54,835 nucleotides of DNA from Candidatus Gastranaerophilales bacterium (lineage in GTDB: Bacteria > Cyanobacteriota > Vampirovibrionia > Gastranaerophilales > Gastranaerophilaceae), in NCBI GenBank assembly GCA_944324905.1, contig CALUYB010000011.1:1-54835 (forward strand), written 5' to 3'. The translations under genes were made by a program, and so were the position numbers. Positions 1 to 54,835 of this stretch are shown here, in pieces (the first letter of the stretch is position 1; each line of letters begins with the position of its first letter). The notes under the pieces were generated by a model. The model saw only the letters and a program-made list of their open reading frames with translations, was not told where the DNA came from and made no database searches.

Positions 1-27
1 TTTTTAAAAACATAAAAGGAGAATAAT

Positions 28-1239
28 ATGAAAGAAAAAGTTATTTTGGCGTACTCGGGCGGATTAGACACCACTGTATTAATACCTTGGTTAAAAGAAA
101 CTTACGACTATGACATTATTGCAGTGTGTATTGACGTAGGACAAGGAAAAGAAACCGACGGACTTGAGCAAAAAGCTCTTAAAACAGGCGCAAGCAAGTT
201 TTATTTGCTCGATGTTACGGAAGAATTTTTGCAACAATACGCTTGGCCGACGCTAAAGGCAGGCGCTGTGTATGAAAGCAAATATCTCTTGGGTACATCT
301 ATTGCAAGACCCATAATAGGCAAATGCCTTGTTGATATAGCAAAAAAAGAAGGTGCAGTTGCAATTTGCCATGGTGCAACAGGTAAGGGTAATGATCAGG
401 TAAGATTTGAACTTGCAATAAAAGCGCTTGCACCTGAACTTAAAATCATTGCCCCCTGGAGAATATGGGACATAAAATCAAGAGAAGATGAGATTGAATA
501 TCTTGAAAAAAGAGGCATTGAAGTACCCATGAAAAAAGATGACTCTTATTCAAGAGATAAAAACCTGTGGCATTTAAGCCATGAGGGCTTGGAGCTTGAA
601 GATCCTGCTCTTGAGCCTAATTTTGATAAACTTCTTCAAATGTCAGTAGCTCCGCAAAAAGCACCGGATAAGGATACTTATGTTGAAATTGAATTTGAGA
701 AAGGTGTGCCTGTTGCAATTAACGGTAAAAAGTCAAGTGCAAAAGAACTCCTTGAAACTGCAAACAAATTAGCCGGTGAAAACGGCATAGGTATAGCAGA
801 TATTGTTGAAAACAGACTTGTCGGAATGAAATCAAGAGGAGTTTATGAAACCCCCGGAGGAACACTGTTATACCAGGCGCATGAGTATCTTGAACACTTA
901 TGTTTGGATAGAGATACCTACCAATATAAATTAAACATTGCAAACGAATTTGCAAAACTTGTGTATAACGGATTGTGGTTTAGTCCGCTCAGGGCTGCAC
1001 TTAGCGCCTTTGTGGACGAAACACAAAAAACAGTAACTGGTAAAGTTAAATTAAAATTATACAAAGGCAATATTATATATGCAGGCGCAACTTCACCCTA
1101 TTCACTCTACAGCGAAAGCCTTGCAAGCTTTACAACAGGCGATTTATACAATCACAAAGACGCAGAGGGCTTTATAAATCTTTTCGGCTTACCGCTGAAA
1201 GTCAGAGCAATGCTTTTAGGAGATAAAATTAATGGCTAA
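28..1239 (+). CDS. argG: Argininosuccinate synthase
   Basis: This enzyme joins citrulline and aspartate with ATP to give argininosuccinate, the penultimate step of arginine synthesis in the cytosol. The N-terminal AYSGGLDTT is the PP-loop ATP-binding motif of the family, and the 403-residue length is normal. The ATG follows AAAGGAGA at the right distance. It is the first gene of a tight argG-argH-argF cluster and overlaps argH by 8 bases, so translational coupling is likely. The promoter lies at or beyond the left edge of the window. Confidence 0.98.
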
Positions 1240-2620
1240 CGATAAACTCTGGGGCGGAAGATTTTGCGCTCAAACAGATGAAAAAACAGACGATTTTAAT
1301 TCTTCCATAAGGTTTGATAAAAGACTTTACAGGGAAGATATTGAAGGCTCTATTGCCCACACAAAAATGCTTGAAAAACAGGGGATAATTTCCCCTGTTG
1401 ATTCAAAAAATATTCAAGAGGGTTTGTCTAAAATCCTTGAAGATATTGAAAACGGCAAGGTTGAATTTGACGTTGCCTGTGAAGATATTCACATGAATAT
1501 AGAAAAGCTTTTAACTGATTTAATAGGCAAATCAGGTAAAAAACTTCACAGTGCAAGAAGTAGAAATGATCAGGTGGCACTGGATACTAAAATGTATGTT
1601 AAAAAAGAACTTCTTAACATTAAAAATCTGCTTATAGAACTTGAAAAGGTAATTTTAAATAAGGCAAAAGAAAACACAAAAACCATAATGCCCGGTTTTA
1701 CACACCTTCAAAAGGCTCAGCCTATTACCTTTGCTCATCATATTTTAGCTTACTTTGAAATGTTTAAAAGGGATATCTCAAGACTTGAGGATACTTACAA
1801 AAGAACAAATACTTGCCCCTTAGGCGCTTGCGCTCTTGCAGGCACAACATATAACATAGACAGAAACTACACTTGTGAGCTTTTAGGATTTGAAATACCT
1901 GTACTAAATACAATTGACGCTGTTTCAGACAGAGATTTTGTAATTGAAACAATAAGCTCCATAAGTTTTGTTATGATGCATTTGAGCAGATTTTGCGAGG
2001 AGATAATACTCTGGTGCTCGCAAGAATACAACTTTGTAAAACTTGACGACAGATACTCAACGGGCTCAAGCATTATGCCACAGAAAAAAAATCCCGATAT
2101 AGCAGAGTTGGTAAGAGGAAAATGCGGCAGAGTTTATGGTAACTTAATGGGTATTTTAACCGTTATGAAAGCTCTGCCACTTGCTTACAACAAAGATATG
2201 CAAGAAGATAAAGAGTTTTTATTTGACTCTGTTGACACAGTTAAAATGTGCCTTGAAATTTTTACAAAAATGTTTGATACATTAACTATAAATAAAGATA
2301 CAATGCTTAAATCCGCAAAAAATGGTTTTTTAAATGCCACCGATGTTGCTGATTATTTAACAAAAAAAGGCATACCTTTTAGAGATACGCACAAAATAGC
2401 AGGCGAGCTTGTGTTTTATTGCATACAAAATTCAAAAAATTTAGAAGAATTAACACTCGATGAATTCAAAAGACATTGCGAACTTTTTGATGCGGACATT
2501 TACAGTGCAATTTCTCTTGAAAATTGTGTACAAAACAGAAAAACTCTTGGTGCACCATCAAGTGAGGCAACAGAATATGTCATTAAAATTTGTGAAAATT
2601 ATATAAAGGAGAAAATATGA
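1232..2620 (+). CDS. argH: Argininosuccinate lyase
   Basis: ArgH splits argininosuccinate into arginine and fumarate. The protein has 462 residues, typical for the fumarase/aspartase superfamily, and carries the signature [12 protein letters not shown], whose serine lies on the flexible catalytic loop. The start has AGGAGA eight bases upstream, inside the end of argG. It overlaps argF by 4 bases (ATGA). The three arg genes supply the ornithine-to-arginine half of the pathway; no carbamoyl-phosphate synthase gene lies in the window. Confidence 0.98.
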
Positions 2621-3546
2621 ATTTAAAAGGCAAGGATTTTTTGACTTTAATGGATTTTACAAAAGATGAAATTTTATATCTTTTGGACTTTGCGCAAGAA
2701 ATTAAAAAAGACACAAAAAGCGGGCATTTTTTACCGATTTTGCAAAATAAAAATTTAGCTTTAATATTTTCAAAACCATCTCTTAGAACAAGAGTGAGTT
2801 TTGAAATAGGCATGAGACAGCTTGGCGGAAATTCACTGACATTAAAACAGGATGAAATAAATCTTGGTGTAAGAGAAACAATAGCAGACACCGCAAGGGT
2901 TTTATCACGTTATACAGATTGCGTTATGATTAGAACTTTTGCACACAAGGATGTTGAAGAATTTGCAAAATATGCAACTGTACCGACAATAAACGGTTTA
3001 ACCGATGATTGTCACCCATGTCAGATTATGGCAGATTTACTTACTATTAAAGAACATTTTTCAAAGCTTGAAGGGCTAAAACTCACCTATGTCGGCGATG
3101 GAAACAACGTTGCAAATAGTCTTTTAGCCGGTTGCGCGCTTGTGGGTATGGATATTACAATTTCATGCCCTAAGGGTTATGAGCCTATGGAGAGATTTTT
3201 AAATTTTGCAAAAGACACAGCAAAAAAATCGGGTTTTAAGGTTGAAATAGTTAACGACCCGATGAGTGCTGTTAGCGGTGCAAATGTAATTTATACTGAC
3301 GTTTGGGCAAGTATGGGGCAGGAAAGTGAAGCTCAAGCAAGAAAAGAGATATTTAAGCCTTATCAAATTAATGACAAATTGTGCGACAACGCTGCTGATG
3401 ATTGCATTGTTCTACACTGTTTACCTGCTCACAGAGAAGAAGAAATTACCCACAGCGTACTTGAAAAACACGCAAAAAGTATTTTTGAGCAGGCGGAAAA
3501 CAGAATGCACGCTCAAAAAGCAATATTGGCAAGCATTATAGGTTAA
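2617..3546 (+). CDS. argF: Ornithine carbamoyltransferase
   Basis: This transferase makes citrulline from ornithine and carbamoyl phosphate and feeds the two genes upstream. The 309-residue protein has the carbamoyl-phosphate motif SLRTR (usually STRTR), the HPCQ motif and HCLPAHR, whose cysteine binds ornithine. An AAAGGAGA ribosome site precedes the ATG. A catabolic arcB-type role is possible in principle, but the argGH neighbours favour biosynthesis. Its stop codon overlaps that of the convergent ridA gene by 4 bases. Confidence 0.97.
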   Translation: MNLKGKDFLTLMDFTKDEILYLLDFAQEIKKDTKSGHFLPILQNKNLALIFSKPSLRTRVSFEIGMRQLGGNSLTLKQDEINLGVRETIADTARVLSRYTDCVMIRTFAHKDVEEFAKYATVPTINGLTDDCHPCQIMADLLTIKEHFSKLEGLKLTYVGDGNNVANSLLAGCALVGMDITISCPKGYEPMERFLNFAKDTAKKSGFKVEIVNDPMSAVSGANVIYTDVWASMGQESEAQARKEIFKPYQINDKLCDNAADDCIVLHCLPAHREEEITHSVLEKHAKSIFEQAENRMHAQKAILASIIG

Positions 3547-3920
3547 TTCTTGATTGCCACAAGTTCTATTTCAACAAGGGCTCCTTTTGGGAGCTCTTGT
3601 GCTGCAACGCAAGAACGAGCAGGTTTAGAGGTAAAATACTCGCCATAGATTTGGTTAAAAGCTGCAAAATCATTCATATTTTTTAAGAAACAAGTTGTTT
3701 TAACAACATGCTCAAAGCCAAAACCTGCCTCTCTTAAAACAGCTGCTAAATTTTCAATAACTCTTTTTGTTTGATGTTCAATATTTCCGCCAATAAACTC
3801 ATTGTTTTCAGGATTAATTGCAATTTGACCCGATGTATATAAAGTATTGCCACACAAATAAGCTTGAGAGTATGGTCCTATTGCCTCTGGTGCATTTTTT
3901 GTATAAATAACTTTATTCAT
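3543..3920 (-). CDS. ridA: RidA family 2-iminobutanoate/2-iminopropanoate deaminase
   Basis: RidA-family enzymes hydrolyse the reactive enamine and imine intermediates released by PLP enzymes such as threonine dehydratase. The 125-residue length is standard, and the C-terminal pattern RSCVAAQELPKGALVEIE matches the family signature, with the substrate-binding arginine and the glutamate. A strong AGGAG precedes the ATG. It lies eight bases downstream of ilvA on the same strand, so the enzyme that makes the toxic intermediate and the one that removes it should be made together. Confidence 0.96.
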   Translation of the reverse strand: MNKVIYTKNAPEAIGPYSQAYLCGNTLYTSGQIAINPENNEFIGGNIEHQTKRVIENLAAVLREAGFGFEHVVKTTCFLKNMNDFAAFNQIYGEYFTSKPARSCVAAQELPKGALVEIELVAIKN

Positions 3921-3928
3921 TTTTTCTC

Positions 3929-5131
3929 CTAAAAAGTTGATGAAATTTTATAACCTTTTTCAATAAAAGTTTGCTTTATTTCTTCTAAATGTTGAGCATT
4001 TTTTGTTTCAAGAGTAACTGATAAATAACACTCGTTAATCTCTGTTCCCTTGCCGCCTTGGTTGTGTCTTACCCTTATAACATTTGCGCCGTGTTGAGCA
4101 ATTATTGTTGACACATCTCTTAACTGCCCCGGTTTGTCTAGCAATTCAATTGTTAAATCGCTCAATCTGCCCTCTTTCATAAGACCACGATTAATTACGC
4201 GAGATAATATATTTACATCAATATTCCCGCCTGAAACAAGGCACACAGTCTTTTTACCCTCAAGTGGCAATTTATTAAACATTGCAGCTGCAACGCTTAA
4301 TGCCCCTGCGCCTTCTGCTATGAGCTTTTGTTTTTCAATTAAAGATAAAATCGCACCTGCAATTTCATCTTCGCTTACTGTTACAACTTCATCCACGTAT
4401 TCTTCGCAAATTTTAAAAGTGTTTTCCCCGGGGAGTTTTACCGCCGTACCATCTGCAAAGGTAGAAACAGAGGGTAATTCTATTCTTTTGTGCTCATGGA
4501 GAGAATTTACCATACTTGGTGCACCGCATGCCTGAACTCCATACACTTTGCAATTAGGATTTAACATTTTAACTGTATACGCCACACCTGAAATCAAGCC
4601 ACCGCCACCTATTGGGACAATTACTGCTTCCATATCACTCAACTGCTCCATAAGCTCGAGTGCAATTGTGCCCTGACCTGCAATAATATCTATGTCATCA
4701 AAAGGGTGAATAAATTCCCCTTGAGTTTCTTGCTGGTACTTTATTGCCGCTTGATAAGCGTCATCATAAACGCCATCCACAAGCATAATTTGCGCACCGT
4801 ATTTTCTTGTCGCCTCTATTTTTGAAATTGGTGCAGTGCTCGGGATAAAAATTGCCGATTTTATATTATTTTTTTGCGCACTGAGTGCAACACCCTGAGC
4901 GTGGTTTCCTGCAGAACATGCTATTATTCCACGTTTTTTTTGTTCGTCATTTAATCTGGCGATTTTATAATATGCTCCTCTAACTTTAAAAGAGCCTGTC
5001 TTTTGTAGATTTTCAGCTTTTAAATAGATATCTGCTTTATTGGAAAGTGCAGGGGCATGAATTAAATCTGTTTTTCTTATATTGTCTTTTAAAACTCTCT
5101 GCGCATCGTAAACTTTATCAAGTGTTAGCAT
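3929..5131 (-). CDS. ilvA: Threonine ammonia-lyase (threonine dehydratase), ACT-domain form
   Basis: This PLP enzyme deaminates threonine to 2-oxobutanoate, the entry point to isoleucine synthesis. The motif KTGSFKVRGA holds the PLP lysine and PIGGGGLISG is the phosphate-binding glycine loop. The last 80 or so residues look like one ACT-type regulatory domain, so this is the short form rather than the long E. coli IlvA. I chose the ATG at 5131 (400 residues) because GAGG sits five bases before it; an ATG 15 bases further upstream has no ribosome site. Confidence 0.93.
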   Translation of the reverse strand: MLTLDKVYDAQRVLKDNIRKTDLIHAPALSNKADIYLKAENLQKTGSFKVRGAYYKIARLNDEQKKRGIIACSAGNHAQGVALSAQKNNIKSAIFIPSTAPISKIEATRKYGAQIMLVDGVYDDAYQAAIKYQQETQGEFIHPFDDIDIIAGQGTIALELMEQLSDMEAVIVPIGGGGLISGVAYTVKMLNPNCKVYGVQACGAPSMVNSLHEHKRIELPSVSTFADGTAVKLPGENTFKICEEYVDEVVTVSEDEIAGAILSLIEKQKLIAEGAGALSVAAAMFNKLPLEGKKTVCLVSGGNIDVNILSRVINRGLMKEGRLSDLTIELLDKPGQLRDVSTIIAQHGANVIRVRHNQGGKGTEINECYLSVTLETKNAQHLEEIKQTFIEKGYKISSTF

Positions 5132-5164
5132 ATTTACCTCGGTCATTACGCTATAAGTATAGCA

Positions 5165-6166
5165 CTAGAAGTCTTTTTGGGCTATAAAATTTTTGCTTGT
5201 ACCAAAATCTTTAGAAATTGTGTCGCCAATTTGCTCTATTTCATTTTTTAAATTTTTAAGGGCAACTGTATCAAGCGCATTAACACTTTGTTTATGGGGG
5301 TAAATCGAGTAATTGCGTTTTGCATTTTGAGGGGATATATTTGGCATAACAACATTTGCACCGCTTGTGAGGGCAATTTTTCTGCCGTCTTTTAAAAGTG
5401 TTTCCATAGCGGTTGTTGCAGGGATGTTAATTTTTGGCATAAGTATTCTTGTTATCGCAAGTGCTTTTAGGGCAAGTTCAAAACTGCCGTTTGGTGAGTC
5501 TTTTAAAACAGTATCTGCGTGAGAAATAAAAGGCCCAAGCCCTACCATATCAGCATTAAGTTTTTTGAAAAATAAAATATCATTGGCAATTGAGTCTGTT
5601 GTTTGCTCGGGTAAACCAATCATAACGCCTGTGCCTGTTTCAAAGCCAAGTTCCTTTAAGTTATATAAGCAATTTAGCCTGTTTTTAAAATCGGAATTAG
5701 GATGTAATTTTTTATACAAATTTTCATCCGTTGTTTCAATTCTTAAAAGGTATCTGTCAGCACCTGAGTTTTTGTATGCTTTATATTCTTCTTTTGTTTT
5801 TTCGCCAATACTTAAAGTAAGCGCAACATTTAATTCTTTAATCTTTTCAATTATTGAGCACATTTTTTTTGTGTCAAAAAAATTATCTTCGCCACTTTGC
5901 AGAACAATAGTTTTGAACCCCAATTTTGCTGCTTGTTTTGCAGTTTCAATAATTTCATTTTCACTTAGTCTGTATCTTTTTACATTTTTATTTTTTGAAT
6001 TAATCCCGCAATATAAGCATTGTTTTTTGCAAAAATTACTAAATTCTATAAGGGCTCGCAAATGCACAATATTTCCGCAGTGCTCTCGTCTTATTTTATC
6101 TGCCTTTTTATAAATTTCATTAGCATTTTGACATTCTAATATTTCAATGATTTCTTTTTTGTTCAT
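5165..6166 (-). CDS. hydE: [FeFe]-hydrogenase H-cluster maturation radical SAM protein HydE
   Basis: HydE is a radical SAM enzyme that helps assemble the diiron subcluster of [FeFe] hydrogenases, with HydG and HydF. The 333-residue protein has the iron-sulfur motif CKKQCLYCG (Cys46, 50, 53) and the TIM-barrel order of the BioB/HydE group. HydE fits better than BioB because of its length and N-terminal helix region. Neither hydF, hydG nor a hydrogenase gene is in the window. There is no Shine-Dalgarno; a perfect TATAAT lies six bases before the ATG, which suggests a leaderless message. It diverges from the thiF-like gene. Confidence 0.88.
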   Translation of the reverse strand: MNKKEIIEILECQNANEIYKKADKIRREHCGNIVHLRALIEFSNFCKKQCLYCGINSKNKNVKRYRLSENEIIETAKQAAKLGFKTIVLQSGEDNFFDTKKMCSIIEKIKELNVALTLSIGEKTKEEYKAYKNSGADRYLLRIETTDENLYKKLHPNSDFKNRLNCLYNLKELGFETGTGVMIGLPEQTTDSIANDILFFKKLNADMVGLGPFISHADTVLKDSPNGSFELALKALAITRILMPKINIPATTAMETLLKDGRKIALTSGANVVMPNISPQNAKRNYSIYPHKQSVNALDTVALKNLKNEIEQIGDTISKDFGTSKNFIAQKDF

Positions 6167-6172
6167 ACAATT

Positions 6173-6201
6173 ATTATAGATTTTTTTTATTGCTTAGTCG
6201 A
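6173..6201 (-). promoter_or_regulatory. Predicted hydE promoter, leaderless type
   Basis: On the minus strand TCGACT is followed after 17 bases by TATAAT, and the hydE ATG begins six bases later. Transcription should therefore start at or next to the initiation codon. It overlaps the predicted divergent promoter of the thiF-like gene. Confidence 0.55.
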
Positions 6202-6211
6202 TAATAATTTT
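6200..6211 (+). promoter_or_regulatory. Predicted -10 box of the thiF-like gene, leaderless type
   Basis: GATAAT at 6200-6205 is followed by six bases and the ATG at 6212. There is no ribosome-binding sequence and the -35 match is weak. The box overlaps the -35 region of the divergent hydE promoter, so the two may compete. Confidence 0.4.
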
Positions 6212-6940
6212 ATGAGCAGATATGAAAGAAATATTTTAATAGATAAAATAGGGCAAGATGGACAAAATAAACTCTTGCGCGCAAGTGTGCTTGTCTGCGG
6301 TGCAGGGGGATTGGGTTCAAATGTAATTTCAAATCTTGCATCTTTAGGGGTTGGAAATATTGGAATTATAGATAATGACAAAGTCGAGCTTTCTAATCTT
6401 AACAGGCAGTATATTCATAAAATGGCTACATTGGGGCAAGATAAAGTTTTAAGTGCGCAAGCTTGGATAAAAGAATATAATCCTGAAATTAATGTCATTC
6501 CATATAAAGTAAGGCTAAATAAGGACAATGCAGGTGAGTATTTTAAAAAATATGATTTAATAATAGATTGTTTTGATAATTATTATTCAAAATTTATACT
6601 TTCAGATACTGCTGTAAAAACTGGTAAAACATTGATTCATGGCGGTGTTGAGGAGTTTATGGGGCAGGTCTGTGTAATTAAAAAAAATACCGCTTGCCTT
6701 GCTTGTTTTGTACCTGAACTATACAACTGTTCGCCAAACCTTGGCATTAAAAAAGGTATTATAAGCCCTGTTGTTTCAACTATAGCTTCAATTCAAGCCA
6801 TGGAGGCTTTTAAAATTATAACAGGAATTGGAAATGTTCTTGAAAATACTTTGCTTATTTATAACGGTTTAAATCAAGAATTCAAAAAGATTTACGGCAA
6901 GAAAAACCCGAGCTGCCCATCTTGTTCTCATTTTAGTTGA
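6212..6940 (+). CDS. ThiF/MoeB/HesA-family adenylyltransferase (E1-like)
   Basis: Family members adenylate the C-terminus of a small ubiquitin-like sulfur carrier (ThiS or MoaD), or activate other substrates. The 242-residue protein has the nucleotide-binding loop GAGGLGSN (30-37), LNRQY near 63-67, and two CxxC pairs (Cys162/165 and Cys235/238) expected to bind zinc. Cys173 is a candidate for the catalytic cysteine. No ThiS or MoaD gene is adjacent, so I cannot choose between thiamin, molybdopterin and another role. It converges with pgeF, overlapping by 8 bases. Confidence 0.85.
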   Translation: MSRYERNILIDKIGQDGQNKLLRASVLVCGAGGLGSNVISNLASLGVGNIGIIDNDKVELSNLNRQYIHKMATLGQDKVLSAQAWIKEYNPEINVIPYKVRLNKDNAGEYFKKYDLIIDCFDNYYSKFILSDTAVKTGKTLIHGGVEEFMGQVCVIKKNTACLACFVPELYNCSPNLGIKKGIISPVVSTIASIQAMEAFKIITGIGNVLENTLLIYNGLNQEFKKIYGKKNPSCPSCSHFS

Positions 6941-7637
6941 GCTTTAAAATGGCGCTAATTCTGTTTGTTGTCTTGTTTTCTTTTCTGTATGAGAAAAATA
7001 AATCATTATTGCAACAAGTGCAATAAGGGCATACATCAATTTTTTCTACACCTTTTTCCATTAGTTGACGCTTATTTATCCCTTTTAAATCTGCATAATT
7101 TTCCATAAAAAGCCCTTTTGTATCTTTTAGAGTCTTTTTAAGTTGTGAAATTACATCAAAATTTGTTTCAAAACATTCAAAACAAATGCAAGGACCAATG
7201 AGTGCAATTATATTTTTAGGGTCAGAGCCCATTTTAGAAAGAGTTTTTGTAGCAATTGATTGCGCTGTTCCTCTCCAGCCGGCATGAACAACTGCGCCTA
7301 TATTTTGTTTTTCATCATAAAGTACAATAGGAGTGCAGTCGGCGTAATTTAAAAATATTGCAAAATCAATTCTTGTAACTATAAGTGCGTCTGTATTTGG
7401 ATAATCTGTTATATTCTGCGCTAAGGCTATGTTGTCGCTATGGGTTTGTTGCGGACTAATGAGATTTTTTACATTTAAAAACTTGCAAATATCTTTTTTG
7501 TTTTCTTGCGTAATATTGTAGCAAGTTTCATCTTTAGTTTTTATATAGCTTTCTTTTGTTGTAAAAAAACACTCAGCTTTATTTATCAAATCTGATTTTA
7601 GTATTTTTTTATTGTTTATATAATCAAAATAAAACAT
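6933..7637 (-). CDS. pgeF: PgeF/YfiH-family (LACC1-like) purine nucleoside/peptidoglycan-editing enzyme
   Basis: Members of this family are described as peptidoglycan-editing factors and as purine nucleoside phosphorylase/adenosine deaminase enzymes; the older name is polyphenol oxidase. The 234-residue protein has the diagnostic blocks NYADCTPI and HAGWRGT, which hold the metal-binding cysteine and histidine, and a cysteine-rich stretch GPCIC with a nearby ECFE. No ribosome site is clear. The region just upstream is a nested inverted repeat whose arm ends four bases before the ATG. Confidence 0.9.
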   Translation of the reverse strand: MFYFDYINNKKILKSDLINKAECFFTTKESYIKTKDETCYNITQENKKDICKFLNVKNLISPQQTHSDNIALAQNITDYPNTDALIVTRIDFAIFLNYADCTPIVLYDEKQNIGAVVHAGWRGTAQSIATKTLSKMGSDPKNIIALIGPCICFECFETNFDVISQLKKTLKDTKGLFMENYADLKGINKRQLMEKGVEKIDVCPYCTCCNNDLFFSYRKENKTTNRISAILKLN

Positions 7638-7641
7638 AATA

Positions 7642-7702
7642 TTATGGCAAGCTATCTAAAATGCTAATTGATTTTAGCATTTATACTTAAAACTTGCCAT
7701 AA
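7642..7702. repeat. Nested inverted repeat between pgeF and its upstream neighbour
   Basis: Outer arms TTATGGCAAG (7642-7651) and CTTGCCATAA (7693-7702) enclose inner arms AAATGCTAA (7659-7667) and TTAGCATTT (7674-7682) with a 6-base loop. All arms are perfect. There is no T-run as expected of a terminator in the direction of the genes. The folded RNA would end four bases before the pgeF start codon. Confidence 0.7.
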
Positions 7703-7707
7703 CTAAT

Positions 7708-8499
7708 TTAGAAATTTTCTTCATAAATTTTTTGTGCTAATTCTTGAAACTGCTCGTTGTCAAGATTTTTTGCAGCTTGCGCTTCTTGCGGGGTAATTAG
7801 CCCGTCTATTTTTTGTGCGTCAAATTCTGCGCCATCTTCACTTTGAACTAGTCCGTCAACCGCCATAAGGTAGCTTGCGTATTCTTTAGGACTTAGGGAT
7901 TTGTCTGAACCTGCGATATTCATTTCTTCAAAAGTGTCTTTTAAATTGCCGGTAAAATCCTTGTAAGATCTTACTTCGTAACTGTCAATTGAATCATTCG
8001 CATCTGCACCATTGGCTATTTGGTTTGCCTTTCCGATTGCATAAGCATCTGCTTTTGCAAAATTAAGGGCTGATTCTGCAATGTTATCGCCATCTTTTGC
8101 ATATTTTATGCCGCCGTATTTTGCAATGTCACTTGCAAAAATATCATTTTGAAATATGCTGCCCTTTTTATTTAGTAAGTCTTGTCCTTCTTGTGTTTTA
8201 AACATATTGTCATCTTCTTGACCGAATATGCTTTTTGCATTATCAAAAAAGCTGTTTTTAGTATCATTAATTGTTATGTTTGACGAATTATGACCGTTAA
8301 AATCTTGAAAAGTATTACTAAAATCTTCAAGGGCAACTGTAATACCTGACTTGTTTGGCTCGTTTTGCGCTTTTTTATCTGCTAAATCCATTATAGACGT
8401 GTCTGTGCTGTCGCTGAATTTATCAGCTTTGTTTAAACCTCTTAGTGTTTGATAAGCTCCAGAGTCATAAATCCCGCCGTTTTCAATTTTTACTGTCAT
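7708..8499 (-). CDS. Unknown protein with EF-hand-like motifs
   Basis: I do not recognise a named family. The 263-residue acidic protein has no signal peptide or membrane segment. Near the C-terminus, SDKSLSPKEYASYLMAV (198-214) resembles an EF-hand loop and exit helix and closely matches GDRSLNKKELSSLLGAI in the protein at 49027-49695. A second acidic segment with DGLITPQEA (232-240) also looks EF-hand-like. GGGAG precedes the ATG. Calcium binding is an inference, since the loops are not canonical. It belongs to the dispersed EF-hand set of this window. Confidence 0.75.
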   Translation of the reverse strand: MTVKIENGGIYDSGAYQTLRGLNKADKFSDSTDTSIMDLADKKAQNEPNKSGITVALEDFSNTFQDFNGHNSSNITINDTKNSFFDNAKSIFGQEDDNMFKTQEGQDLLNKKGSIFQNDIFASDIAKYGGIKYAKDGDNIAESALNFAKADAYAIGKANQIANGADANDSIDSYEVRSYKDFTGNLKDTFEEMNIAGSDKSLSPKEYASYLMAVDGLVQSEDGAEFDAQKIDGLITPQEAQAAKNLDNEQFQELAQKIYEENF

Positions 8500-8527
8500 T
8501 TTGTGCTCCCTTAAATAAAAATTCCTC

Positions 8528-8556
8528 TTGCATTAATAAAAACTTTTTTAATGCAA
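8528..8556. repeat. Inverted repeat, possible weak terminator after the HAD gene
   Basis: Arms TTGCATTAA and TTAATGCAA flank an 11-base loop in the 79-base gap between the HAD gene and the next minus-strand gene. Read in the gene direction the hairpin is followed by a mixed GAGGAATTTTT tract. The stem is AT-rich, so a terminator is only a possibility. Confidence 0.4.
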
Positions 8557-8578
8557 AAATTGCGGGAGATTTTTGTAC

Positions 8579-9274
8579 TTATACCGCTTTCTCTTGATAT
8601 TGCTGTGTTTCGACTAAACTTAATATAATGTTACAAAGTTCATCTGTTGTATTTGCACTGTAATGAGCAAAGTTTAAATTGTCGCCATAGCCGTAATTTG
8701 CAGCGATACTTATTATATTATTCTTATGAGCAGCTTCTATGTCTGTTATGGCATCCCCTGCCATAATGCACCTTGTACAATCAATAGAGTGTTTTTGAAC
8801 TAAAAATCTTACAATATCTGTTTTAGTACAATTGTTGTCGTAAATACTAACCCAAGTAGGCAATTCTGTTGGTGTTACAAGGTCGACATAAAGATTTTTA
8901 AAATATTTTTCAAGAATTTTTTTAGAGAAAATTTTTGGTTTATATGTTGCAATGTATGTTTTTATATTGTATTCCTTAAGTGTTTCAAGCAATTCAACAG
9001 TTTTTGGAAATGGTCTTGAGACTGGCAAGTCAAATTTGTGGTATGTATCTCTAAAACATTGAGTTATTTTTTCTATCATTTTTTCTGTTATATCGGGAAA
9101 AATATGGATTATTGTATCTTTTAAAGGAGGGCCTACGGGGATTGTTTTATCAGCAGGCATCTCAAGTTCGCACTGTTTAAAAGCGTTTTTCAACCCGTTT
9201 ACTATTCCCGTTTTTGAATCGATTAATGTGCCATCTAAATCAAATATTACAGATGTTATTTTTTGTGTGTTCAT
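8579..9274 (-). CDS. HAD-superfamily hydrolase, phosphoglycolate phosphatase-like
   Basis: This is a 231-residue haloacid dehalogenase-fold phosphatase. IFDLDGTLID near the N-terminus holds the nucleophile and acid/base aspartates, and MAGDAITDIEAA near the C-terminus is motif IV. A helical cap between them (about residues 18-90) fits the Gph/PGP subgroup. The substrate cannot be read from the sequence: phosphoglycolate, a nucleotide or a sugar phosphate are all possible. An AAAGGGA ribosome site lies upstream. It diverges from the epimerase gene. Confidence 0.88.
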   Translation of the reverse strand: MNTQKITSVIFDLDGTLIDSKTGIVNGLKNAFKQCELEMPADKTIPVGPPLKDTIIHIFPDITEKMIEKITQCFRDTYHKFDLPVSRPFPKTVELLETLKEYNIKTYIATYKPKIFSKKILEKYFKNLYVDLVTPTELPTWVSIYDNNCTKTDIVRFLVQKHSIDCTRCIMAGDAITDIEAAHKNNIISIAANYGYGDNLNFAHYSANTTDELCNIILSLVETQQYQEKAV

Positions 9275-9357
9275 TTAAATCCCTTTATTCAAAATGATAG
9301 CATAAATATATTTTGTAATTAATTTGTATTTTATTGTATAATTTGTATGAGGAAACA

Positions 9358-10293
9358 ATGAAAAAAATATTAATTACGGGTGCAGCAGGTTTTATTGCCT
9401 CACATTTAATAAAAAAGTTTTTAGACGATGGTGAATTTGTAATTGGCATTGACAATTTTTATACGGGTTTTGAGTCAAATATTGAGCCGTTTTTAAAGAA
9501 TGAAAATTTTAAATTTGTTCAACATGATGTCATTACGCCGTATCATTTTGATGTTGATGAAATTTATAATTTAGCTTGTCCTGCAAGTCCTCCGCATTAT
9601 CAAAGAAATCCTATTTATACTTTTAAAACTTGTATTTTCGGTGCGCTAAATGCTCTGGAGCTGGCAAAAAAAACAGGAGCAAAGCTCTTGCAGACCTCAA
9701 CCAGCGAAGTGTATGGTGATGCTATGGTATATCCGCAAGATGAAAAATACTTTGGCAATGTCAATCCAAATGGCATAAGAGCTTGTTATGATGAAGGTAA
9801 ACGCGCAAGCGAAACACTGATTTGTGATTACAATCGCGAGTATGGACTAAACGCTAAAATTGCCCGTATTTTTAATACTTATGGCGAAAATATGGATGTA
9901 AATGACGGGCGCGTAGTTTCAAATTTTATAATTCAAGCGCTAAACAATGAAGACATTACAATATATGGTGATGGTTCGCAAAGCAGGTCTTTTTGCTATG
10001 TTAAAGATTTAGTTGAAGGACTTACTTTGTTTATGAAAAGTGATTTTACAGGGCCTTTAAATCTTGGTAATCCTTGCGAATTTACGGTAAAAGATTTTGC
10101 AAATTATGTTATTAAACTTACATCATCTAAGTCAAAATGTGTTTATTTGCCATTGCCACAGGATGATCCGCACAAGAGAAAGCCCGATATTTCGCTTGCA
10201 AGGGAAAAAATAGGATTTGAGCCAAAATATACGATTGAGCAAGGTCTTAAAAATACTGTAGAGTACTTTAAGAACAAGATAAAACAGTGTTAA
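9358..10293 (+). CDS. NAD-dependent epimerase/dehydratase, UDP-glucuronate decarboxylase-like
   Basis: The protein is an extended short-chain dehydrogenase acting on nucleotide sugars. TGAAGFIAS is the NAD-binding loop, a Ser/Thr-rich TSTSEVYGD precedes the catalytic YDEGKR motif, and ARIFNTYGENM is typical of UDP-xylose synthase (UXS) enzymes that convert UDP-glucuronate to UDP-xylose. A UDP-glucose epimerase role is the alternative. I start at ATG 9358 (311 residues), where GAGG lies five bases upstream and the Rossmann fold begins at once. It probably supplies cell-envelope polysaccharide. Confidence 0.87.
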   Translation: MKKILITGAAGFIASHLIKKFLDDGEFVIGIDNFYTGFESNIEPFLKNENFKFVQHDVITPYHFDVDEIYNLACPASPPHYQRNPIYTFKTCIFGALNALELAKKTGAKLLQTSTSEVYGDAMVYPQDEKYFGNVNPNGIRACYDEGKRASETLICDYNREYGLNAKIARIFNTYGENMDVNDGRVVSNFIIQALNNEDITIYGDGSQSRSFCYVKDLVEGLTLFMKSDFTGPLNLGNPCEFTVKDFANYVIKLTSSKSKCVYLPLPQDDPHKRKPDISLAREKIGFEPKYTIEQGLKNTVEYFKNKIKQC

Positions 10294-10321
10294 GATTTGT
10301 AAAATAATCATAAAATCGGTA

Positions 10322-10377
10322 ATTTTTCTTACGATATATACTTTATATATATAAGGTAGATATTGAGTAAGAAAAAT
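10322..10377. repeat. Inverted repeat reaching the CHAP gene start codon
   Basis: ATTTTTCTTAC (10322-10332) is exactly complementary to GTAAGAAAAAT (10367-10377), 34 bases apart. The right arm includes the first two bases of the ATG. If transcription begins before 10322 the hairpin would cover the start codon; a TATACT-like box inside the loop would instead leave the left arm out of the RNA. Confidence 0.5.
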
Positions 10378-11191
10378 GACAACAAGTATTTCAAATAGCG
10401 TTGCAATAGATACAAGTCATATGACCGGTTTTACCCTTGCAGACTACAAAAAAGAAATTAAAAAGGGTTTAAAAGGTGATGACAAAGAATTCTACCAAAA
10501 ACTGAAAGATCAAGATGTTGAGCGTTCTTTTGCTGCTTTTGATACCGATGGTAACGGCATTTTATCGGGCGAAGAAGCTATTGGCGTAAGCTCTGTCGGA
10601 TTTAACCAAAGAAAATTTTCGCAAGCGTTAAATGGCGGCGGGCTTGATGCTTATATACAAAAATTGTACAACAATATGGGCTCACTTGATACAAGTTCAC
10701 TTTCTTCGTTGCTTGGTACTTCAACAGGGGCTGCAGCAAACGTTAGTGGAACAAGTTCTTCTGCTGCAGTTAATTTTGCTCTTAAATATAGTGGCAAAAG
10801 TGCTGCCGAAATGTCAGGTTTGATGAGCTCGACAGGATTTCACTCAGGACAGTGGTGCGCGGATTTTGTTTATTATTGTCTTTCAAATGCAGGGCTTGTG
10901 CCTGAAGGATATGATTCAATAAATCATGCCTATTGCCCTTCTATTGCCCAGTGGGCAAGGCAAAATGGCAGAGCATTTAGTGATCCCAGTCAAGCAAAAC
11001 CTGGTGATTTGTTAATTATGAACTCTGAAGGCCATATTGGAATTGTAACAAAAGTGGATTCTGATGGCATTCATACAATTGAGGGCAATACGTCAAATGC
11101 AAGTGGAACTTATGATAGCCCCGGAGGTGGTGGCTGGGTGTGCGAAAAAGTTCGAGATTTTAGCGCTGTTTCAACATTTGTAAGGATATAA
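10376..11191 (+). CDS. EF-hand protein with C-terminal CHAP amidase/endopeptidase domain
   Basis: CHAP domains cut peptidoglycan as cysteine amidases or endopeptidases. This 271-residue protein has one canonical EF-hand loop (Asp56-Glu67, DTDGNGILSGEE), a Ser/Gly/Ala-rich linker (about 103-130) and a CHAP domain from about 132. The catalytic pair is probably Cys161 in WCADF and His220 in GHIGIV. No signal peptide is seen although the substrate is outside the membrane. A bidirectional terminator follows. It may remodel the cell's own wall or be an exported lytic factor; the sequence does not decide. Confidence 0.88.
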   Translation: MTTSISNSVAIDTSHMTGFTLADYKKEIKKGLKGDDKEFYQKLKDQDVERSFAAFDTDGNGILSGEEAIGVSSVGFNQRKFSQALNGGGLDAYIQKLYNNMGSLDTSSLSSLLGTSTGAAANVSGTSSSAAVNFALKYSGKSAAEMSGLMSSTGFHSGQWCADFVYYCLSNAGLVPEGYDSINHAYCPSIAQWARQNGRAFSDPSQAKPGDLLIMNSEGHIGIVTKVDSDGIHTIEGNTSNASGTYDSPGGGGWVCEKVRDFSAVSTFVRI

Positions 11192-11216
11192 AAAAGAGGG
11201 CTTAAGCCCTCTTTTT
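11191..11216. terminator. Bidirectional rho-independent terminator
   Basis: A GC-rich stem AGAGGGC/GCCCTCT with the loop TTAA is flanked by A-runs on the left and T-runs on the right. It lies exactly between the convergent CHAP and rubrerythrin genes and would work for both; it overlaps both stop codons. Confidence 0.92.
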
Positions 11217-11763
11217 AGTCGTAATTTTGTTCTACTACAAAAAAGTACGATTTAGGATGTGAACAAACTGGGCATGTTTCTATTGCATCGTTTCCATCGT
11301 ATCTAAAACCGCAGTTACCACATTCCCAAGTTACTTTTTGAGGTTTTTTAAATACTTTTTCTTCTTCAATATTTTGAAGCAGCTTTTTGTATCTTTCTTC
11401 ATGGTGTTTTTCTATGCCGGCAACTTTTTCAAAAAGAAAAGCTATTTTTTCAAAACCTTCTTCTTTGGCTTCTTTTGCGAATTGAGCATACATTTGTGTC
11501 CACTCGTAATTTTCGCCATTTGCCGCTTCTTTTAAGTTTTCCAAAGTATTGCCAATTGAACCGCCATTTAAAAGTTTAAACCAAATTTTAGCGTGCTCTT
11601 TTTCATTGTTTGCAGTTTCTTCAAAAACTTTTGAAATTTGTACATAGCCGTCTTTTTTAGCAGCTGAAGCAAAATATGTGTATTTGTTTCTTGCTCCTGA
11701 CTCTCCCAAAAACGCTTCAAGCAGATTTTTTTCTGTTTTTGTACCTTTTAAATCTTTTTCCAT
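11215..11763 (-). CDS. rbr: Rubrerythrin
   Basis: Rubrerythrin reduces hydrogen peroxide in the cytosol of anaerobes. The N-terminal four-helix diiron domain is seen in ESGARNKY and [10 protein letters not shown], and a second ExxH ligand set (EKHHEER) is near residue 120. The C-terminal rubredoxin domain has CGNCGFRY and CPVCSHP for one iron. The 182-residue length is typical. AGGAG precedes the ATG, and a perfect palindrome overlaps the promoter, as expected for a peroxide- or metal-responsive repressor site. Confidence 0.96.
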
Positions 11764-11777
11764 TTATCAACTCCTGT

Positions 11778-11806
11778 AAAATTGTATTATTCTAGAATAC
11801 AATTTT
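11778..11806. promoter_or_regulatory. Operator-like palindrome over the rubrerythrin promoter
   Basis: AAAATTGTATT (11778-11788) and AATACAATTTT (11796-11806) are perfect 11-base arms around a 7-base spacer. The palindrome covers the -10 box at 11794-11799. Position and architecture suit a Fur/PerR-type repressor, but the sequence is not an exact PerR box, so the protein that binds it is unknown. Confidence 0.7.
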
Positions 11807-11822
11807 ATTTGAATAATGTCAA
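11794..11822 (-). promoter_or_regulatory. Rubrerythrin promoter
   Basis: The minus strand has a consensus TTGACA (11817-11822), a 17-base spacer and TATTCT (11794-11799), upstream of an AGGAG ribosome site. The -10 box lies inside the palindrome, so a bound repressor would block RNA polymerase. Confidence 0.75.
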
Positions 11823-11830
11823 AAAATATC

Positions 11831-11858
11831 TTGTACGCTTTTTATAATGTTATATAAT
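11831..11858 (+). promoter_or_regulatory. Promoter of the four-winged-helix regulator
   Basis: TTGTAC (11831-11836), a 16-base spacer and a perfect TATAAT (11853-11858) precede the ATG by 22 bases. No ribosome site is seen in the short leader. It is divergent from the rubrerythrin promoter with the two -35 boxes eight bases apart. Confidence 0.55.
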
Positions 11859-11880
11859 TAGAAAAACAAATGGTTTTATT

Positions 11881-13020
11881 ATGGCAAGAATTCAAATTTC
11901 TCAAATAAATTTTCCTGTACCTGATTTTAAATGTTCTCTACTATCTAAGGAAAAGGTTGTTCTAAATTGGCTTATAAAGTGGCTTGATTATGCAATTGGG
12001 GCAAATATTATTCAGTACGGAGATTTTTTGCCAGAAAAATTTAAGTTGGCAAAATACCTAAATGTCAGCACAGGCACGCTACAAAATGCCATAAGACAGG
12101 CAGAGGATATGGGTTATTTTGAATCAAGGCAATCTGTAGGTACTGTTATTAAAAACCCAAATTCTAAAGATAATATCTTTGAAAAAACAGGCTCAAAAAA
12201 AGACAAAGCCGTTTTATTGATTAAAAAGTATATTTTAGATACAAACCTCAAACTAGGGCAAGCACTTCCCAGCGTAAAAGAACTTTCGCGCATGGTTGGT
12301 TTAGGTGACAGTACGATTCGCCTTGCTCTTGAAACGCTTGTATCTTTACAAGTTTTAAAAGTAGTGCCGCTAAAAGTCAACAAATCAAAATGGGTATACA
12401 GTTCTTTAATTTCGCCCGATACTGTACAGTTTAAGGGTGTTAATTTAGTTAGCTCTATTGCAAAAAAAATCAAAAACTTTATTTCACAAAATTGCAATGT
12501 GGGCGATAAAATTCCTTCAAACAGTTTTTTTGCAAAAGAGTTTAATATTAGTATAAGAACGGTAAACGAGGCTGCAAGAATTTTAAACGAGCAGAAAATA
12601 ATACTTTCGCGTCGTGGTCGTTACGGCACAATTTATATAAACAGTCCTGAAAAAATCAAAATGCAAAAAAATAGAGAAGAAAAATCGCTTTTTATGAGCA
12701 AAGGAAAAACGCAACCTTTGCAAGAGAACTACCTTTATTGCTGGGAAAAGACGCTCAATGCCCTTAAAAAATATATCATTCAAAATCATCAATCAGGCGA
12801 GAAAATCCCCCCAATGCGCGAGCTTGCAAGTATTTTAAATGTCAGTACAAATACAATCAAGAGGGCGGTTTCAATTCTTTGCGAGGAGGGCTATTTGATA
12901 GCGCAAAGAGGCAAATACGGCGGAGTATTTATTTTGGAAATTCCTCAAGAAGAAAGGAATTCCGAAGCCTTCACTTGGCTTGCCCTGAACCCCGATGTAG
13001 TAAAAATAAAGCAAAATTAA
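11881..13020 (+). CDS. Regulator of four tandem GntR-type winged helices without an effector domain
   Basis: The 379-residue protein appears to be four GntR-like winged helix-turn-helix units, at about 27-92, 109-175, 188-255 and 287-354. Each repeats the order KxxI..G..LP...LA..L.VS..T...A...L...G. Typical examples are EKIPPMRELASILNVSTNT in unit 4 and QALPSVKELSRMVGLGDST in unit 2. Units 3 and 4 end in RRGRYGTIYI and QRGKYGGVFI, the beta wing. No FCD, UTRA or aminotransferase effector domain follows, which is unusual. It diverges from rubrerythrin, so control of that gene is possible but unproven. Its stop abuts that of lepA. Confidence 0.85.
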   Translation: MARIQISQINFPVPDFKCSLLSKEKVVLNWLIKWLDYAIGANIIQYGDFLPEKFKLAKYLNVSTGTLQNAIRQAEDMGYFESRQSVGTVIKNPNSKDNIFEKTGSKKDKAVLLIKKYILDTNLKLGQALPSVKELSRMVGLGDSTIRLALETLVSLQVLKVVPLKVNKSKWVYSSLISPDTVQFKGVNLVSSIAKKIKNFISQNCNVGDKIPSNSFFAKEFNISIRTVNEAARILNEQKIILSRRGRYGTIYINSPEKIKMQKNREEKSLFMSKGKTQPLQENYLYCWEKTLNALKKYIIQNHQSGEKIPPMRELASILNVSTNTIKRAVSILCEEGYLIAQRGKYGGVFILEIPQEERNSEAFTWLALNPDVVKIKQN

Positions 13021-14823
13021 TTATTCATCATTCAGGCTCAAAACCGCCATAAATGCTTCTTGCGGGATGTCAACTTTGCCGACTGATTTCATACGTTTTT
13101 TACCACGTTTTTGTTTTTCAAGCAGTTTTCTTTTACGCGTGATGTCACCGCCGTAGCATTTATCCAAAACGTTTTTGCGCATTGCCTTAATTGTAGTTCT
13201 TGCAATAATTCTGCCACCTATTGCAGCTTGAATTGCAACTTCAAACATCTGGCGCGGAATTATTTCTTTTAATTTTGCAGCAAGTTTTTGCCCGATATTG
13301 TAAGCACTGTCTTTATGACAAATTACAGATAATGCGTCAACCATTTCACCGCCTAAAAGAATATCCATTTTTACAAGGTCAGAGCGCTTATATGCATAAA
13401 AGTCGTAATCAAGGCTCGCATACCCTTTAGAGCGTGATTTTAGTTGGTCGTAAAAATCTGTAATAACTTCACTTAATGGTATATGATATTCTAAATTGAC
13501 ACGGGTTTTGTCAATATATTGCATATTTATAAAATCGCCACGTTTGCCTTGACAAAGTTCCATAAGCGACCCCACAAAGTCGTTAGGTGTAAAAATATTT
13601 ACCCTTACATAGGGTTCTTCGATGTATTCTCTATACTGCGGTGCCGGCAAGTTTGCAGGGTTATCAATTTCAACAACGCTACCGTCAGTTTTATATACTT
13701 TATAAATTACGCTCGGTGCCGTTGTAATTAGCGAAAGATTGTATTCTCTCTCAAGGCGCTCTTGAGCTATTTCCATGTGCAACATACCTAAAAATCCGCA
13801 CCTAAAGCCAAAACCAAGAGCAGAAGATGTTTCAGGTTCAAAAGTAATTGAACTGTCATTTAATTTTAGTTTTTCTAGCGCTTCTTTTAAGTCATGGTAT
13901 TGGTCATTATCTACAGGATAAAGCCCTGAAAATACCATTGGTTTGGCTTCTTTGTAACCCTCAAGTGCTTCACTTGCAGGGTTTTGTGCATTTGTAATAG
14001 TGTCGCCTACAAAGCGTGTTATTTCTTTTATAGAACCTGCAAAATAACCTACCTCACCCGTTTTTAGCTCATTTACCTGAACTCTGTTCGGGTTTAAAAA
14101 GCCAAGCTCGACAACTTCAAATTCTTTTCCTGTTGCCATAAATTTAATTTTATCACCCAGTTTAATTGAGCCGTCAATTACTTTAAAAAAGCACACTGTA
14201 CCAAGGTATTGGTCATAAGCACTGTCAAAAACCAAGGCACGCAGTGGTTTATCTGATGTATCGTCAGGCGGCGGAATATGTTTTACTATTGCTTCAAGTA
14301 CCTCATCAATGCCAATCCCTTCTTTTGCACTTACAGCTATTGCCATAGAGGCATCAATACCTAAAACATCCTCGATTTCTTGCTTTACACGTTCAACATC
14401 GGCTGAAGGTAAGTCAATTTTGTTGATTATAGGTATTATTTCAAGGTTTTGCTCCATTGCAAGATAAACATTTGCAAGGGTTTGCGCCTCAACACCCTGA
14501 GTTGCATCTACTATTAAAAGGGCACCCTCGCAGGCTGCAAGTGAGCGTGATACTTCATAAGAAAAATCAACGTGCCCCGGGGTGTCAATCAGGTTTAAAA
14601 TATAATCCTTGCCATCATTTGCGTGGTAGTTCATTTTTGCGGCGTTTAATTTTATTGTAATACCTCGTTCACGCTCAATATCCATTGTGTCGAGCAACTG
14701 GTTTTGCATTTCACGCTCGGATATTGTGCCCGTGCGTTCAAGTAATCTGTCCGCAAGAGTTGATTTACCGTGGTCAATGTGTGCTATTATGCTAAAATTT
14801 CTAGTGTTTTCTATCTTTTTCAT
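13021..14823 (-). CDS. lepA: Elongation factor 4 (LepA)
   Basis: LepA is a ribosome-associated GTPase related to EF-G that affects translocation and 30S assembly. The 600-residue protein has the G motifs [17 protein letters not shown] and NKIDLP, EF-G-like central domains, and the LepA-specific C-terminal domain rich in basic residues ([16 protein letters not shown]). No Shine-Dalgarno is present; TATAAT lies six bases before the ATG. It is downstream of the PEBP gene on the same strand with its own predicted promoter. Confidence 0.97.
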
Positions 14824-14829
14824 AAAGAT

Positions 14830-14859
14830 ATTATATTATAAAAATTATCTTTGATACAA
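14830..14859 (-). promoter_or_regulatory. Predicted lepA promoter, leaderless type
   Basis: TATAAT at 14830-14835 is followed by six bases and the lepA ATG; an overlapping second TATAAT lies five bases upstream. TTGTAT at 18 bases is a weak -35 and lies in the 3' end of the PEBP gene. Confidence 0.45.
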
Positions 14860-15381
14860 TGCAGTAATTGTAGAGCTTGCAATAGAGTGTTGTTTTACAA
14901 GTTTTTCAACTTCATTTGGGTCTGTATCAACCGACACATCCAGTTTTTCAGTGTTAAGCGCATGTATTGTAAAATTATAATGATGAACACCATGACCTTT
15001 TGGAGGACATGCGCCACCATAGCCAGTATTTTTAAAGTCTGTTACGGTTTCCAACATTGGCGGAGCAAGCCTTTCGCCTTTTTTAAATTCTGTTTTTGTT
15101 ACGGGAATATTTACAACAAGCCAATGCCACCAGCCTGTAGGTCTTGGCGCATCAGGGTCATGTACTAAAAGCGCATAGCTTTTCGTGCCTTCTGGCGCCC
15201 CTTGCCAACTTAAGTCAGGGGAAATATTTTCGCCTGTGCAGCCAAAAGAGTTTAAAACTTGCTCATTTGGCAAAGTTTGATTATTTTTTATAGTTTCGCT
15301 TGTAAGCGTAAAACTTGAATTGGCCATTATTACCCCCGCACTAATTAAAAATACAAATATTACTAAAATCTTTTTAAACAT
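14845..15381 (-). CDS. YbhB/YbcL-family phosphatidylethanolamine-binding-like protein, exported
   Basis: This 178-residue protein belongs to the bacterial PEBP (Raf kinase inhibitor-like) family, whose physiological role is unclear. A signal peptide (about residues 1-20, KKILVIFVFLISAG, ending near MANS) predicts export to the periplasm. The family blocks are VHDPDAPRPTGWWHW and GYGGACPPKGHGVHHY, which form the anion-binding pocket. There is no ribosome site; TATAAT lies six bases before the ATG. Confidence 0.92.
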   Translation of the reverse strand: MFKKILVIFVFLISAGVIMANSSFTLTSETIKNNQTLPNEQVLNSFGCTGENISPDLSWQGAPEGTKSYALLVHDPDAPRPTGWWHWLVVNIPVTKTEFKKGERLAPPMLETVTDFKNTGYGGACPPKGHGVHHYNFTIHALNTEKLDVSVDTDPNEVEKLVKQHSIASSTITALYQR

Positions 15382-15387
15382 AAAATA

Positions 15388-15416
15388 ATTATACTTTTAT
15401 TTTAAATAACAGGCAA
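15388..15416 (-). promoter_or_regulatory. Predicted promoter of the PEBP gene, leaderless type
   Basis: TTGCCT (15411-15416), a 17-base spacer and a perfect TATAAT (15388-15393) end six bases before the ATG. The -35 lies in the last codons of the upstream prenyltransferase gene. Confidence 0.55.
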
Positions 15417-16380
15417 TACCTGCAATTATGCAAAACAAGAAACATAAATTTCTTGCAAGGTAAAATCTGTACATAAAAAATTCCATACGTGCATTTTTAA
15501 CTTTTTCCCAGTCTTCCATCGGGCCCATCCACCAGCGTGGTATGAATTTCACATCTTTAATATATATGTAATCTTTTATAGATTTAAAAAGTTCAATTGC
15601 AATTGGCAAAGTCAAAAGAGTGTAAAGTGCGTTTGGGTGCAACCAACCTGTTAGTACGAAAAATATCACGTTTGCATATGCAAGCCAAACTAAGACTTTT
15701 AGCGCAACAATTGCATTTTCCTTTGTTTTGAAAAGTCTGCAAAATGTGTTTTTACCAACTGTGCAGTCATATTCCCAGTCCATTATCGCATGTGTGTGTA
15801 AAAGTGCTGCTGTTAAAAGCCCTACCGATATTGACATTATTAAAATTCTTGTTGATATAAGTCCGCAAAGCGCATAGTATGTGCCACTCATAAGTAATGG
15901 ACCAAAAATGATGCCCACAATAAACTCGCCTGAGTAAAATTTTGTAGCAAAAGGATATAAAATACATAAAATTGCGCAAATGCCTATGATTACAGGTATC
16001 CAGCCGCCAACGGTAACCGTATAATATATGCCTATCAAAAGTGCTGTTGCGTATAGTGTTGCAATTATTCTTGTGACTTTTTTAAGTGAAAAAGTTCCGT
16101 TTAATATCAATTTTGCTTTATTATTTATTGCACCAAAATCAATGTTATTAAGTGTTTTGCCTGAATTTAATTCTTTTGTGACATCAATATAGTCATCAAA
16201 AAGATTTGTGGCTAAATGCACACAGAATATGCCTATTAGCGTCAAAAGTGCGTCTTTTAATGATGTGAAGTATATTTGCGCCCATAATAATGCTAAAAAC
16301 CAAGGCGCAAGCGACATTAAGGCAGAGTACGCGCGTGTTAATTCAAAGAAATTCGTTAGGTTAGTTTTAAAATTATTCAT
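15397..16380 (-). CDS. UbiA-family prenyltransferase, MenA-like
   Basis: UbiA-family enzymes attach a polyprenyl chain to an aromatic acceptor in the membrane. The 327-residue protein is strongly hydrophobic with about eight membrane segments and both aspartate motifs: NLFDDYIDV (the NxxxDxxxD motif) and DWEYDCTVGKNT. Features resemble MenA, which prenylates 1,4-dihydroxy-2-naphthoate for menaquinone, but no other men gene is nearby, so the acceptor is uncertain. The start has no ribosome site and is six bases after a -10-like TACTAT. Confidence 0.87.
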   Translation of the reverse strand: MNNFKTNLTNFFELTRAYSALMSLAPWFLALLWAQIYFTSLKDALLTLIGIFCVHLATNLFDDYIDVTKELNSGKTLNNIDFGAINNKAKLILNGTFSLKKVTRIIATLYATALLIGIYYTVTVGGWIPVIIGICAILCILYPFATKFYSGEFIVGIIFGPLLMSGTYYALCGLISTRILIMSISVGLLTAALLHTHAIMDWEYDCTVGKNTFCRLFKTKENAIVALKVLVWLAYANVIFFVLTGWLHPNALYTLLTLPIAIELFKSIKDYIYIKDVKFIPRWWMGPMEDWEKVKNARMEFFMYRFYLARNLCFLFCIIAGIACYLK

Positions 16381-16386
16381 ATGTTT

Positions 16387-16415
16387 ATAGTATATGCAAA
16401 AATCAAATAGGTCAA
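16387..16415 (-). promoter_or_regulatory. Predicted promoter of the UbiA-family gene, leaderless type
   Basis: TTGACC (16410-16415), a 17-base spacer and TACTAT (16387-16392) are followed by six bases and the ATG. A TATACT two bases further upstream is an alternative -10 with shorter spacing. The remaining 190 bases to the infA promoter are A/C-rich with no gene. Confidence 0.5.
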
Positions 16416-16605
16416 ATTAGCCAAGTGTTGATTTTTTAAAGTAAAAATATGATACATTAAAATATTTACAAAACGTTACAAAGTATGGCGAAATATCCTA
16501 AAAATAAACTATTTCAACTGTGGCACAGATACTAAAAATACCATATCTTTAGAAAAACAAAATACAAAAAACCCCAAAAATACCAAAAAACTTAATAAAA
16601 ACCCC

Positions 16606-16633
16606 TTGCAATGAAAAATTTAACATGTATGAT
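16606..16633 (+). promoter_or_regulatory. Promoter of the infA-rpsI operon
   Basis: TTGCAA (16606-16611), a 16-base spacer and TATGAT (16628-16633) lie 29 bases before the infA ATG. It is the only clear promoter-like site ahead of a ten-gene run. Confidence 0.55.
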
Positions 16634-16662
16634 TTTTATATTAAAAAGTATAAAGGAAACTA

Positions 16663-16878
16663 ATGTCAAAAGACGTAATCGAATTTGAAGGAACAATTTT
16701 AGAATCACTGCCAAACGCTATGTTTAGAGTTGAACTGGAAAACGGTCATGAAATTTTGGCTCACATCTCCGGAAAAATCAGAAAAAATTTCATAAGAATA
16801 CTCCCGGGGGATAAAGTTAAAGTTGAAATGACCCCATATGACTTAACAAGAGGCAGAATAACTTACAGATTAAAATAA
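16663..16878 (+). CDS. infA: Translation initiation factor IF-1
   Basis: IF-1 binds the 30S A site during initiation. The 71-residue protein is one OB-fold with the family blocks [18 protein letters not shown] and [11 protein letters not shown], ending in RGRITYR. Length matches the usual 71-72 residues. An AAAGGAAA ribosome site precedes the ATG. It opens the alpha-operon cluster. Confidence 0.97.
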
Positions 16879-16893
16879 TAAAGGAAAATAAAA

Positions 16894-17007
16894 ATGAAAG
16901 TAAGAGCATCAGTAAAACCAATTTGCGATAAGTGCAAAGTAATTAAAAGACGCGGTCGTGTAACAGTTGTTTGCGAAAACCCAAAACATAAACAAAGACA
17001 AGGCTAG
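16894..17007 (+). CDS. rpmJ: Ribosomal protein L36 (bL36)
   Basis: This short gene encodes 37 residues beginning [14 protein letters not shown]. The zinc ribbon ligands Cys11, Cys14 and Cys27 and a histidine near residue 32 (NPKHKQRQG) are all present, so it is the zinc-binding form. It lies 15 bases after infA with AAAGGAAA upstream, in the usual infA-rpmJ-rpsM order. Confidence 0.97.
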
Positions 17008-17038
17008 TTAGTAAATAATCAATAGGAGAATAAAATAA

Positions 17039-17407
17039 ATGGCAAGATTGGCTGGGGTGGATTTACCCCGTAACAAAAGAATGGTTATTGCATTAACCTA
17101 TATCTATGGTATCGGACCGACCAGAAGTGCTAAAATTCTTGAAGCTTGCGGTATTTCACAAGATTTAAGAACAGATGATTTGACCGATGACGATATTAAA
17201 AAATTAAGAACAGAAATTTCTCATTACACAATCGAAGGTGATTTAAAAAGAGAAGAATCTTTAAATATTAAACGTTTGTCAGAAATCAACTCATACAGGG
17301 GCGTTCGTCACAGAAGAAAACTCCCTGTTAGAGGTCAAAGAACAAAAACAAACGCAAGAACACGTAGGGGTAAAAAATCAGGCCCTATCGCTAATAAGAA
17401 AAAATAG
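17039..17407 (+). CDS. rpsM: Ribosomal protein S13 (uS13)
   Basis: S13 is a 30S head protein that contacts the P-site tRNA and the 50S subunit. The 122-residue protein has [13 protein letters not shown] at the start, the helix-two-turn-helix YGIGPTRS, and the basic tail [16 protein letters not shown] with [13 protein letters not shown] precedes the start. Confidence 0.98.
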
Positions 17408-17458
17408 TTAAGCTTTTGTTAGAAGCAGTGTAATAAAAATTATAAGGAATTTAATATA

Positions 17459-17845
17459 ATGGCTAAACCTACAAAAACTAAAAAGAAAGAAAGAAAGAAT
17501 GTATTGCAAGGTGTTGTGCATATTCAATCAACATTCAACAATACAATTGTAACTTCAACTGATACTCAAGGTAATGCTGTTGCTTGGGCTTCAGCAGGGG
17601 CTTGTGGTTTTAAAGGTGCTAGAAAAGGCACTCCGTTTGCAGCTCAATCTGCGGCTGAATTGGTTGCTAAAAAATCAGTTGATCAAGGTATGAGAAAAGT
17701 TGAAGTATTTATAAAAGGCCCAGGTTCAGGCAGGGAAACCGCTATCCGTGCTATTCAAGCTGCAGGTCTTGAAATCACACTAATTAAGGACGTTACACCA
17801 ATTCCTCACAATGGTTGCCGTCCTCCTAAAAAACGTAGAGTATAA
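17459..17845 (+). CDS. rpsK: Ribosomal protein S11 (uS11)
   Basis: S11 forms part of the 30S platform. The 128-residue protein has [12 protein letters not shown], the conserved [14 protein letters not shown] and the C-terminal [18 protein letters not shown]. It lies 51 bases after rpsM with AAGGA upstream. Confidence 0.98.
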
Positions 17846-17868
17846 TAAAATAAAAAGGAGCTATAAAA

Positions 17869-18471
17869 TTGGCTAGATATACAGGACCTACAAATAAATT
17901 ATTTAGAAACTTTGGTGTCAAGGACTTGTCCAACCGTAAATTGACATCATCAATGAGACAAAACGCTTCAGGGCAACATGGTGCAATGAGAAAAAAGGCA
18001 TCTGACTATGCACTGCAGTTAAAAGAAAAACAAAAAATTCGTCTTACTTATCTTGTTTCTGAAAAACAATTTGCAAAATATTATGAAACAGCTTCAAGAA
18101 AAACAGGCGTAACAGGTACAATTATGCTACAAATGCTTGAATCAAGACTTGATAACGTAATTTACCGTGCAGGTTTTGCAATTACAAGAAGACAAGCAAG
18201 ACAAATTGTTAACCATGGTCATGTTTTGGTTAACGGTAAAAAAGTTGATATTCCTTCCTATTTGCTAAAAGCAGGGGATGAAATCACTGTTAAATCAAAC
18301 AGTCAAAATTACATTAAAAACGTTCAAGAATCAATTGATATGGCACTTTCATTTGCATGGTTAAATGTTGATAAAGCTGCTCAAAAAATTGTATTCGATA
18401 GAGTACCACAAAGGGAAGAGATGGATCCTGAGTTCAAAGAACAACTTGTTATTGAGTACTACTCTAAATAG
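17869..18471 (+). CDS. rpsD: Ribosomal protein S4 (uS4)
   Basis: S4 is a primary 16S rRNA-binding protein and often an autogenous regulator of its operon. The 200-residue protein has the S4 RNA-binding domain around 93-155 ([19 protein letters not shown], then [14 protein letters not shown]). The start is TTG with AAGGAG eight bases upstream; no nearby in-frame ATG fits the family N-terminus. The N-terminal region lacks the zinc-binding cysteines of some S4 proteins. The gene lies between rpsK and rpoA. Confidence 0.97.
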
Positions 18472-18484
18472 TAATTAGGAGAGA

Positions 18485-19471
18485 ATGAAGAATATGGAAC
18501 TTAAAATTAAAAACGTTAATACTACAACAAGCTCTGATGGATCTCAGTACGGTAAATTCGTAATTGAGCCGTTGGAAAGAGGTTATGGTGCGACAATTGG
18601 AAACTCTTTAAGAAGGGTTTTGTTGTCAAGTCTTGAAGGTGCTGCTGTAACTTCTGTCAGAATTGAAGGTATTACACATGAGTACACCTCAATTCCCGGC
18701 GTTGTTGAAGATGTTATTGATATTATGCTTAACCTGAAAGGTTTGGTTGTAAAAACTGATAGCAACGATGTTCAACATTTAAGATTAGATGTAACAAAAC
18801 CAGGGCCTGTTTTGGCTTCTGAAATTGAACTTCCTGCAGGTGTTAAAATCGTTAATCCCGATTGCTTGATTTGTACACTTGCTGACGGCGGTGCAATTCA
18901 TGCTGACATTGTTGTTGAAGTCGGCAAGGGTTATGTGACACAAGATCCCCTTAAAGAACAGAAAAACGGCATGCCAATTGATATGCTTCCAATCGATGCA
19001 GCATTTATGCCTATTAAACGTGTAAGCTACATTGTTGAACCTGCTCGTGTCGGTGAAAACTTAGACTTTGACAAATTAACTCTTGAAATTTGGTCAAACG
19101 GTTCAGTTGATGTAACTCAAGCATTGTCAAAAGGTGCAAATCTTTTAATTGAACACTTCTCTCAAATTGCTGCAATTACAGGAACTCCTGTAAGCGTAAA
19201 AGTTGAAGAAGAAGCTAAAGTTGAAACTGTACAAGATGATACTCCCGCTTTTACAATTGAAGATTTGGAACTCTCAGTTCGTGCTTACAACTGCTTAAAA
19301 AGAGCAAGCATCAACTCAATGGCAGAATTATTGAAAAAATCAGAACATGATTTGTTAAATATTAAAAACTTTGGTAAAAAATCTTCTGATGAAGTAATTG
19401 AAAAATTGCACCAATTAGGTTTGGATCTTCAACCAAATCCTGAAGGTGTAGACGATTTAGAACTTATATAA
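18485..19471 (+). CDS. rpoA: RNA polymerase alpha subunit
   Basis: Alpha dimerises to nucleate RNA polymerase assembly. The 328-residue protein has the N-terminal domain motif GYGATIGNSLRRVLLSSLEG and the C-terminal domain, joined by an acidic linker near 240-255. The C-terminal domain, with LKRASINSMAELL and NFGKKSSDEV, contacts UP elements and activators. The ATG at 18485 has AGGAGA four bases away; an ATG nine bases later (MELKI) is an alternative start. Confidence 0.98.
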   Translation: MKNMELKIKNVNTTTSSDGSQYGKFVIEPLERGYGATIGNSLRRVLLSSLEGAAVTSVRIEGITHEYTSIPGVVEDVIDIMLNLKGLVVKTDSNDVQHLRLDVTKPGPVLASEIELPAGVKIVNPDCLICTLADGGAIHADIVVEVGKGYVTQDPLKEQKNGMPIDMLPIDAAFMPIKRVSYIVEPARVGENLDFDKLTLEIWSNGSVDVTQALSKGANLLIEHFSQIAAITGTPVSVKVEEEAKVETVQDDTPAFTIEDLELSVRAYNCLKRASINSMAELLKKSEHDLLNIKNFGKKSSDEVIEKLHQLGLDLQPNPEGVDDLELI

Positions 19472-19486
19472 CAAAAGGAAAATAAA

Positions 19487-19915
19487 ATGAGACACCAGTG
19501 TAAAAGACACCACTTATCAAAAGCAGCTGACCAAAGAAAAGCATTACTTCGCTCTTTGGCAACCGAGTTGTTCTTGCATGGCGAAATTACAACAACTATG
19601 GCAAGAGCAAAAGCGCTTCGTCCATATGCTGAAAGTGTTATCACTTTTGCTAAAAAAGGCGATTTAGCTTCTCGCAGACAAGCTGCAAAATATATCTTCG
19701 ACAAGGAAACTTCAAAATATATGAACCTTGAAACAGGTGAAATATTTGACGCTCCTCAAGAAGGTCAAAAGCTACCATCTCAAACAGTTCTAAGACAACT
19801 GTTTAGTGTTATTGGTAAAAAATACGCGACACGTAACGGCGGTTACACAAGAATTTACAGACTTGCTCCAAGACGCGGTGATGCTGCTGAAATGGCAATG
19901 ATTCAACTTGTGTAA
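19487..19915 (+). CDS. rplQ: Ribosomal protein L17 (bL17) with an internal insertion
   Basis: L17 lies near the peptide exit of the 50S subunit. The 142-residue protein is longer than the usual 115-130. The core ADQRKALLRSLATEL, TTTMARAKALRP and NGGYTRIYRL is normal and resembles cyanobacterial L17. The extra residues lie at about 74-101 (including KYMNLETGEIFDAP). Its TAA shares a base with the ATG of truA. Confidence 0.96.
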   Translation: MRHQCKRHHLSKAADQRKALLRSLATELFLHGEITTTMARAKALRPYAESVITFAKKGDLASRRQAAKYIFDKETSKYMNLETGEIFDAPQEGQKLPSQTVLRQLFSVIGKKYATRNGGYTRIYRLAPRRGDAAEMAMIQLV

Positions 19916-20685
19916 TGACTCGATACGCTCTGCATTTTCAATATCTTGGTAAAAACTACAGAGGCTCGCAAAAACAGCCCGAAGGAAATACAATACAAGA
20001 TGAAATCGAAAAAGCACTTTGTACATTGATAAAAGCAAAAACAAGCACTATATTTTCAGGTAGAACCGACACAGGTGTCAGCGCATACCATCAGGTTTTG
20101 CATTTTGACACCGATTACAAAATAAATAAATGTAAATTTATTAATTCAATGAACGGTATTTTGCCTGAAGATATAAGGATTTTTGACATTGAAGAAAAAG
20201 ATAAAACTTTTCATGCTCAAAAATCTGCGAAATTTCGTCACTACAGATACGTTATCAGAAATGATTTAATAAAATCTCCTTTTGATACCAATGTTTTCTA
20301 TTATCGTCATAAATTGTGTGAAAACAGAATGAATGAGGCATTAAAATATCTGCAAGGCGAACATGATTTCAGTGCTTTTAAATCTCAATCCGAAAATCCT
20401 GCTAAAGTTTGCAATATATATTTTGCAAATGCAAAACGCAGCAAGGATGGGAAATATATTATTATCGATATTGTAGGCGACAGATTTCTCTACAATATGG
20501 TAAGGACAATCGTCGGGACTTTACTTTTGATTGAAAAAGACAACCTTGAACCGCTATCAATGTTGGATATTTTAAAATCAAAAAACCGTTCAAATGCAGG
20601 GGCTACAGCTGAAGCTGTTGGCTTAACTCTTGTAAATGTTGGTTATAAAGACTGTTCTGACTATCTAAAACAACTAAATACATAG
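19915..20685 (+). CDS. truA: tRNA pseudouridine synthase A
   Basis: TruA makes pseudouridine at positions 38-40 of tRNA anticodon stems. The 256-residue protein has the motif SGRTDTGVSA with the catalytic aspartate, and GDRFLYNMVRTIVGTLL in the second half. It overlaps the rplQ stop by one base and has no separate ribosome site, so it is probably translated by reinitiation. truA among ribosomal genes before rplM-rpsI is a common bacterial order. Confidence 0.97.
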   Translation: MTRYALHFQYLGKNYRGSQKQPEGNTIQDEIEKALCTLIKAKTSTIFSGRTDTGVSAYHQVLHFDTDYKINKCKFINSMNGILPEDIRIFDIEEKDKTFHAQKSAKFRHYRYVIRNDLIKSPFDTNVFYYRHKLCENRMNEALKYLQGEHDFSAFKSQSENPAKVCNIYFANAKRSKDGKYIIIDIVGDRFLYNMVRTIVGTLLLIEKDNLEPLSMLDILKSKNRSNAGATAEAVGLTLVNVGYKDCSDYLKQLNT

Positions 20686-20698
20686 GAAAGGTACATAA

Positions 20699-21139
20699 AT
20701 GAAAACATTTAGCGCAAAGCCGCTTGAAGTTGAAAGAAAATGGTATGTTGTTGACGCTCAAGGTCAAACACTTGGTCGTTTAGCAGTTGCTGTTGCAAAT
20801 ATTCTTCGCGGTAAAAATAAACCTCAATATACACCAAACGTTGATACTGGCGATTTTGTTATTGTTATTAATGCTGCGCAAATTCAAGTAAGCGGCAAAA
20901 AAGAAACTGATAAATTATATCGTTCACACAGTGGCTACCCAGGCGGTTTTAAAGAAATCAGCTTTAAGGCATTAATGGAAAAAGATCCTAGACGTGCAAT
21001 TGAAAAAGCGGTTAAAGGTATGCTTCCACACAATACTTTGGGTGCTGAACAGTTTACAAAATTAAAGGTATATGCTGATGCTAACCATCCGCATGAAGTA
21101 CAAAAACCTGAAAAATATGAAATCAAAGGAGATAAGTAA
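20699..21139 (+). CDS. rplM: Ribosomal protein L13 (uL13)
   Basis: L13 is an early-assembly 50S protein. The 146-residue protein has [34 protein letters not shown] and MLPHNTLG near its C-terminus. AGGAAAGG lies before the ATG. It is two bases upstream of rpsI, the usual L13-S9 pair. Confidence 0.97.
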
Positions 21140-21141
21140 TA

Positions 21142-21543
21142 ATGGCAGATGCTAAAACTGAAATAGTTAAAACCGGCAGAAGAAAATGCTCAATAGCAGT
21201 TGCTAAAGTTTCATCAGGCAAAGGCAGAGTATTTGTTAACGGTAAAACTCTTAAAGGATATTTTGGAAATCGCCCATCGCTAGAGATGGCAATATATCGC
21301 CCGCTTGTTTTAACAGATAATCAAGACAAACTTGATGTTAGAGTTAAAGCTGTTGGCGGCGGTGTTTGCGCTCAAGCTGACGCAATTAAGCATGCAATTT
21401 CTCGCGCTTTACTTGAAATGAATGAAGAATTCAAACCCGTATTAAAACAAGAAGGTCTTTTAACTCGCGATGCAAGAGTTAAAGAACGTAAAAAATACGG
21501 TCGCAAAAGAGCAAGAAAAAGATTCCAGTTCTCAAAAAGATAA
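21142..21543 (+). CDS. rpsI: Ribosomal protein S9 (uS9)
   Basis: S9 sits in the 30S head and its C-terminal tail reaches the P-site tRNA. The 133-residue protein has TGRRKCSIAVAKVSSGKG, the block GGGVCAQADAIKHAISRAL, and the conserved end KKYGRKRARKRFQFSKR. It is the last gene of the operon and is followed by a good terminator. Confidence 0.98.
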   Translation: MADAKTEIVKTGRRKCSIAVAKVSSGKGRVFVNGKTLKGYFGNRPSLEMAIYRPLVLTDNQDKLDVRVKAVGGGVCAQADAIKHAISRALLEMNEEFKPVLKQEGLLTRDARVKERKKYGRKRARKRFQFSKR

Positions 21544-21559
21544 TTTTTATTTTTATTCA

Positions 21560-21592
21560 AAAACGCCGTCATTACTTTATTGGCGGCGTTTT
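21560..21592 (+). terminator. Rho-independent terminator after rpsI
   Basis: AAAACGCCG (21560-21568) pairs perfectly with CGGCGTTTT (21584-21592) across a 15-base loop, 17 bases after the rpsI stop. The right arm ends in four T. Confidence 0.85.
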
Positions 21593-21671
21593 AGTATGCA
21601 AAACTTTGTATACTTTTTAGTTGATTTAAAAACCATCTTCTTATGTAATAATTTTTTATAAGGAGGTTAAA

Positions 21672-22130
21672 ATGGTAGACTCAATTGGTGGAAACGATAG
21701 TCTTTATTCTACAATAGGAATTGGCGCTTATTCAATTGGTACTTATTCTCAAGTAGAAAAAACTGATACGGAAGTTTTTGAAGATGTTTTTCAAGATGCG
21801 CTTGAAGCTGTTGATGATAAAACTCAAGAGCAATCAATTTCAAAAATAGATGAAAGTTCGCTCGGGATTCCCGCAGGTATGGAAATAGAAGGAGTGCAGA
21901 GTGTTGAAGAAGTCGCACAAAGCGACGCTTCCCAATCCGGCGGCGGTGGCTCATCATCAGAAGAAGATGAAGAATATGATGAAATGGATTTAAATCAGGA
22001 CGGTACAGTAACTCCCGCTGAAATGATTATATATGAAATGACTCATGGTACTTCTCAAAGCGAGGGTAGTGAATCCAGTATGGATAGTGCAACGTTATCC
22101 GATGCGCTAAGTGCTTATATGGTTGCTTAA
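21672..22130 (+). CDS. Small acidic protein with one EF-hand
   Basis: I do not recognise a named family. The 152-residue protein is very acidic and Ser-rich, with a GGGG stretch (90-93). A canonical EF-hand loop lies at Asp106-Glu117 (DLNQDGTVTPAE). There is no signal peptide or membrane segment. A strong AAGGAGGT precedes the ATG, so it should be well translated. Its end overlaps the convergent wecB by 4 bases. Calcium binding is expected from the loop; the role is unknown. Confidence 0.82.
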   Translation: MVDSIGGNDSLYSTIGIGAYSIGTYSQVEKTDTEVFEDVFQDALEAVDDKTQEQSISKIDESSLGIPAGMEIEGVQSVEEVAQSDASQSGGGGSSSEEDEEYDEMDLNQDGTVTPAEMIIYEMTHGTSQSEGSESSMDSATLSDALSAYMVA

Positions 22131-23245
22131 TTTTTAAATTTTTCAACTATAGCATCTGCAATTCTTTTTGAAGCAAGACCGTCGCCGTAAGGGTTTGCGG
22201 CTTGTTTCATGGAATTATAAAATTCACTATCATCAAGTAACTTCTGAACTGTTGATACAATTTTATCTTTGTGTGCGCCAACAAGCTTAACACATCCGTA
22301 TTCAAGTGCTTCAGGGCGCTCTGTCTCATCTCTTAAAACTAGCACAGGTACACCAAGGGACGGTGCTTCTTCCTGTACTCCGCCTGAGTCAGTTAAAATT
22401 ATATGTGATTTTTTCATTAATGTTGCAAAGGGCGCGTAATCAAGCGGGTTAATTAACTTCACCCTCTCAACCCCTTCAAGTTTAGCTCTTACGGTGTTTT
22501 GCACATTTGGGTTTAAATGAACCGGATAAACAATTTGTATGTCTTTATTTTTTTGAATTAGCTCTATAACCGCATCACAAATTTCTTCAAGCGGTTTGCC
22601 AAAATTTTCACGCCTGTGGGATGTTAAAAGTATTGTTTTTAAATTTTTATCCAATCCTATAAAATCAAGATTAGCTTCTTTGTTATTAACTGTGTATAAA
22701 AGCGCATCTATGACGGTATTGCCTGTTTTATAAATTGAATTTGGTGTTTTAATGCCTGAATTTATAATATTGTCCACCGAGCCTTGTGTCGGGCAAAAAT
22801 GCATATCGCAAACTGCATCTGCTAAAACCCTGTTAATTTCTTCAGGAAAAGGATAATCTTTGTTAAAAGTTCTAAGTCCAGCTTCAACATGTCCTATAGG
22901 GATTCTTGCATAATATGCGCTAAGCGCGCTTGCGCCTGCGGTTGTTGTGTCTCCATGTACAAGGACAATGTCAGGTTTTACTTTTTCAAAAATTTCTTTT
23001 GTTTGCAAAAGTACATCAGATGTTAGCCCCCAAAGGTTTTGATTTGGTTTCATTAGATTTAAATCGTAATCGGGTGTAATTTCAAAAAGTTCAAGCACCT
23101 GATCAAGCATTTGCCTGTGCTGCGCGGTTACAATAGTTATAGCTTCAAGCTCATCTCTTGATTGAATTTCTTTTACAAGAGGTGCCATTTTAATTGCCTC
23201 GGGGCGTGTTCCAAATACAATAGCGACTTTTATTTTCTTATCCAT
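22127..23245 (-). CDS. wecB: UDP-N-acetylglucosamine 2-epimerase (non-hydrolysing)
   Basis: The enzyme interconverts UDP-GlcNAc and UDP-ManNAc for surface polysaccharide. The 372-residue GT-B-fold protein has VFGTRPEAIKMAPLV at the start, GDTTTAGASA and SHRRENFGKPL in the middle, and DSGGVQEEAPSLGVPVLVLR near the end, with the expected catalytic acids and histidine. No wecC is nearby. The ATG lacks a ribosome site and has TACAAT six bases upstream, suggesting a leaderless message. Confidence 0.96.
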   Translation of the reverse strand: MDKKIKVAIVFGTRPEAIKMAPLVKEIQSRDELEAITIVTAQHRQMLDQVLELFEITPDYDLNLMKPNQNLWGLTSDVLLQTKEIFEKVKPDIVLVHGDTTTAGASALSAYYARIPIGHVEAGLRTFNKDYPFPEEINRVLADAVCDMHFCPTQGSVDNIINSGIKTPNSIYKTGNTVIDALLYTVNNKEANLDFIGLDKNLKTILLTSHRRENFGKPLEEICDAVIELIQKNKDIQIVYPVHLNPNVQNTVRAKLEGVERVKLINPLDYAPFATLMKKSHIILTDSGGVQEEAPSLGVPVLVLRDETERPEALEYGCVKLVGAHKDKIVSTVQKLLDDSEFYNSMKQAANPYGDGLASKRIADAIVEKFKN

Positions 23246-23251
23246 AAATAA

Positions 23252-23280
23252 ATTGTATTAAAATAATATTTAAAAAACAA
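23252..23280 (-). promoter_or_regulatory. Predicted wecB promoter, leaderless type
   Basis: TTGTTT (23275-23280), a 17-base spacer and TACAAT (23252-23257) end six bases before the wecB ATG. Confidence 0.5.
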
Positions 23281-23294
23281 GCTAATTTTTATGT

Positions 23295-23323
23295 TTGTCA
23301 TGCCCTTTTGTTTGTTGTAAAAT
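23295..23323 (+). promoter_or_regulatory. gyrA promoter
   Basis: TTGTCA (23295-23300), a 17-base spacer and TAAAAT (23318-23323) precede the TTG start by about 31 bases, with TAGGAG as ribosome site. Confidence 0.6.
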
Positions 23324-23354
23324 ATCATTAATAGGCAGTTTAGGAGTTTAAATT

Positions 23355-25895
23355 TTGAGTCAGACAAATTTATTTGACCATGGAAAAATTGTTCCGGTTA
23401 ATATTCGAGATGAAATGAAACGTTCATACATCGATTATGCCATGAGCGTTATTGTAGGTCGTGCATTACCTGATGTTCGTGATGGTTTAAAGCCTGTTCA
23501 CAGACGCATTTTGTTTGCTATGAACGAACTTGGCATGACGCCTGATAAACCCTTTAAAAAGTGTGCCAGAATCGTCGGGGAAGTTCTCGGTAAATATCAC
23601 CCTCATGGCGACTCTGCGGTTTATGAATCTTTAGTGCGCATGGCGCAAGATTTTGCAACCAGATATTTGACAATCGACGGTCATGGTAACTTTGGTTCTG
23701 TTGATGGCGACTCTGCTGCTGCTATGCGTTATACAGAAGCCAGAATGCATAAAATTACAACTTCAATGCTTGCCGATATTGACTGTGAAACTGTTAATTT
23801 TACTCCCAACTTTGACGGTTCCTTGCAAGAACCATCTGTACTGCCTGTAAGATTACCAATGCTGCTTTTAAATGGTGTTTCAGGTATTGCAGTCGGTATG
23901 GCAACAAATATTCCGCCTCACAACCTATGTGAAATAGTGGATGGTACAATTGCAATGATTGATAACCCTGAAATCACAGTTGAAGGCTTAATGCAGTATA
24001 TTAAGGGACCTGATTTTCCTACTGCTGCAACTATAATTGGTACATCTGAAATTAAAAAAGCTTATGAAACAGGTCGCGGTTCAATAAAAATGTCTGCTGT
24101 TTCATCTATTGAAGAACTACCCGGGGGCAATGGTCGTCAAGGAAGAACAGCAATTGTTGTTACAGAAATTCCTTATCAGGTTAATAAAGCCGCCCTTATT
24201 GAAAAAATCGCTGACCTTGTTAAAGAAGGCAAAGTTCAAGGCATTTCAGATATTCGAGATGAATCCGACCGTGATGGCATGAGGGTTGTAATTGAGCTAA
24301 AACGTGACGCTAAACCTGATGTTGTCAGAAATAATTTATACAAGCAAACTGCACTTATGACAAGCTTTGGTGTAAATATGGTGGCTCTTGTGGGCCAGCA
24401 GCCAAGGTTGCTTAACTTATATGAAGTGCTAAATGAATTCATTGAACACAGGGTTGATGTAATTACAAGAAGGACTATTTTCTTCTTGAAAAAAGCAAAG
24501 GCCCGTGCGCATATTTTAGAAGGTTTAATGATAGCCTTAAATGCGCTTGATGAAGTTATTGAGCTAATTAAAAAATCTAAAAATACAGAAGAAGCAAGAA
24601 ACGGTTTAATGTCAAGATTTGGGCTTGATACAGAGCAGGCAAACGCAATTTTAGAAATGCAATTAAGGCGTTTAACCGGTCTTGAACAAGATAAAATAAG
24701 AGCCGAATATGATGATTTAATTAAGAAAATTGCAGAGTATGAAGCAATTCTTGCTGATAGAAATAAAGTCCTTGCTCTTATAAAAGAAGAATTGCTCGAA
24801 GATAAAGAAAAATATGGCGATGATAGAAAAACACAAATCTTGCCTGAACAGGGAGAGTTAAATATTGAAGATTTAACACCTAACACTGCAATGGCTGTGT
24901 TTATTACTCGTCAGGGTTACATTAAACGTATTTCGCTTGATACATTCGAGCGTCAAAATCGTGCAACCCGTGGCAAGGGTGGTATGAAAACAAAAGAGGA
25001 CGATGACGTCGATCACTTCTTTACTGCAATGATGCATGATAAGGTTTTATTCTTCTCATCAAAAGGCGTTGTTTATAGCTTAAATGTTTATGACTTTCCA
25101 GAAGGTTCACGCCAATCTAAGGGCTTACCAATTATTAACGTTCTGCCTATTGAACAGGATGAGCAGATAACAGCAGTTGTTCCAGTCAGTGAATTTAGCC
25201 CGAATACTAATCTTATTATGTTGACTAAAAAAGGTTACATTAAGAGAATAAGCCTTGATAATTTTGTAAATATCAGACGCAACGGTATTATAGCAATTGG
25301 TCTTGAAGAGGGCGACACTCTTAATTGGGTTAAACTTGCTCAAAATAATGATGAAATAATTATCGGTACATCCTGCGGTATGGCGATACGCTTTGCAATT
25401 GAAGATTTAAGACCGCTAGGTCGTTCTGCTCGTGGTGTTAACTCTATGAAACTAAGAACGGGTGATACAATAATCGGCTGTGATGTTGTACCAAGAGATT
25501 ATGATGCAGATTTATTAGTTGTAACATCAGACGGTTTTGGCAAACGTTCAAAGTTGAGTGAATTCAGACCTCAAAATAGAGGCGGTTTAGGTTTAATCGC
25601 AACTAAATTTAAGTCCGCCGCATCAAGACTCGTTGCGCTTACTATTGTTGATGAACATGATGATATAATGGTTGTAACTGCAAATGGTATTGTAACCAGA
25701 GTAAGTGCAGCGGATATCTCTCGTCAGGGACGACCTGCAACAGGTGTCAAAGTTCAAAATCTAGTTGATGGCGACACTGTTGTTTCTGTTAATAAAATTA
25801 TAAATCCCGATGAAGATGAAAGTGTTCAAAAAGAGCCTCAAGCGGTTAACGCAGAAGATTCTGAAGCAACACAAGGAAATCTTAATCTGGAATAA
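23355..25895 (+). CDS. gyrA: DNA gyrase subunit A
   Basis: GyrA cuts and rejoins DNA during supercoiling. The 846-residue protein starts with TTG after AGGAG. The catalytic tyrosine is Tyr126 in MRYTEAR. The quinolone region GDSAVYE keeps Ser87 (E. coli Ser83), with Glu91 in place of Asp87. RATRGKGG near residue 535 marks the GyrA box and supports gyrase rather than topoisomerase IV, followed by the beta-pinwheel C-terminal domain. An acidic tail of about 30 residues ends the protein. gyrB is not adjacent. Confidence 0.95.
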
Positions 25896-25911
25896 AATAT
25901 AATTGTTATAA

Positions 25912-25946
25912 AATATGGGCGTCTAAAAGATGCCCATATTTTTTTT
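25912..25946. terminator. Terminator between gyrA and bamA
   Basis: AATATGGGCGTC (25912-25923) pairs with GATGCCCATATT (25929-25940) with one G-T wobble and a 5-base loop, followed by eight T. It serves gyrA and, with a weaker T-tract on the other strand, possibly the convergent bamA gene. Confidence 0.93.
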
Positions 25947-25961
25947 AATTTAGGATATCGA

Positions 25962-27959
25962 TTAATACATTTCGCCCATGCCAAATGTGAAGAATCCACT
26001 ACTGCGATCTTTGCCGCCTGTATTTGTAAATGGCACAGCATAATCAAGATTGATTGGGCCAAGACCCGGAATAAATACTCTTAAGCCCACACCTGCTGTT
26101 ATTGCATATCCCGGGCGGTCGTATAGCTTATTTGTGAGTGTATCGCCAAATATTGTACCAGCATCAACAAATGCAGCAAGTCTTACATTGTTCAGGAATG
26201 TATTTGTCGTAAGCCTGTCCATAAATGGTATGGGAGTCCTAAACTCTGCTGTACCCATCATAAAGCCATCACCTGTACCAACTTCAGAAATATTGAAACC
26301 TCTTATGCTATATGGGCCACCAAGTGCAAACGCTGCAAACTCCGGCATATCGCCATGGATTTTTCCGCCGGCACGTGCAGCTAATACAAGAGTTGATTTT
26401 CTTCCTACTGGAACAAATTTCTTTAACATACCATATAATTTACCAAATGAATCTGCACCAAAGCCAATTGATTCTTCAAGACTTATTCTTGCTAAAACAC
26501 CGCGCCTTGTATTTACAACAGTATCTCTTGTATCATAAGTCAGGGCAGGTGTAATTTTAGCATAAACACCGCCGTCGAGTTGTTTTTCTCTTTCTTTAAA
26601 GTCTACCCCTCTTAGGGCGTAAACGCTTCTTGCTTTCCATTCATCGCCCTCGTCAAGGTCAACACTTTCTCCGCCAAAGCTTATGCTTCCGCTAAGGTTT
26701 TTAAATGCTTTAAATCTTCTTGTTAGGGTAATGTCTGCGCCATAGCGTTTTTCAATTGATAGTGGAACTTGATAGCTTCCAAAATTCCTTACAAATGCTC
26801 TAAAGCCTAATGATTGGTTTTCTGATTTAAAATGCGGCTCAACAAAACCTAATTCAGCTTGCAAGTTGGGTCGGTTAATAATAGAGCTGTCGTTCATCAA
26901 AATACCGGTACCTGCCATAAAGTTGATACTTAACTTTTGCCCTAAACCTCTAAAGTTGTTTTCAGAAAAACCAACCGAACCAAAGAAACCTGATGTAGAA
27001 TCAACACCGACGCCTAAAGAAATTTTACCTGTTCTTTGTTCATCAAGTGAAATTGTAACGTTGTATTTTCCCGTTCTTTCATCCATTTCAATGTCGCGCT
27101 TAACATCTTTAAAGGCTTGCGTTCCCATTAACCTTAAAATGTCGTCACGCATGATGTTTTCATTGTAAACTGTCCCGGGTTCGAGCAGAATATTCCTTTT
27201 TACAATGAAATCGCGGGTTTTATAATTGCCTTCCACAATTACATCGTTAATTACACCCTCATCAATCGTAATATTTACAATGCCGTCAGGGTCATCTTGA
27301 ACAGATGTTACGCGCGCAAGAATATAACCTTTCATGCTATACATTTCTTGTATTTGTTCTATTGCAGAATTAATATTTAAAATATTTTGCGGTTGACCTT
27401 CGTATTGGCTTAAAATCGCCATGATGTCCTTTGTTGCGACGACGTTATTACCATCTACGGTAAAACCTTGTATTGGCGGGTTTTCTTCTACAATAATTCT
27501 TAAACGTATACCGCCTTCTTCCGCTCTTAGTGGCACAGCTCTTATGTTTTGGGTAAAATAACCTGTTTTATATATTTTGTTTAAATCGGCAGAAATTGTT
27601 TTTCTGTCATATAAATAGCCTTCTTTTGCACTAAGCATGTCTTTAATAAAGGAGGTTTCAATAATATTATTTCCAAAAATTTCAACCTGCCTTATGTAAA
27701 CAGCAGCATCCTCATCTTCTTGAGTTGTATTATTTGGGGCAGTGTCTACAAATGTATCATTACCTTGGACATCATTTTCTTGTGGGCTAATTTCTTCTTC
27801 ATATTTTTCTTGTTGTTCTTGAGTTTTTTCAATTTTCTTTTCTTTTTTTGACTTGAAAAACTTTGGGAACTTAAAGTTAAAAGCAGCATAAGATGGTTGC
27901 TGGATGAACAGTATTCCCAGCACTGTGTATATTAATAACAGTTTTTTTATATTTCTCAT
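25962..27959 (-). CDS. bamA: BamA/Omp85-family outer-membrane assembly protein, three POTRA domains
   Basis: BamA inserts beta-barrel proteins into the outer membrane. The 665-residue protein has a signal peptide (1-26, LLLIYTVLGILFIQ then SYA), a charged Lys/Glu linker (about 38-80), three POTRA domains (about 86-162, 163-236 and 237-314, each with a VxGNN/VEGN strand) and a 16-stranded-type barrel ending in GFFTFGMGEMY. The motif GGPYSIRGF is the conserved loop-6 VRGF-like signature. Three POTRAs is the cyanobacterial and chloroplast pattern; proteobacterial BamA has five. It proves an outer membrane. Confidence 0.93.
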   Translation of the reverse strand: MRNIKKLLLIYTVLGILFIQQPSYAAFNFKFPKFFKSKKEKKIEKTQEQQEKYEEEISPQENDVQGNDTFVDTAPNNTTQEDEDAAVYIRQVEIFGNNIIETSFIKDMLSAKEGYLYDRKTISADLNKIYKTGYFTQNIRAVPLRAEEGGIRLRIIVEENPPIQGFTVDGNNVVATKDIMAILSQYEGQPQNILNINSAIEQIQEMYSMKGYILARVTSVQDDPDGIVNITIDEGVINDVIVEGNYKTRDFIVKRNILLEPGTVYNENIMRDDILRLMGTQAFKDVKRDIEMDERTGKYNVTISLDEQRTGKISLGVGVDSTSGFFGSVGFSENNFRGLGQKLSINFMAGTGILMNDSSIINRPNLQAELGFVEPHFKSENQSLGFRAFVRNFGSYQVPLSIEKRYGADITLTRRFKAFKNLSGSISFGGESVDLDEGDEWKARSVYALRGVDFKEREKQLDGGVYAKITPALTYDTRDTVVNTRRGVLARISLEESIGFGADSFGKLYGMLKKFVPVGRKSTLVLAARAGGKIHGDMPEFAAFALGGPYSIRGFNISEVGTGDGFMMGTAEFRTPIPFMDRLTTNTFLNNVRLAAFVDAGTIFGDTLTNKLYDRPGYAITAGVGLRVFIPGLGPINLDYAVPFTNTGGKDRSSGFFTFGMGEMY

Positions 27960-28109
27960 CTAATTCGAAAAAAGTCCAGCTTATCTCTAATAATATTATA
28001 TAACCAAATATATCCCACTGCAAACCCGTCAAATAATGTAACAATTATGTAAAAAATTGCACATATTTTACTAATTTTTTATGATATTATTAGTTACGAG
28101 GTGGTTAAA

Positions 28110-28742
28110 TTGAATACAGGACAAAGAGAGTTAATAGAGAGTATAATTAAGCAAAACCCTTCTTTTGCAGGTAATGAGCATCTTTTAGAGCAATTTTGTT
28201 CTGAGGTATACAAAAAATCATACTTACTTTTGGATTCAGTTTCAAATGTTGACAGCCTCAGGAATTATCTTACAAAAGTTGTTGATACGTCTATTTCAAA
28301 TATTGTAAAAGCAAATATTACTTCTAATCCTGTCAGTTTGAAAGATTTTGTTGAAGACGTAGCGCCAAAAGAGGTTGTCAAAAGTGAATCTGTTGCACAA
28401 ATATCTAAAACTCCGGATGAAATTGTAGAAGAAAAAATAATAAGTATTAATAAAAAAGATAATAAACTGCCAGAAATTAAAAATCCTTATGAAGGACTTA
28501 TTGATCCCCTGGAGTTGATTTCCGAAAAACCTGTTAACCCCTCTTTGGCAAAAAATATTGTAAATGCAATTGTTAAATTAGACTCTAAAGAGCCTAATAA
28601 AAAATTTCTGGATATTTTTAAATTAAAGTATGTTCAAAAATTAAAGCAAAGTGAAATTTCAAAAAATTTAAGAATTTCACAAAACGACCTTAGCAAAAGA
28701 TTTTGCGAGATGGTAAAACTAATACGACAGGAGATTTTGTAA
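28110..28742 (+). CDS. Unknown protein with C-terminal sigma-70 region 4-like helix-turn-helix
   Basis: The 210-residue protein is not a standard sigma factor. Residues 165-208 (DIFKLKYVQKLKQSEISKNL, then ISQNDLSKRF) have the pattern of sigma region 4: a helix, then QSEIxxxLxISQxxLSKRF. Residues 1-70 form a helical domain with NPSFAGNEHLLEQF; the middle (75-160) looks flexible. I start at TTG 28110 because GAGGTGG lies five bases upstream; a GTG nine bases earlier falls inside that site. Alternatives are an anti-terminator or a DNA-binding adaptor. It converges on two membrane-protein genes, one base apart. Confidence 0.72.
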   Translation: MNTGQRELIESIIKQNPSFAGNEHLLEQFCSEVYKKSYLLLDSVSNVDSLRNYLTKVVDTSISNIVKANITSNPVSLKDFVEDVAPKEVVKSESVAQISKTPDEIVEEKIISINKKDNKLPEIKNPYEGLIDPLELISEKPVNPSLAKNIVNAIVKLDSKEPNKKFLDIFKLKYVQKLKQSEISKNLRISQNDLSKRFCEMVKLIRQEIL

Positions 28743-29297
28743 CTATATTTTCATTCCTCTTTGCTTTGTAAAAGCAATATAATCATGCATTTTCATTGGC
28801 TCTTTTAAACCGTTTTTTTGAAAAAATGGTTGGTAAAATGGGTCATAGCTTGGTTGTTGCATTTGCACTTTTTGTTTTAGCTCTTTTCTCTGTGCAATAC
28901 TGCCCAATTTGTTTCTTACAAGTGGTGTAAGAACATTACAGGAAACAACGGCTCCAACAAGCGAAGCTAGAACTTTTGCACCACCTCTCAGTCTGTCGAA
29001 TTCTATAGAGCCTTTTTTTACATTCTTAAAAGTTATAACATCATTATTTATTAACTTTTCAGTCCCGTTTATAAGCGGCGTTGTGATTAGTGCGTACAAA
29101 CCTATGTTTACTGCGCCGTCGAAAATTTCTTGTGGAATAAGAAATTTTTTATCTTCCTTGTCGATTTTTTTATTGGTTATAATACCAAAAGTTTGGGCAG
29201 TACTTGCCAGGAACCAGCCAATTGCAGCAGTTATAAATAAAAAGTTAGCGTTGTCATTTGCAAATTTTGCAATCATTCTTTGTCCGAAGTTAGCCAT
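28743..29297 (-). CDS. Unknown membrane protein, second of a coupled pair
   Basis: I do not recognise a family. The 184-residue protein starts MANFGQRMIAKF at ATG 29297, preceded by GGAGGTG. Three hydrophobic stretches are visible: FLFITAAIGWFLASTAQTF near 18-36, GLYALITTPLI near 68-78, and VLASLVGAVVSCNVLTPLV near 110-128. The C-terminus is Gln/Pro-rich (QQPSYDPFYQPFFQ). Its first 8 bases overlap the end of the upstream gene, so the two should be co-translated and may form a complex. Confidence 0.72.
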   Translation of the reverse strand: MANFGQRMIAKFANDNANFLFITAAIGWFLASTAQTFGIITNKKIDKEDKKFLIPQEIFDGAVNIGLYALITTPLINGTEKLINNDVITFKNVKKGSIEFDRLRGGAKVLASLVGAVVSCNVLTPLVRNKLGSIAQRKELKQKVQMQQPSYDPFYQPFFQKNGLKEPMKMHDYIAFTKQRGMKI

Positions 29298-29886
29298 TTT
29301 GTACACCTCCGGGTTTTTTATTATGTTCGTTCGCAAATTTTTCAACAAATTCTGCTGATTTATTTGTCAGCGGTGCATCAAGCGCAAAATTTGTAATAAT
29401 CATTGCCCCTAAGGCAACAATGGTACCAATAACTGATGGAACACGGTTTAATGCATCAGATAACTCTTTTGGTGATAAATTCAGTGAATCAAAGCTGTTG
29501 CCCAATATTTTTCTTATTTTATTTGGGTCAACTACTGTTTTGCCTGCTTCTTTTATTATCTTACCTGTTGCATCTCTTTTTGCCAGTTTTAGCTCGGTTG
29601 CTTTCATACATGCCCCACGAACTAAAATACCGGTAGCTGTACCTACTATTGCCTTTGCGCCACTTCTTATTGCACTGACCCATCTTGTATCTTTGTCAAC
29701 TTCTTTGTTGTTTAAATCTATAACAGGCTGTATTAAAAGTGCCGTACCACCTATTGCTAATCTTTGCTGTACACTTGAAAAATTTTCAGCTCTTGTAAGC
29801 ATTTTTTGCACTTTATTACCCAAAGCCGGAGGTTTTAGGGCGCAAAAATTTATTTTGTTGTTATTGCTTTCAACTCTAGTAATCAT
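29290..29886 (-). CDS. Unknown membrane-associated protein, first of a coupled pair
   Basis: I do not recognise a family. The 198-residue protein starts MITRVESNNNKINF at ATG 29886 with AGAAGG just upstream; a TTG 18 bases earlier is less likely. Hydrophobic or Gly/Ala-rich helices lie at about 44-57 (AIGGTALLIQPVID), 76-91 (GAKAIVGTATGILVRG) and 152-168 (VIGTIVALGAMIITNFA). Charged, lysine-rich stretches separate them. It overlaps the downstream gene by 8 bases. The 170 bases upstream hold the leuA promoter region and no other gene. Confidence 0.7.
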   Translation of the reverse strand: MITRVESNNNKINFCALKPPALGNKVQKMLTRAENFSSVQQRLAIGGTALLIQPVIDLNNKEVDKDTRWVSAIRSGAKAIVGTATGILVRGACMKATELKLAKRDATGKIIKEAGKTVVDPNKIRKILGNSFDSLNLSPKELSDALNRVPSVIGTIVALGAMIITNFALDAPLTNKSAEFVEKFANEHNKKPGGVQNG

Positions 29887-29990
29887 ATACCTTCTTTTAC
29901 CCAATCTTTTAACGCAAATGATAAAAATAAATTGCTAAAAAATATGTTTAGAAAAACAAGGTTTAATAAATGTTTACATAAATTGGTGAT

Positions 29991-30019
29991 TTGTCATCAT
30001 TTATTGTTTGTCATACAAT
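29991..30019 (+). promoter_or_regulatory. Predicted leuA promoter
   Basis: TTGTCA (29991-29996), a 17-base spacer and TACAAT (30014-30019) lie upstream of leuA. TTTGTCAT occurs twice here, at 29990 and 30007. A second AATAAT lies six bases before the ATG at 30045-30050 and could drive a leaderless message, as there is no ribosome site. Confidence 0.45.
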
Positions 30020-30056
30020 TATAGCACATACTGCTTAAAAATGGAATAATTTATTT

Positions 30057-31577
30057 ATGAAACAACCTTTTTTCTATGATATTACTTTAAGAGACGGTAA
30101 TCAATCTTTAAAAAAACCTTGGCAATTAAGCGAGAAGCAATTTATTTTTGAAAAATTGCAAGAACTTAATGTGCAGGCTGTCGAAGTCGGTTTTCCTGCT
30201 TCCTCTCATATGGATTTTGAAGCTTGTAAAACTCTTGCTGATATGGCATGGGATAATTTGGTTGTTTCAGCACTCGCGCGTGCAGTTAAGAGTGATATTG
30301 ACAGCGCTATTAAAGCTATAGGGCATAGTAAAATTCCGCGTGTGCATACTTTTTTAACTCTAAGCCCGTTCCATATGAAATATGTTTTAAATAAAAAACC
30401 TGATTATTGCGCTAAGGTTGCAATTGAGGCTATTGAATACGCTTCAAAAAGTGTAAAAAAAGTAAATAAAAACGCACAAGTGCAGTTTAGTGTAGAACAT
30501 TTTGGGGATTGTATTGAAAATATTGATTTTGTAATTGATACACTTAAAAAAATTGTAAAAGCGGGTGCTGGTGTTATTAATCTTCCAAACACTGTTGAGA
30601 GGACAAGGCCTGCTACTTTTATAAATTTAATTGAAAAAGTAAAAAATGCCCTGCCTGAGGATATTATTATTTCTTTGCATAACCATAATGATTTGGGTAT
30701 GGCAACTGCAACAACTGTTGAAGGATATTTTGCTGGAGCAATTCAGCTTGAGTGTTGCCTAAACGGTCTTGGTGAGCGCGCAGGTAATACGGATTTTGCG
30801 CAGGTTGCAGTTGCACTTTATAATAACGGTGTAGATGTTCCTGTTAATCTCGAGAAGATATATGAAACATCAATGTTAATTTCTCAAATGGCAAAAGTGC
30901 AAATATATGAAAAAGCACCACTGATTGGCCCTGAGGCATTGGCGCACAGGAGTGGCATACATCAAGACGGTGCAATAAAAACAAAAGATATGGATTTTGG
31001 TGCATATAGACCAATTAAACCTTCATTAATTGGTCGAGGTGACGATGAAAAAATTGGCTTTACATCTCAATCGGGTAAAACGGCAGTATTTGAAATTATT
31101 AATAACGCGGGTTATCCAATAACAATTGAGGAAGCAGTGCACTTAACACCTATTGTAAAAGAAATTTCCGAGAAAAAAGGCGAGCTTGGTACTGATGAAA
31201 TTTTAAAAGTTTACTTTAGGGAAATTCTTGATGTTAAGGGTGCTTTTGAATTAGTTTCATTTAAACTCCTTGGCGGCGATAAATTTAAGCTAGGGTTTAA
31301 ATTTAAAGGCGAATTAAAAGAGGTTGAGGGTTCCGGCAACGGCCCGTTAGACGCTTGTCTTGATGCACTAAAGAACGCAGGTTTTTCTCGCAAGTTATCT
31401 TTTTATAAACAGTATGCGCTTGATGAAGATAAAATGGGTGCAGGTGCTAGCGCAATGAGTGTTATTCATCTTGTCGGTAAAAATAATGAAGAAATTATTG
31501 GCCGCGCTATTGACCAAAACACTGCAAGGGCAAATGTAAAAGCTATATTTAATGCGCTAAATCAAGTGTATAAATAA
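30057..31577 (+). CDS. leuA: 2-isopropylmalate synthase
   Basis: LeuA condenses acetyl-CoA with 2-oxoisovalerate, the first committed step of leucine synthesis. The 506-residue protein has the DRE-TIM metallolyase motif ITLRDGNQSL, the metal-binding HNHNDLGMA, and GERAGNTD, followed by a C-terminal LeuA regulatory domain (about 370-506) that normally binds leucine. Homocitrate or citramalate synthase are relatives, but the overall layout favours LeuA. No other leu gene is adjacent. The LRDGNQ variant differs from the LRDGEQ of E. coli LeuA. Confidence 0.88.
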   Translation: MKQPFFYDITLRDGNQSLKKPWQLSEKQFIFEKLQELNVQAVEVGFPASSHMDFEACKTLADMAWDNLVVSALARAVKSDIDSAIKAIGHSKIPRVHTFLTLSPFHMKYVLNKKPDYCAKVAIEAIEYASKSVKKVNKNAQVQFSVEHFGDCIENIDFVIDTLKKIVKAGAGVINLPNTVERTRPATFINLIEKVKNALPEDIIISLHNHNDLGMATATTVEGYFAGAIQLECCLNGLGERAGNTDFAQVAVALYNNGVDVPVNLEKIYETSMLISQMAKVQIYEKAPLIGPEALAHRSGIHQDGAIKTKDMDFGAYRPIKPSLIGRGDDEKIGFTSQSGKTAVFEIINNAGYPITIEEAVHLTPIVKEISEKKGELGTDEILKVYFREILDVKGAFELVSFKLLGGDKFKLGFKFKGELKEVEGSGNGPLDACLDALKNAGFSRKLSFYKQYALDEDKMGAGASAMSVIHLVGKNNEEIIGRAIDQNTARANVKAIFNALNQVYK

Positions 31578-31578
31578 A

Positions 31579-32178
31579 CTATGCGCGCGCTTGAGCTACC
31601 GCTTCTTTTACGCTTACAACTATTTCTTCATAGTTTTTGTTTAAATATAAACCGCGGCCCATGCCAATTGCGCATGCTCCGGCATTAAGTAAAGGTTTTA
31701 TGTGTTCGATTTTAACACTTCCGCATGGCATAACGTTTAAAAACTTCATTGGTCTAAGTAAATCTTCTATATAAGTTGCGCCGCCAAGGTCTTTAATCGG
31801 GAATATTTTAATAATAGGTACGCGAACCTTCCAAGCGCTGTATGCTTCATTCGGTGTTGTTGCACTTAAAATCAAGGGAATTTTGCTGCTTGATGAAACC
31901 TTTGTGAGTCCCATTTGTAAAATTGGCGAAACTAAAAGTTTTGCACCAGCTTCAATGCCCAGGTGGGCTTGTTCAGATGTTATTATGCCACCTTGAGCAA
32001 CATAAATGCCATTTATTTGGCAAACTTTTTTTATTGTTTCAATTGTTGAATTGATTTCTATAACTTTAATTCCGCCTTCAAGATAAGCTTGAGCAATTTC
32101 AAGCGCTTTTTGCGGCTCATCCTCTCTTATAATGCCGTAAATTCTTGACTTAAAAATTTCTTTTATTGCTTCATTCAT
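31579..32178 (-). CDS. eda: KDPG/KHG aldolase family protein
   Basis: This class I aldolase family splits 2-keto-3-deoxy-6-phosphogluconate into pyruvate and glyceraldehyde 3-phosphate. The 199-residue TIM barrel keeps the Schiff-base lysine in IIKIFP, the catalytic glutamate in KVIEIN and the phosphate loop PCGSVK. The arginine of the usual EVTLRT motif is replaced (EINSTI), so the substrate may differ. It overlaps a small upstream gene by 4 bases (ATGA). No edd gene is in the window. Confidence 0.82.
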   Translation of the reverse strand: MNEAIKEIFKSRIYGIIREDEPQKALEIAQAYLEGGIKVIEINSTIETIKKVCQINGIYVAQGGIITSEQAHLGIEAGAKLLVSPILQMGLTKVSSSSKIPLILSATTPNEAYSAWKVRVPIIKIFPIKDLGGATYIEDLLRPMKFLNVMPCGSVKIEHIKPLLNAGACAIGMGRGLYLNKNYEEIVVSVKEAVAQARA

Positions 32179-32438
32179 TTTATTGCGTAGACCTTATTTG
32201 CTGCTTTGACTGTTTTTACCTCTAATTCCATATTTTTGAGCATTAAATTTGAAATTATTTTTTTTGTTTCTTCATCTTTTACCGACCAGCATATTTTCTT
32301 TTCGGGGAATTTGATAAATGATTTTGTTGAAAATAAAATTGCAGTTTTTAGCGCATCTATTAAATTTAAATTGCTTATATCTATTACCGCTTTTTGTTCG
32401 TTTGTTTTAGTGAGGAAATTTTCAATTTTTTCAATCAT
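32175..32438 (-). CDS. Small unknown protein coupled to the aldolase gene
   Basis: The 87-residue protein resembles no family I know. It is Lys/Ile-rich, mixes short beta- and alpha-like segments (AVIDISNLNLIDALKTAILF, then KKICWSVKDEETKKII) and has no signal peptide. The 4-base overlap with the aldolase start suggests translational coupling. There is no clear ribosome site; a CATAAA lies six bases before the ATG. STAS- or ACT-like folding is conceivable but not supported by a motif. Confidence 0.68.
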   Translation of the reverse strand: MIEKIENFLTKTNEQKAVIDISNLNLIDALKTAILFSTKSFIKFPEKKICWSVKDEETKKIISNLMLKNMELEVKTVKAANKVYAIK

Positions 32439-32583
32439 GTTTAATTTATGTCTTCTTTTAATGTGTGGTCGTTATAGGTTTGTATGTTAATTTCTTCGGC
32501 ATTATTTTGTATTTTTTTATAACAAAATTTTAAATCTAAACCTTTTAGTGTATAATTTATTTGTAATTAACTGGGATTTGTTT

Positions 32584-33129
32584 ATGCAAAAGGTTTACAG
32601 CTCTATTGACTTAAAACAAAAGGCTAAAAAAATAAAACTGGCGGCTTTTGATATAGATGGCGTTATGACTGACGGTTCGCTTATTTACCTGCCTGACGGT
32701 TCACAGGCAAAAGCCTTTAATGCTAAAGATGGTTTAGGGCTTACCATGTTAAATAAAGCAGGTATAAAAACCGCAATAATTACTGCAAAGGAGTCGGGGG
32801 CGGTTTTAGAGAGAGCTAAAACCCTTGGAATTACAAAGCTTTTTATGAATCAAAAAAATAAAATGTCAGCACTTGATGAAATTTGCAGAGAATTTTCACT
32901 AGGTTATGATGAAATTTTATACATGGGCGATGATTTACCTGATATTGAAGTTTTAAAGTCAGTAGGCTTGAGCGTTTGCCCACAAGATGCGGTTGATGAA
33001 GTTAAGGAAATTTGTAATATTATTACGCAAAAATCCGGCGGCAAGGGTGCTGTGCGTGAGATTTGCGATTTTTTGCTAAAGGTTAACAACATCTCATTTG
33101 ATGACTTGAAAAAACCCTCTGTACAATAG
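32584..33129 (+). CDS. kdsC: KDO-8-phosphate phosphatase (KdsC-like HAD hydrolase)
   Basis: KdsC removes phosphate from 3-deoxy-D-manno-octulosonate 8-phosphate, a step towards lipopolysaccharide. The 181-residue capless HAD protein has FDIDGVMTDG, the tetramer-forming N-terminal hairpin, TAKESGAVLERAK and MGDDLPDIEVL, all typical of KdsC. A related NeuA-type or GmhB-type phosphatase is less likely. I use ATG 32584; an upstream in-frame GTG sits against a TATAAT at 32551-32556, which is better read as the -10 box of this gene. Confidence 0.9.
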   Translation: MQKVYSSIDLKQKAKKIKLAAFDIDGVMTDGSLIYLPDGSQAKAFNAKDGLGLTMLNKAGIKTAIITAKESGAVLERAKTLGITKLFMNQKNKMSALDEICREFSLGYDEILYMGDDLPDIEVLKSVGLSVCPQDAVDEVKEICNIITQKSGGKGAVREICDFLLKVNNISFDDLKKPSVQ

Positions 33130-33159
33130 GCTTTTTGGTTTTATTAATATTTGTTAAGA

Positions 33160-33180
33160 AATTGACATTTTCTGTCAATT
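33160..33180. repeat. Inverted repeat, possible terminator or operator
   Basis: AATTGACA and TGTCAATT are perfect arms around a 5-base loop TTTTC, 30 bases after kdsC, followed by ATTTTCTCTTT. The stem is AT-rich. It could end kdsC transcription or act as an operator for the next gene, since the left arm contains a consensus TTGACA. Confidence 0.45.
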
Positions 33181-33235
33181 ATTTTCTCTTTGATGACTTT
33201 ATTAATATAACAATAGCTTATGAGAGAATTTGGTT

Positions 33236-33439
33236 ATGACTGAAATTGAATTAAATACTATTTTTAACATTGTTTGTGATCCTGAAAAAAATGTGTATAA
33301 ACTTGACAGTGTTAAAAAAATTCAAGAAGTTCAAAGAATTGCCAGAGTATTTAACATTGCAAAAGAACAACGTGAAACATCAAAAGAAATCTCTGCACGT
33401 GCTCTTGTTGCTTTTAAAATGCTAGTTAGCAACAACTAA
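33236..33439 (+). CDS. Small unknown helical protein
   Basis: The 67-residue protein (MTEIELNTIFNIV...) has no recognised domain. It is mostly charged and helical, with KIQEVQRIARVFNIAKEQRE in the middle, and lacks signal or membrane segments. I chose ATG 33236; a TTG six bases upstream is an alternative closer to GAGAG. It ends one base before the stop of the convergent receiver-GGDEF gene. Size and helicity would suit a small regulator or adaptor, but this is only inference. Confidence 0.6.
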   Translation: MTEIELNTIFNIVCDPEKNVYKLDSVKKIQEVQRIARVFNIAKEQRETSKEISARALVAFKMLVSNN

Positions 33440-33440
33440 A

Positions 33441-34751
33441 CTATTCTTTTACATAGTTTTTAAATTCAACACAAAGCTCATCTAAGATTTGTGAGAGCTT
33501 TTTAAAGTTTAGTTGCACAAAATCAAGAGTAATAGTATTTGAGCTTTTTGTGATGTCAAACGATGTAATTGCAGTATTGATTTGTGCCTTATACAGACCG
33601 CCATACATTATAGAAAGATTTGCGCGGACATTGTTTTTGTAAATAACAAACACTGTTTTATCAACGTTTACTTCGTATTTAACTTTTACATCTTTTATTT
33701 TTGCTAATATTAAATTGTAATATTTTTCAAAAACAGGTTCAAAAACAATTTTGCACTTTTGTTTATACGCTTGCAAATATAGTTTTGATGTTTTTTCGTC
33801 GTTTTGGGAAATATTGTTTGTTTTGACATTTTGCTTATTTTGTTGTGCAGGCGGCTGTTTTGCAAGATTTATGCCTGCATTTGGGTCTTTTGAATAAGTG
33901 CTTGACGCCACAATTAGAGAATTTGTTTCTTCTTTTGCTTTTACCAGCGCTTCTTGTAAAAATTCTTTTGCAGAGTCAAATTTTTCATTTTTAATCTCTA
34001 TAACTGATGCATTTGCGCCGCAATCTACACCTAGATTTGTATTTATTCTTTCAAATATTGGGTATACACCGTTTAGTTTTGTTTTGGGCAAGAATATGTA
34101 AAATTCATCTACATCCTTAATTGCAACAGAATCGTTAATTCTTATTGATTTTTTAATTACTTCAAGAAATTCTTTAGGGTTTTTGTACCCCGGGTATTTT
34201 GAATCAGGCGTAACGAGCATTAGACAGGAGTTAATTTTGTGTGAAATTGCATTTTCAATTTCACTTTTTAAAAACTCCTCACAATATTTTTGGGTATAAA
34301 CTCCTGTGTCAGGCTGAATCATGCCAAGAGTTTTCATAAATTCAAATTGTGTAGATATGCTTGTGTTTAAGTCGTCCTTTTGAATACACCAAATAGTGCG
34401 AATTAAAAGTTCATAGTCATGAGTGGGGTATTTTAAAATGTCGCTAATTCCGTTGTCAAAAGCGTCTATTATTATTTCTCTAGAGCAGTTGTCATCTAAA
34501 AATAATATTGGCACTTGAGAAATGACGGGATTATTTTTTATGTCTTTAATTAATTTTATCGCGTCAGGATTGTCATTTAAGCAATGAATAATTATTACAT
34601 TTGGTAATTGGTTTTTTAAAAAGTCAATTGCATTGTCAAAAGAACAGTTTGTAATTTTGTCCAAATCTCGCAGTAAAACAAGCTTAGAACTTATTTGTTC
34701 AACTAATTCTTCATCATTGCTTATTAATGTTATGGTGTTATTAAACCCCAT
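33441..34751 (-). CDS. Degenerate receiver plus degenerate GGDEF domain protein
   Basis: The 436-residue protein begins with a receiver-like domain (about 6-120): SNDEELVEQI, IIIHCLND, ILKYP. The phosphorylated aspartate position in IIIHCLND appears to be His56, though the conserved Lys107 remains. A GGDEF-like domain (about 145-245) follows, with KDVDEF (212-217) replacing GGDEF. So phosphorylation and cyclic-di-GMP synthesis are both doubtful. A Gln/Asn-rich linker (285-320) leads to an unrecognised C-terminal domain (325-436). AAAGGAG precedes the ATG. It may be a nucleotide sensor or scaffold. Confidence 0.78.
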   Translation of the reverse strand: MGFNNTITLISNDEELVEQISSKLVLLRDLDKITNCSFDNAIDFLKNQLPNVIIIHCLNDNPDAIKLIKDIKNNPVISQVPILFLDDNCSREIIIDAFDNGISDILKYPTHDYELLIRTIWCIQKDDLNTSISTQFEFMKTLGMIQPDTGVYTQKYCEEFLKSEIENAISHKINSCLMLVTPDSKYPGYKNPKEFLEVIKKSIRINDSVAIKDVDEFYIFLPKTKLNGVYPIFERINTNLGVDCGANASVIEIKNEKFDSAKEFLQEALVKAKEETNSLIVASSTYSKDPNAGINLAKQPPAQQNKQNVKTNNISQNDEKTSKLYLQAYKQKCKIVFEPVFEKYYNLILAKIKDVKVKYEVNVDKTVFVIYKNNVRANLSIMYGGLYKAQINTAITSFDITKSSNTITLDFVQLNFKKLSQILDELCVEFKNYVKE

Positions 34752-34823
34752 TTTGGACTCCTTTGGAATTTATATTACAATGAAAAATATAATTTTTCCA
34801 CTTTTTTAATTTTTTTAAAGAAA

Positions 34824-34852
34824 ATGACAAATTTTAAAACTTTTGCTATGCT
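34824..34852 (+). promoter_or_regulatory. Predicted promoter of the glycosyltransferase gene
   Basis: ATGACA (34824-34829), a 17-base spacer and TATGCT (34847-34852) end nine bases before the ATG. There is no ribosome site, so the leader would be only a few bases. Confidence 0.5.
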
Positions 34853-34861
34853 CTTTTTATT

Positions 34862-36544
34862 ATGAAAAATAATCACGTTTTATATTTAATTTTAATTGTT
34901 ATTTTAGGGCTTTTGCTCCGCCTGTGGAATATAGATAAGCCGGAGGGTATGTGGAATGACGAGTATTTAACTTGGTCTATTGCAAATTTAAAATTTCCAC
35001 AAGATTTTTTTAATGGAATTGCCAATAACTGCCATGCACCCTTGCATTATTTTTATTTAAAAGGCTGGATGGCATTGTTTAAAGATTCAGATGTTTCGCT
35101 AAGAGTATCTTCTCTTGTCCCCGGGGTAATTTCAATTTTTGCAATGTACCTTTGCGCAAAAGAATACCTTGTTAAAAAGCATGGTGAATTATGCGCCCTT
35201 GCTGCTGCATTTTTAACTGCTGTGAGCGCTTTTTTAATTTATTTTTCCCAAGAGGTGAGAATTTACTCCCTTACTTTTTTAATTGCCTCAATGGTGCTTT
35301 ATTACTCGCTTAAAGTCTTTAATAATCCGTCAAATAAAAATTGCTGGTTGTTGACTTTGTTTAGTGTTTTATTAATTTTTGAACATACAATTGGTTTTGT
35401 TTTTGTTGCGTTTAATATATGCGCACTTATTGCATTTATGCAAAGAAAAAAGAAAGAAAATAATCTTGCAAATAATATAATTGCAATAATTATTTTATCA
35501 TTGCCTTTAGTTCCTTTTTTGTATGGACTTTTTGCACATCCAAAGTATTTTAGCCAATGGTGGGCGCCATTTTCCTGGTCAAAACTTTTGTTTTATTTTA
35601 CGGATTTATTTTCGCCTGTGCTTAAAAATATTTCAAATGCTCCACCGAGCTTTTTTGCGCAAATATTTGATAATGCAGCAGTAAACATTGGTTTTATAAT
35701 TTTTGCCCTTGTGCCTACATTTATTTGTTTTGGTCTTGCGATAAAAGCTTTTCAAAATGGCAGAAGGGTTAATTTGTATCTTTTGACAGTGTTTTGCGCA
35801 ACGTTTTTAACTGTTTTGATTGCAGCGTTATTTGGAAAGTTAATATTCCTTACAAAATATTTAATAGAGCTTTACCCTATACTAATCTTGCTTGTTGCTG
35901 TAGGCTGGTCAACAATGCAGCTAAAGCCGCTAAAAATAATGCTTGCAACAATATTTGCGGTTATTACGCTTTTTTATATAATAGTTTCTTATACATCACC
36001 CGTAAGGCTTGTGCGCGAGGAAGGTCAAAGGCTCCCTGTCAAGGTTTTAGCTGATTTAGGTGTAAAAAAAAACGACAGAGTACTCTACCTTTACTACCCG
36101 CCATCAAGGTTTGAAAAGTATGTAAAAGAAGACAATCTTTTTTTTTACGCAAATTCTATAGACAAGTATAATTTTCCTTATGTGATATACCCTGCTGATT
36201 CAACAACCTATGAGGCTTTTAAAGACGGCAAAAGACTGTATCGTGATGTTTTTTTGCTTAAATACAATAAAAAGCTTACAGATTTTCTAAATGAAAATTA
36301 TTATTCAAAAATAAATAAGGGCGATAAGATGTTCATTGTTGAGCTAAAGCAAGTATCTTTTTTTAATGATGAACGTCTTGAAAATATAGTGTTAAATGAA
36401 GAAGCTTACCAGAGAATACCTTTTTTGTATCTTGTAAGCTCTTATGCAAAAAATTATTCAATAAGAGAAACATCAAAAAACTTGCACTATAAAGGACACT
36501 ACGACAGTGGCAGTTGGCGTGTTCACCTTTTTGAAAAGGTGTAA
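34862..36544 (+). CDS. Membrane glycosyltransferase, GT39/ArnT-like
   Basis: GT39/83-type enzymes use polyprenyl-phosphate sugars to modify lipids or proteins outside the membrane. The 560-residue protein has about eleven hydrophobic segments, beginning LYLILIVILGLLLRLW, and the acidic first-loop motif MWNDEYLTW that holds the catalytic Asp/Glu. A soluble C-terminal domain (about 385-560) follows. Acceptor and donor are unknown; lipid A or glycoprotein modification is possible. It converges on clpP, with one base between the stops. Confidence 0.82.
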   Translation: MKNNHVLYLILIVILGLLLRLWNIDKPEGMWNDEYLTWSIANLKFPQDFFNGIANNCHAPLHYFYLKGWMALFKDSDVSLRVSSLVPGVISIFAMYLCAKEYLVKKHGELCALAAAFLTAVSAFLIYFSQEVRIYSLTFLIASMVLYYSLKVFNNPSNKNCWLLTLFSVLLIFEHTIGFVFVAFNICALIAFMQRKKKENNLANNIIAIIILSLPLVPFLYGLFAHPKYFSQWWAPFSWSKLLFYFTDLFSPVLKNISNAPPSFFAQIFDNAAVNIGFIIFALVPTFICFGLAIKAFQNGRRVNLYLLTVFCATFLTVLIAALFGKLIFLTKYLIELYPILILLVAVGWSTMQLKPLKIMLATIFAVITLFYIIVSYTSPVRLVREEGQRLPVKVLADLGVKKNDRVLYLYYPPSRFEKYVKEDNLFFYANSIDKYNFPYVIYPADSTTYEAFKDGKRLYRDVFLLKYNKKLTDFLNENYYSKINKGDKMFIVELKQVSFFNDERLENIVLNEEAYQRIPFLYLVSSYAKNYSIRETSKNLHYKGHYDSGSWRVHLFEKV

Positions 36545-36545
36545 A

Positions 36546-37160
36546 TTATTTTTGCTCAGTTTCTTCTCTTGTAATAATTCTGTCGATTAAACCGTATTCA
36601 AGAGCTTCTTGAGCCGTCATGAAGTTATCACGTTCTGTGTCTTTTTTGATTTTTTCAACTTTTTGACCGGTGTGTTCTGCCATAAGCTCGCAAAGCATGG
36701 TTTTCATTCTTAAAATTTCTTTTGCTTCAATTTCAATATCGGTTGCTTGACCTTTTGCGCCGCCTAAAGGTTGGTGAATCATAATTCTTGCGTTTGGAAG
36801 TGCAAGGCGTTTGCCTTTTGTGCCGCCTGAAAGCAAAAATGCGCCCATTGAAGCAGCATCACCCAAGCAAATTGTCGAAACATCAGCTTTAATAAGTTTC
36901 ATAGTATCATAAATAGCCATGCCTGCAGTGATTACACCGCCGGGGGAGTTAATATACAACATAATATCTTTTTCGGGATTTTCACTATCCAGCAGTAAAA
37001 GTTGCGCCACAATAGAGTTTGCAACATCATCATCAATTTCTGAGCCTAAAAAGATTATTCTTTCTCTTAAAAGTCTTGAAAAAATATCAAAAGACCTTTC
37101 ACCTCTTGAAGATGATTCAATTACTGTTGGAACGTAGTCAATAATTTTATATTCGTTCAT
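36546..37160 (-). CDS. clpP: ATP-dependent Clp protease proteolytic subunit
   Basis: ClpP forms the tetradecameric peptidase chamber that works with ClpX or ClpA/C. The 204-residue protein has the triad Ser104 (in [10 protein letters not shown]), His129 (in MIHQPLGG) and Asp178 (in [10 protein letters not shown]), all intact. GAGG precedes the ATG. The N-terminal [19 protein letters not shown] is typical. No clpX is adjacent. Confidence 0.98.
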
Positions 37161-37310
37161 TTTTTATCCTCTAAAAAATATTACAATCAATTATATTATT
37201 AAAAATGTTAAAAATTCAACTGTAAATACTTTTAAATAATTTGTTTGTAGTATAATGTCATTTGGTGGGTTTAATCCCCTGTGCGAGATTAATAAAAGGA
37301 AGTTTTGAAG

Positions 37311-38684
37311 ATGTATAATGTAGCTATTGTCGGTGGTGGTCCTGCGGGAATTTTTACTGCTCTTGAAATTACTAAATTAAAACCTGATTGGAAAGTTGTT
37401 TTAATTGAAAAAGGTTCAAAAATTGAAAATCGCAAATGCCCCATGAGGGAAGGTTTAAAGCAATGCGTTAATTGCAAAAATTGTGGTTTGCTCTGTGGTT
37501 GGGGCGGTGCCGGCGCATTTTCTGATGGTAAATTAACTCTAACGCCTGATGTGGGCGGTCACCTTGTAGATTATATGTCTTACAAGGATGTTGAAGATTT
37601 AATTGAATATTGTGATAAGTTGTATTTAGAGCATGGTGCAACTGAAGTTGTATATGGTACAAATAGGGAAGAATTTGCAGATATTGAACGTGCCGCAACC
37701 TTAGCAGAATTAAAGCTTGTTCACTCGCCTGTAAGGCATTTAGGAACTGAGCGTTCATTGCATGTTCTAAAACACATGCAAGATTTTCTAAGCGAAAAAA
37801 TTACTATAATCAACAATCAAAAAGCTGAAAGTTTAATTGTTGAAAACGAACAGGTAAAAGGTTTTGTTACAAACTCTGGCGAGAAAATTTTAGCTGATTA
37901 TATTGTAATTGCTCCCGGTCGTGAAGGGGCTGATTGGCTAACACATGAATTTGCAAAAAATAAAATTGGCATGGTCAATAACGCAGTAGACGTGGGAGTT
38001 CGTGTAGAGTTGCCTGCAGCAGTTATGGAGCCTATTACATCAAGATTGTATGAATCAAAACTTATATACCATTCACCAACATTTGGCGATGAAGTAAGAA
38101 CATTTTGTATGAATCCTAACGGTGAAGTTGTTAATGAAAATTATAACGGTATTTCAACTGTTAACGGGCATTCTTATGCAAACAAGAAGACACCTAACAC
38201 AAACTTTGCCCTTTTGGTTTCTAAAAAGTTTACAGAACCTTTTAAAGAGCCTATTAAATACGGGCAGCACATTGCAAGTCTTGCAAATATGCTTGGCGGA
38301 GGGATTTTAGTCCAAAGGTTTGGCGATTTGCTTGATGGCAGACGCTCGACCGCTCAAAGAATTAAAGAAAGCATTATTACTCCAACTCTTACCTGTGCAA
38401 CCCCCGGGGATTTGAGTCTTGTTCTGCCATACAGACAACTCTTGAGTATTATTGAAATGCTTTACGCATTAGATAAAATTGCTCCCGGTGTGGCGTCAAG
38501 ATATACGCTTTTATACGGCGTAGAAGTTAAATTTTACTCTGCAAGGGTACTTTTGACAGATGAACTTGAAACTCAAGGAGTTAAAAACTTATTTACAATT
38601 GGTGATGGCGCAGGTGTTACAAGAGGTTTAATGCAGGCAAGCGCATCAGGCGTTCATGTGGCACGCGTTATTGCATCCAGATAA
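37311..38684 (+). CDS. NAD(P)/FAD-dependent dehydrogenase of the COG2509 type
   Basis: The 457-residue flavoprotein has an N-terminal FAD-binding GGGPAGIFTALE, a cysteine-rich motif near 45-62 (KCPMREGLKQCVNCKNCGLL), and GWGGAGAFSDGKL. These mark an uncharacterised FAD-dependent dehydrogenase family often annotated as a possible geranylgeranyl reductase or a NAD(FAD)-utilising enzyme. The C-terminus has IGDGAGVTRGLMQA, the second FAD contact. The four cysteines may bind a metal or cluster. I start at ATG 37311; TTG 37305 is an alternative nearer AAAGGA. Substrate unknown. Confidence 0.85.
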   Translation: MYNVAIVGGGPAGIFTALEITKLKPDWKVVLIEKGSKIENRKCPMREGLKQCVNCKNCGLLCGWGGAGAFSDGKLTLTPDVGGHLVDYMSYKDVEDLIEYCDKLYLEHGATEVVYGTNREEFADIERAATLAELKLVHSPVRHLGTERSLHVLKHMQDFLSEKITIINNQKAESLIVENEQVKGFVTNSGEKILADYIVIAPGREGADWLTHEFAKNKIGMVNNAVDVGVRVELPAAVMEPITSRLYESKLIYHSPTFGDEVRTFCMNPNGEVVNENYNGISTVNGHSYANKKTPNTNFALLVSKKFTEPFKEPIKYGQHIASLANMLGGGILVQRFGDLLDGRRSTAQRIKESIITPTLTCATPGDLSLVLPYRQLLSIIEMLYALDKIAPGVASRYTLLYGVEVKFYSARVLLTDELETQGVKNLFTIGDGAGVTRGLMQASASGVHVARVIASR

Positions 38685-38697
38685 CTTGTTAAGACAA

Positions 38698-38726
38698 TTG
38701 ACACAGCTAATAAAAAACTCTAGACT
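38698..38726 (+). promoter_or_regulatory. Promoter of the nfeD-SPFH-two-component operon
   Basis: A consensus TTGACA (38698-38703), a 17-base spacer and TAGACT (38721-38726) lie 27 bases before nfeD. TATAAT-like TATATAAT further downstream has no spaced -35. Confidence 0.55.
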
Positions 38727-38753
38727 TATATAATAAGTTTATAAGGGGTAACT

Positions 38754-39197
38754 ATGGAAATATTTAAAATATGGGCGATTATAGGTTTTATTTTTCTTTT
38801 TGTGGAAATTATGACCCCGTCCATGTTTTTCCTACCTCTTGGCGGAGCTGCCTTTTTTGCCGCAGTTGCAGCATTTAAGTATCCTGATAATTACTGGATA
38901 CAAGGCGGAATGTTTGCACTTTTTGCAGTGATATTCTTTTTTGTTACCCGTCCTTTTATGCGAAGGAAACCTGAGAAATTTGAACAAACAGGAGTTGAGG
39001 CAAAATACATAGGGCAAGTAGCACAAGTGATTAAAGATATTGCCGCTCCAAATACCGATGGGATTGGGGTTATAAAGATATATGGCGAAACTTGGCAGGC
39101 TAAATCAATAGACGGATGTGAAATAAAAGCGGGCGAAATGGTTAAAATTATTAAAAACGAGAGCCTGATTATGTTTGTAGAGAGATGTAAGGAGTAA
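38754..39197 (+). CDS. NfeD-family membrane protein, short form
   Basis: Short NfeD proteins partner SPFH/stomatin proteins in membrane quality control or microdomains. The 147-residue protein has three hydrophobic segments in the first 70 residues (IIGFIFLFVEIM, FFLPLGGAAFFAAVAAF, GMFALFAVIFFFV) and a soluble OB-fold domain (about 80-147). The serine protease domain of long NfeD is absent. AAGGGG precedes the ATG. It lies two bases upstream of the SPFH gene, the classic pair. Confidence 0.92.
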   Translation: MEIFKIWAIIGFIFLFVEIMTPSMFFLPLGGAAFFAAVAAFKYPDNYWIQGGMFALFAVIFFFVTRPFMRRKPEKFEQTGVEAKYIGQVAQVIKDIAAPNTDGIGVIKIYGETWQAKSIDGCEIKAGEMVKIIKNESLIMFVERCKE

Positions 39198-39199
39198 AA

Positions 39200-40168
39200 A
39201 TGATTTTATTTTTAATTTTTGTTGTACTTGTTGTAGTATTTTTCCTTAGCGGATTTAAGATTGTTAATCAGGCTCAAGTAATGATAATTGAACGTTTGGG
39301 ACGTTTTAATCGAATTTTGCAACCGGGATTGCAATTTATAGTGCCTTTTATCGACACTGTTCGCGGTGTCCATTGGAAAGACACAGTAAGGCTTGCAACA
39401 GGTGAATCATATAGTGTTTACAGGGTTGTTGATAAAATTGATTTAAGGGAAAGTGTATTTGATTTTCCTCGTCAAAATGTAATTACAAAAGATAATGTTA
39501 CGATTTCAATAAATGCGCTTTTATACTTTCAAATAATTGACCCTAAAAGTGCTGTTTATGAGATTGAAAATTTGCCCGAGGCTATTGAAAAATTAACTCA
39601 AACAACTCTTAGAAACGTAATAGGCGAGATGGATTTAGATACAACTTTTACATCTCGAGATATAATAAATGAAAAATTGCGTGCTATACTTGATGACGCT
39701 ACAAACAAATGGGGTGTAAAAATAAACAGGGTTGAGCTTCAAGATATTATCCCTCCAAAAGAAATTCAAAACGCAATGGAAAAACAAATGAAAGCTGAAC
39801 GCGACAGACGTGCTGCGATTCTTGAAGCTGAAGGTCTTAAAAAAGCAGCTATTCTTGAAGCTGAAGGTATTAAAGAAAGTCAAATTAATAAGGCTGAGGG
39901 TGAAAAGCAAGCTGAAATCCTTGTTGCAGAGGGTAAGGCTCAGGCAAGAATAAGAGAGGCAGAGGGTGAAGCTCAAGCTATTAGAAATATTATTGAGGCA
40001 CTAAGCGGAAACGGTCATCCTGATAAATATTTGATAGCTATGAAATATATTGAAACGCTGCAAGATATGACAAGCGGCAAAGATAATAAAGTTGTTTATA
40101 TGCCATACGAGGCAACGGGTATTTTAAGCTCTGTTGACGGTATTAAGCAAATGTTTGATAAAAAATAG
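39200..40168 (+). CDS. SPFH/Band 7 (stomatin/QmcA-like) membrane protein
   Basis: Stomatin-like proteins form cage-like oligomers in the membrane and influence proteases and lipid domains. The 322-residue protein has an N-terminal membrane anchor (2-22, LFLIFVVLVVVFFLSGF), the Band 7 core with ERLGRFNRILQPGLQFIVPF, and a coiled-coil tail with repeated AEG units (AEGLKK, AEGIKE, AEGEKQ, AEGKAQ, AEGEAQ). It continues the nfeD operon into a two-component pair, so these regulators may sense envelope stress. Confidence 0.95.
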   Translation: MILFLIFVVLVVVFFLSGFKIVNQAQVMIIERLGRFNRILQPGLQFIVPFIDTVRGVHWKDTVRLATGESYSVYRVVDKIDLRESVFDFPRQNVITKDNVTISINALLYFQIIDPKSAVYEIENLPEAIEKLTQTTLRNVIGEMDLDTTFTSRDIINEKLRAILDDATNKWGVKINRVELQDIIPPKEIQNAMEKQMKAERDRRAAILEAEGLKKAAILEAEGIKESQINKAEGEKQAEILVAEGKAQARIREAEGEAQAIRNIIEALSGNGHPDKYLIAMKYIETLQDMTSGKDNKVVYMPYEATGILSSVDGIKQMFDKK

Positions 40169-40185
40169 TAAAGCAAGTGGTAAGT

Positions 40186-40908
40186 ATGACAAAGACAAAT
40201 AAAAGACTTTTAGTAGTTGATGATGATGAGCAAATAAGAGAACTCTTAACGTTTGACATAGCCCAAAGCGGCTATGTCGTTGATAGTGCAAAAGACGGCG
40301 AAGAAGGGCTTAAAAAAGCACTTGAAAATAATTATGACCTTATTTTGCTTGATGTTATGATGCCAAAAATGAACGGCTATGACGTTTGCAAAAATATAAG
40401 ACTTGTAAAGCCAAATATACCAATACTTATGCTTACTGCTAAAGGTACAATTAACGATAAAACCGAAGGTTTTGACTGTGGCGTTGATGATTACCTTGTA
40501 AAACCATTTGATGTTCAAGAAGTGCTTTTGCACATCAGAGCGCTTTTAAGACGTTCTGAAACTTCAAGCGAGCAAGAAAATTCCAAAGAAGTTTTACGCG
40601 CAGGCGATATTGAAATTTTGCCCGATTCGCTTGAAACGGTTATTTTAGATAAGAAAATTAAACTGACACCAACAGAGTTTGAAATATTATATTGCCTTAT
40701 GCAACATCTGAATAATCCTGTTACACTTGCAACTTTGCTTGATGAGGTTTGGGGTTATGGGTCAGATGAAGATGTTAGAATGGTGCGTGTTCATGTGGGT
40801 TCACTAAGACAGAAAATTGAAGCTGACACAAGAAATCCTAAATATCTTCATACTGTTACAAATGTGGGTTATAAACTTACTCCCTTTGGTGTGCTTGAGG
40901 AGGTATAG
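40186..40908 (+). CDS. OmpR/PhoB-family response regulator
   Basis: The protein (240 residues from ATG 40186) has an N-terminal receiver with phosphoacceptor Asp56 in LILLDVMMPKMNG, acidic pair VDDDE and Lys106 in YLVKPFD. The C-terminal winged helix (about 140-236) has LTPTEFEILYCLM, VWGYGSDEDVRMVRVHVG and the GYKL wing. All receiver residues are intact. It shares a base with the next gene, the histidine kinase, so the two should form a pair. Confidence 0.95.
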   Translation: MTKTNKRLLVVDDDEQIRELLTFDIAQSGYVVDSAKDGEEGLKKALENNYDLILLDVMMPKMNGYDVCKNIRLVKPNIPILMLTAKGTINDKTEGFDCGVDDYLVKPFDVQEVLLHIRALLRRSETSSEQENSKEVLRAGDIEILPDSLETVILDKKIKLTPTEFEILYCLMQHLNNPVTLATLLDEVWGYGSDEDVRMVRVHVGSLRQKIEADTRNPKYLHTVTNVGYKLTPFGVLEEV

Positions 40909-42560
40909 TGCAAAGATTAAAAATTGCTCAGCAAATCATAATTGTACTTTTGTTTGCAGTTTTAATTCCTTTTGTAACTATTGGGCTTATAATTTCAAAC
41001 ATACAACAGCAAACACTAAGGCGTGAACTCAACTACAGTGCGCTTGAAATGTCCCGTACAATAGGCGAAAATATACAAAGTTATTTGTCAACTACGCAGA
41101 AAAAGTTAAATGAAGCAGCTAGTGCAATTACTTTTATGCCTTATGCATCTGATAGAGCAGATTTTTTAAGTGAAATTGAGCGCAATGATAAAACATTCAA
41201 GGGGCTTAAAATTGTTGAAAATTCCGCAATTCCTCATGAATCGTATGCTTTTAACGAAACAGAATCTACAATTCAAATGTGCAGCAAGGTGAACGATGAG
41301 TATTCACTATGCACCGACATTGATACAGCTTATATGCAAAACGCAGTATCAGAGCGTTATAAAAATGAAAAAAGGCAAATTTATATTCTTGATAAAAATA
41401 ATTTGTTAATTGCTACAAACGCTCCAAATGCGCCAGAATTAGAAAGGCTTATAAAAAACCTGCCTTTAAGGAAGAAAGTTGATACTGCTGATTTATTTAA
41501 CAAGTACAAAAATCAGCCAAGTGCGTATTATACTCTGCAAAACCCTGATTGGACGGTAATTGTAAATACTACTGAAAACATTACAAATGCTACAATTGAC
41601 AAGGCAAGATTTAGAATTATTTTGGCACTTACTCTTGCAGCGTTTTTCATTATTGCAATTGTAGGTATTTATACGTTTTACCTTTATATCAATATTAGAC
41701 AGCTATTTAAAGGTATTATTGCAATTTCAAAAGGAAGTTATGAGCGCAAGATTCACCTTTTAAAAAGTGCTTTTACTCCACATGAAATAGTTTTCCTTGC
41801 AAAAGAATTTAACTACATGGCAAAAAAAATTCATCAGTCTTATCATGATTTATCAGAAAAAAATATCGAGCTTGAAAGATTAAACGAATTTAGAACAAAT
41901 CTTGTAAATGCAATAAGCCATGAGTTTAGAACGCCGCTAACAAGCATTGTAGGCTATTCAAGCAGATTGTTAAGACATGACATAAAAATTGATGATGAAA
42001 CAAGAATTAAATCTTTGAAAATAATTAAACAACAGGCTCAAAGGCTCTCCAGAATGGTTGAAGATTTGCTTGTTGTGCCTGAGATTGAAAGTTTCAGTAT
42101 TAAATTTAACAAAAGCGAAGTAAACCTTTGCGAAGCTATCGAAAACTCTGTTTTGTATGCAAATTCAAATAATTCAAATTTTGAAGTTAAAATTGATGAT
42201 GATTTAAAACTTGTGTATGCTGATTCTGACAGGCTTGAGCAAGTGTTGATAAATCTTTGTGATAATGCGGTAAAATACAATCAAGACCATGAACCAATTA
42301 AAATTACGGCAAAAAATGTTTCAGGCAAGCCTTGTTTTAGTATAATGAATAAGACTTTGCCAATACCTGAGGATATGCAAGAAAAACTTTTTGATAAGTT
42401 TATTCGCATGGATTCAAAACTTACAAGAACAACTCGCGGAACCGGTTTAGGTTTGTATATCGTAAAAGGGCTTTGCGCTGCAATGAATATTGATATTGTT
42501 CTTGATTGTAAAGATGATTATTTTAATATAACACTTATATTCAATGATTATGTCAAATGA
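40908..42560 (+). CDS. Membrane sensor histidine kinase
   Basis: The 550-residue kinase starts with GTG, overlapping the response-regulator stop (TAGTG), with GAGGAGG upstream. Two membrane segments (about 8-31 and 236-260) enclose a 200-residue extracytoplasmic sensor, likely dCache/Cache-like. A HAMP domain follows, then HisKA with His338 in NAISHEFRTPLTS and a HATPase with NLCDNAVKYN and TRGTGLGLYIVKG. The ligand is unknown; the nfeD-SPFH genes upstream suggest a membrane signal. Confidence 0.94.
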   Translation: MQRLKIAQQIIIVLLFAVLIPFVTIGLIISNIQQQTLRRELNYSALEMSRTIGENIQSYLSTTQKKLNEAASAITFMPYASDRADFLSEIERNDKTFKGLKIVENSAIPHESYAFNETESTIQMCSKVNDEYSLCTDIDTAYMQNAVSERYKNEKRQIYILDKNNLLIATNAPNAPELERLIKNLPLRKKVDTADLFNKYKNQPSAYYTLQNPDWTVIVNTTENITNATIDKARFRIILALTLAAFFIIAIVGIYTFYLYINIRQLFKGIIAISKGSYERKIHLLKSAFTPHEIVFLAKEFNYMAKKIHQSYHDLSEKNIELERLNEFRTNLVNAISHEFRTPLTSIVGYSSRLLRHDIKIDDETRIKSLKIIKQQAQRLSRMVEDLLVVPEIESFSIKFNKSEVNLCEAIENSVLYANSNNSNFEVKIDDDLKLVYADSDRLEQVLINLCDNAVKYNQDHEPIKITAKNVSGKPCFSIMNKTLPIPEDMQEKLFDKFIRMDSKLTRTTRGTGLGLYIVKGLCAAMNIDIVLDCKDDYFNITLIFNDYVK

Positions 42561-42984
42561 TTTTATGAAATGCGCAATAAGTGAAGCAAAGCTTTCAGGT
42601 GGTGATATTCCTGTTGGTTGTGCAATTGTTTGCGGTAATGAAATAATTGCAAAAGCGCATAATGAGCGCGAAAAAAACAATGATATAAGCGCACATGCTG
42701 AAGTAGTCGCACTTAAAATGGCAGCAGAAAAGTTTAATAATTGGCGTCTTGAAAACTGTAGTTTGTATGTCACCCTTGAGCCTTGCCCAATGTGCGCGTG
42801 GGCTATTTTAAATTCAAGGGTAAAAGAAGTTTATTTTGGCTCTTATGATTTAAAATATGGTGCTTTTGGTTCAAAAATCAACCTTGGTGAGATTTCTGAT
42901 GCAAAAACAAAGATTTTTGGCGGTATTATGGAAAATGAATGTAATGCTTTACTAAAGGAATATTTTTTGAGGCTGAGAAAATGA
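42544..42984 (+). CDS. tadA: tRNA-specific adenosine deaminase
   Basis: TadA converts A34 to inosine in the anticodon of tRNA-Arg(ACG). The 146-residue protein has the zinc-deaminase motifs AHAEVVAL (catalytic Glu and a His ligand) and EPCPMCAWAI (two Cys ligands). The start at 42544 overlaps the kinase gene; ATG 42550 (MSNDFMKCA) gives the more typical N-terminus. No ribosome site is clear, so coupling is likely. It overlaps the next gene by 4 bases. Confidence 0.94.
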   Translation: MIMSNDFMKCAISEAKLSGGDIPVGCAIVCGNEIIAKAHNEREKNNDISAHAEVVALKMAAEKFNNWRLENCSLYVTLEPCPMCAWAILNSRVKEVYFGSYDLKYGAFGSKINLGEISDAKTKIFGGIMENECNALLKEYFLRLRK

Positions 42985-43727
42985 AAGAATTTCTTGATAA
43001 GCTGGTTAAAAAATATGAAACAAAAGAGTTTATAAAAGACGACCCTATCCGGTTTCCACATCGCTATAAAACTAAAAATGATATTGAGATTTCTGCTTTA
43101 ATATCTGCATTATTTGCCTTTGGCAAACGTGAGGCTTTTATACAAAAACTCGATTTTCTTTTTGATATTATGCAAAATGAGCCATATAATTTTATCTGCA
43201 CTTTTGATAACAAAAACGAAAGTTTAAAAAACTTTGTGTACAGATTTGTCAAGGGTTTTGACCTTATATGTTTTCTTGAGTCTTTAAATAAATTATACTG
43301 TATCGATAAATCCTCAATCGGGGAACTTTTTTCTGAAGGCAAGCAAAAAAAATGCATGCTTGAATATACAAGCAGTTATTTTTATTCATGTCTAAATTGC
43401 AAGCCGGAGCTTGGTTTTTGTCATTTATTTGCACGACCTCAAAATGGAGGTGCAATGAAAAGAATGAACATGTTTTTAAGGTGGATGGTACGCAAGGGCC
43501 CTGTGGATTTAGGAATTTGGGATTTTATAAAGTCAAGCGAACTTTTAATACCGCTTGATGTTCATGTGGGCAATGTTTCAAGGTCTTTAGGCTTGCTTAA
43601 AAGAAATGCAAATGATTTTAAATCAGTCATTGAGCTGACGCAAAAATTAAGAGAGTTTGATGACATTGACCCTGTAAAATATGACTTTGCCCTTTTTGGC
43701 GCAGGTATAAATTCAAAAAATAAATAA
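42981..43727 (+). CDS. TIGR02757/DUF2400 family protein
   Basis: This 248-residue protein matches a conserved family of unknown function. Typical blocks are DPIRFPHRY, ISALFAFGKREAFI, KRMNMFLRWMVRKGPVDLGIW, and PVKYDFALFGAGIN at the C-terminus. The pattern LDVHVGNVSRSLGLL plus the C-terminal helix resembles the HhH-GPD DNA glycosylase fold, so DNA repair is a guess. It overlaps tadA by 4 bases and ends the operon. Confidence 0.88.
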   Translation: MKEFLDKLVKKYETKEFIKDDPIRFPHRYKTKNDIEISALISALFAFGKREAFIQKLDFLFDIMQNEPYNFICTFDNKNESLKNFVYRFVKGFDLICFLESLNKLYCIDKSSIGELFSEGKQKKCMLEYTSSYFYSCLNCKPELGFCHLFARPQNGGAMKRMNMFLRWMVRKGPVDLGIWDFIKSSELLIPLDVHVGNVSRSLGLLKRNANDFKSVIELTQKLREFDDIDPVKYDFALFGAGINSKNK

Positions 43728-43745
43728 TTTATAAATTTCATGGAT

Positions 43746-43773
43746 TTGACTTATATTTGTATTAAAATATTAA
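43746..43773 (+). promoter_or_regulatory. Predicted nadB-nadC promoter
   Basis: TTGACT (43746-43751), a 16-base spacer and TATTAA (43768-43773) lie 40 bases before nadB, which has AAAGGG as ribosome site. Confidence 0.4.
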
Positions 43774-43813
43774 CAGAATAAAGTTAATAAATCGCATAAT
43801 CTAAAGGGTTAAA

Positions 43814-45460
43814 ATGAAGTATTCCAAATATTCTGTAGTTATAATAGGCAGTGGCGTTTCAGGTCTGTATCTTGCGCTTAAAGTGGCTGCACAAAAGCAT
43901 TTAAACGATGGAATACTTATCATTACAAAATCGCAAATGAATATTTCCTCCTCTGAGCTTGCTCAAGGTGGAATTGTCGCAGTTTTGCCGCAAATTAATA
44001 AAAATGACTCCATAAGTTCACATGTGAGCGACACTATAAAAGCAGGGTGTGGATTAAATGATTTTAATGCAGTTAAATTTATTTCTCAAAATTCATCTTG
44101 CGTAATTCAAGACTTAATTAATCTTGGTGTTGAATTTGACAAAACTCAAGACGGAAAATTAAGTTTTGCCCTTGAAGCAGCGCACAGCGTGCCAAGGATT
44201 TTGCATGTAAAAGATGCTACAGGCAGGGCAATAGAAGAAATTTTATGCAAAAGAGTTCAAGAAACTCCGGAAATTGAAATTTACGAAAATACTTGTGCTA
44301 TCGAGCTTTTAGTTGATAATTCAAATTCTGCAAAGGGTGTAATTGTCTACAATAGAGAAACCGATTCTTATGAAGCTGTGTATTCAAATGCAGTTGTCAT
44401 TGCAACCGGCGGCGTAGGTCAGCTCTTTGCACACACTACAAATCCGGAAGTTGCAACAGGAGATGGTATTGCACTTGCTTATCGTGCCGGTGCTAAAGTA
44501 AAAAATATGGAATTTGTCCAGTTTCATCCAAGCGCGCTGGCTGTAGCAAATAAAACTACCATGCCTCTTGTGTCTGAGGCAGTACGAGGTGCAGGTGCAA
44601 AACTTTGTGATTCTCGCGGCAATTATTTTGCTAAAGATTTTGATGAGCGTGGAGAGTTGGCACCCAGAGATATCGTTGCCAGAGCTATATTTGCAACAAT
44701 GTCTAAAAACAATGATGACAATGTATTTCTTGATATTTCACAAATGGGGATTGAATTTTTCAGAAATCGCTTCCCAAATATTTCAAAAAAATGCGAAGAA
44801 AACGGGGTGGACATTTCAGACGGTTTAATCCCTGTTGCGCCTGCTGCCCATTATTTTATGGGGGGTATCCAAACTAATATTTATGGAGAAACAACTATTG
44901 ATAATTTGTATGCTATTGGCGAATGTTCTTGCAGCGGCTTCCATGGTGCAAACAGACTTGCTTCAAACTCTCTTTTAGAGTGTGTAACAGGCGCATATGA
45001 ACTTGCAGATGTTCTTAGCGAAAGAAATCTTGACCCACCCAAAAATTTTGATGAAAAAGTCAAAAATATTTTAGAAAAATATGAGCAAGATTCTGAATCT
45101 GCTTGTGACTTTGAAGAAATTGACATTGAAGATATTAAAAACAAAATAAAAGAGATAATGTGGGAATACGCAGGTATTGTCAGAAACAAGGAAAAATTGA
45201 CCCTTGCACAAAATAAATTGCATTTGTTGGCACAAGCAATTAATTCTTCAACATGTGCACATACAAGCGAATGCTACGAAGCAAAAAACATGATTCTTGT
45301 TTCATCTTTGATAGTAGAAAGCGCTCTAGAGCGTGAAAATTCTATTGGTGCGCACTTTAGAGAAGATTTTCCGCAATGCGATGGTATTGTGTCACAAGAA
45401 AATAAGACAATAGAAACTGTTGATTTTGGAGTTAAAGATGGCAAAATTTTTGTTGAATGA
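43814..45460 (+). CDS. nadB: L-aspartate oxidase
   Basis: NadB oxidises aspartate to iminoaspartate, the first step of NAD synthesis, with FAD; fumarate can replace oxygen as acceptor in anaerobes. The 548-residue protein has GSGVSGLYLALK, SSSELAQGGIV, HTTNPEVATGDG and EFVQFHPSAL, and GANRLASNSLLEC near the C-terminal FAD region. Succinate dehydrogenase flavoproteins are close relatives, but no succinate dehydrogenase genes are present and nadC follows. nadA is not in the window. Confidence 0.95.
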   Translation: MKYSKYSVVIIGSGVSGLYLALKVAAQKHLNDGILIITKSQMNISSSELAQGGIVAVLPQINKNDSISSHVSDTIKAGCGLNDFNAVKFISQNSSCVIQDLINLGVEFDKTQDGKLSFALEAAHSVPRILHVKDATGRAIEEILCKRVQETPEIEIYENTCAIELLVDNSNSAKGVIVYNRETDSYEAVYSNAVVIATGGVGQLFAHTTNPEVATGDGIALAYRAGAKVKNMEFVQFHPSALAVANKTTMPLVSEAVRGAGAKLCDSRGNYFAKDFDERGELAPRDIVARAIFATMSKNNDDNVFLDISQMGIEFFRNRFPNISKKCEENGVDISDGLIPVAPAAHYFMGGIQTNIYGETTIDNLYAIGECSCSGFHGANRLASNSLLECVTGAYELADVLSERNLDPPKNFDEKVKNILEKYEQDSESACDFEEIDIEDIKNKIKEIMWEYAGIVRNKEKLTLAQNKLHLLAQAINSSTCAHTSECYEAKNMILVSSLIVESALERENSIGAHFREDFPQCDGIVSQENKTIETVDFGVKDGKIFVE

Positions 45461-46301
45461 TTTTATAATTGAAGACCATGTAAAAAGCGCTTTGGCCGAA
45501 GATATAGGCTACGGTGATATTTCAACAGATTCTGTTTGCTTTGCTCTTGATGATAATGCAAAATTTGAGGTCTTTTTAACCACAAGAACAGATGGTGTTT
45601 TTTGCGGACGCGATGTTTTTGAAACGGTTTTCAGGGTTTTGGCGAAAGACAAAGTTAAAGTTGAATTTTACTTTAGTGATGGCGATGAAATTAAAAAAGG
45701 TGATAAAATTGCAAAGATTTCAGGTCATCCAAGATATATTTTAACGGGCGAAAGGCTTGCGCTTAACTACACTCAAAGAATGAGCGGCATTGCGACATTT
45801 ACAAGAAAATTTCAAAAAATTGCGGAACAATATGGCGCAAGAGTTGTTGATACAAGAAAAAATACGCCAAATTTTAGGATTTTTGAAAAATACGCCGTAA
45901 AAGTTGGCGGTGGATATCTTCACAGGTTTAATTTGTGCGATTGTGTTATGCTGAAAGATAACCATATTGCGCTTTTGGGCGGTTCTATAAAAGATGCTGT
46001 TAAAAAAGTGAGAGAAAATATTTCGCATGCTCATAAAATTGAGGTTGAATGTGACAAGATTGCCCAAGTAAAAGAAGCTCTTGAAGCAGGTGCTGATATC
46101 ATTATGCTTGACAATATGACGCCGGAGCAGATGAGCGAGTGTGTTAAGTTAATAGATAAAAAAGCGATAATCGAAGCAAGCGGCGGAGTTAGCATAGAAA
46201 CAGTTGAAGAAATTGCAAAAACAGGTGTGGATATAATTTCAACAAGTGCAATAGTCGCTAAGGCGCCAACGCTGGATTTGGCTTTTGATTACATTGACTA
46301 G
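45438..46301 (+). CDS. nadC: Nicotinate-nucleotide pyrophosphorylase (quinolinate phosphoribosyltransferase)
   Basis: NadC converts quinolinate and PRPP to nicotinate mononucleotide. The 287-residue protein has ALAEDIGYGDISTD, ERLALNYTQRMSGIAT, VVDTRKNTPNFR and VGGGYLHRFNLCD, then EASGGVSIETV near the C-terminus. I chose ATG 45438, with GGAG seven bases upstream inside nadB; an earlier in-frame ATG at 45420 would add MILELK only. It overlaps nadB by 23 bases and converges with the next gene. Confidence 0.95.
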   Translation: MAKFLLNDFIIEDHVKSALAEDIGYGDISTDSVCFALDDNAKFEVFLTTRTDGVFCGRDVFETVFRVLAKDKVKVEFYFSDGDEIKKGDKIAKISGHPRYILTGERLALNYTQRMSGIATFTRKFQKIAEQYGARVVDTRKNTPNFRIFEKYAVKVGGGYLHRFNLCDCVMLKDNHIALLGGSIKDAVKKVRENISHAHKIEVECDKIAQVKEALEAGADIIMLDNMTPEQMSECVKLIDKKAIIEASGGVSIETVEEIAKTGVDIISTSAIVAKAPTLDLAFDYID

Positions 46302-47668
46302 CTTTCACTGTTCATTTGCGTTTTAAGCCTGTATGCTGCTGTTATCAGTATATCAATTGCAGGAGAGTATGGTGGTGAGTATGGCAGGTCAAGGTGCAAT
46401 AAGTCATCAACACTAAAGCCCGACTGAAGTGCCGAGGTTACTGTATTAATTCTTTTGTTTACATCCCCTGTGCCTATTCCTTGTGCGCCCAATATTTTCC
46501 CTGTTTTTTTGTCCGCAACAAGTTTTAGCGTTATTGTTTCAGAATTTGGCATGTAGCCTGCTTTGTCTTTTTTTACAACAGTTGTGCAAATGGGGTGTAA
46601 ATTAAATTTGTCTGCAATTTTTGTTGCATTTTCATAGTTTATCCCGGTGAGCGCAATTGTAAAATCGAAATATTTTGTAATTGCAGAGCCTAAAATCCCT
46701 TCAAAGCTTTCGTATTCGTTTGGTTCGCTTGAGATATTTATCCCAACAACACGTCCTTCTTTATTGGCAATATTACCAAGAGCAATATATATCGGTCTGT
46801 TTGTTAGCATGCATTTTTCTTCGGTGCAATCTCCTGCCGCCCAAATGTGTTCTATATTTGTTCTCATGTTGCTATCTACAACAATTCCGCCTGTTTTGCC
46901 TATTTTTATCCCTGCATTTTTTGCAAGTTCAACATTAGGAACTACACCTGAAGCAATTACGCAAAAATCAGCTTCAACTTCAAGCCCGCTTTTTGTTATT
47001 AATCTTGAAAATTTACCGTTTTTGTCTGCAACAAACTCAACGACTTCTTCCATAAAATGCATATCAACCCACTGGCCACTTTGCTCTATAATGCGATTTT
47101 TAATCATATCGCTAAATTCGCAGTCAAAAACCCTCATTAGCCTTGAACTGTATTCCACAATTGTTGTATGTACTCCGTTTTGCACAAATGCCTCAAGGAG
47201 TTCAATGCCAATGTAGCCGCCTCCTATTATTGCAACGCGTCTTGCCTTGTGCATTTCTTCTTTTATTTTTATACCATCTTCAATGTGCCTTAAAAAATAA
47301 ACACCACCTATGTTTATATTTTTTATGTTTGGCACGTAAGGTTTTGCGCCTGTACAAATTACAAGTTCATCATAAAAAACTTCTTTGTCATTAATAATCA
47401 CACATTTTTTCTCAGGGATTATTTTTTGTGCCTTGTGCTCAAGGAAAATTCTTATTCCCTGTTTTTCAAATTCTTCAGGAGTTCTTACGATTAATTGATT
47501 TATATTTTTAACTGTTCCTTCAATAAAATAAGGTAGACCGCATGCACTGTATGAAATTAAATTTTCATCAGTATAAAGTTCTATTTGATTTTCAGGATTT
47601 ACCCTTTTTGCCTTCGCAGCTGTTTTTGGCCCCGCTGCACCGCCGCCGATTATAACTATTTTTTTCAT
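46298..47668 (-). CDS. CoA-disulfide reductase / NADH oxidase-like flavoprotein
   Basis: The 456-residue pyridine-nucleotide disulfide oxidoreductase has FAD motif IIGGGAAGPKTA, a second nucleotide loop IIGGGYIGIELLEAF and the single redox cysteine Cys43 in SYSACGLPYF. That single-cysteine active site marks the CoA-disulfide reductase/NADH oxidase/NADH peroxidase group. The C-terminal DLPYSPPYSPAID is typical of CoA-disulfide reductase. No rhodanese extension is attached. A role in thiol redox or peroxide and oxygen defence is inferred. No ribosome site is visible. Confidence 0.88.
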   Translation of the reverse strand: MKKIVIIGGGAAGPKTAAKAKRVNPENQIELYTDENLISYSACGLPYFIEGTVKNINQLIVRTPEEFEKQGIRIFLEHKAQKIIPEKKCVIINDKEVFYDELVICTGAKPYVPNIKNINIGGVYFLRHIEDGIKIKEEMHKARRVAIIGGGYIGIELLEAFVQNGVHTTIVEYSSRLMRVFDCEFSDMIKNRIIEQSGQWVDMHFMEEVVEFVADKNGKFSRLITKSGLEVEADFCVIASGVVPNVELAKNAGIKIGKTGGIVVDSNMRTNIEHIWAAGDCTEEKCMLTNRPIYIALGNIANKEGRVVGINISSEPNEYESFEGILGSAITKYFDFTIALTGINYENATKIADKFNLHPICTTVVKKDKAGYMPNSETITLKLVADKKTGKILGAQGIGTGDVNKRINTVTSALQSGFSVDDLLHLDLPYSPPYSPAIDILITAAYRLKTQMNSES

Positions 47669-47697
47669 GCTAATATAATGTGGGAGATTAACATATA

Positions 47698-48240
47698 ATG
47701 CAACTTACAGGTGGGCAATTTAAAGGTAGAAAAATAATTACTCCAAAGGGTGTTAGGCCGACTTTGTCAATTGTCAGGGAAAGTGTTTTTAATATTCTTT
47801 ATTCGCATTTTGGCGCATTTAGTGAAATGAATTTTCTCGATATGTTTTTAGGTAGCGGGATTATGACCTTCGAAGCTCTATCCAGAGGTTTTAGAACCGT
47901 ATCTTGCGAAATTAATCCACAAGTTATAAAATGCGCCAACGAAAACGCACAAGAGCTAAACCTTTGTCCAAAATTTTTAAGGGGGGATTCTCTTAAGCTG
48001 GTAAAAAAAATTGATGAAAAATTTAATGTAATTTATGCTGATCCGCCTTGGGATTATTCATATTTACAAATTTTTCATGCTGCAGGCAGTCTTTTGTCGC
48101 AAGATGGGATTTTAATTGCTGAATGTGATAAAAAGAAAAAGCCCGATGTGCTTTTAGAACTTGGGAAAGTCAACACATTGGAGCTTTTTAGGGAAAAAAA
48201 TTATGGTCGTTGTTGTCTTTTGTTTATAAAACTAAACTGA
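47698..48240 (+). CDS. rsmD: 16S rRNA (guanine(966)-N2)-methyltransferase
   Basis: RsmD methylates G966 of 16S rRNA, using SAM. The 180-residue protein has the family start GGQFKGRKI and RPTLSIVRESVFNIL, the SAM loop FLDMFLGSGIMTFEALSRG, and the catalytic DPPW motif (DPPY in most). A GGGAG site lies 11 bases before the ATG. No coaD follows, unlike many genomes. It converges with the EF-hand gene, overlapping by 9 bases. Confidence 0.94.
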   Translation: MQLTGGQFKGRKIITPKGVRPTLSIVRESVFNILYSHFGAFSEMNFLDMFLGSGIMTFEALSRGFRTVSCEINPQVIKCANENAQELNLCPKFLRGDSLKLVKKIDEKFNVIYADPPWDYSYLQIFHAAGSLLSQDGILIAECDKKKKPDVLLELGKVNTLELFREKNYGRCCLLFIKLN

Positions 48241-48738
48241 TGATGAGTCATAGTCGTCATTATCGACATAATTTGAAATATTTGTAGCTTGGAATTTTGG
48301 ATGATTTTCTTCCATCTCTTCTATTTCTTCATCCATGCCATATGCTGCAATTTCCTGATTTGTAACTCTGCCATCTCCGTTTTTGTCTATTTCATCAAAA
48401 TTATTTAACACTTCTTCAAGGGTTGAACTTGCATTACCACTATAGCAAAGTTGCATTAATTCATCATAACTCAAGCCTTTTTGAGAAAGCTGATTTGTGT
48501 ATTGTTGCAAGTCTGTTGCACTAATTTTTCCATCGCCGTCAGAGTCAATGTTTGAAAAATTTTGTGTCAGATAGCTTTGAAAACTTGCGTTTATATTGTT
48601 TTTGTTGACTTGATCCGATGGATTTATAATTTGTTCTAATGTTAATCCGCCCGATGCACCTGCACTTAAAACTGCAAAATTGTTAGTAAGACCGTAAATG
48701 GCTTGCGCCATGAGTCCTTGACCACTTAATTTACTCAT
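48232..48738 (-). CDS. Protein with two EF-hands
   Basis: The 168-residue protein has two canonical EF-hand loops: Asp65-Asp76 (DSDGDGKISATD) and Asp118-Glu129 (DKNGDGRVTNQE). Both have acidic residues at positions 1, 3 or 5 and Gly at 6. The N-terminus has a modest Ala/Gly/Ser-rich stretch (FAVLSAGASGGL) but no signal peptide. The tail is Asp/Ser-rich. GAGG precedes the ATG. It is one of the dispersed EF-hand proteins; function unknown. Confidence 0.85.
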   Translation of the reverse strand: MSKLSGQGLMAQAIYGLTNNFAVLSAGASGGLTLEQIINPSDQVNKNNINASFQSYLTQNFSNIDSDGDGKISATDLQQYTNQLSQKGLSYDELMQLCYSGNASSTLEEVLNNFDEIDKNGDGRVTNQEIAAYGMDEEIEEMEENHPKFQATNISNYVDNDDYDSSSV

Positions 48739-48853
48739 AATCTAACCTCATTTTATAACTTATTTACAAATTTAATGATTTTTTTAAAAAAAGAAAACAA
48801 CCTTTTGAATGATATAACTTGTTTGAAATTTTTATAGGGTGTAAAATTTTTCT

Positions 48854-49030
48854 ATGAGCGAAAAAAGGCAATTTTTAGGAATTATTTTTGAGTGCTGCAA
48901 TGTTTATGGCAGGATTTACAAAAACAAAGAGGGCACAGCTTATGTTGGCAAATGCCCCCGTTGTTTAAAAACAGTAATTGTAAGAGTAGGGGAAGGGGGA
49001 ACAAACAATAGATTTTTTAAGGCACACTAA
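48854..49030 (+). CDS. Small conserved CC/CxxC protein, probable zinc-binding
   Basis: This 58-residue gene is short but convincing. The product reads MSEKRQFLGI..., with Cys14-Cys15 in FECCNVYGRIY, Cys34 and Cys37 in GKCPRC, and RFFKAH at the end. The pattern CCNVYxRIYxN..GTAYxGxCPxC recurs, from memory, in small proteins of many bacteria of unknown function. Four cysteines suggest a zinc or iron site. There is no strong ribosome site. Its stop overlaps that of the convergent gene by 4 bases. Confidence 0.82.
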   Translation: MSEKRQFLGIIFECCNVYGRIYKNKEGTAYVGKCPRCLKTVIVRVGEGGTNNRFFKAH

Positions 49031-49695
49031 AGGTTTTCAAGCTCCTCTTGTGTGTAAAACTGTATTTTTCCGTTTTCATCTTTTATAATTTCGTTATTTT
49101 CATCTAATTTCATTTTTGGCAGTATAACCGAACCGCTTACTATGTCCGGATTTTCAATGTTATTTAGTCTGCATAATTCTTCCAGGTATTGATTGTAATT
49201 GTCGCTGTATAACTCAATTTCACCTACGTGATTTTGAATTATTCTTGACAAGCAATCGTCAACACCGGTACCCCAAGGCTGAATTGTTACTCTTTCATAA
49301 ATTTCATCTATGGATTTTTTTTCTTGCTTAACATTGTCAGCGTTGTACTCTTGTGCTGAGTCATAAATTGCGCCCAAAAGTGAGCTTAGCTCTTTTTTAT
49401 TAAGCGAGCGATCACCTGATTCCGTATCTGCAAGCCTTATAAAGGTTTCTTTTTCATCTTCTTCCAGATACCCCTTGTTTACAGCCTTTTGCGCTAAAGC
49501 GTCAGCATTTACAGTGTCGTTGTTATCTAAAAGCTTTTCTTCGTAATGCTCGATAAAATTTTCCTTGCTTGAAAAAATACTTTCATCATTATTTGCTTTT
49601 TCATTATTGAAAAAGTCTGCAGATTTTTTTTCAAAACTTTCTTTATCAATATTAAGCCCTGAAAGTCTTGTGTTGTAATTGTATTGCGAACCCAT
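49027..49695 (-). CDS. Unknown protein with EF-hand-like and LysM-like parts
   Basis: The 222-residue acidic protein has no signal peptide. Residues 94-110 (GDRSLNKKELSSLLGAI) match the EF-hand-like motif of the protein at 7708-8499. Residues about 137-193 resemble a LysM domain: VTIQPWGTGVDDCLSRI, then LEELCRLNNIENPDIVSG and ILPK, comparable to the usual V.PGDTL..I...N.I.NP..I.PGQ.L.IP. LysM binds peptidoglycan or chitin. So a calcium-influenced cell-wall-associated protein is a plausible reading. AAGGAAGG precedes the ATG. Confidence 0.76.
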   Translation of the reverse strand: MGSQYNYNTRLSGLNIDKESFEKKSADFFNNEKANNDESIFSSKENFIEHYEEKLLDNNDTVNADALAQKAVNKGYLEEDEKETFIRLADTESGDRSLNKKELSSLLGAIYDSAQEYNADNVKQEKKSIDEIYERVTIQPWGTGVDDCLSRIIQNHVGEIELYSDNYNQYLEELCRLNNIENPDIVSGSVILPKMKLDENNEIIKDENGKIQFYTQEELENL

Positions 49696-49765
49696 TTTAC
49701 CTTCCTTTTTTTTAGTGGTTACGGCAAAATTTTAGTCATTCTTTATAGTTTGTAACAAAATGTAA

Positions 49766-49793
49766 AAAGCACCCCATTTCTTCGGGGTGCTTT
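49766..49793 (-). terminator. Terminator after gatA
   Basis: AAAGCACCCC (49766-49775) and GGGGTGCTTT (49784-49793) are perfect 10-base arms around an 8-base loop, 17 bases beyond the gatA stop. Read on the minus strand the stem ends in TTTTT. Confidence 0.9.
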
Positions 49794-49809
49794 GATATTT
49801 TAAATTTGT

Positions 49810-51246
49810 TTATTTTATTGCTTGTTCAAGATTATATGCAGCTTTTAAAACAGTTGCCTCGTCAAGGTTTTTACCGATAATTTGCAAGCCTATTGGCATT
49901 TTTTCACTATCAAAACCGCAAGGAGTGCTAAGGGCAGGAGCGCCAATTAAGTTTGCGCTAATTGTTGCAATATCTGTTAAATACATTGCAAGTGGGTCTT
50001 CGTTTCTTGAACCTATATCAAAAGCTGTTGTAGGGCATGTTGGTGAAATTAAAACATCAACATCTTCAAAAACTTTGTCAAAATCATTTTTTACAAGTCT
50101 TCTCAATTGTTGAGCCTTTTTGTAATAAGCATCGTAGTAACCGCTTGATAGGGCATATGTACCAAGCATTATACGCCTTTTAACCTCATCACCAAACCCT
50201 TCGGCGCGAGTTTTTGTATACATTTCCAAAAGATTTTGCGCGTCTTTTGTCCTATGTCCGTATCTTACGCCGTCAAATCGTGCTAAGTTTGAGCTTGCTT
50301 CTGCTGTTGCAACAATATAGTAAATTCCAATTGAATATTTTAAAAGCGGAAGGGATACTTCCTTTATTGTTGCGCCAAGTTTTTTGTAAGTTTCAATAGC
50401 GTCTTGAACTGATTTTCTTACATCGTCGTTTACGCCTTCGGCTAAAAGTTCTTTTATAACTCCAATTTTTAAGCCTTTTACATCGTCCTTAAGGGTTTTT
50501 GTAACATCATCAACTTCCATTTTTAAAGATGTTGAATCTTTTTCATCCCACCCTGCAATTGCCATGTAAAGATTTGCAATATCTTCAACACATCTGCCAA
50601 ACGGGCCTATTTGATCTAGTGATGAGGCAAAAGCTATAAGACCATATCTGGAAACCCTGCCATAAGTAGGTTTAAAGCCGTTTATACCGCAAAAACTTGC
50701 AGGCAACCTTATACTTCCGCCGGTATCTGAACCTAATGAAACAGTAGCTTCATAAGATGCAACAGATGCTGCAGAGCCACCTGATGAGCCTCCCGGGACT
50801 TTGTTTAAATTAAGCGGATTTCTGACAATTTTAAAAGCAGAATTTTCATTACTTGAACCCATTGCAAACTCATCCAAGTTTGCTTTTCCTATAATTGGTA
50901 CAAGATTTTCTTTTAGTTTTTTTGTAACAGTTGCATCAAACGGTGATACAAAGTTTTCAAGAATTTTTGAACTAGCTGTTGTTTTAGAACCAATCATGTT
51001 CATATTATCTTTAAGCGCAAGGGGAATACCTGCCATAAGGGGTATTTCTTCACCTTTTGCAATTTTTTCATCAACTTTTTTTGCAGTTTCAATTGCCTGT
51101 TCTTTTGTTAAAGAGTTGTATGCACCTATTTTTTCATCAAGATTTTCTATTTGTTTATATGTTTCTTGAACTAATTCAAGTGCACTTATTTCTTTGCTTA
51201 ACAGTGCTTTTCTTTGTTCAACTGCTGTTTTTTTCAATAGTTCCAT
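49810..51246 (-). CDS. gatA: Glutamyl-tRNA(Gln) amidotransferase subunit A
   Basis: GatA is the amidase of GatCAB, which converts Glu-tRNA(Gln) to Gln-tRNA(Gln). The 478-residue protein has the Ser-cisSer-Lys triad: Lys in ALKDNM, the cis-serine in PGGSSGGSAA and the nucleophile in GSDTGGSIRLPASF. A GGAG lies ten bases before the ATG. gatB and gatC are not in the window. The gene ends at a good terminator. Confidence 0.96.
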   Translation of the reverse strand: MELLKKTAVEQRKALLSKEISALELVQETYKQIENLDEKIGAYNSLTKEQAIETAKKVDEKIAKGEEIPLMAGIPLALKDNMNMIGSKTTASSKILENFVSPFDATVTKKLKENLVPIIGKANLDEFAMGSSNENSAFKIVRNPLNLNKVPGGSSGGSAASVASYEATVSLGSDTGGSIRLPASFCGINGFKPTYGRVSRYGLIAFASSLDQIGPFGRCVEDIANLYMAIAGWDEKDSTSLKMEVDDVTKTLKDDVKGLKIGVIKELLAEGVNDDVRKSVQDAIETYKKLGATIKEVSLPLLKYSIGIYYIVATAEASSNLARFDGVRYGHRTKDAQNLLEMYTKTRAEGFGDEVKRRIMLGTYALSSGYYDAYYKKAQQLRRLVKNDFDKVFEDVDVLISPTCPTTAFDIGSRNEDPLAMYLTDIATISANLIGAPALSTPCGFDSEKMPIGLQIIGKNLDEATVLKAAYNLEQAIK

Positions 51247-51273
51247 CGGCTTTGTGCTCCACTTATTTTGTAT

Positions 51274-51279
51274 TACAAT
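51274..51279 (+). promoter_or_regulatory. Predicted -10 box of yraN, leaderless type
   Basis: TACAAT is followed by six bases and the yraN ATG. TTGTGC 16 bases upstream is a weak -35. No ribosome site is present. Confidence 0.45.
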
Positions 51280-51285
51280 TATTTT

Positions 51286-51627
51286 ATGTCAAACAAAGTT
51301 AAAGGTAAACTGGGCGAAAAATTAGCAAAAGATTTTCTTTTGAGTAAGGGTTTTGAGATACTGGAAACAAATTTTCACTATTCGCGCTACTCAGAGGTTG
51401 ACATAATAGCATACAAGGGTGATATAATTTATTTTGTCGAAGTAAAATATAGAACAACAAATCTTTTTGGCATGCCTTTTGAAGCAATAACAAAATCTAA
51501 GTTAGAAAAAATAAAAGCATGTGCGCAATATTATTTAAGTATTACAAAGAAAAAATTTAAATCTTATAAAATAAGTGGGATTTCAATACTAAATTCTCAT
51601 ATTGATTTTATCGAAAGTGTATACTAA
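51286..51627 (+). CDS. yraN: UPF0102/YraN-family nuclease-like protein
   Basis: YraN proteins are small PD-(D/E)xK-fold proteins of uncertain role, sometimes linked to DNA or RNA processing. The 113-residue protein has KGKLGEKLAKDFLLSKGFEI, the active-site-like SEVDIIA (usually GEIDLIA) and FVEVKYRT. The Asp, Glu and Lys are all present. The C-terminal part is shorter than in many homologues. The start at ATG 51286 lacks a ribosome site. Confidence 0.87.
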   Translation: MSNKVKGKLGEKLAKDFLLSKGFEILETNFHYSRYSEVDIIAYKGDIIYFVEVKYRTTNLFGMPFEAITKSKLEKIKACAQYYLSITKKKFKSYKISGISILNSHIDFIESVY

Positions 51628-51686
51628 TTAGCAAAATATTTTATTTTCGCGTTTTGTACAACTTGTCTGGAGCAAAGGTAATTATA

Positions 51687-52835
51687 ATGTTAAAAATTTT
51701 CGCATTTTCTAATAAAGTTAACAATAATACGGTACTAAATAAAGCTAATACAACTTTTTACAGCAATCCTTTCTCTTTTTCTGTAAAGTTGAATTCTCTT
51801 TCAAAAGATGAAGTTTCCTTTACATCCAGAAAAAAATTCCAAGAAAAAGCGCAGCTTCAGCCCCAAGCTATTGTCCAGACTTCTCGTGCCGGGGAAAAAG
51901 ACTTAAAAGATAAAGAAAGAACAATTACAAATGGTCTTGCACATTCAATATACAGACAGGCAGATTCTAATACCATACAGTTAAAAAGTGTTTTAAATAA
52001 AGCTTTTTATCCATATATACAAAAAAGAGGATATTGTGACAACAAACATCCTATACTTAAGCTTGAATATCGCACAAAAGGTGCAAGTTCTTTAAGGGAA
52101 AAGGCAAGTTCAAAACATATCCATACAAAAGAAGGTGTAATTGTAAATCTGCAGGACTTGTCTGGAGCAAGAATTATACTCGGTAGCAATCAAAAGGGTA
52201 GTGCCGATATTGTTATAGATAAACTTGCTGAAGTCGTCAAAGATGGTAAATTAAAAATTGTAGAAATTGAAAACCATACTCCTGCTGATAAAAAGTATCA
52301 GTATGCAAGCCAAACAAAATTACATAAACTTGCAAAAGCATCTTCTGATAAATTTGGTGCATTTGTATCAGAACACATCACAAGAAATGAAACCGGTTAT
52401 ATTGCTATTCATTTAACGGTCGAATTTCCTGATGGCTTGAGGGGTGAAATTCAAATACTTGGTCGCGATGTTGCAATATTTAAAGAACTGGAAGATTTGC
52501 CATACAAAATTTTGCAAGGGAAAAGTGTAAAACCTGAATATGCTGAAATTGTTGAAATTTTTAAACCACTTACACCGGTTAGAAATAACCCTTTTGACCC
52601 TGAAAATATAGAAAAGGCAAAACTAAGACAAGAATTTAGCGCCTACACTGCTGCTGCATATAAGCATGAACGCGATAAAATGCCTGTTAGTGCAACAAGC
52701 AAAAAGGTTTCCTCTTTCCTTTCTTTGGATGAATTTTCAAAAATGTCAAAAAGAAAAATCCATTTGCCTAAAGAGGTTGATTTTAATAATTTATATAAAT
52801 TAAAAATCAAAGCTGACAGGCTGGCTGAAAAATAA
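51687..52835 (+). CDS. Stand-alone RelA/SpoT-like nucleotidyltransferase domain protein
   Basis: RelA/SpoT enzymes make (p)ppGpp alarmones; related toxins pyrophosphorylate other nucleotides or tRNA. The 382-residue protein has synthetase-like blocks: RTKGASSLREKASSK (129-143), LQDLSGARIIL (155-165) and ETGYIAIHL with GLRGEIQIL (235-258). No hydrolase HD, TGS or ACT domain is seen. Residues 1-75 are a non-conserved extension with DEVSFTSRKKF (41-51); residues about 280-382 form a helical tail. AAAGG precedes ATG 51687. Substrate is uncertain. No antitoxin-like gene is adjacent. Confidence 0.75.
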   Translation: MLKIFAFSNKVNNNTVLNKANTTFYSNPFSFSVKLNSLSKDEVSFTSRKKFQEKAQLQPQAIVQTSRAGEKDLKDKERTITNGLAHSIYRQADSNTIQLKSVLNKAFYPYIQKRGYCDNKHPILKLEYRTKGASSLREKASSKHIHTKEGVIVNLQDLSGARIILGSNQKGSADIVIDKLAEVVKDGKLKIVEIENHTPADKKYQYASQTKLHKLAKASSDKFGAFVSEHITRNETGYIAIHLTVEFPDGLRGEIQILGRDVAIFKELEDLPYKILQGKSVKPEYAEIVEIFKPLTPVRNNPFDPENIEKAKLRQEFSAYTAAAYKHERDKMPVSATSKKVSSFLSLDEFSKMSKRKIHLPKEVDFNNLYKLKIKADRLAEK

Positions 52836-52843
52836 TTTTTTAC

Positions 52844-52872
52844 TTGAACAATCCTTGATTTTGTAGTAATAA
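52844..52872 (+). promoter_or_regulatory. Predicted korABC promoter
   Basis: TTGAAC (52844-52849), a 17-base spacer and TAATAA (52867-52872) lie 35 bases before the alpha subunit gene, which has AAGGA as ribosome site. Confidence 0.45.
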
Positions 52873-52907
52873 TTTAGTGTATTCACTCACAAAATGAAGG
52901 ATTCAAA

Positions 52908-54002
52908 ATGGTTAAAAAACTTATTACTCAAGACACTAGGATGTTCTTGACAGGAAACGAGGTTATAGCCTATGCTGCAAACGCTGCTGAGGCTGAGTTT
53001 ATGTACGGTTATCCTATTACACCACAGAACGAAATCATGCATACTTGGTGTAAATTGCTTCCTAAAACAGAAGCAGGATTTTTACAAACTGAAGATGAAA
53101 TTTCTGCAGGATTCTCTACAATAGGCGGCATTTTAGCCGGCAAAAGAGCTTTTACTGCAACAGCTGGACCCGGTAATGTTATTATGCAAGACGCACAAAG
53201 CATGGCTGAAATGATGAGAATACCTTTTGTTTGCGCAGTTATGCAAAGAGGTGGCCCATCAACAGCTACGGTTATTTATGCTCAACAAGAAACAAGATTA
53301 ACATGCTTTGGCGGTAACGGTGAAGGCTTTAGAATTGTTTACTCTACGGCTGGCCACCAAGACCTATACGATTATATGATTAAAGCATTTAATACGGCAT
53401 GGAAATATAAATTCCCAACATTTATGTTGGCCGATGGTTATCAAGGTAAAATGAGAGAACCTGTTACACTTTATGATCCTGCATCTCGCGGTATTAAAAT
53501 GGTTCCAACAGAAGCTACTTTGGGTGGCGCAAACGGTACAAGACCTGTTAACCACGTTAGAAATACATTTAACCTTGAAGAAGAACTTATGGAAGTTCTT
53601 GATCAATATCAAGCAGAATTTGACAGAATTTCTCCTGAAATTGAAGAATATCTTGAATACAAAGCAGATGACGCAGAGATATTAATCATTGCTCATGGTA
53701 TTGTTGCAAGATCTGCAATGACTGCAGTTGATGAATTGAGAGCAAAAGGAATTAAAGCCGGTTTATTCAGACCTATAACACTACGTCCTCTTGCTGTTAA
53801 ACCTTTAAGAGCTGCTGTTAAACGCGCTAAACAAGTTCTGTTTACAGAATCTGCAAACGGTCAGCTTGCTCAAATGGTTCTTGAAAAAATCTATGGATTA
53901 ACAACTCCATACTCAACACTATTTAAAATGGGTGTTGGCGTAACAGGTGACGATATTGTTCAAAAAGTTGAATCTATGGTAAAAGAACCTGCTACAGTGT
54001 AG
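52908..54002 (+). CDS. 2-oxoacid:acceptor oxidoreductase subunit alpha
   Basis: These enzymes oxidatively decarboxylate 2-oxoacids to acyl-CoA with ferredoxin, or run in reverse. The 364-residue alpha subunit has the thiamin-diphosphate-linked YGYPITPQNEI near 33, TEDEISAGFSTIGG and AGPGNVIMQD. It resembles VorB/KorA subunits for branched-chain 2-oxoacids or 2-oxoglutarate; the exact substrate cannot be told. It is followed by beta and gamma genes; a separate ferredoxin-type delta subunit gene is not seen upstream. Confidence 0.92.
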   Translation: MVKKLITQDTRMFLTGNEVIAYAANAAEAEFMYGYPITPQNEIMHTWCKLLPKTEAGFLQTEDEISAGFSTIGGILAGKRAFTATAGPGNVIMQDAQSMAEMMRIPFVCAVMQRGGPSTATVIYAQQETRLTCFGGNGEGFRIVYSTAGHQDLYDYMIKAFNTAWKYKFPTFMLADGYQGKMREPVTLYDPASRGIKMVPTEATLGGANGTRPVNHVRNTFNLEEELMEVLDQYQAEFDRISPEIEEYLEYKADDAEILIIAHGIVARSAMTAVDELRAKGIKAGLFRPITLRPLAVKPLRAAVKRAKQVLFTESANGQLAQMVLEKIYGLTTPYSTLFKMGVGVTGDDIVQKVESMVKEPATV

Positions 54003-54029
54003 TTAAAATAGAAATAAGAGGAAAAATAA

Positions 54030-54785
54030 ATGATAGAAATGTTAGAAAAAGGCCCAAGATTGGCAAAAGCACAAAATGCCGAAGTTGGTGCGTCTAAATT
54101 TTGCCCGGGATGCGGGCATGGCATGATTTTAAAAACTCTTGCCCAAACAATCGACGAGCTTGAACTTAACGATAAAGCAATTTTCGGTTGTGATATCGGT
54201 TGTTCGTTGTTATCTTGGAATTATATGAACGTAGATACAGTTCAAACTCACCATGGTCGTACAACCCCTGTTATATATGGCGTAACTCGTGCTAATCCCG
54301 ATTTAGTAGGTATAGCATATATGGGTGACGGCGGCGGTCTTGCAATCGGTTCTCAACACCTTGTAAACGCTGCAGTTAGAAGTGAAAATCTTTTAATTAT
54401 TGTTGCTAACAACACAAACTACGGCATGACAGGCGGACAAATGTCACCTACTACAATGCCTGGACAAAAAACAGAAACAACTCCTTATGGTCGTGACTGT
54501 GATGTTACGGGTCGTCCTGCAAAAGGTGCTGAAATGGTTGCTTCAATTGCTGATCCAAGCAAATCTTTTGTTGCAAGGGCTTCTGTTTCAAACTTAAGAA
54601 AATTAAAATCAACATTTAAAAAAGCGCTTAAAAACGTTGATATGGGCGGATTTTCTTTTGTTGAAGTTCTTTCTGTTTGTCCTCTAAACTGGAGAACAAA
54701 CAATGTTCAAACATGGGACAGATTAAAAACTATGGAAGAATTCTTTGAAGTTAAAGAATTTGTCCAAAGAGAAGGATTGGAGTAA
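54030..54785 (+). CDS. 2-oxoacid:acceptor oxidoreductase subunit beta (thiamin diphosphate-binding)
   Basis: The beta subunit binds thiamin diphosphate and a 4Fe-4S cluster. The 251-residue protein has FCPGCGHGMIL, GCDIGCS, and the TPP loop YMGDGGGLAIGSQHL with NNTNYGMTGGQMSPTT. The C-terminal VCPLNW cysteine may complete the cluster. It lies 27 bases after the alpha gene with AGAGGAAA upstream, and its stop is four bases before the gamma gene. Confidence 0.94.
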   Translation: MIEMLEKGPRLAKAQNAEVGASKFCPGCGHGMILKTLAQTIDELELNDKAIFGCDIGCSLLSWNYMNVDTVQTHHGRTTPVIYGVTRANPDLVGIAYMGDGGGLAIGSQHLVNAAVRSENLLIIVANNTNYGMTGGQMSPTTMPGQKTETTPYGRDCDVTGRPAKGAEMVASIADPSKSFVARASVSNLRKLKSTFKKALKNVDMGGFSFVEVLSVCPLNWRTNNVQTWDRLKTMEEFFEVKEFVQREGLE

Positions 54786-54789
54786 TAAT

Positions 54790-54835
54790 ATGGCAAGAAC
54801 AAGAATAGTTTTAGCAGGTGAAGGCGGACAAGGCG
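54790..54835 (+). CDS. 2-oxoacid:acceptor oxidoreductase subunit gamma, cut by the window edge
   Basis: Only the first 15 codons are present (MARTRIVLAGEGGQG). The GxGGQG loop at the N-terminus is the hallmark of the gamma subunit of 2-oxoacid:ferredoxin oxidoreductases, and the position after the beta gene fits. The rest lies beyond the right edge. Confidence 0.85.
   Translation, partial: MARTRIVLAGEGGQG

Follow-up and report, generated by a model that had tools for sequence, protein, structure and literature searches.

The perfect inverted repeat that overlaps the −10 hexamer of the rubrerythrin promoter in a Candidatus Gastranaerophilales genome is present as described, and as far as could be seen it is probably incidental and not a real operator. 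The region is probably an ordinary sigma-70-type rubrerythrin promoter; the mirror image of its −10, seen in two sister species, would be a product of chance or of a recent change. The window, i.e., the whole stretch of DNA analysed (54,835 nucleotides, positions 1 to 54,835 of contig CALUYB010000011.1), was compared with the corresponding regions of a set of 15 genomes of the genus (Candidatus Gastranaerophilales), in which the genome of the window is G000.

The rubrerythrin gene (11215..11763, minus strand) encodes a protein of 182 aa that scores over cut-off for PF02915 and PF21349 and reaches 254.8 bits against NF045767 (cut-off 200). It is preceded by a Shine-Dalgarno-like AGGAGT (11770..11775, minus strand), read from the sequence and similar in the alignment of relatives, and by a minus-strand promoter, TTGACA-N17-TATTCT, with the −35 at 11822–11817 and the −10 at 11799–11794. 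Judged as a sigma-70 promoter (TTGACA-like −35, spacer of 16–18 bases, TATAAT-like −10), the region agrees in all three elements and, with the downstream AGGAG, resembles a housekeeping promoter, from which nothing notable sets it apart (TATTCT matches the consensus in four of six positions); all 11 orthologous regions retain it. The promoter had been proposed from the window alone and was borne out by these regions, since the hexamers are conserved throughout: the −35 is kept in all 11 and the −10 reads TATTCT in ten and TATGCT in one. The promoters were located by the pattern AG[AC]ATA-N17-TGTCAA, and the invariance of the −35 and of the spacing follows from all 11 matching that pattern; a free alignment of ten of the 11 agrees with the pattern-located set.

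The inverted repeat, TAAAATTGTATT-ATTCTAG-AATACAATTTTA, occupies 11777–11807 (no strand assigned) with arms of 12 bp (11777–11788 and 11796–11807) around a 7-base spacer. The preliminary description was right about a perfect palindrome with this spacer and about its overlap with the −10, but the arms are 12 bp and not 11 bp long, and the dyad is not seated exactly on the hexamer: its centre, at 11792, is just downstream of the −10, which shares four bases with the right arm and two with the spacer. Under a first-order Markov model of the same composition, with spacers of 0–12 and draws of 400,000 bases each, a 117-bp stretch should contain arms of at least 11 bp 0.0064–0.0094 times and arms of at least 12 bp 0.0009–0.0026 times, the latter figures depending on few events; for this particular motif at up to three mismatches, 0.02 occurrences were expected and one was found. 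Across the intergenic DNA of the window (23 stretches, 3336 bases; gaps of at least 30 bases between ORFs of at least 100 aa) the expectations are 0.18 (arms of at least 11 bp) and 0.075 (at least 12 bp), and by simple scaling a few repeats of this kind would arise by chance in 1.66 Mb. The palindrome is unlikely for a single region, and the surprise is weak once every region that could have been picked is counted.

Perfect repeats whose arms reach 11 bp or more occur at two further places in the window, 11191 and 25910. The first of these (11191–11216), a perfect dyad of 13 bp in which each arm has five G/C, is terminator-like in both directions and located between the convergent ends of the rubrerythrin gene and the gene at 10376–11191. 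A terminator function for the palindrome at the promoter was rejected, as it has one G or C per arm, and an RNA hairpin in the rubrerythrin leader was rejected by reasoning, because a transcript from the presumed start would include the left arm but not the right.

Rubrerythrin is divergent from a gene for a GntR-type protein in 11 of the 15 genus genomes, corresponding to 11 of the 14 with the GntR gene (in G010, divergence was inferred from a GntR gene start at the end of the rubrerythrin contig). The two genes do not adjoin in G002, G007, and G011, and G013 (75% complete) lacks the GntR gene. The palindrome had been expected to recur upstream of rubrerythrin in related genomes, and for the most part it does not. 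Among the ten relatives with the gene pair, one (the sister G005) has the full palindrome, so that it is found in two of 11 promoters, three have 6-bp arms (G003, G009, and G014, one clade), and six have neither (G001, G004, G006, G008, G010, and G012); in G010, the right arm is unchanged and the left arm is absent.

Conservation is concentrated in the right arm, with a mean column majority of 0.92 (0.90 after dropping four columns fixed or nearly fixed by the search pattern), compared to 0.73 for both the left arm and the spacer. Within the left arm, the four inner columns reach 9–11 of 11, a fair degree of conservation that may reflect the start site. Under an operator, both half sites should be retained with the gene pair and changes in one arm should be compensated in the other; arms of at least 6 bp are found in 5/11 and none in 6/11, and arm covariation (11 rows, nine distinct) is not above shuffles, with 61.1% of positions paired against 63.6% in shuffled data. 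A single cell of the pair count over the 11 rows is changed on both arm sides, a G-U. Pairing at the true register (61%) exceeds that at registers slid by 1–3 (32–48%), as is usual when the structure comes from one of the rows.

In a tree of the GntR proteins, in which three inner forks with low support were drawn open, G000 and G005 form one clade and G003, G009, and G014 another, and G012, G004, and G006, all with broken palindromes, join G000 and G005 (fork 82/87). Palindrome states are clustered on this tree, requiring five changes, a number equally low in 3 of 200 shuffles; the broken palindromes need four. A single gain of a dyad in each of two clades and the repeated loss of an old dyad would both fit this distribution.

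Beyond the rubrerythrin promoters, the palindrome does not behave as a regulon motif. The core TGTATT-N7-AATACA has 13 forward matches across the 15 genus genomes, compared to four for the reversed control, of which five are at rubrerythrin promoters and eight are inside ORFs (mechanical list of ORFs of at least 70 aa), leaving no extra-ORF copy elsewhere in these genomes. The longer form, at up to two mismatches, occurs 56 times in the own genome against 48 for its control, and its three one-mismatch places (L003, L004, and L002, which coincides with L110) are inside ORFs. The operator role proposed for the palindrome is thus not supported, with six of ten relatives lacking even 6-bp arms, no covariation, and no other copy outside ORFs.

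Together these observations suggest a rubrerythrin promoter in back-to-back arrangement with that of the GntR gene. Selection would retain both rubrerythrin hexamers (−35 and −10) and a few bases adjacent to the −10. The retained block would be the right arm, such that one arm is conserved because that arm is the promoter. The left arm, over and just past the presumed transcription start, would be free to drift, and its mirroring of the right arm in two sister species could be chance in AT-rich DNA or a recent change; no regulator would be using the dyad. Several points count against a plain promoter. A perfect dyad over the −10 and the start is the classic position of a repressor site, the chance of a 12-bp dyad in this region alone is about 0.001–0.003, two separate clades share TGTATT-N7-AATACA, and the motif exceeds its control (13 to 4), an excess that comes mainly from the rubrerythrin promoters. 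The conservation beyond the −10 is also more than a bare promoter demands.

The GntR-type protein (379 aa; 11881..13020, plus strand) is a candidate binder. Its description as a regulator with four winged helices was confirmed by four stretches matching PF00392 and by four helix-helix-helix-strand-strand modules in a structure model, the relative placement of which is unreliable because of the low confidence of the model (mean pLDDT 71.6, pTM 0.35). No effector domain was present among the best 25 of 29 Pfam families. Across the order, 50 of the 58 genomes searched (own genome included) encode the protein, usually once per genome; within the genus, 14 of 15 do. A search of the literature with narrow phrases returned no paper on proteins with several GntR domains, and for Gastranaerophilales and transcription none of the matches listed was on gene regulation by title. 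Its gene has a promoter/leader element, TGTTATATAATTANAAAAACAAAYGG (11848..11873, plus strand; TATAAT at 11853–11858), that is a candidate site of autoregulation; 12 of the 14 genus members carry TGTTATATAATTA without a mismatch, and the own genome has one other place, at three mismatches. The gene in G002 and G007 keeps this element without an adjacent rubrerythrin gene and without the dyad, and so does not require the dyad for its own regulation.

A role of the dyad as a lineage-specific operator for this protein is rather unlikely; in that case the protein would repress rubrerythrin in G000 and G005, and perhaps also in G003, G009, and G014, by binding TTGTATT/AATACAA at the −10 and start. 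In favour of such a role, 11 of the 14 genus members that have the GntR gene keep the pair divergent, the protein has four winged helices, and a single local target would fit the absence of other motif copies. According to PMC6746942, GntR operators are dyads and those of the YtrA type are long with distant half sites, and the rubrerythrin dyad is similarly long and over a start region beside a GntR-domain gene, but it differs in that it is not conserved with the GntR gene and in that the neighbour has four GntR domains. Against such an operator are the six of 11 members that keep the gene pair without even 6-bp arms, the covariation at the level of shuffles, and the GntR promoter element kept in G002 and G007 where neither the dyad nor an adjacent rubrerythrin gene occurs. 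It is distinctly unlikely that the conserved right arm alone (AAAANTGTATTCT on the minus strand) is a putative half site or monomer site of a regulator, to which the left arm would have been added as a second half in some species. Conservation does extend past the −10 hexamer, with four consecutive T in 11/11 and the C and the A of TGTATTCT in 10/11 each, but a TG next to the −10 and a spacer A-tract also occur in plain promoters. Very improbable is a bidirectional promoter, in which the mirrored −10, TATTAT (11785–11790, plus strand; by reading, 5/6 to TATAAT), would start a transcript toward the GntR gene. The presumed starts, at ~11787 (minus) and ~11797 (plus), are by reading 10 bp apart, inside the 7–25 bp window given for divergent starts of bidirectional promoters in PMC10268837, but the most frequent distance given there is 18 bp. 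Further, a promoter scan listed no plus-strand promoter at this site, the GntR gene has a conserved promoter element of its own, and such hexamers are common in AT-rich DNA.

The suspicion of PerR control raised in the preliminary description was reasonable, as predicted PerR boxes differ between lineages and a predicted PerR-box palindrome overlaps a −10 at Geobacter perR-rbr-roo, according to PMC545781. All 15 genomes of the genus have a single Fur-family gene. For the protein of the own genome, the closest solved structure is B. subtilis PerR (2fe3) and the best NCBIfam PerR model scores 105.5 bits, under its cut-off of 180. It has an aspartate in the column of PerR Asp85, and it is likely, though not certain, to be PerR. 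The PerR-like gene (L094:1501-2433, contig C1 of G000) has a box, TGATAATTGTTATCA, upstream and lies ahead of a gene whose rubrerythrin-like product has a rubredoxin-like part at its N-terminus (models below cut-offs). The genus box, TGATAATNNTTATCA, is exact at the PerR-like gene in 12 of 15 genomes, with deviations in G003, G013, and G002. With at most one mismatch, it occurs at 12 places in the own genome (nine forward and seven reverse rows, compared to one and three for the control); only the place before perR reads as a promoter, and the other 11 are in or at the start of ORFs in a mechanical ORF list, including the place at 52285, which gives the highest box-matrix score of the window (17.0).

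At rubrerythrin, a PerR/Fur box was rejected across the 11 promoters on account of low matrix scores and the lack of an exact box (0/11). The promoters divergent from the GntR gene score −7.0 to 2.3 (G014 and G003 at 2.3), compared to 11.6 to 26.2 for the boxes. The window's rubrerythrin promoter region reaches −3.7 with no exact box, in agreement with the earlier statement that the palindrome is not a standard PerR box. Like a PerR box, the dyad is AT-rich and lies over a −10 before a rubrerythrin gene, but compared to the genus box and the B. subtilis consensus that PMC545781 quotes (TTATAATNATTATAA) it has another half site, a 7-base spacer, and a low genus-matrix score. It is extremely improbable that the palindrome is a PerR/Fur operator of unusual form; the variability of PerR boxes between lineages and the Geobacter example speak for it, and the conserved box that the PerR-like gene carries of its own, together with the scores and the absence of the exact box, speaks against it.

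In five genomes from four other genera (G015, G039, G040, G044, and G045), a rubrerythrin of the same type follows a Fur-family gene on the same strand at a distance of no more than 250 bases, and therefore PerR control of rubrerythrin may be ancestral. That control may have been lost here once rubrerythrin came to lie beside the GntR gene. Two of these genomes, which belong to one further genus, have at L102 (G045) and L103 (G040) a long dyad, CTCTTAATAAGAATAATTCTTATTAAGAG, upstream of the Fur-family gene, with rubrerythrin directly behind the gene.

It is quite improbable that the protein with four GntR helices and no effector domain took rubrerythrin out of the PerR regulon in the genus and represses it through a fast-evolving dyad at the −10, with species-specific versions of the site. 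If true, peroxide defence in these uncultured gut bacteria would have been rewired from PerR to a multi-winged-helix regulator. If an ordinary sigma-70-type promoter is the right explanation, as is probable, the case shows that in AT-rich DNA a perfect 12-bp dyad can overlie a −10 without being an operator.
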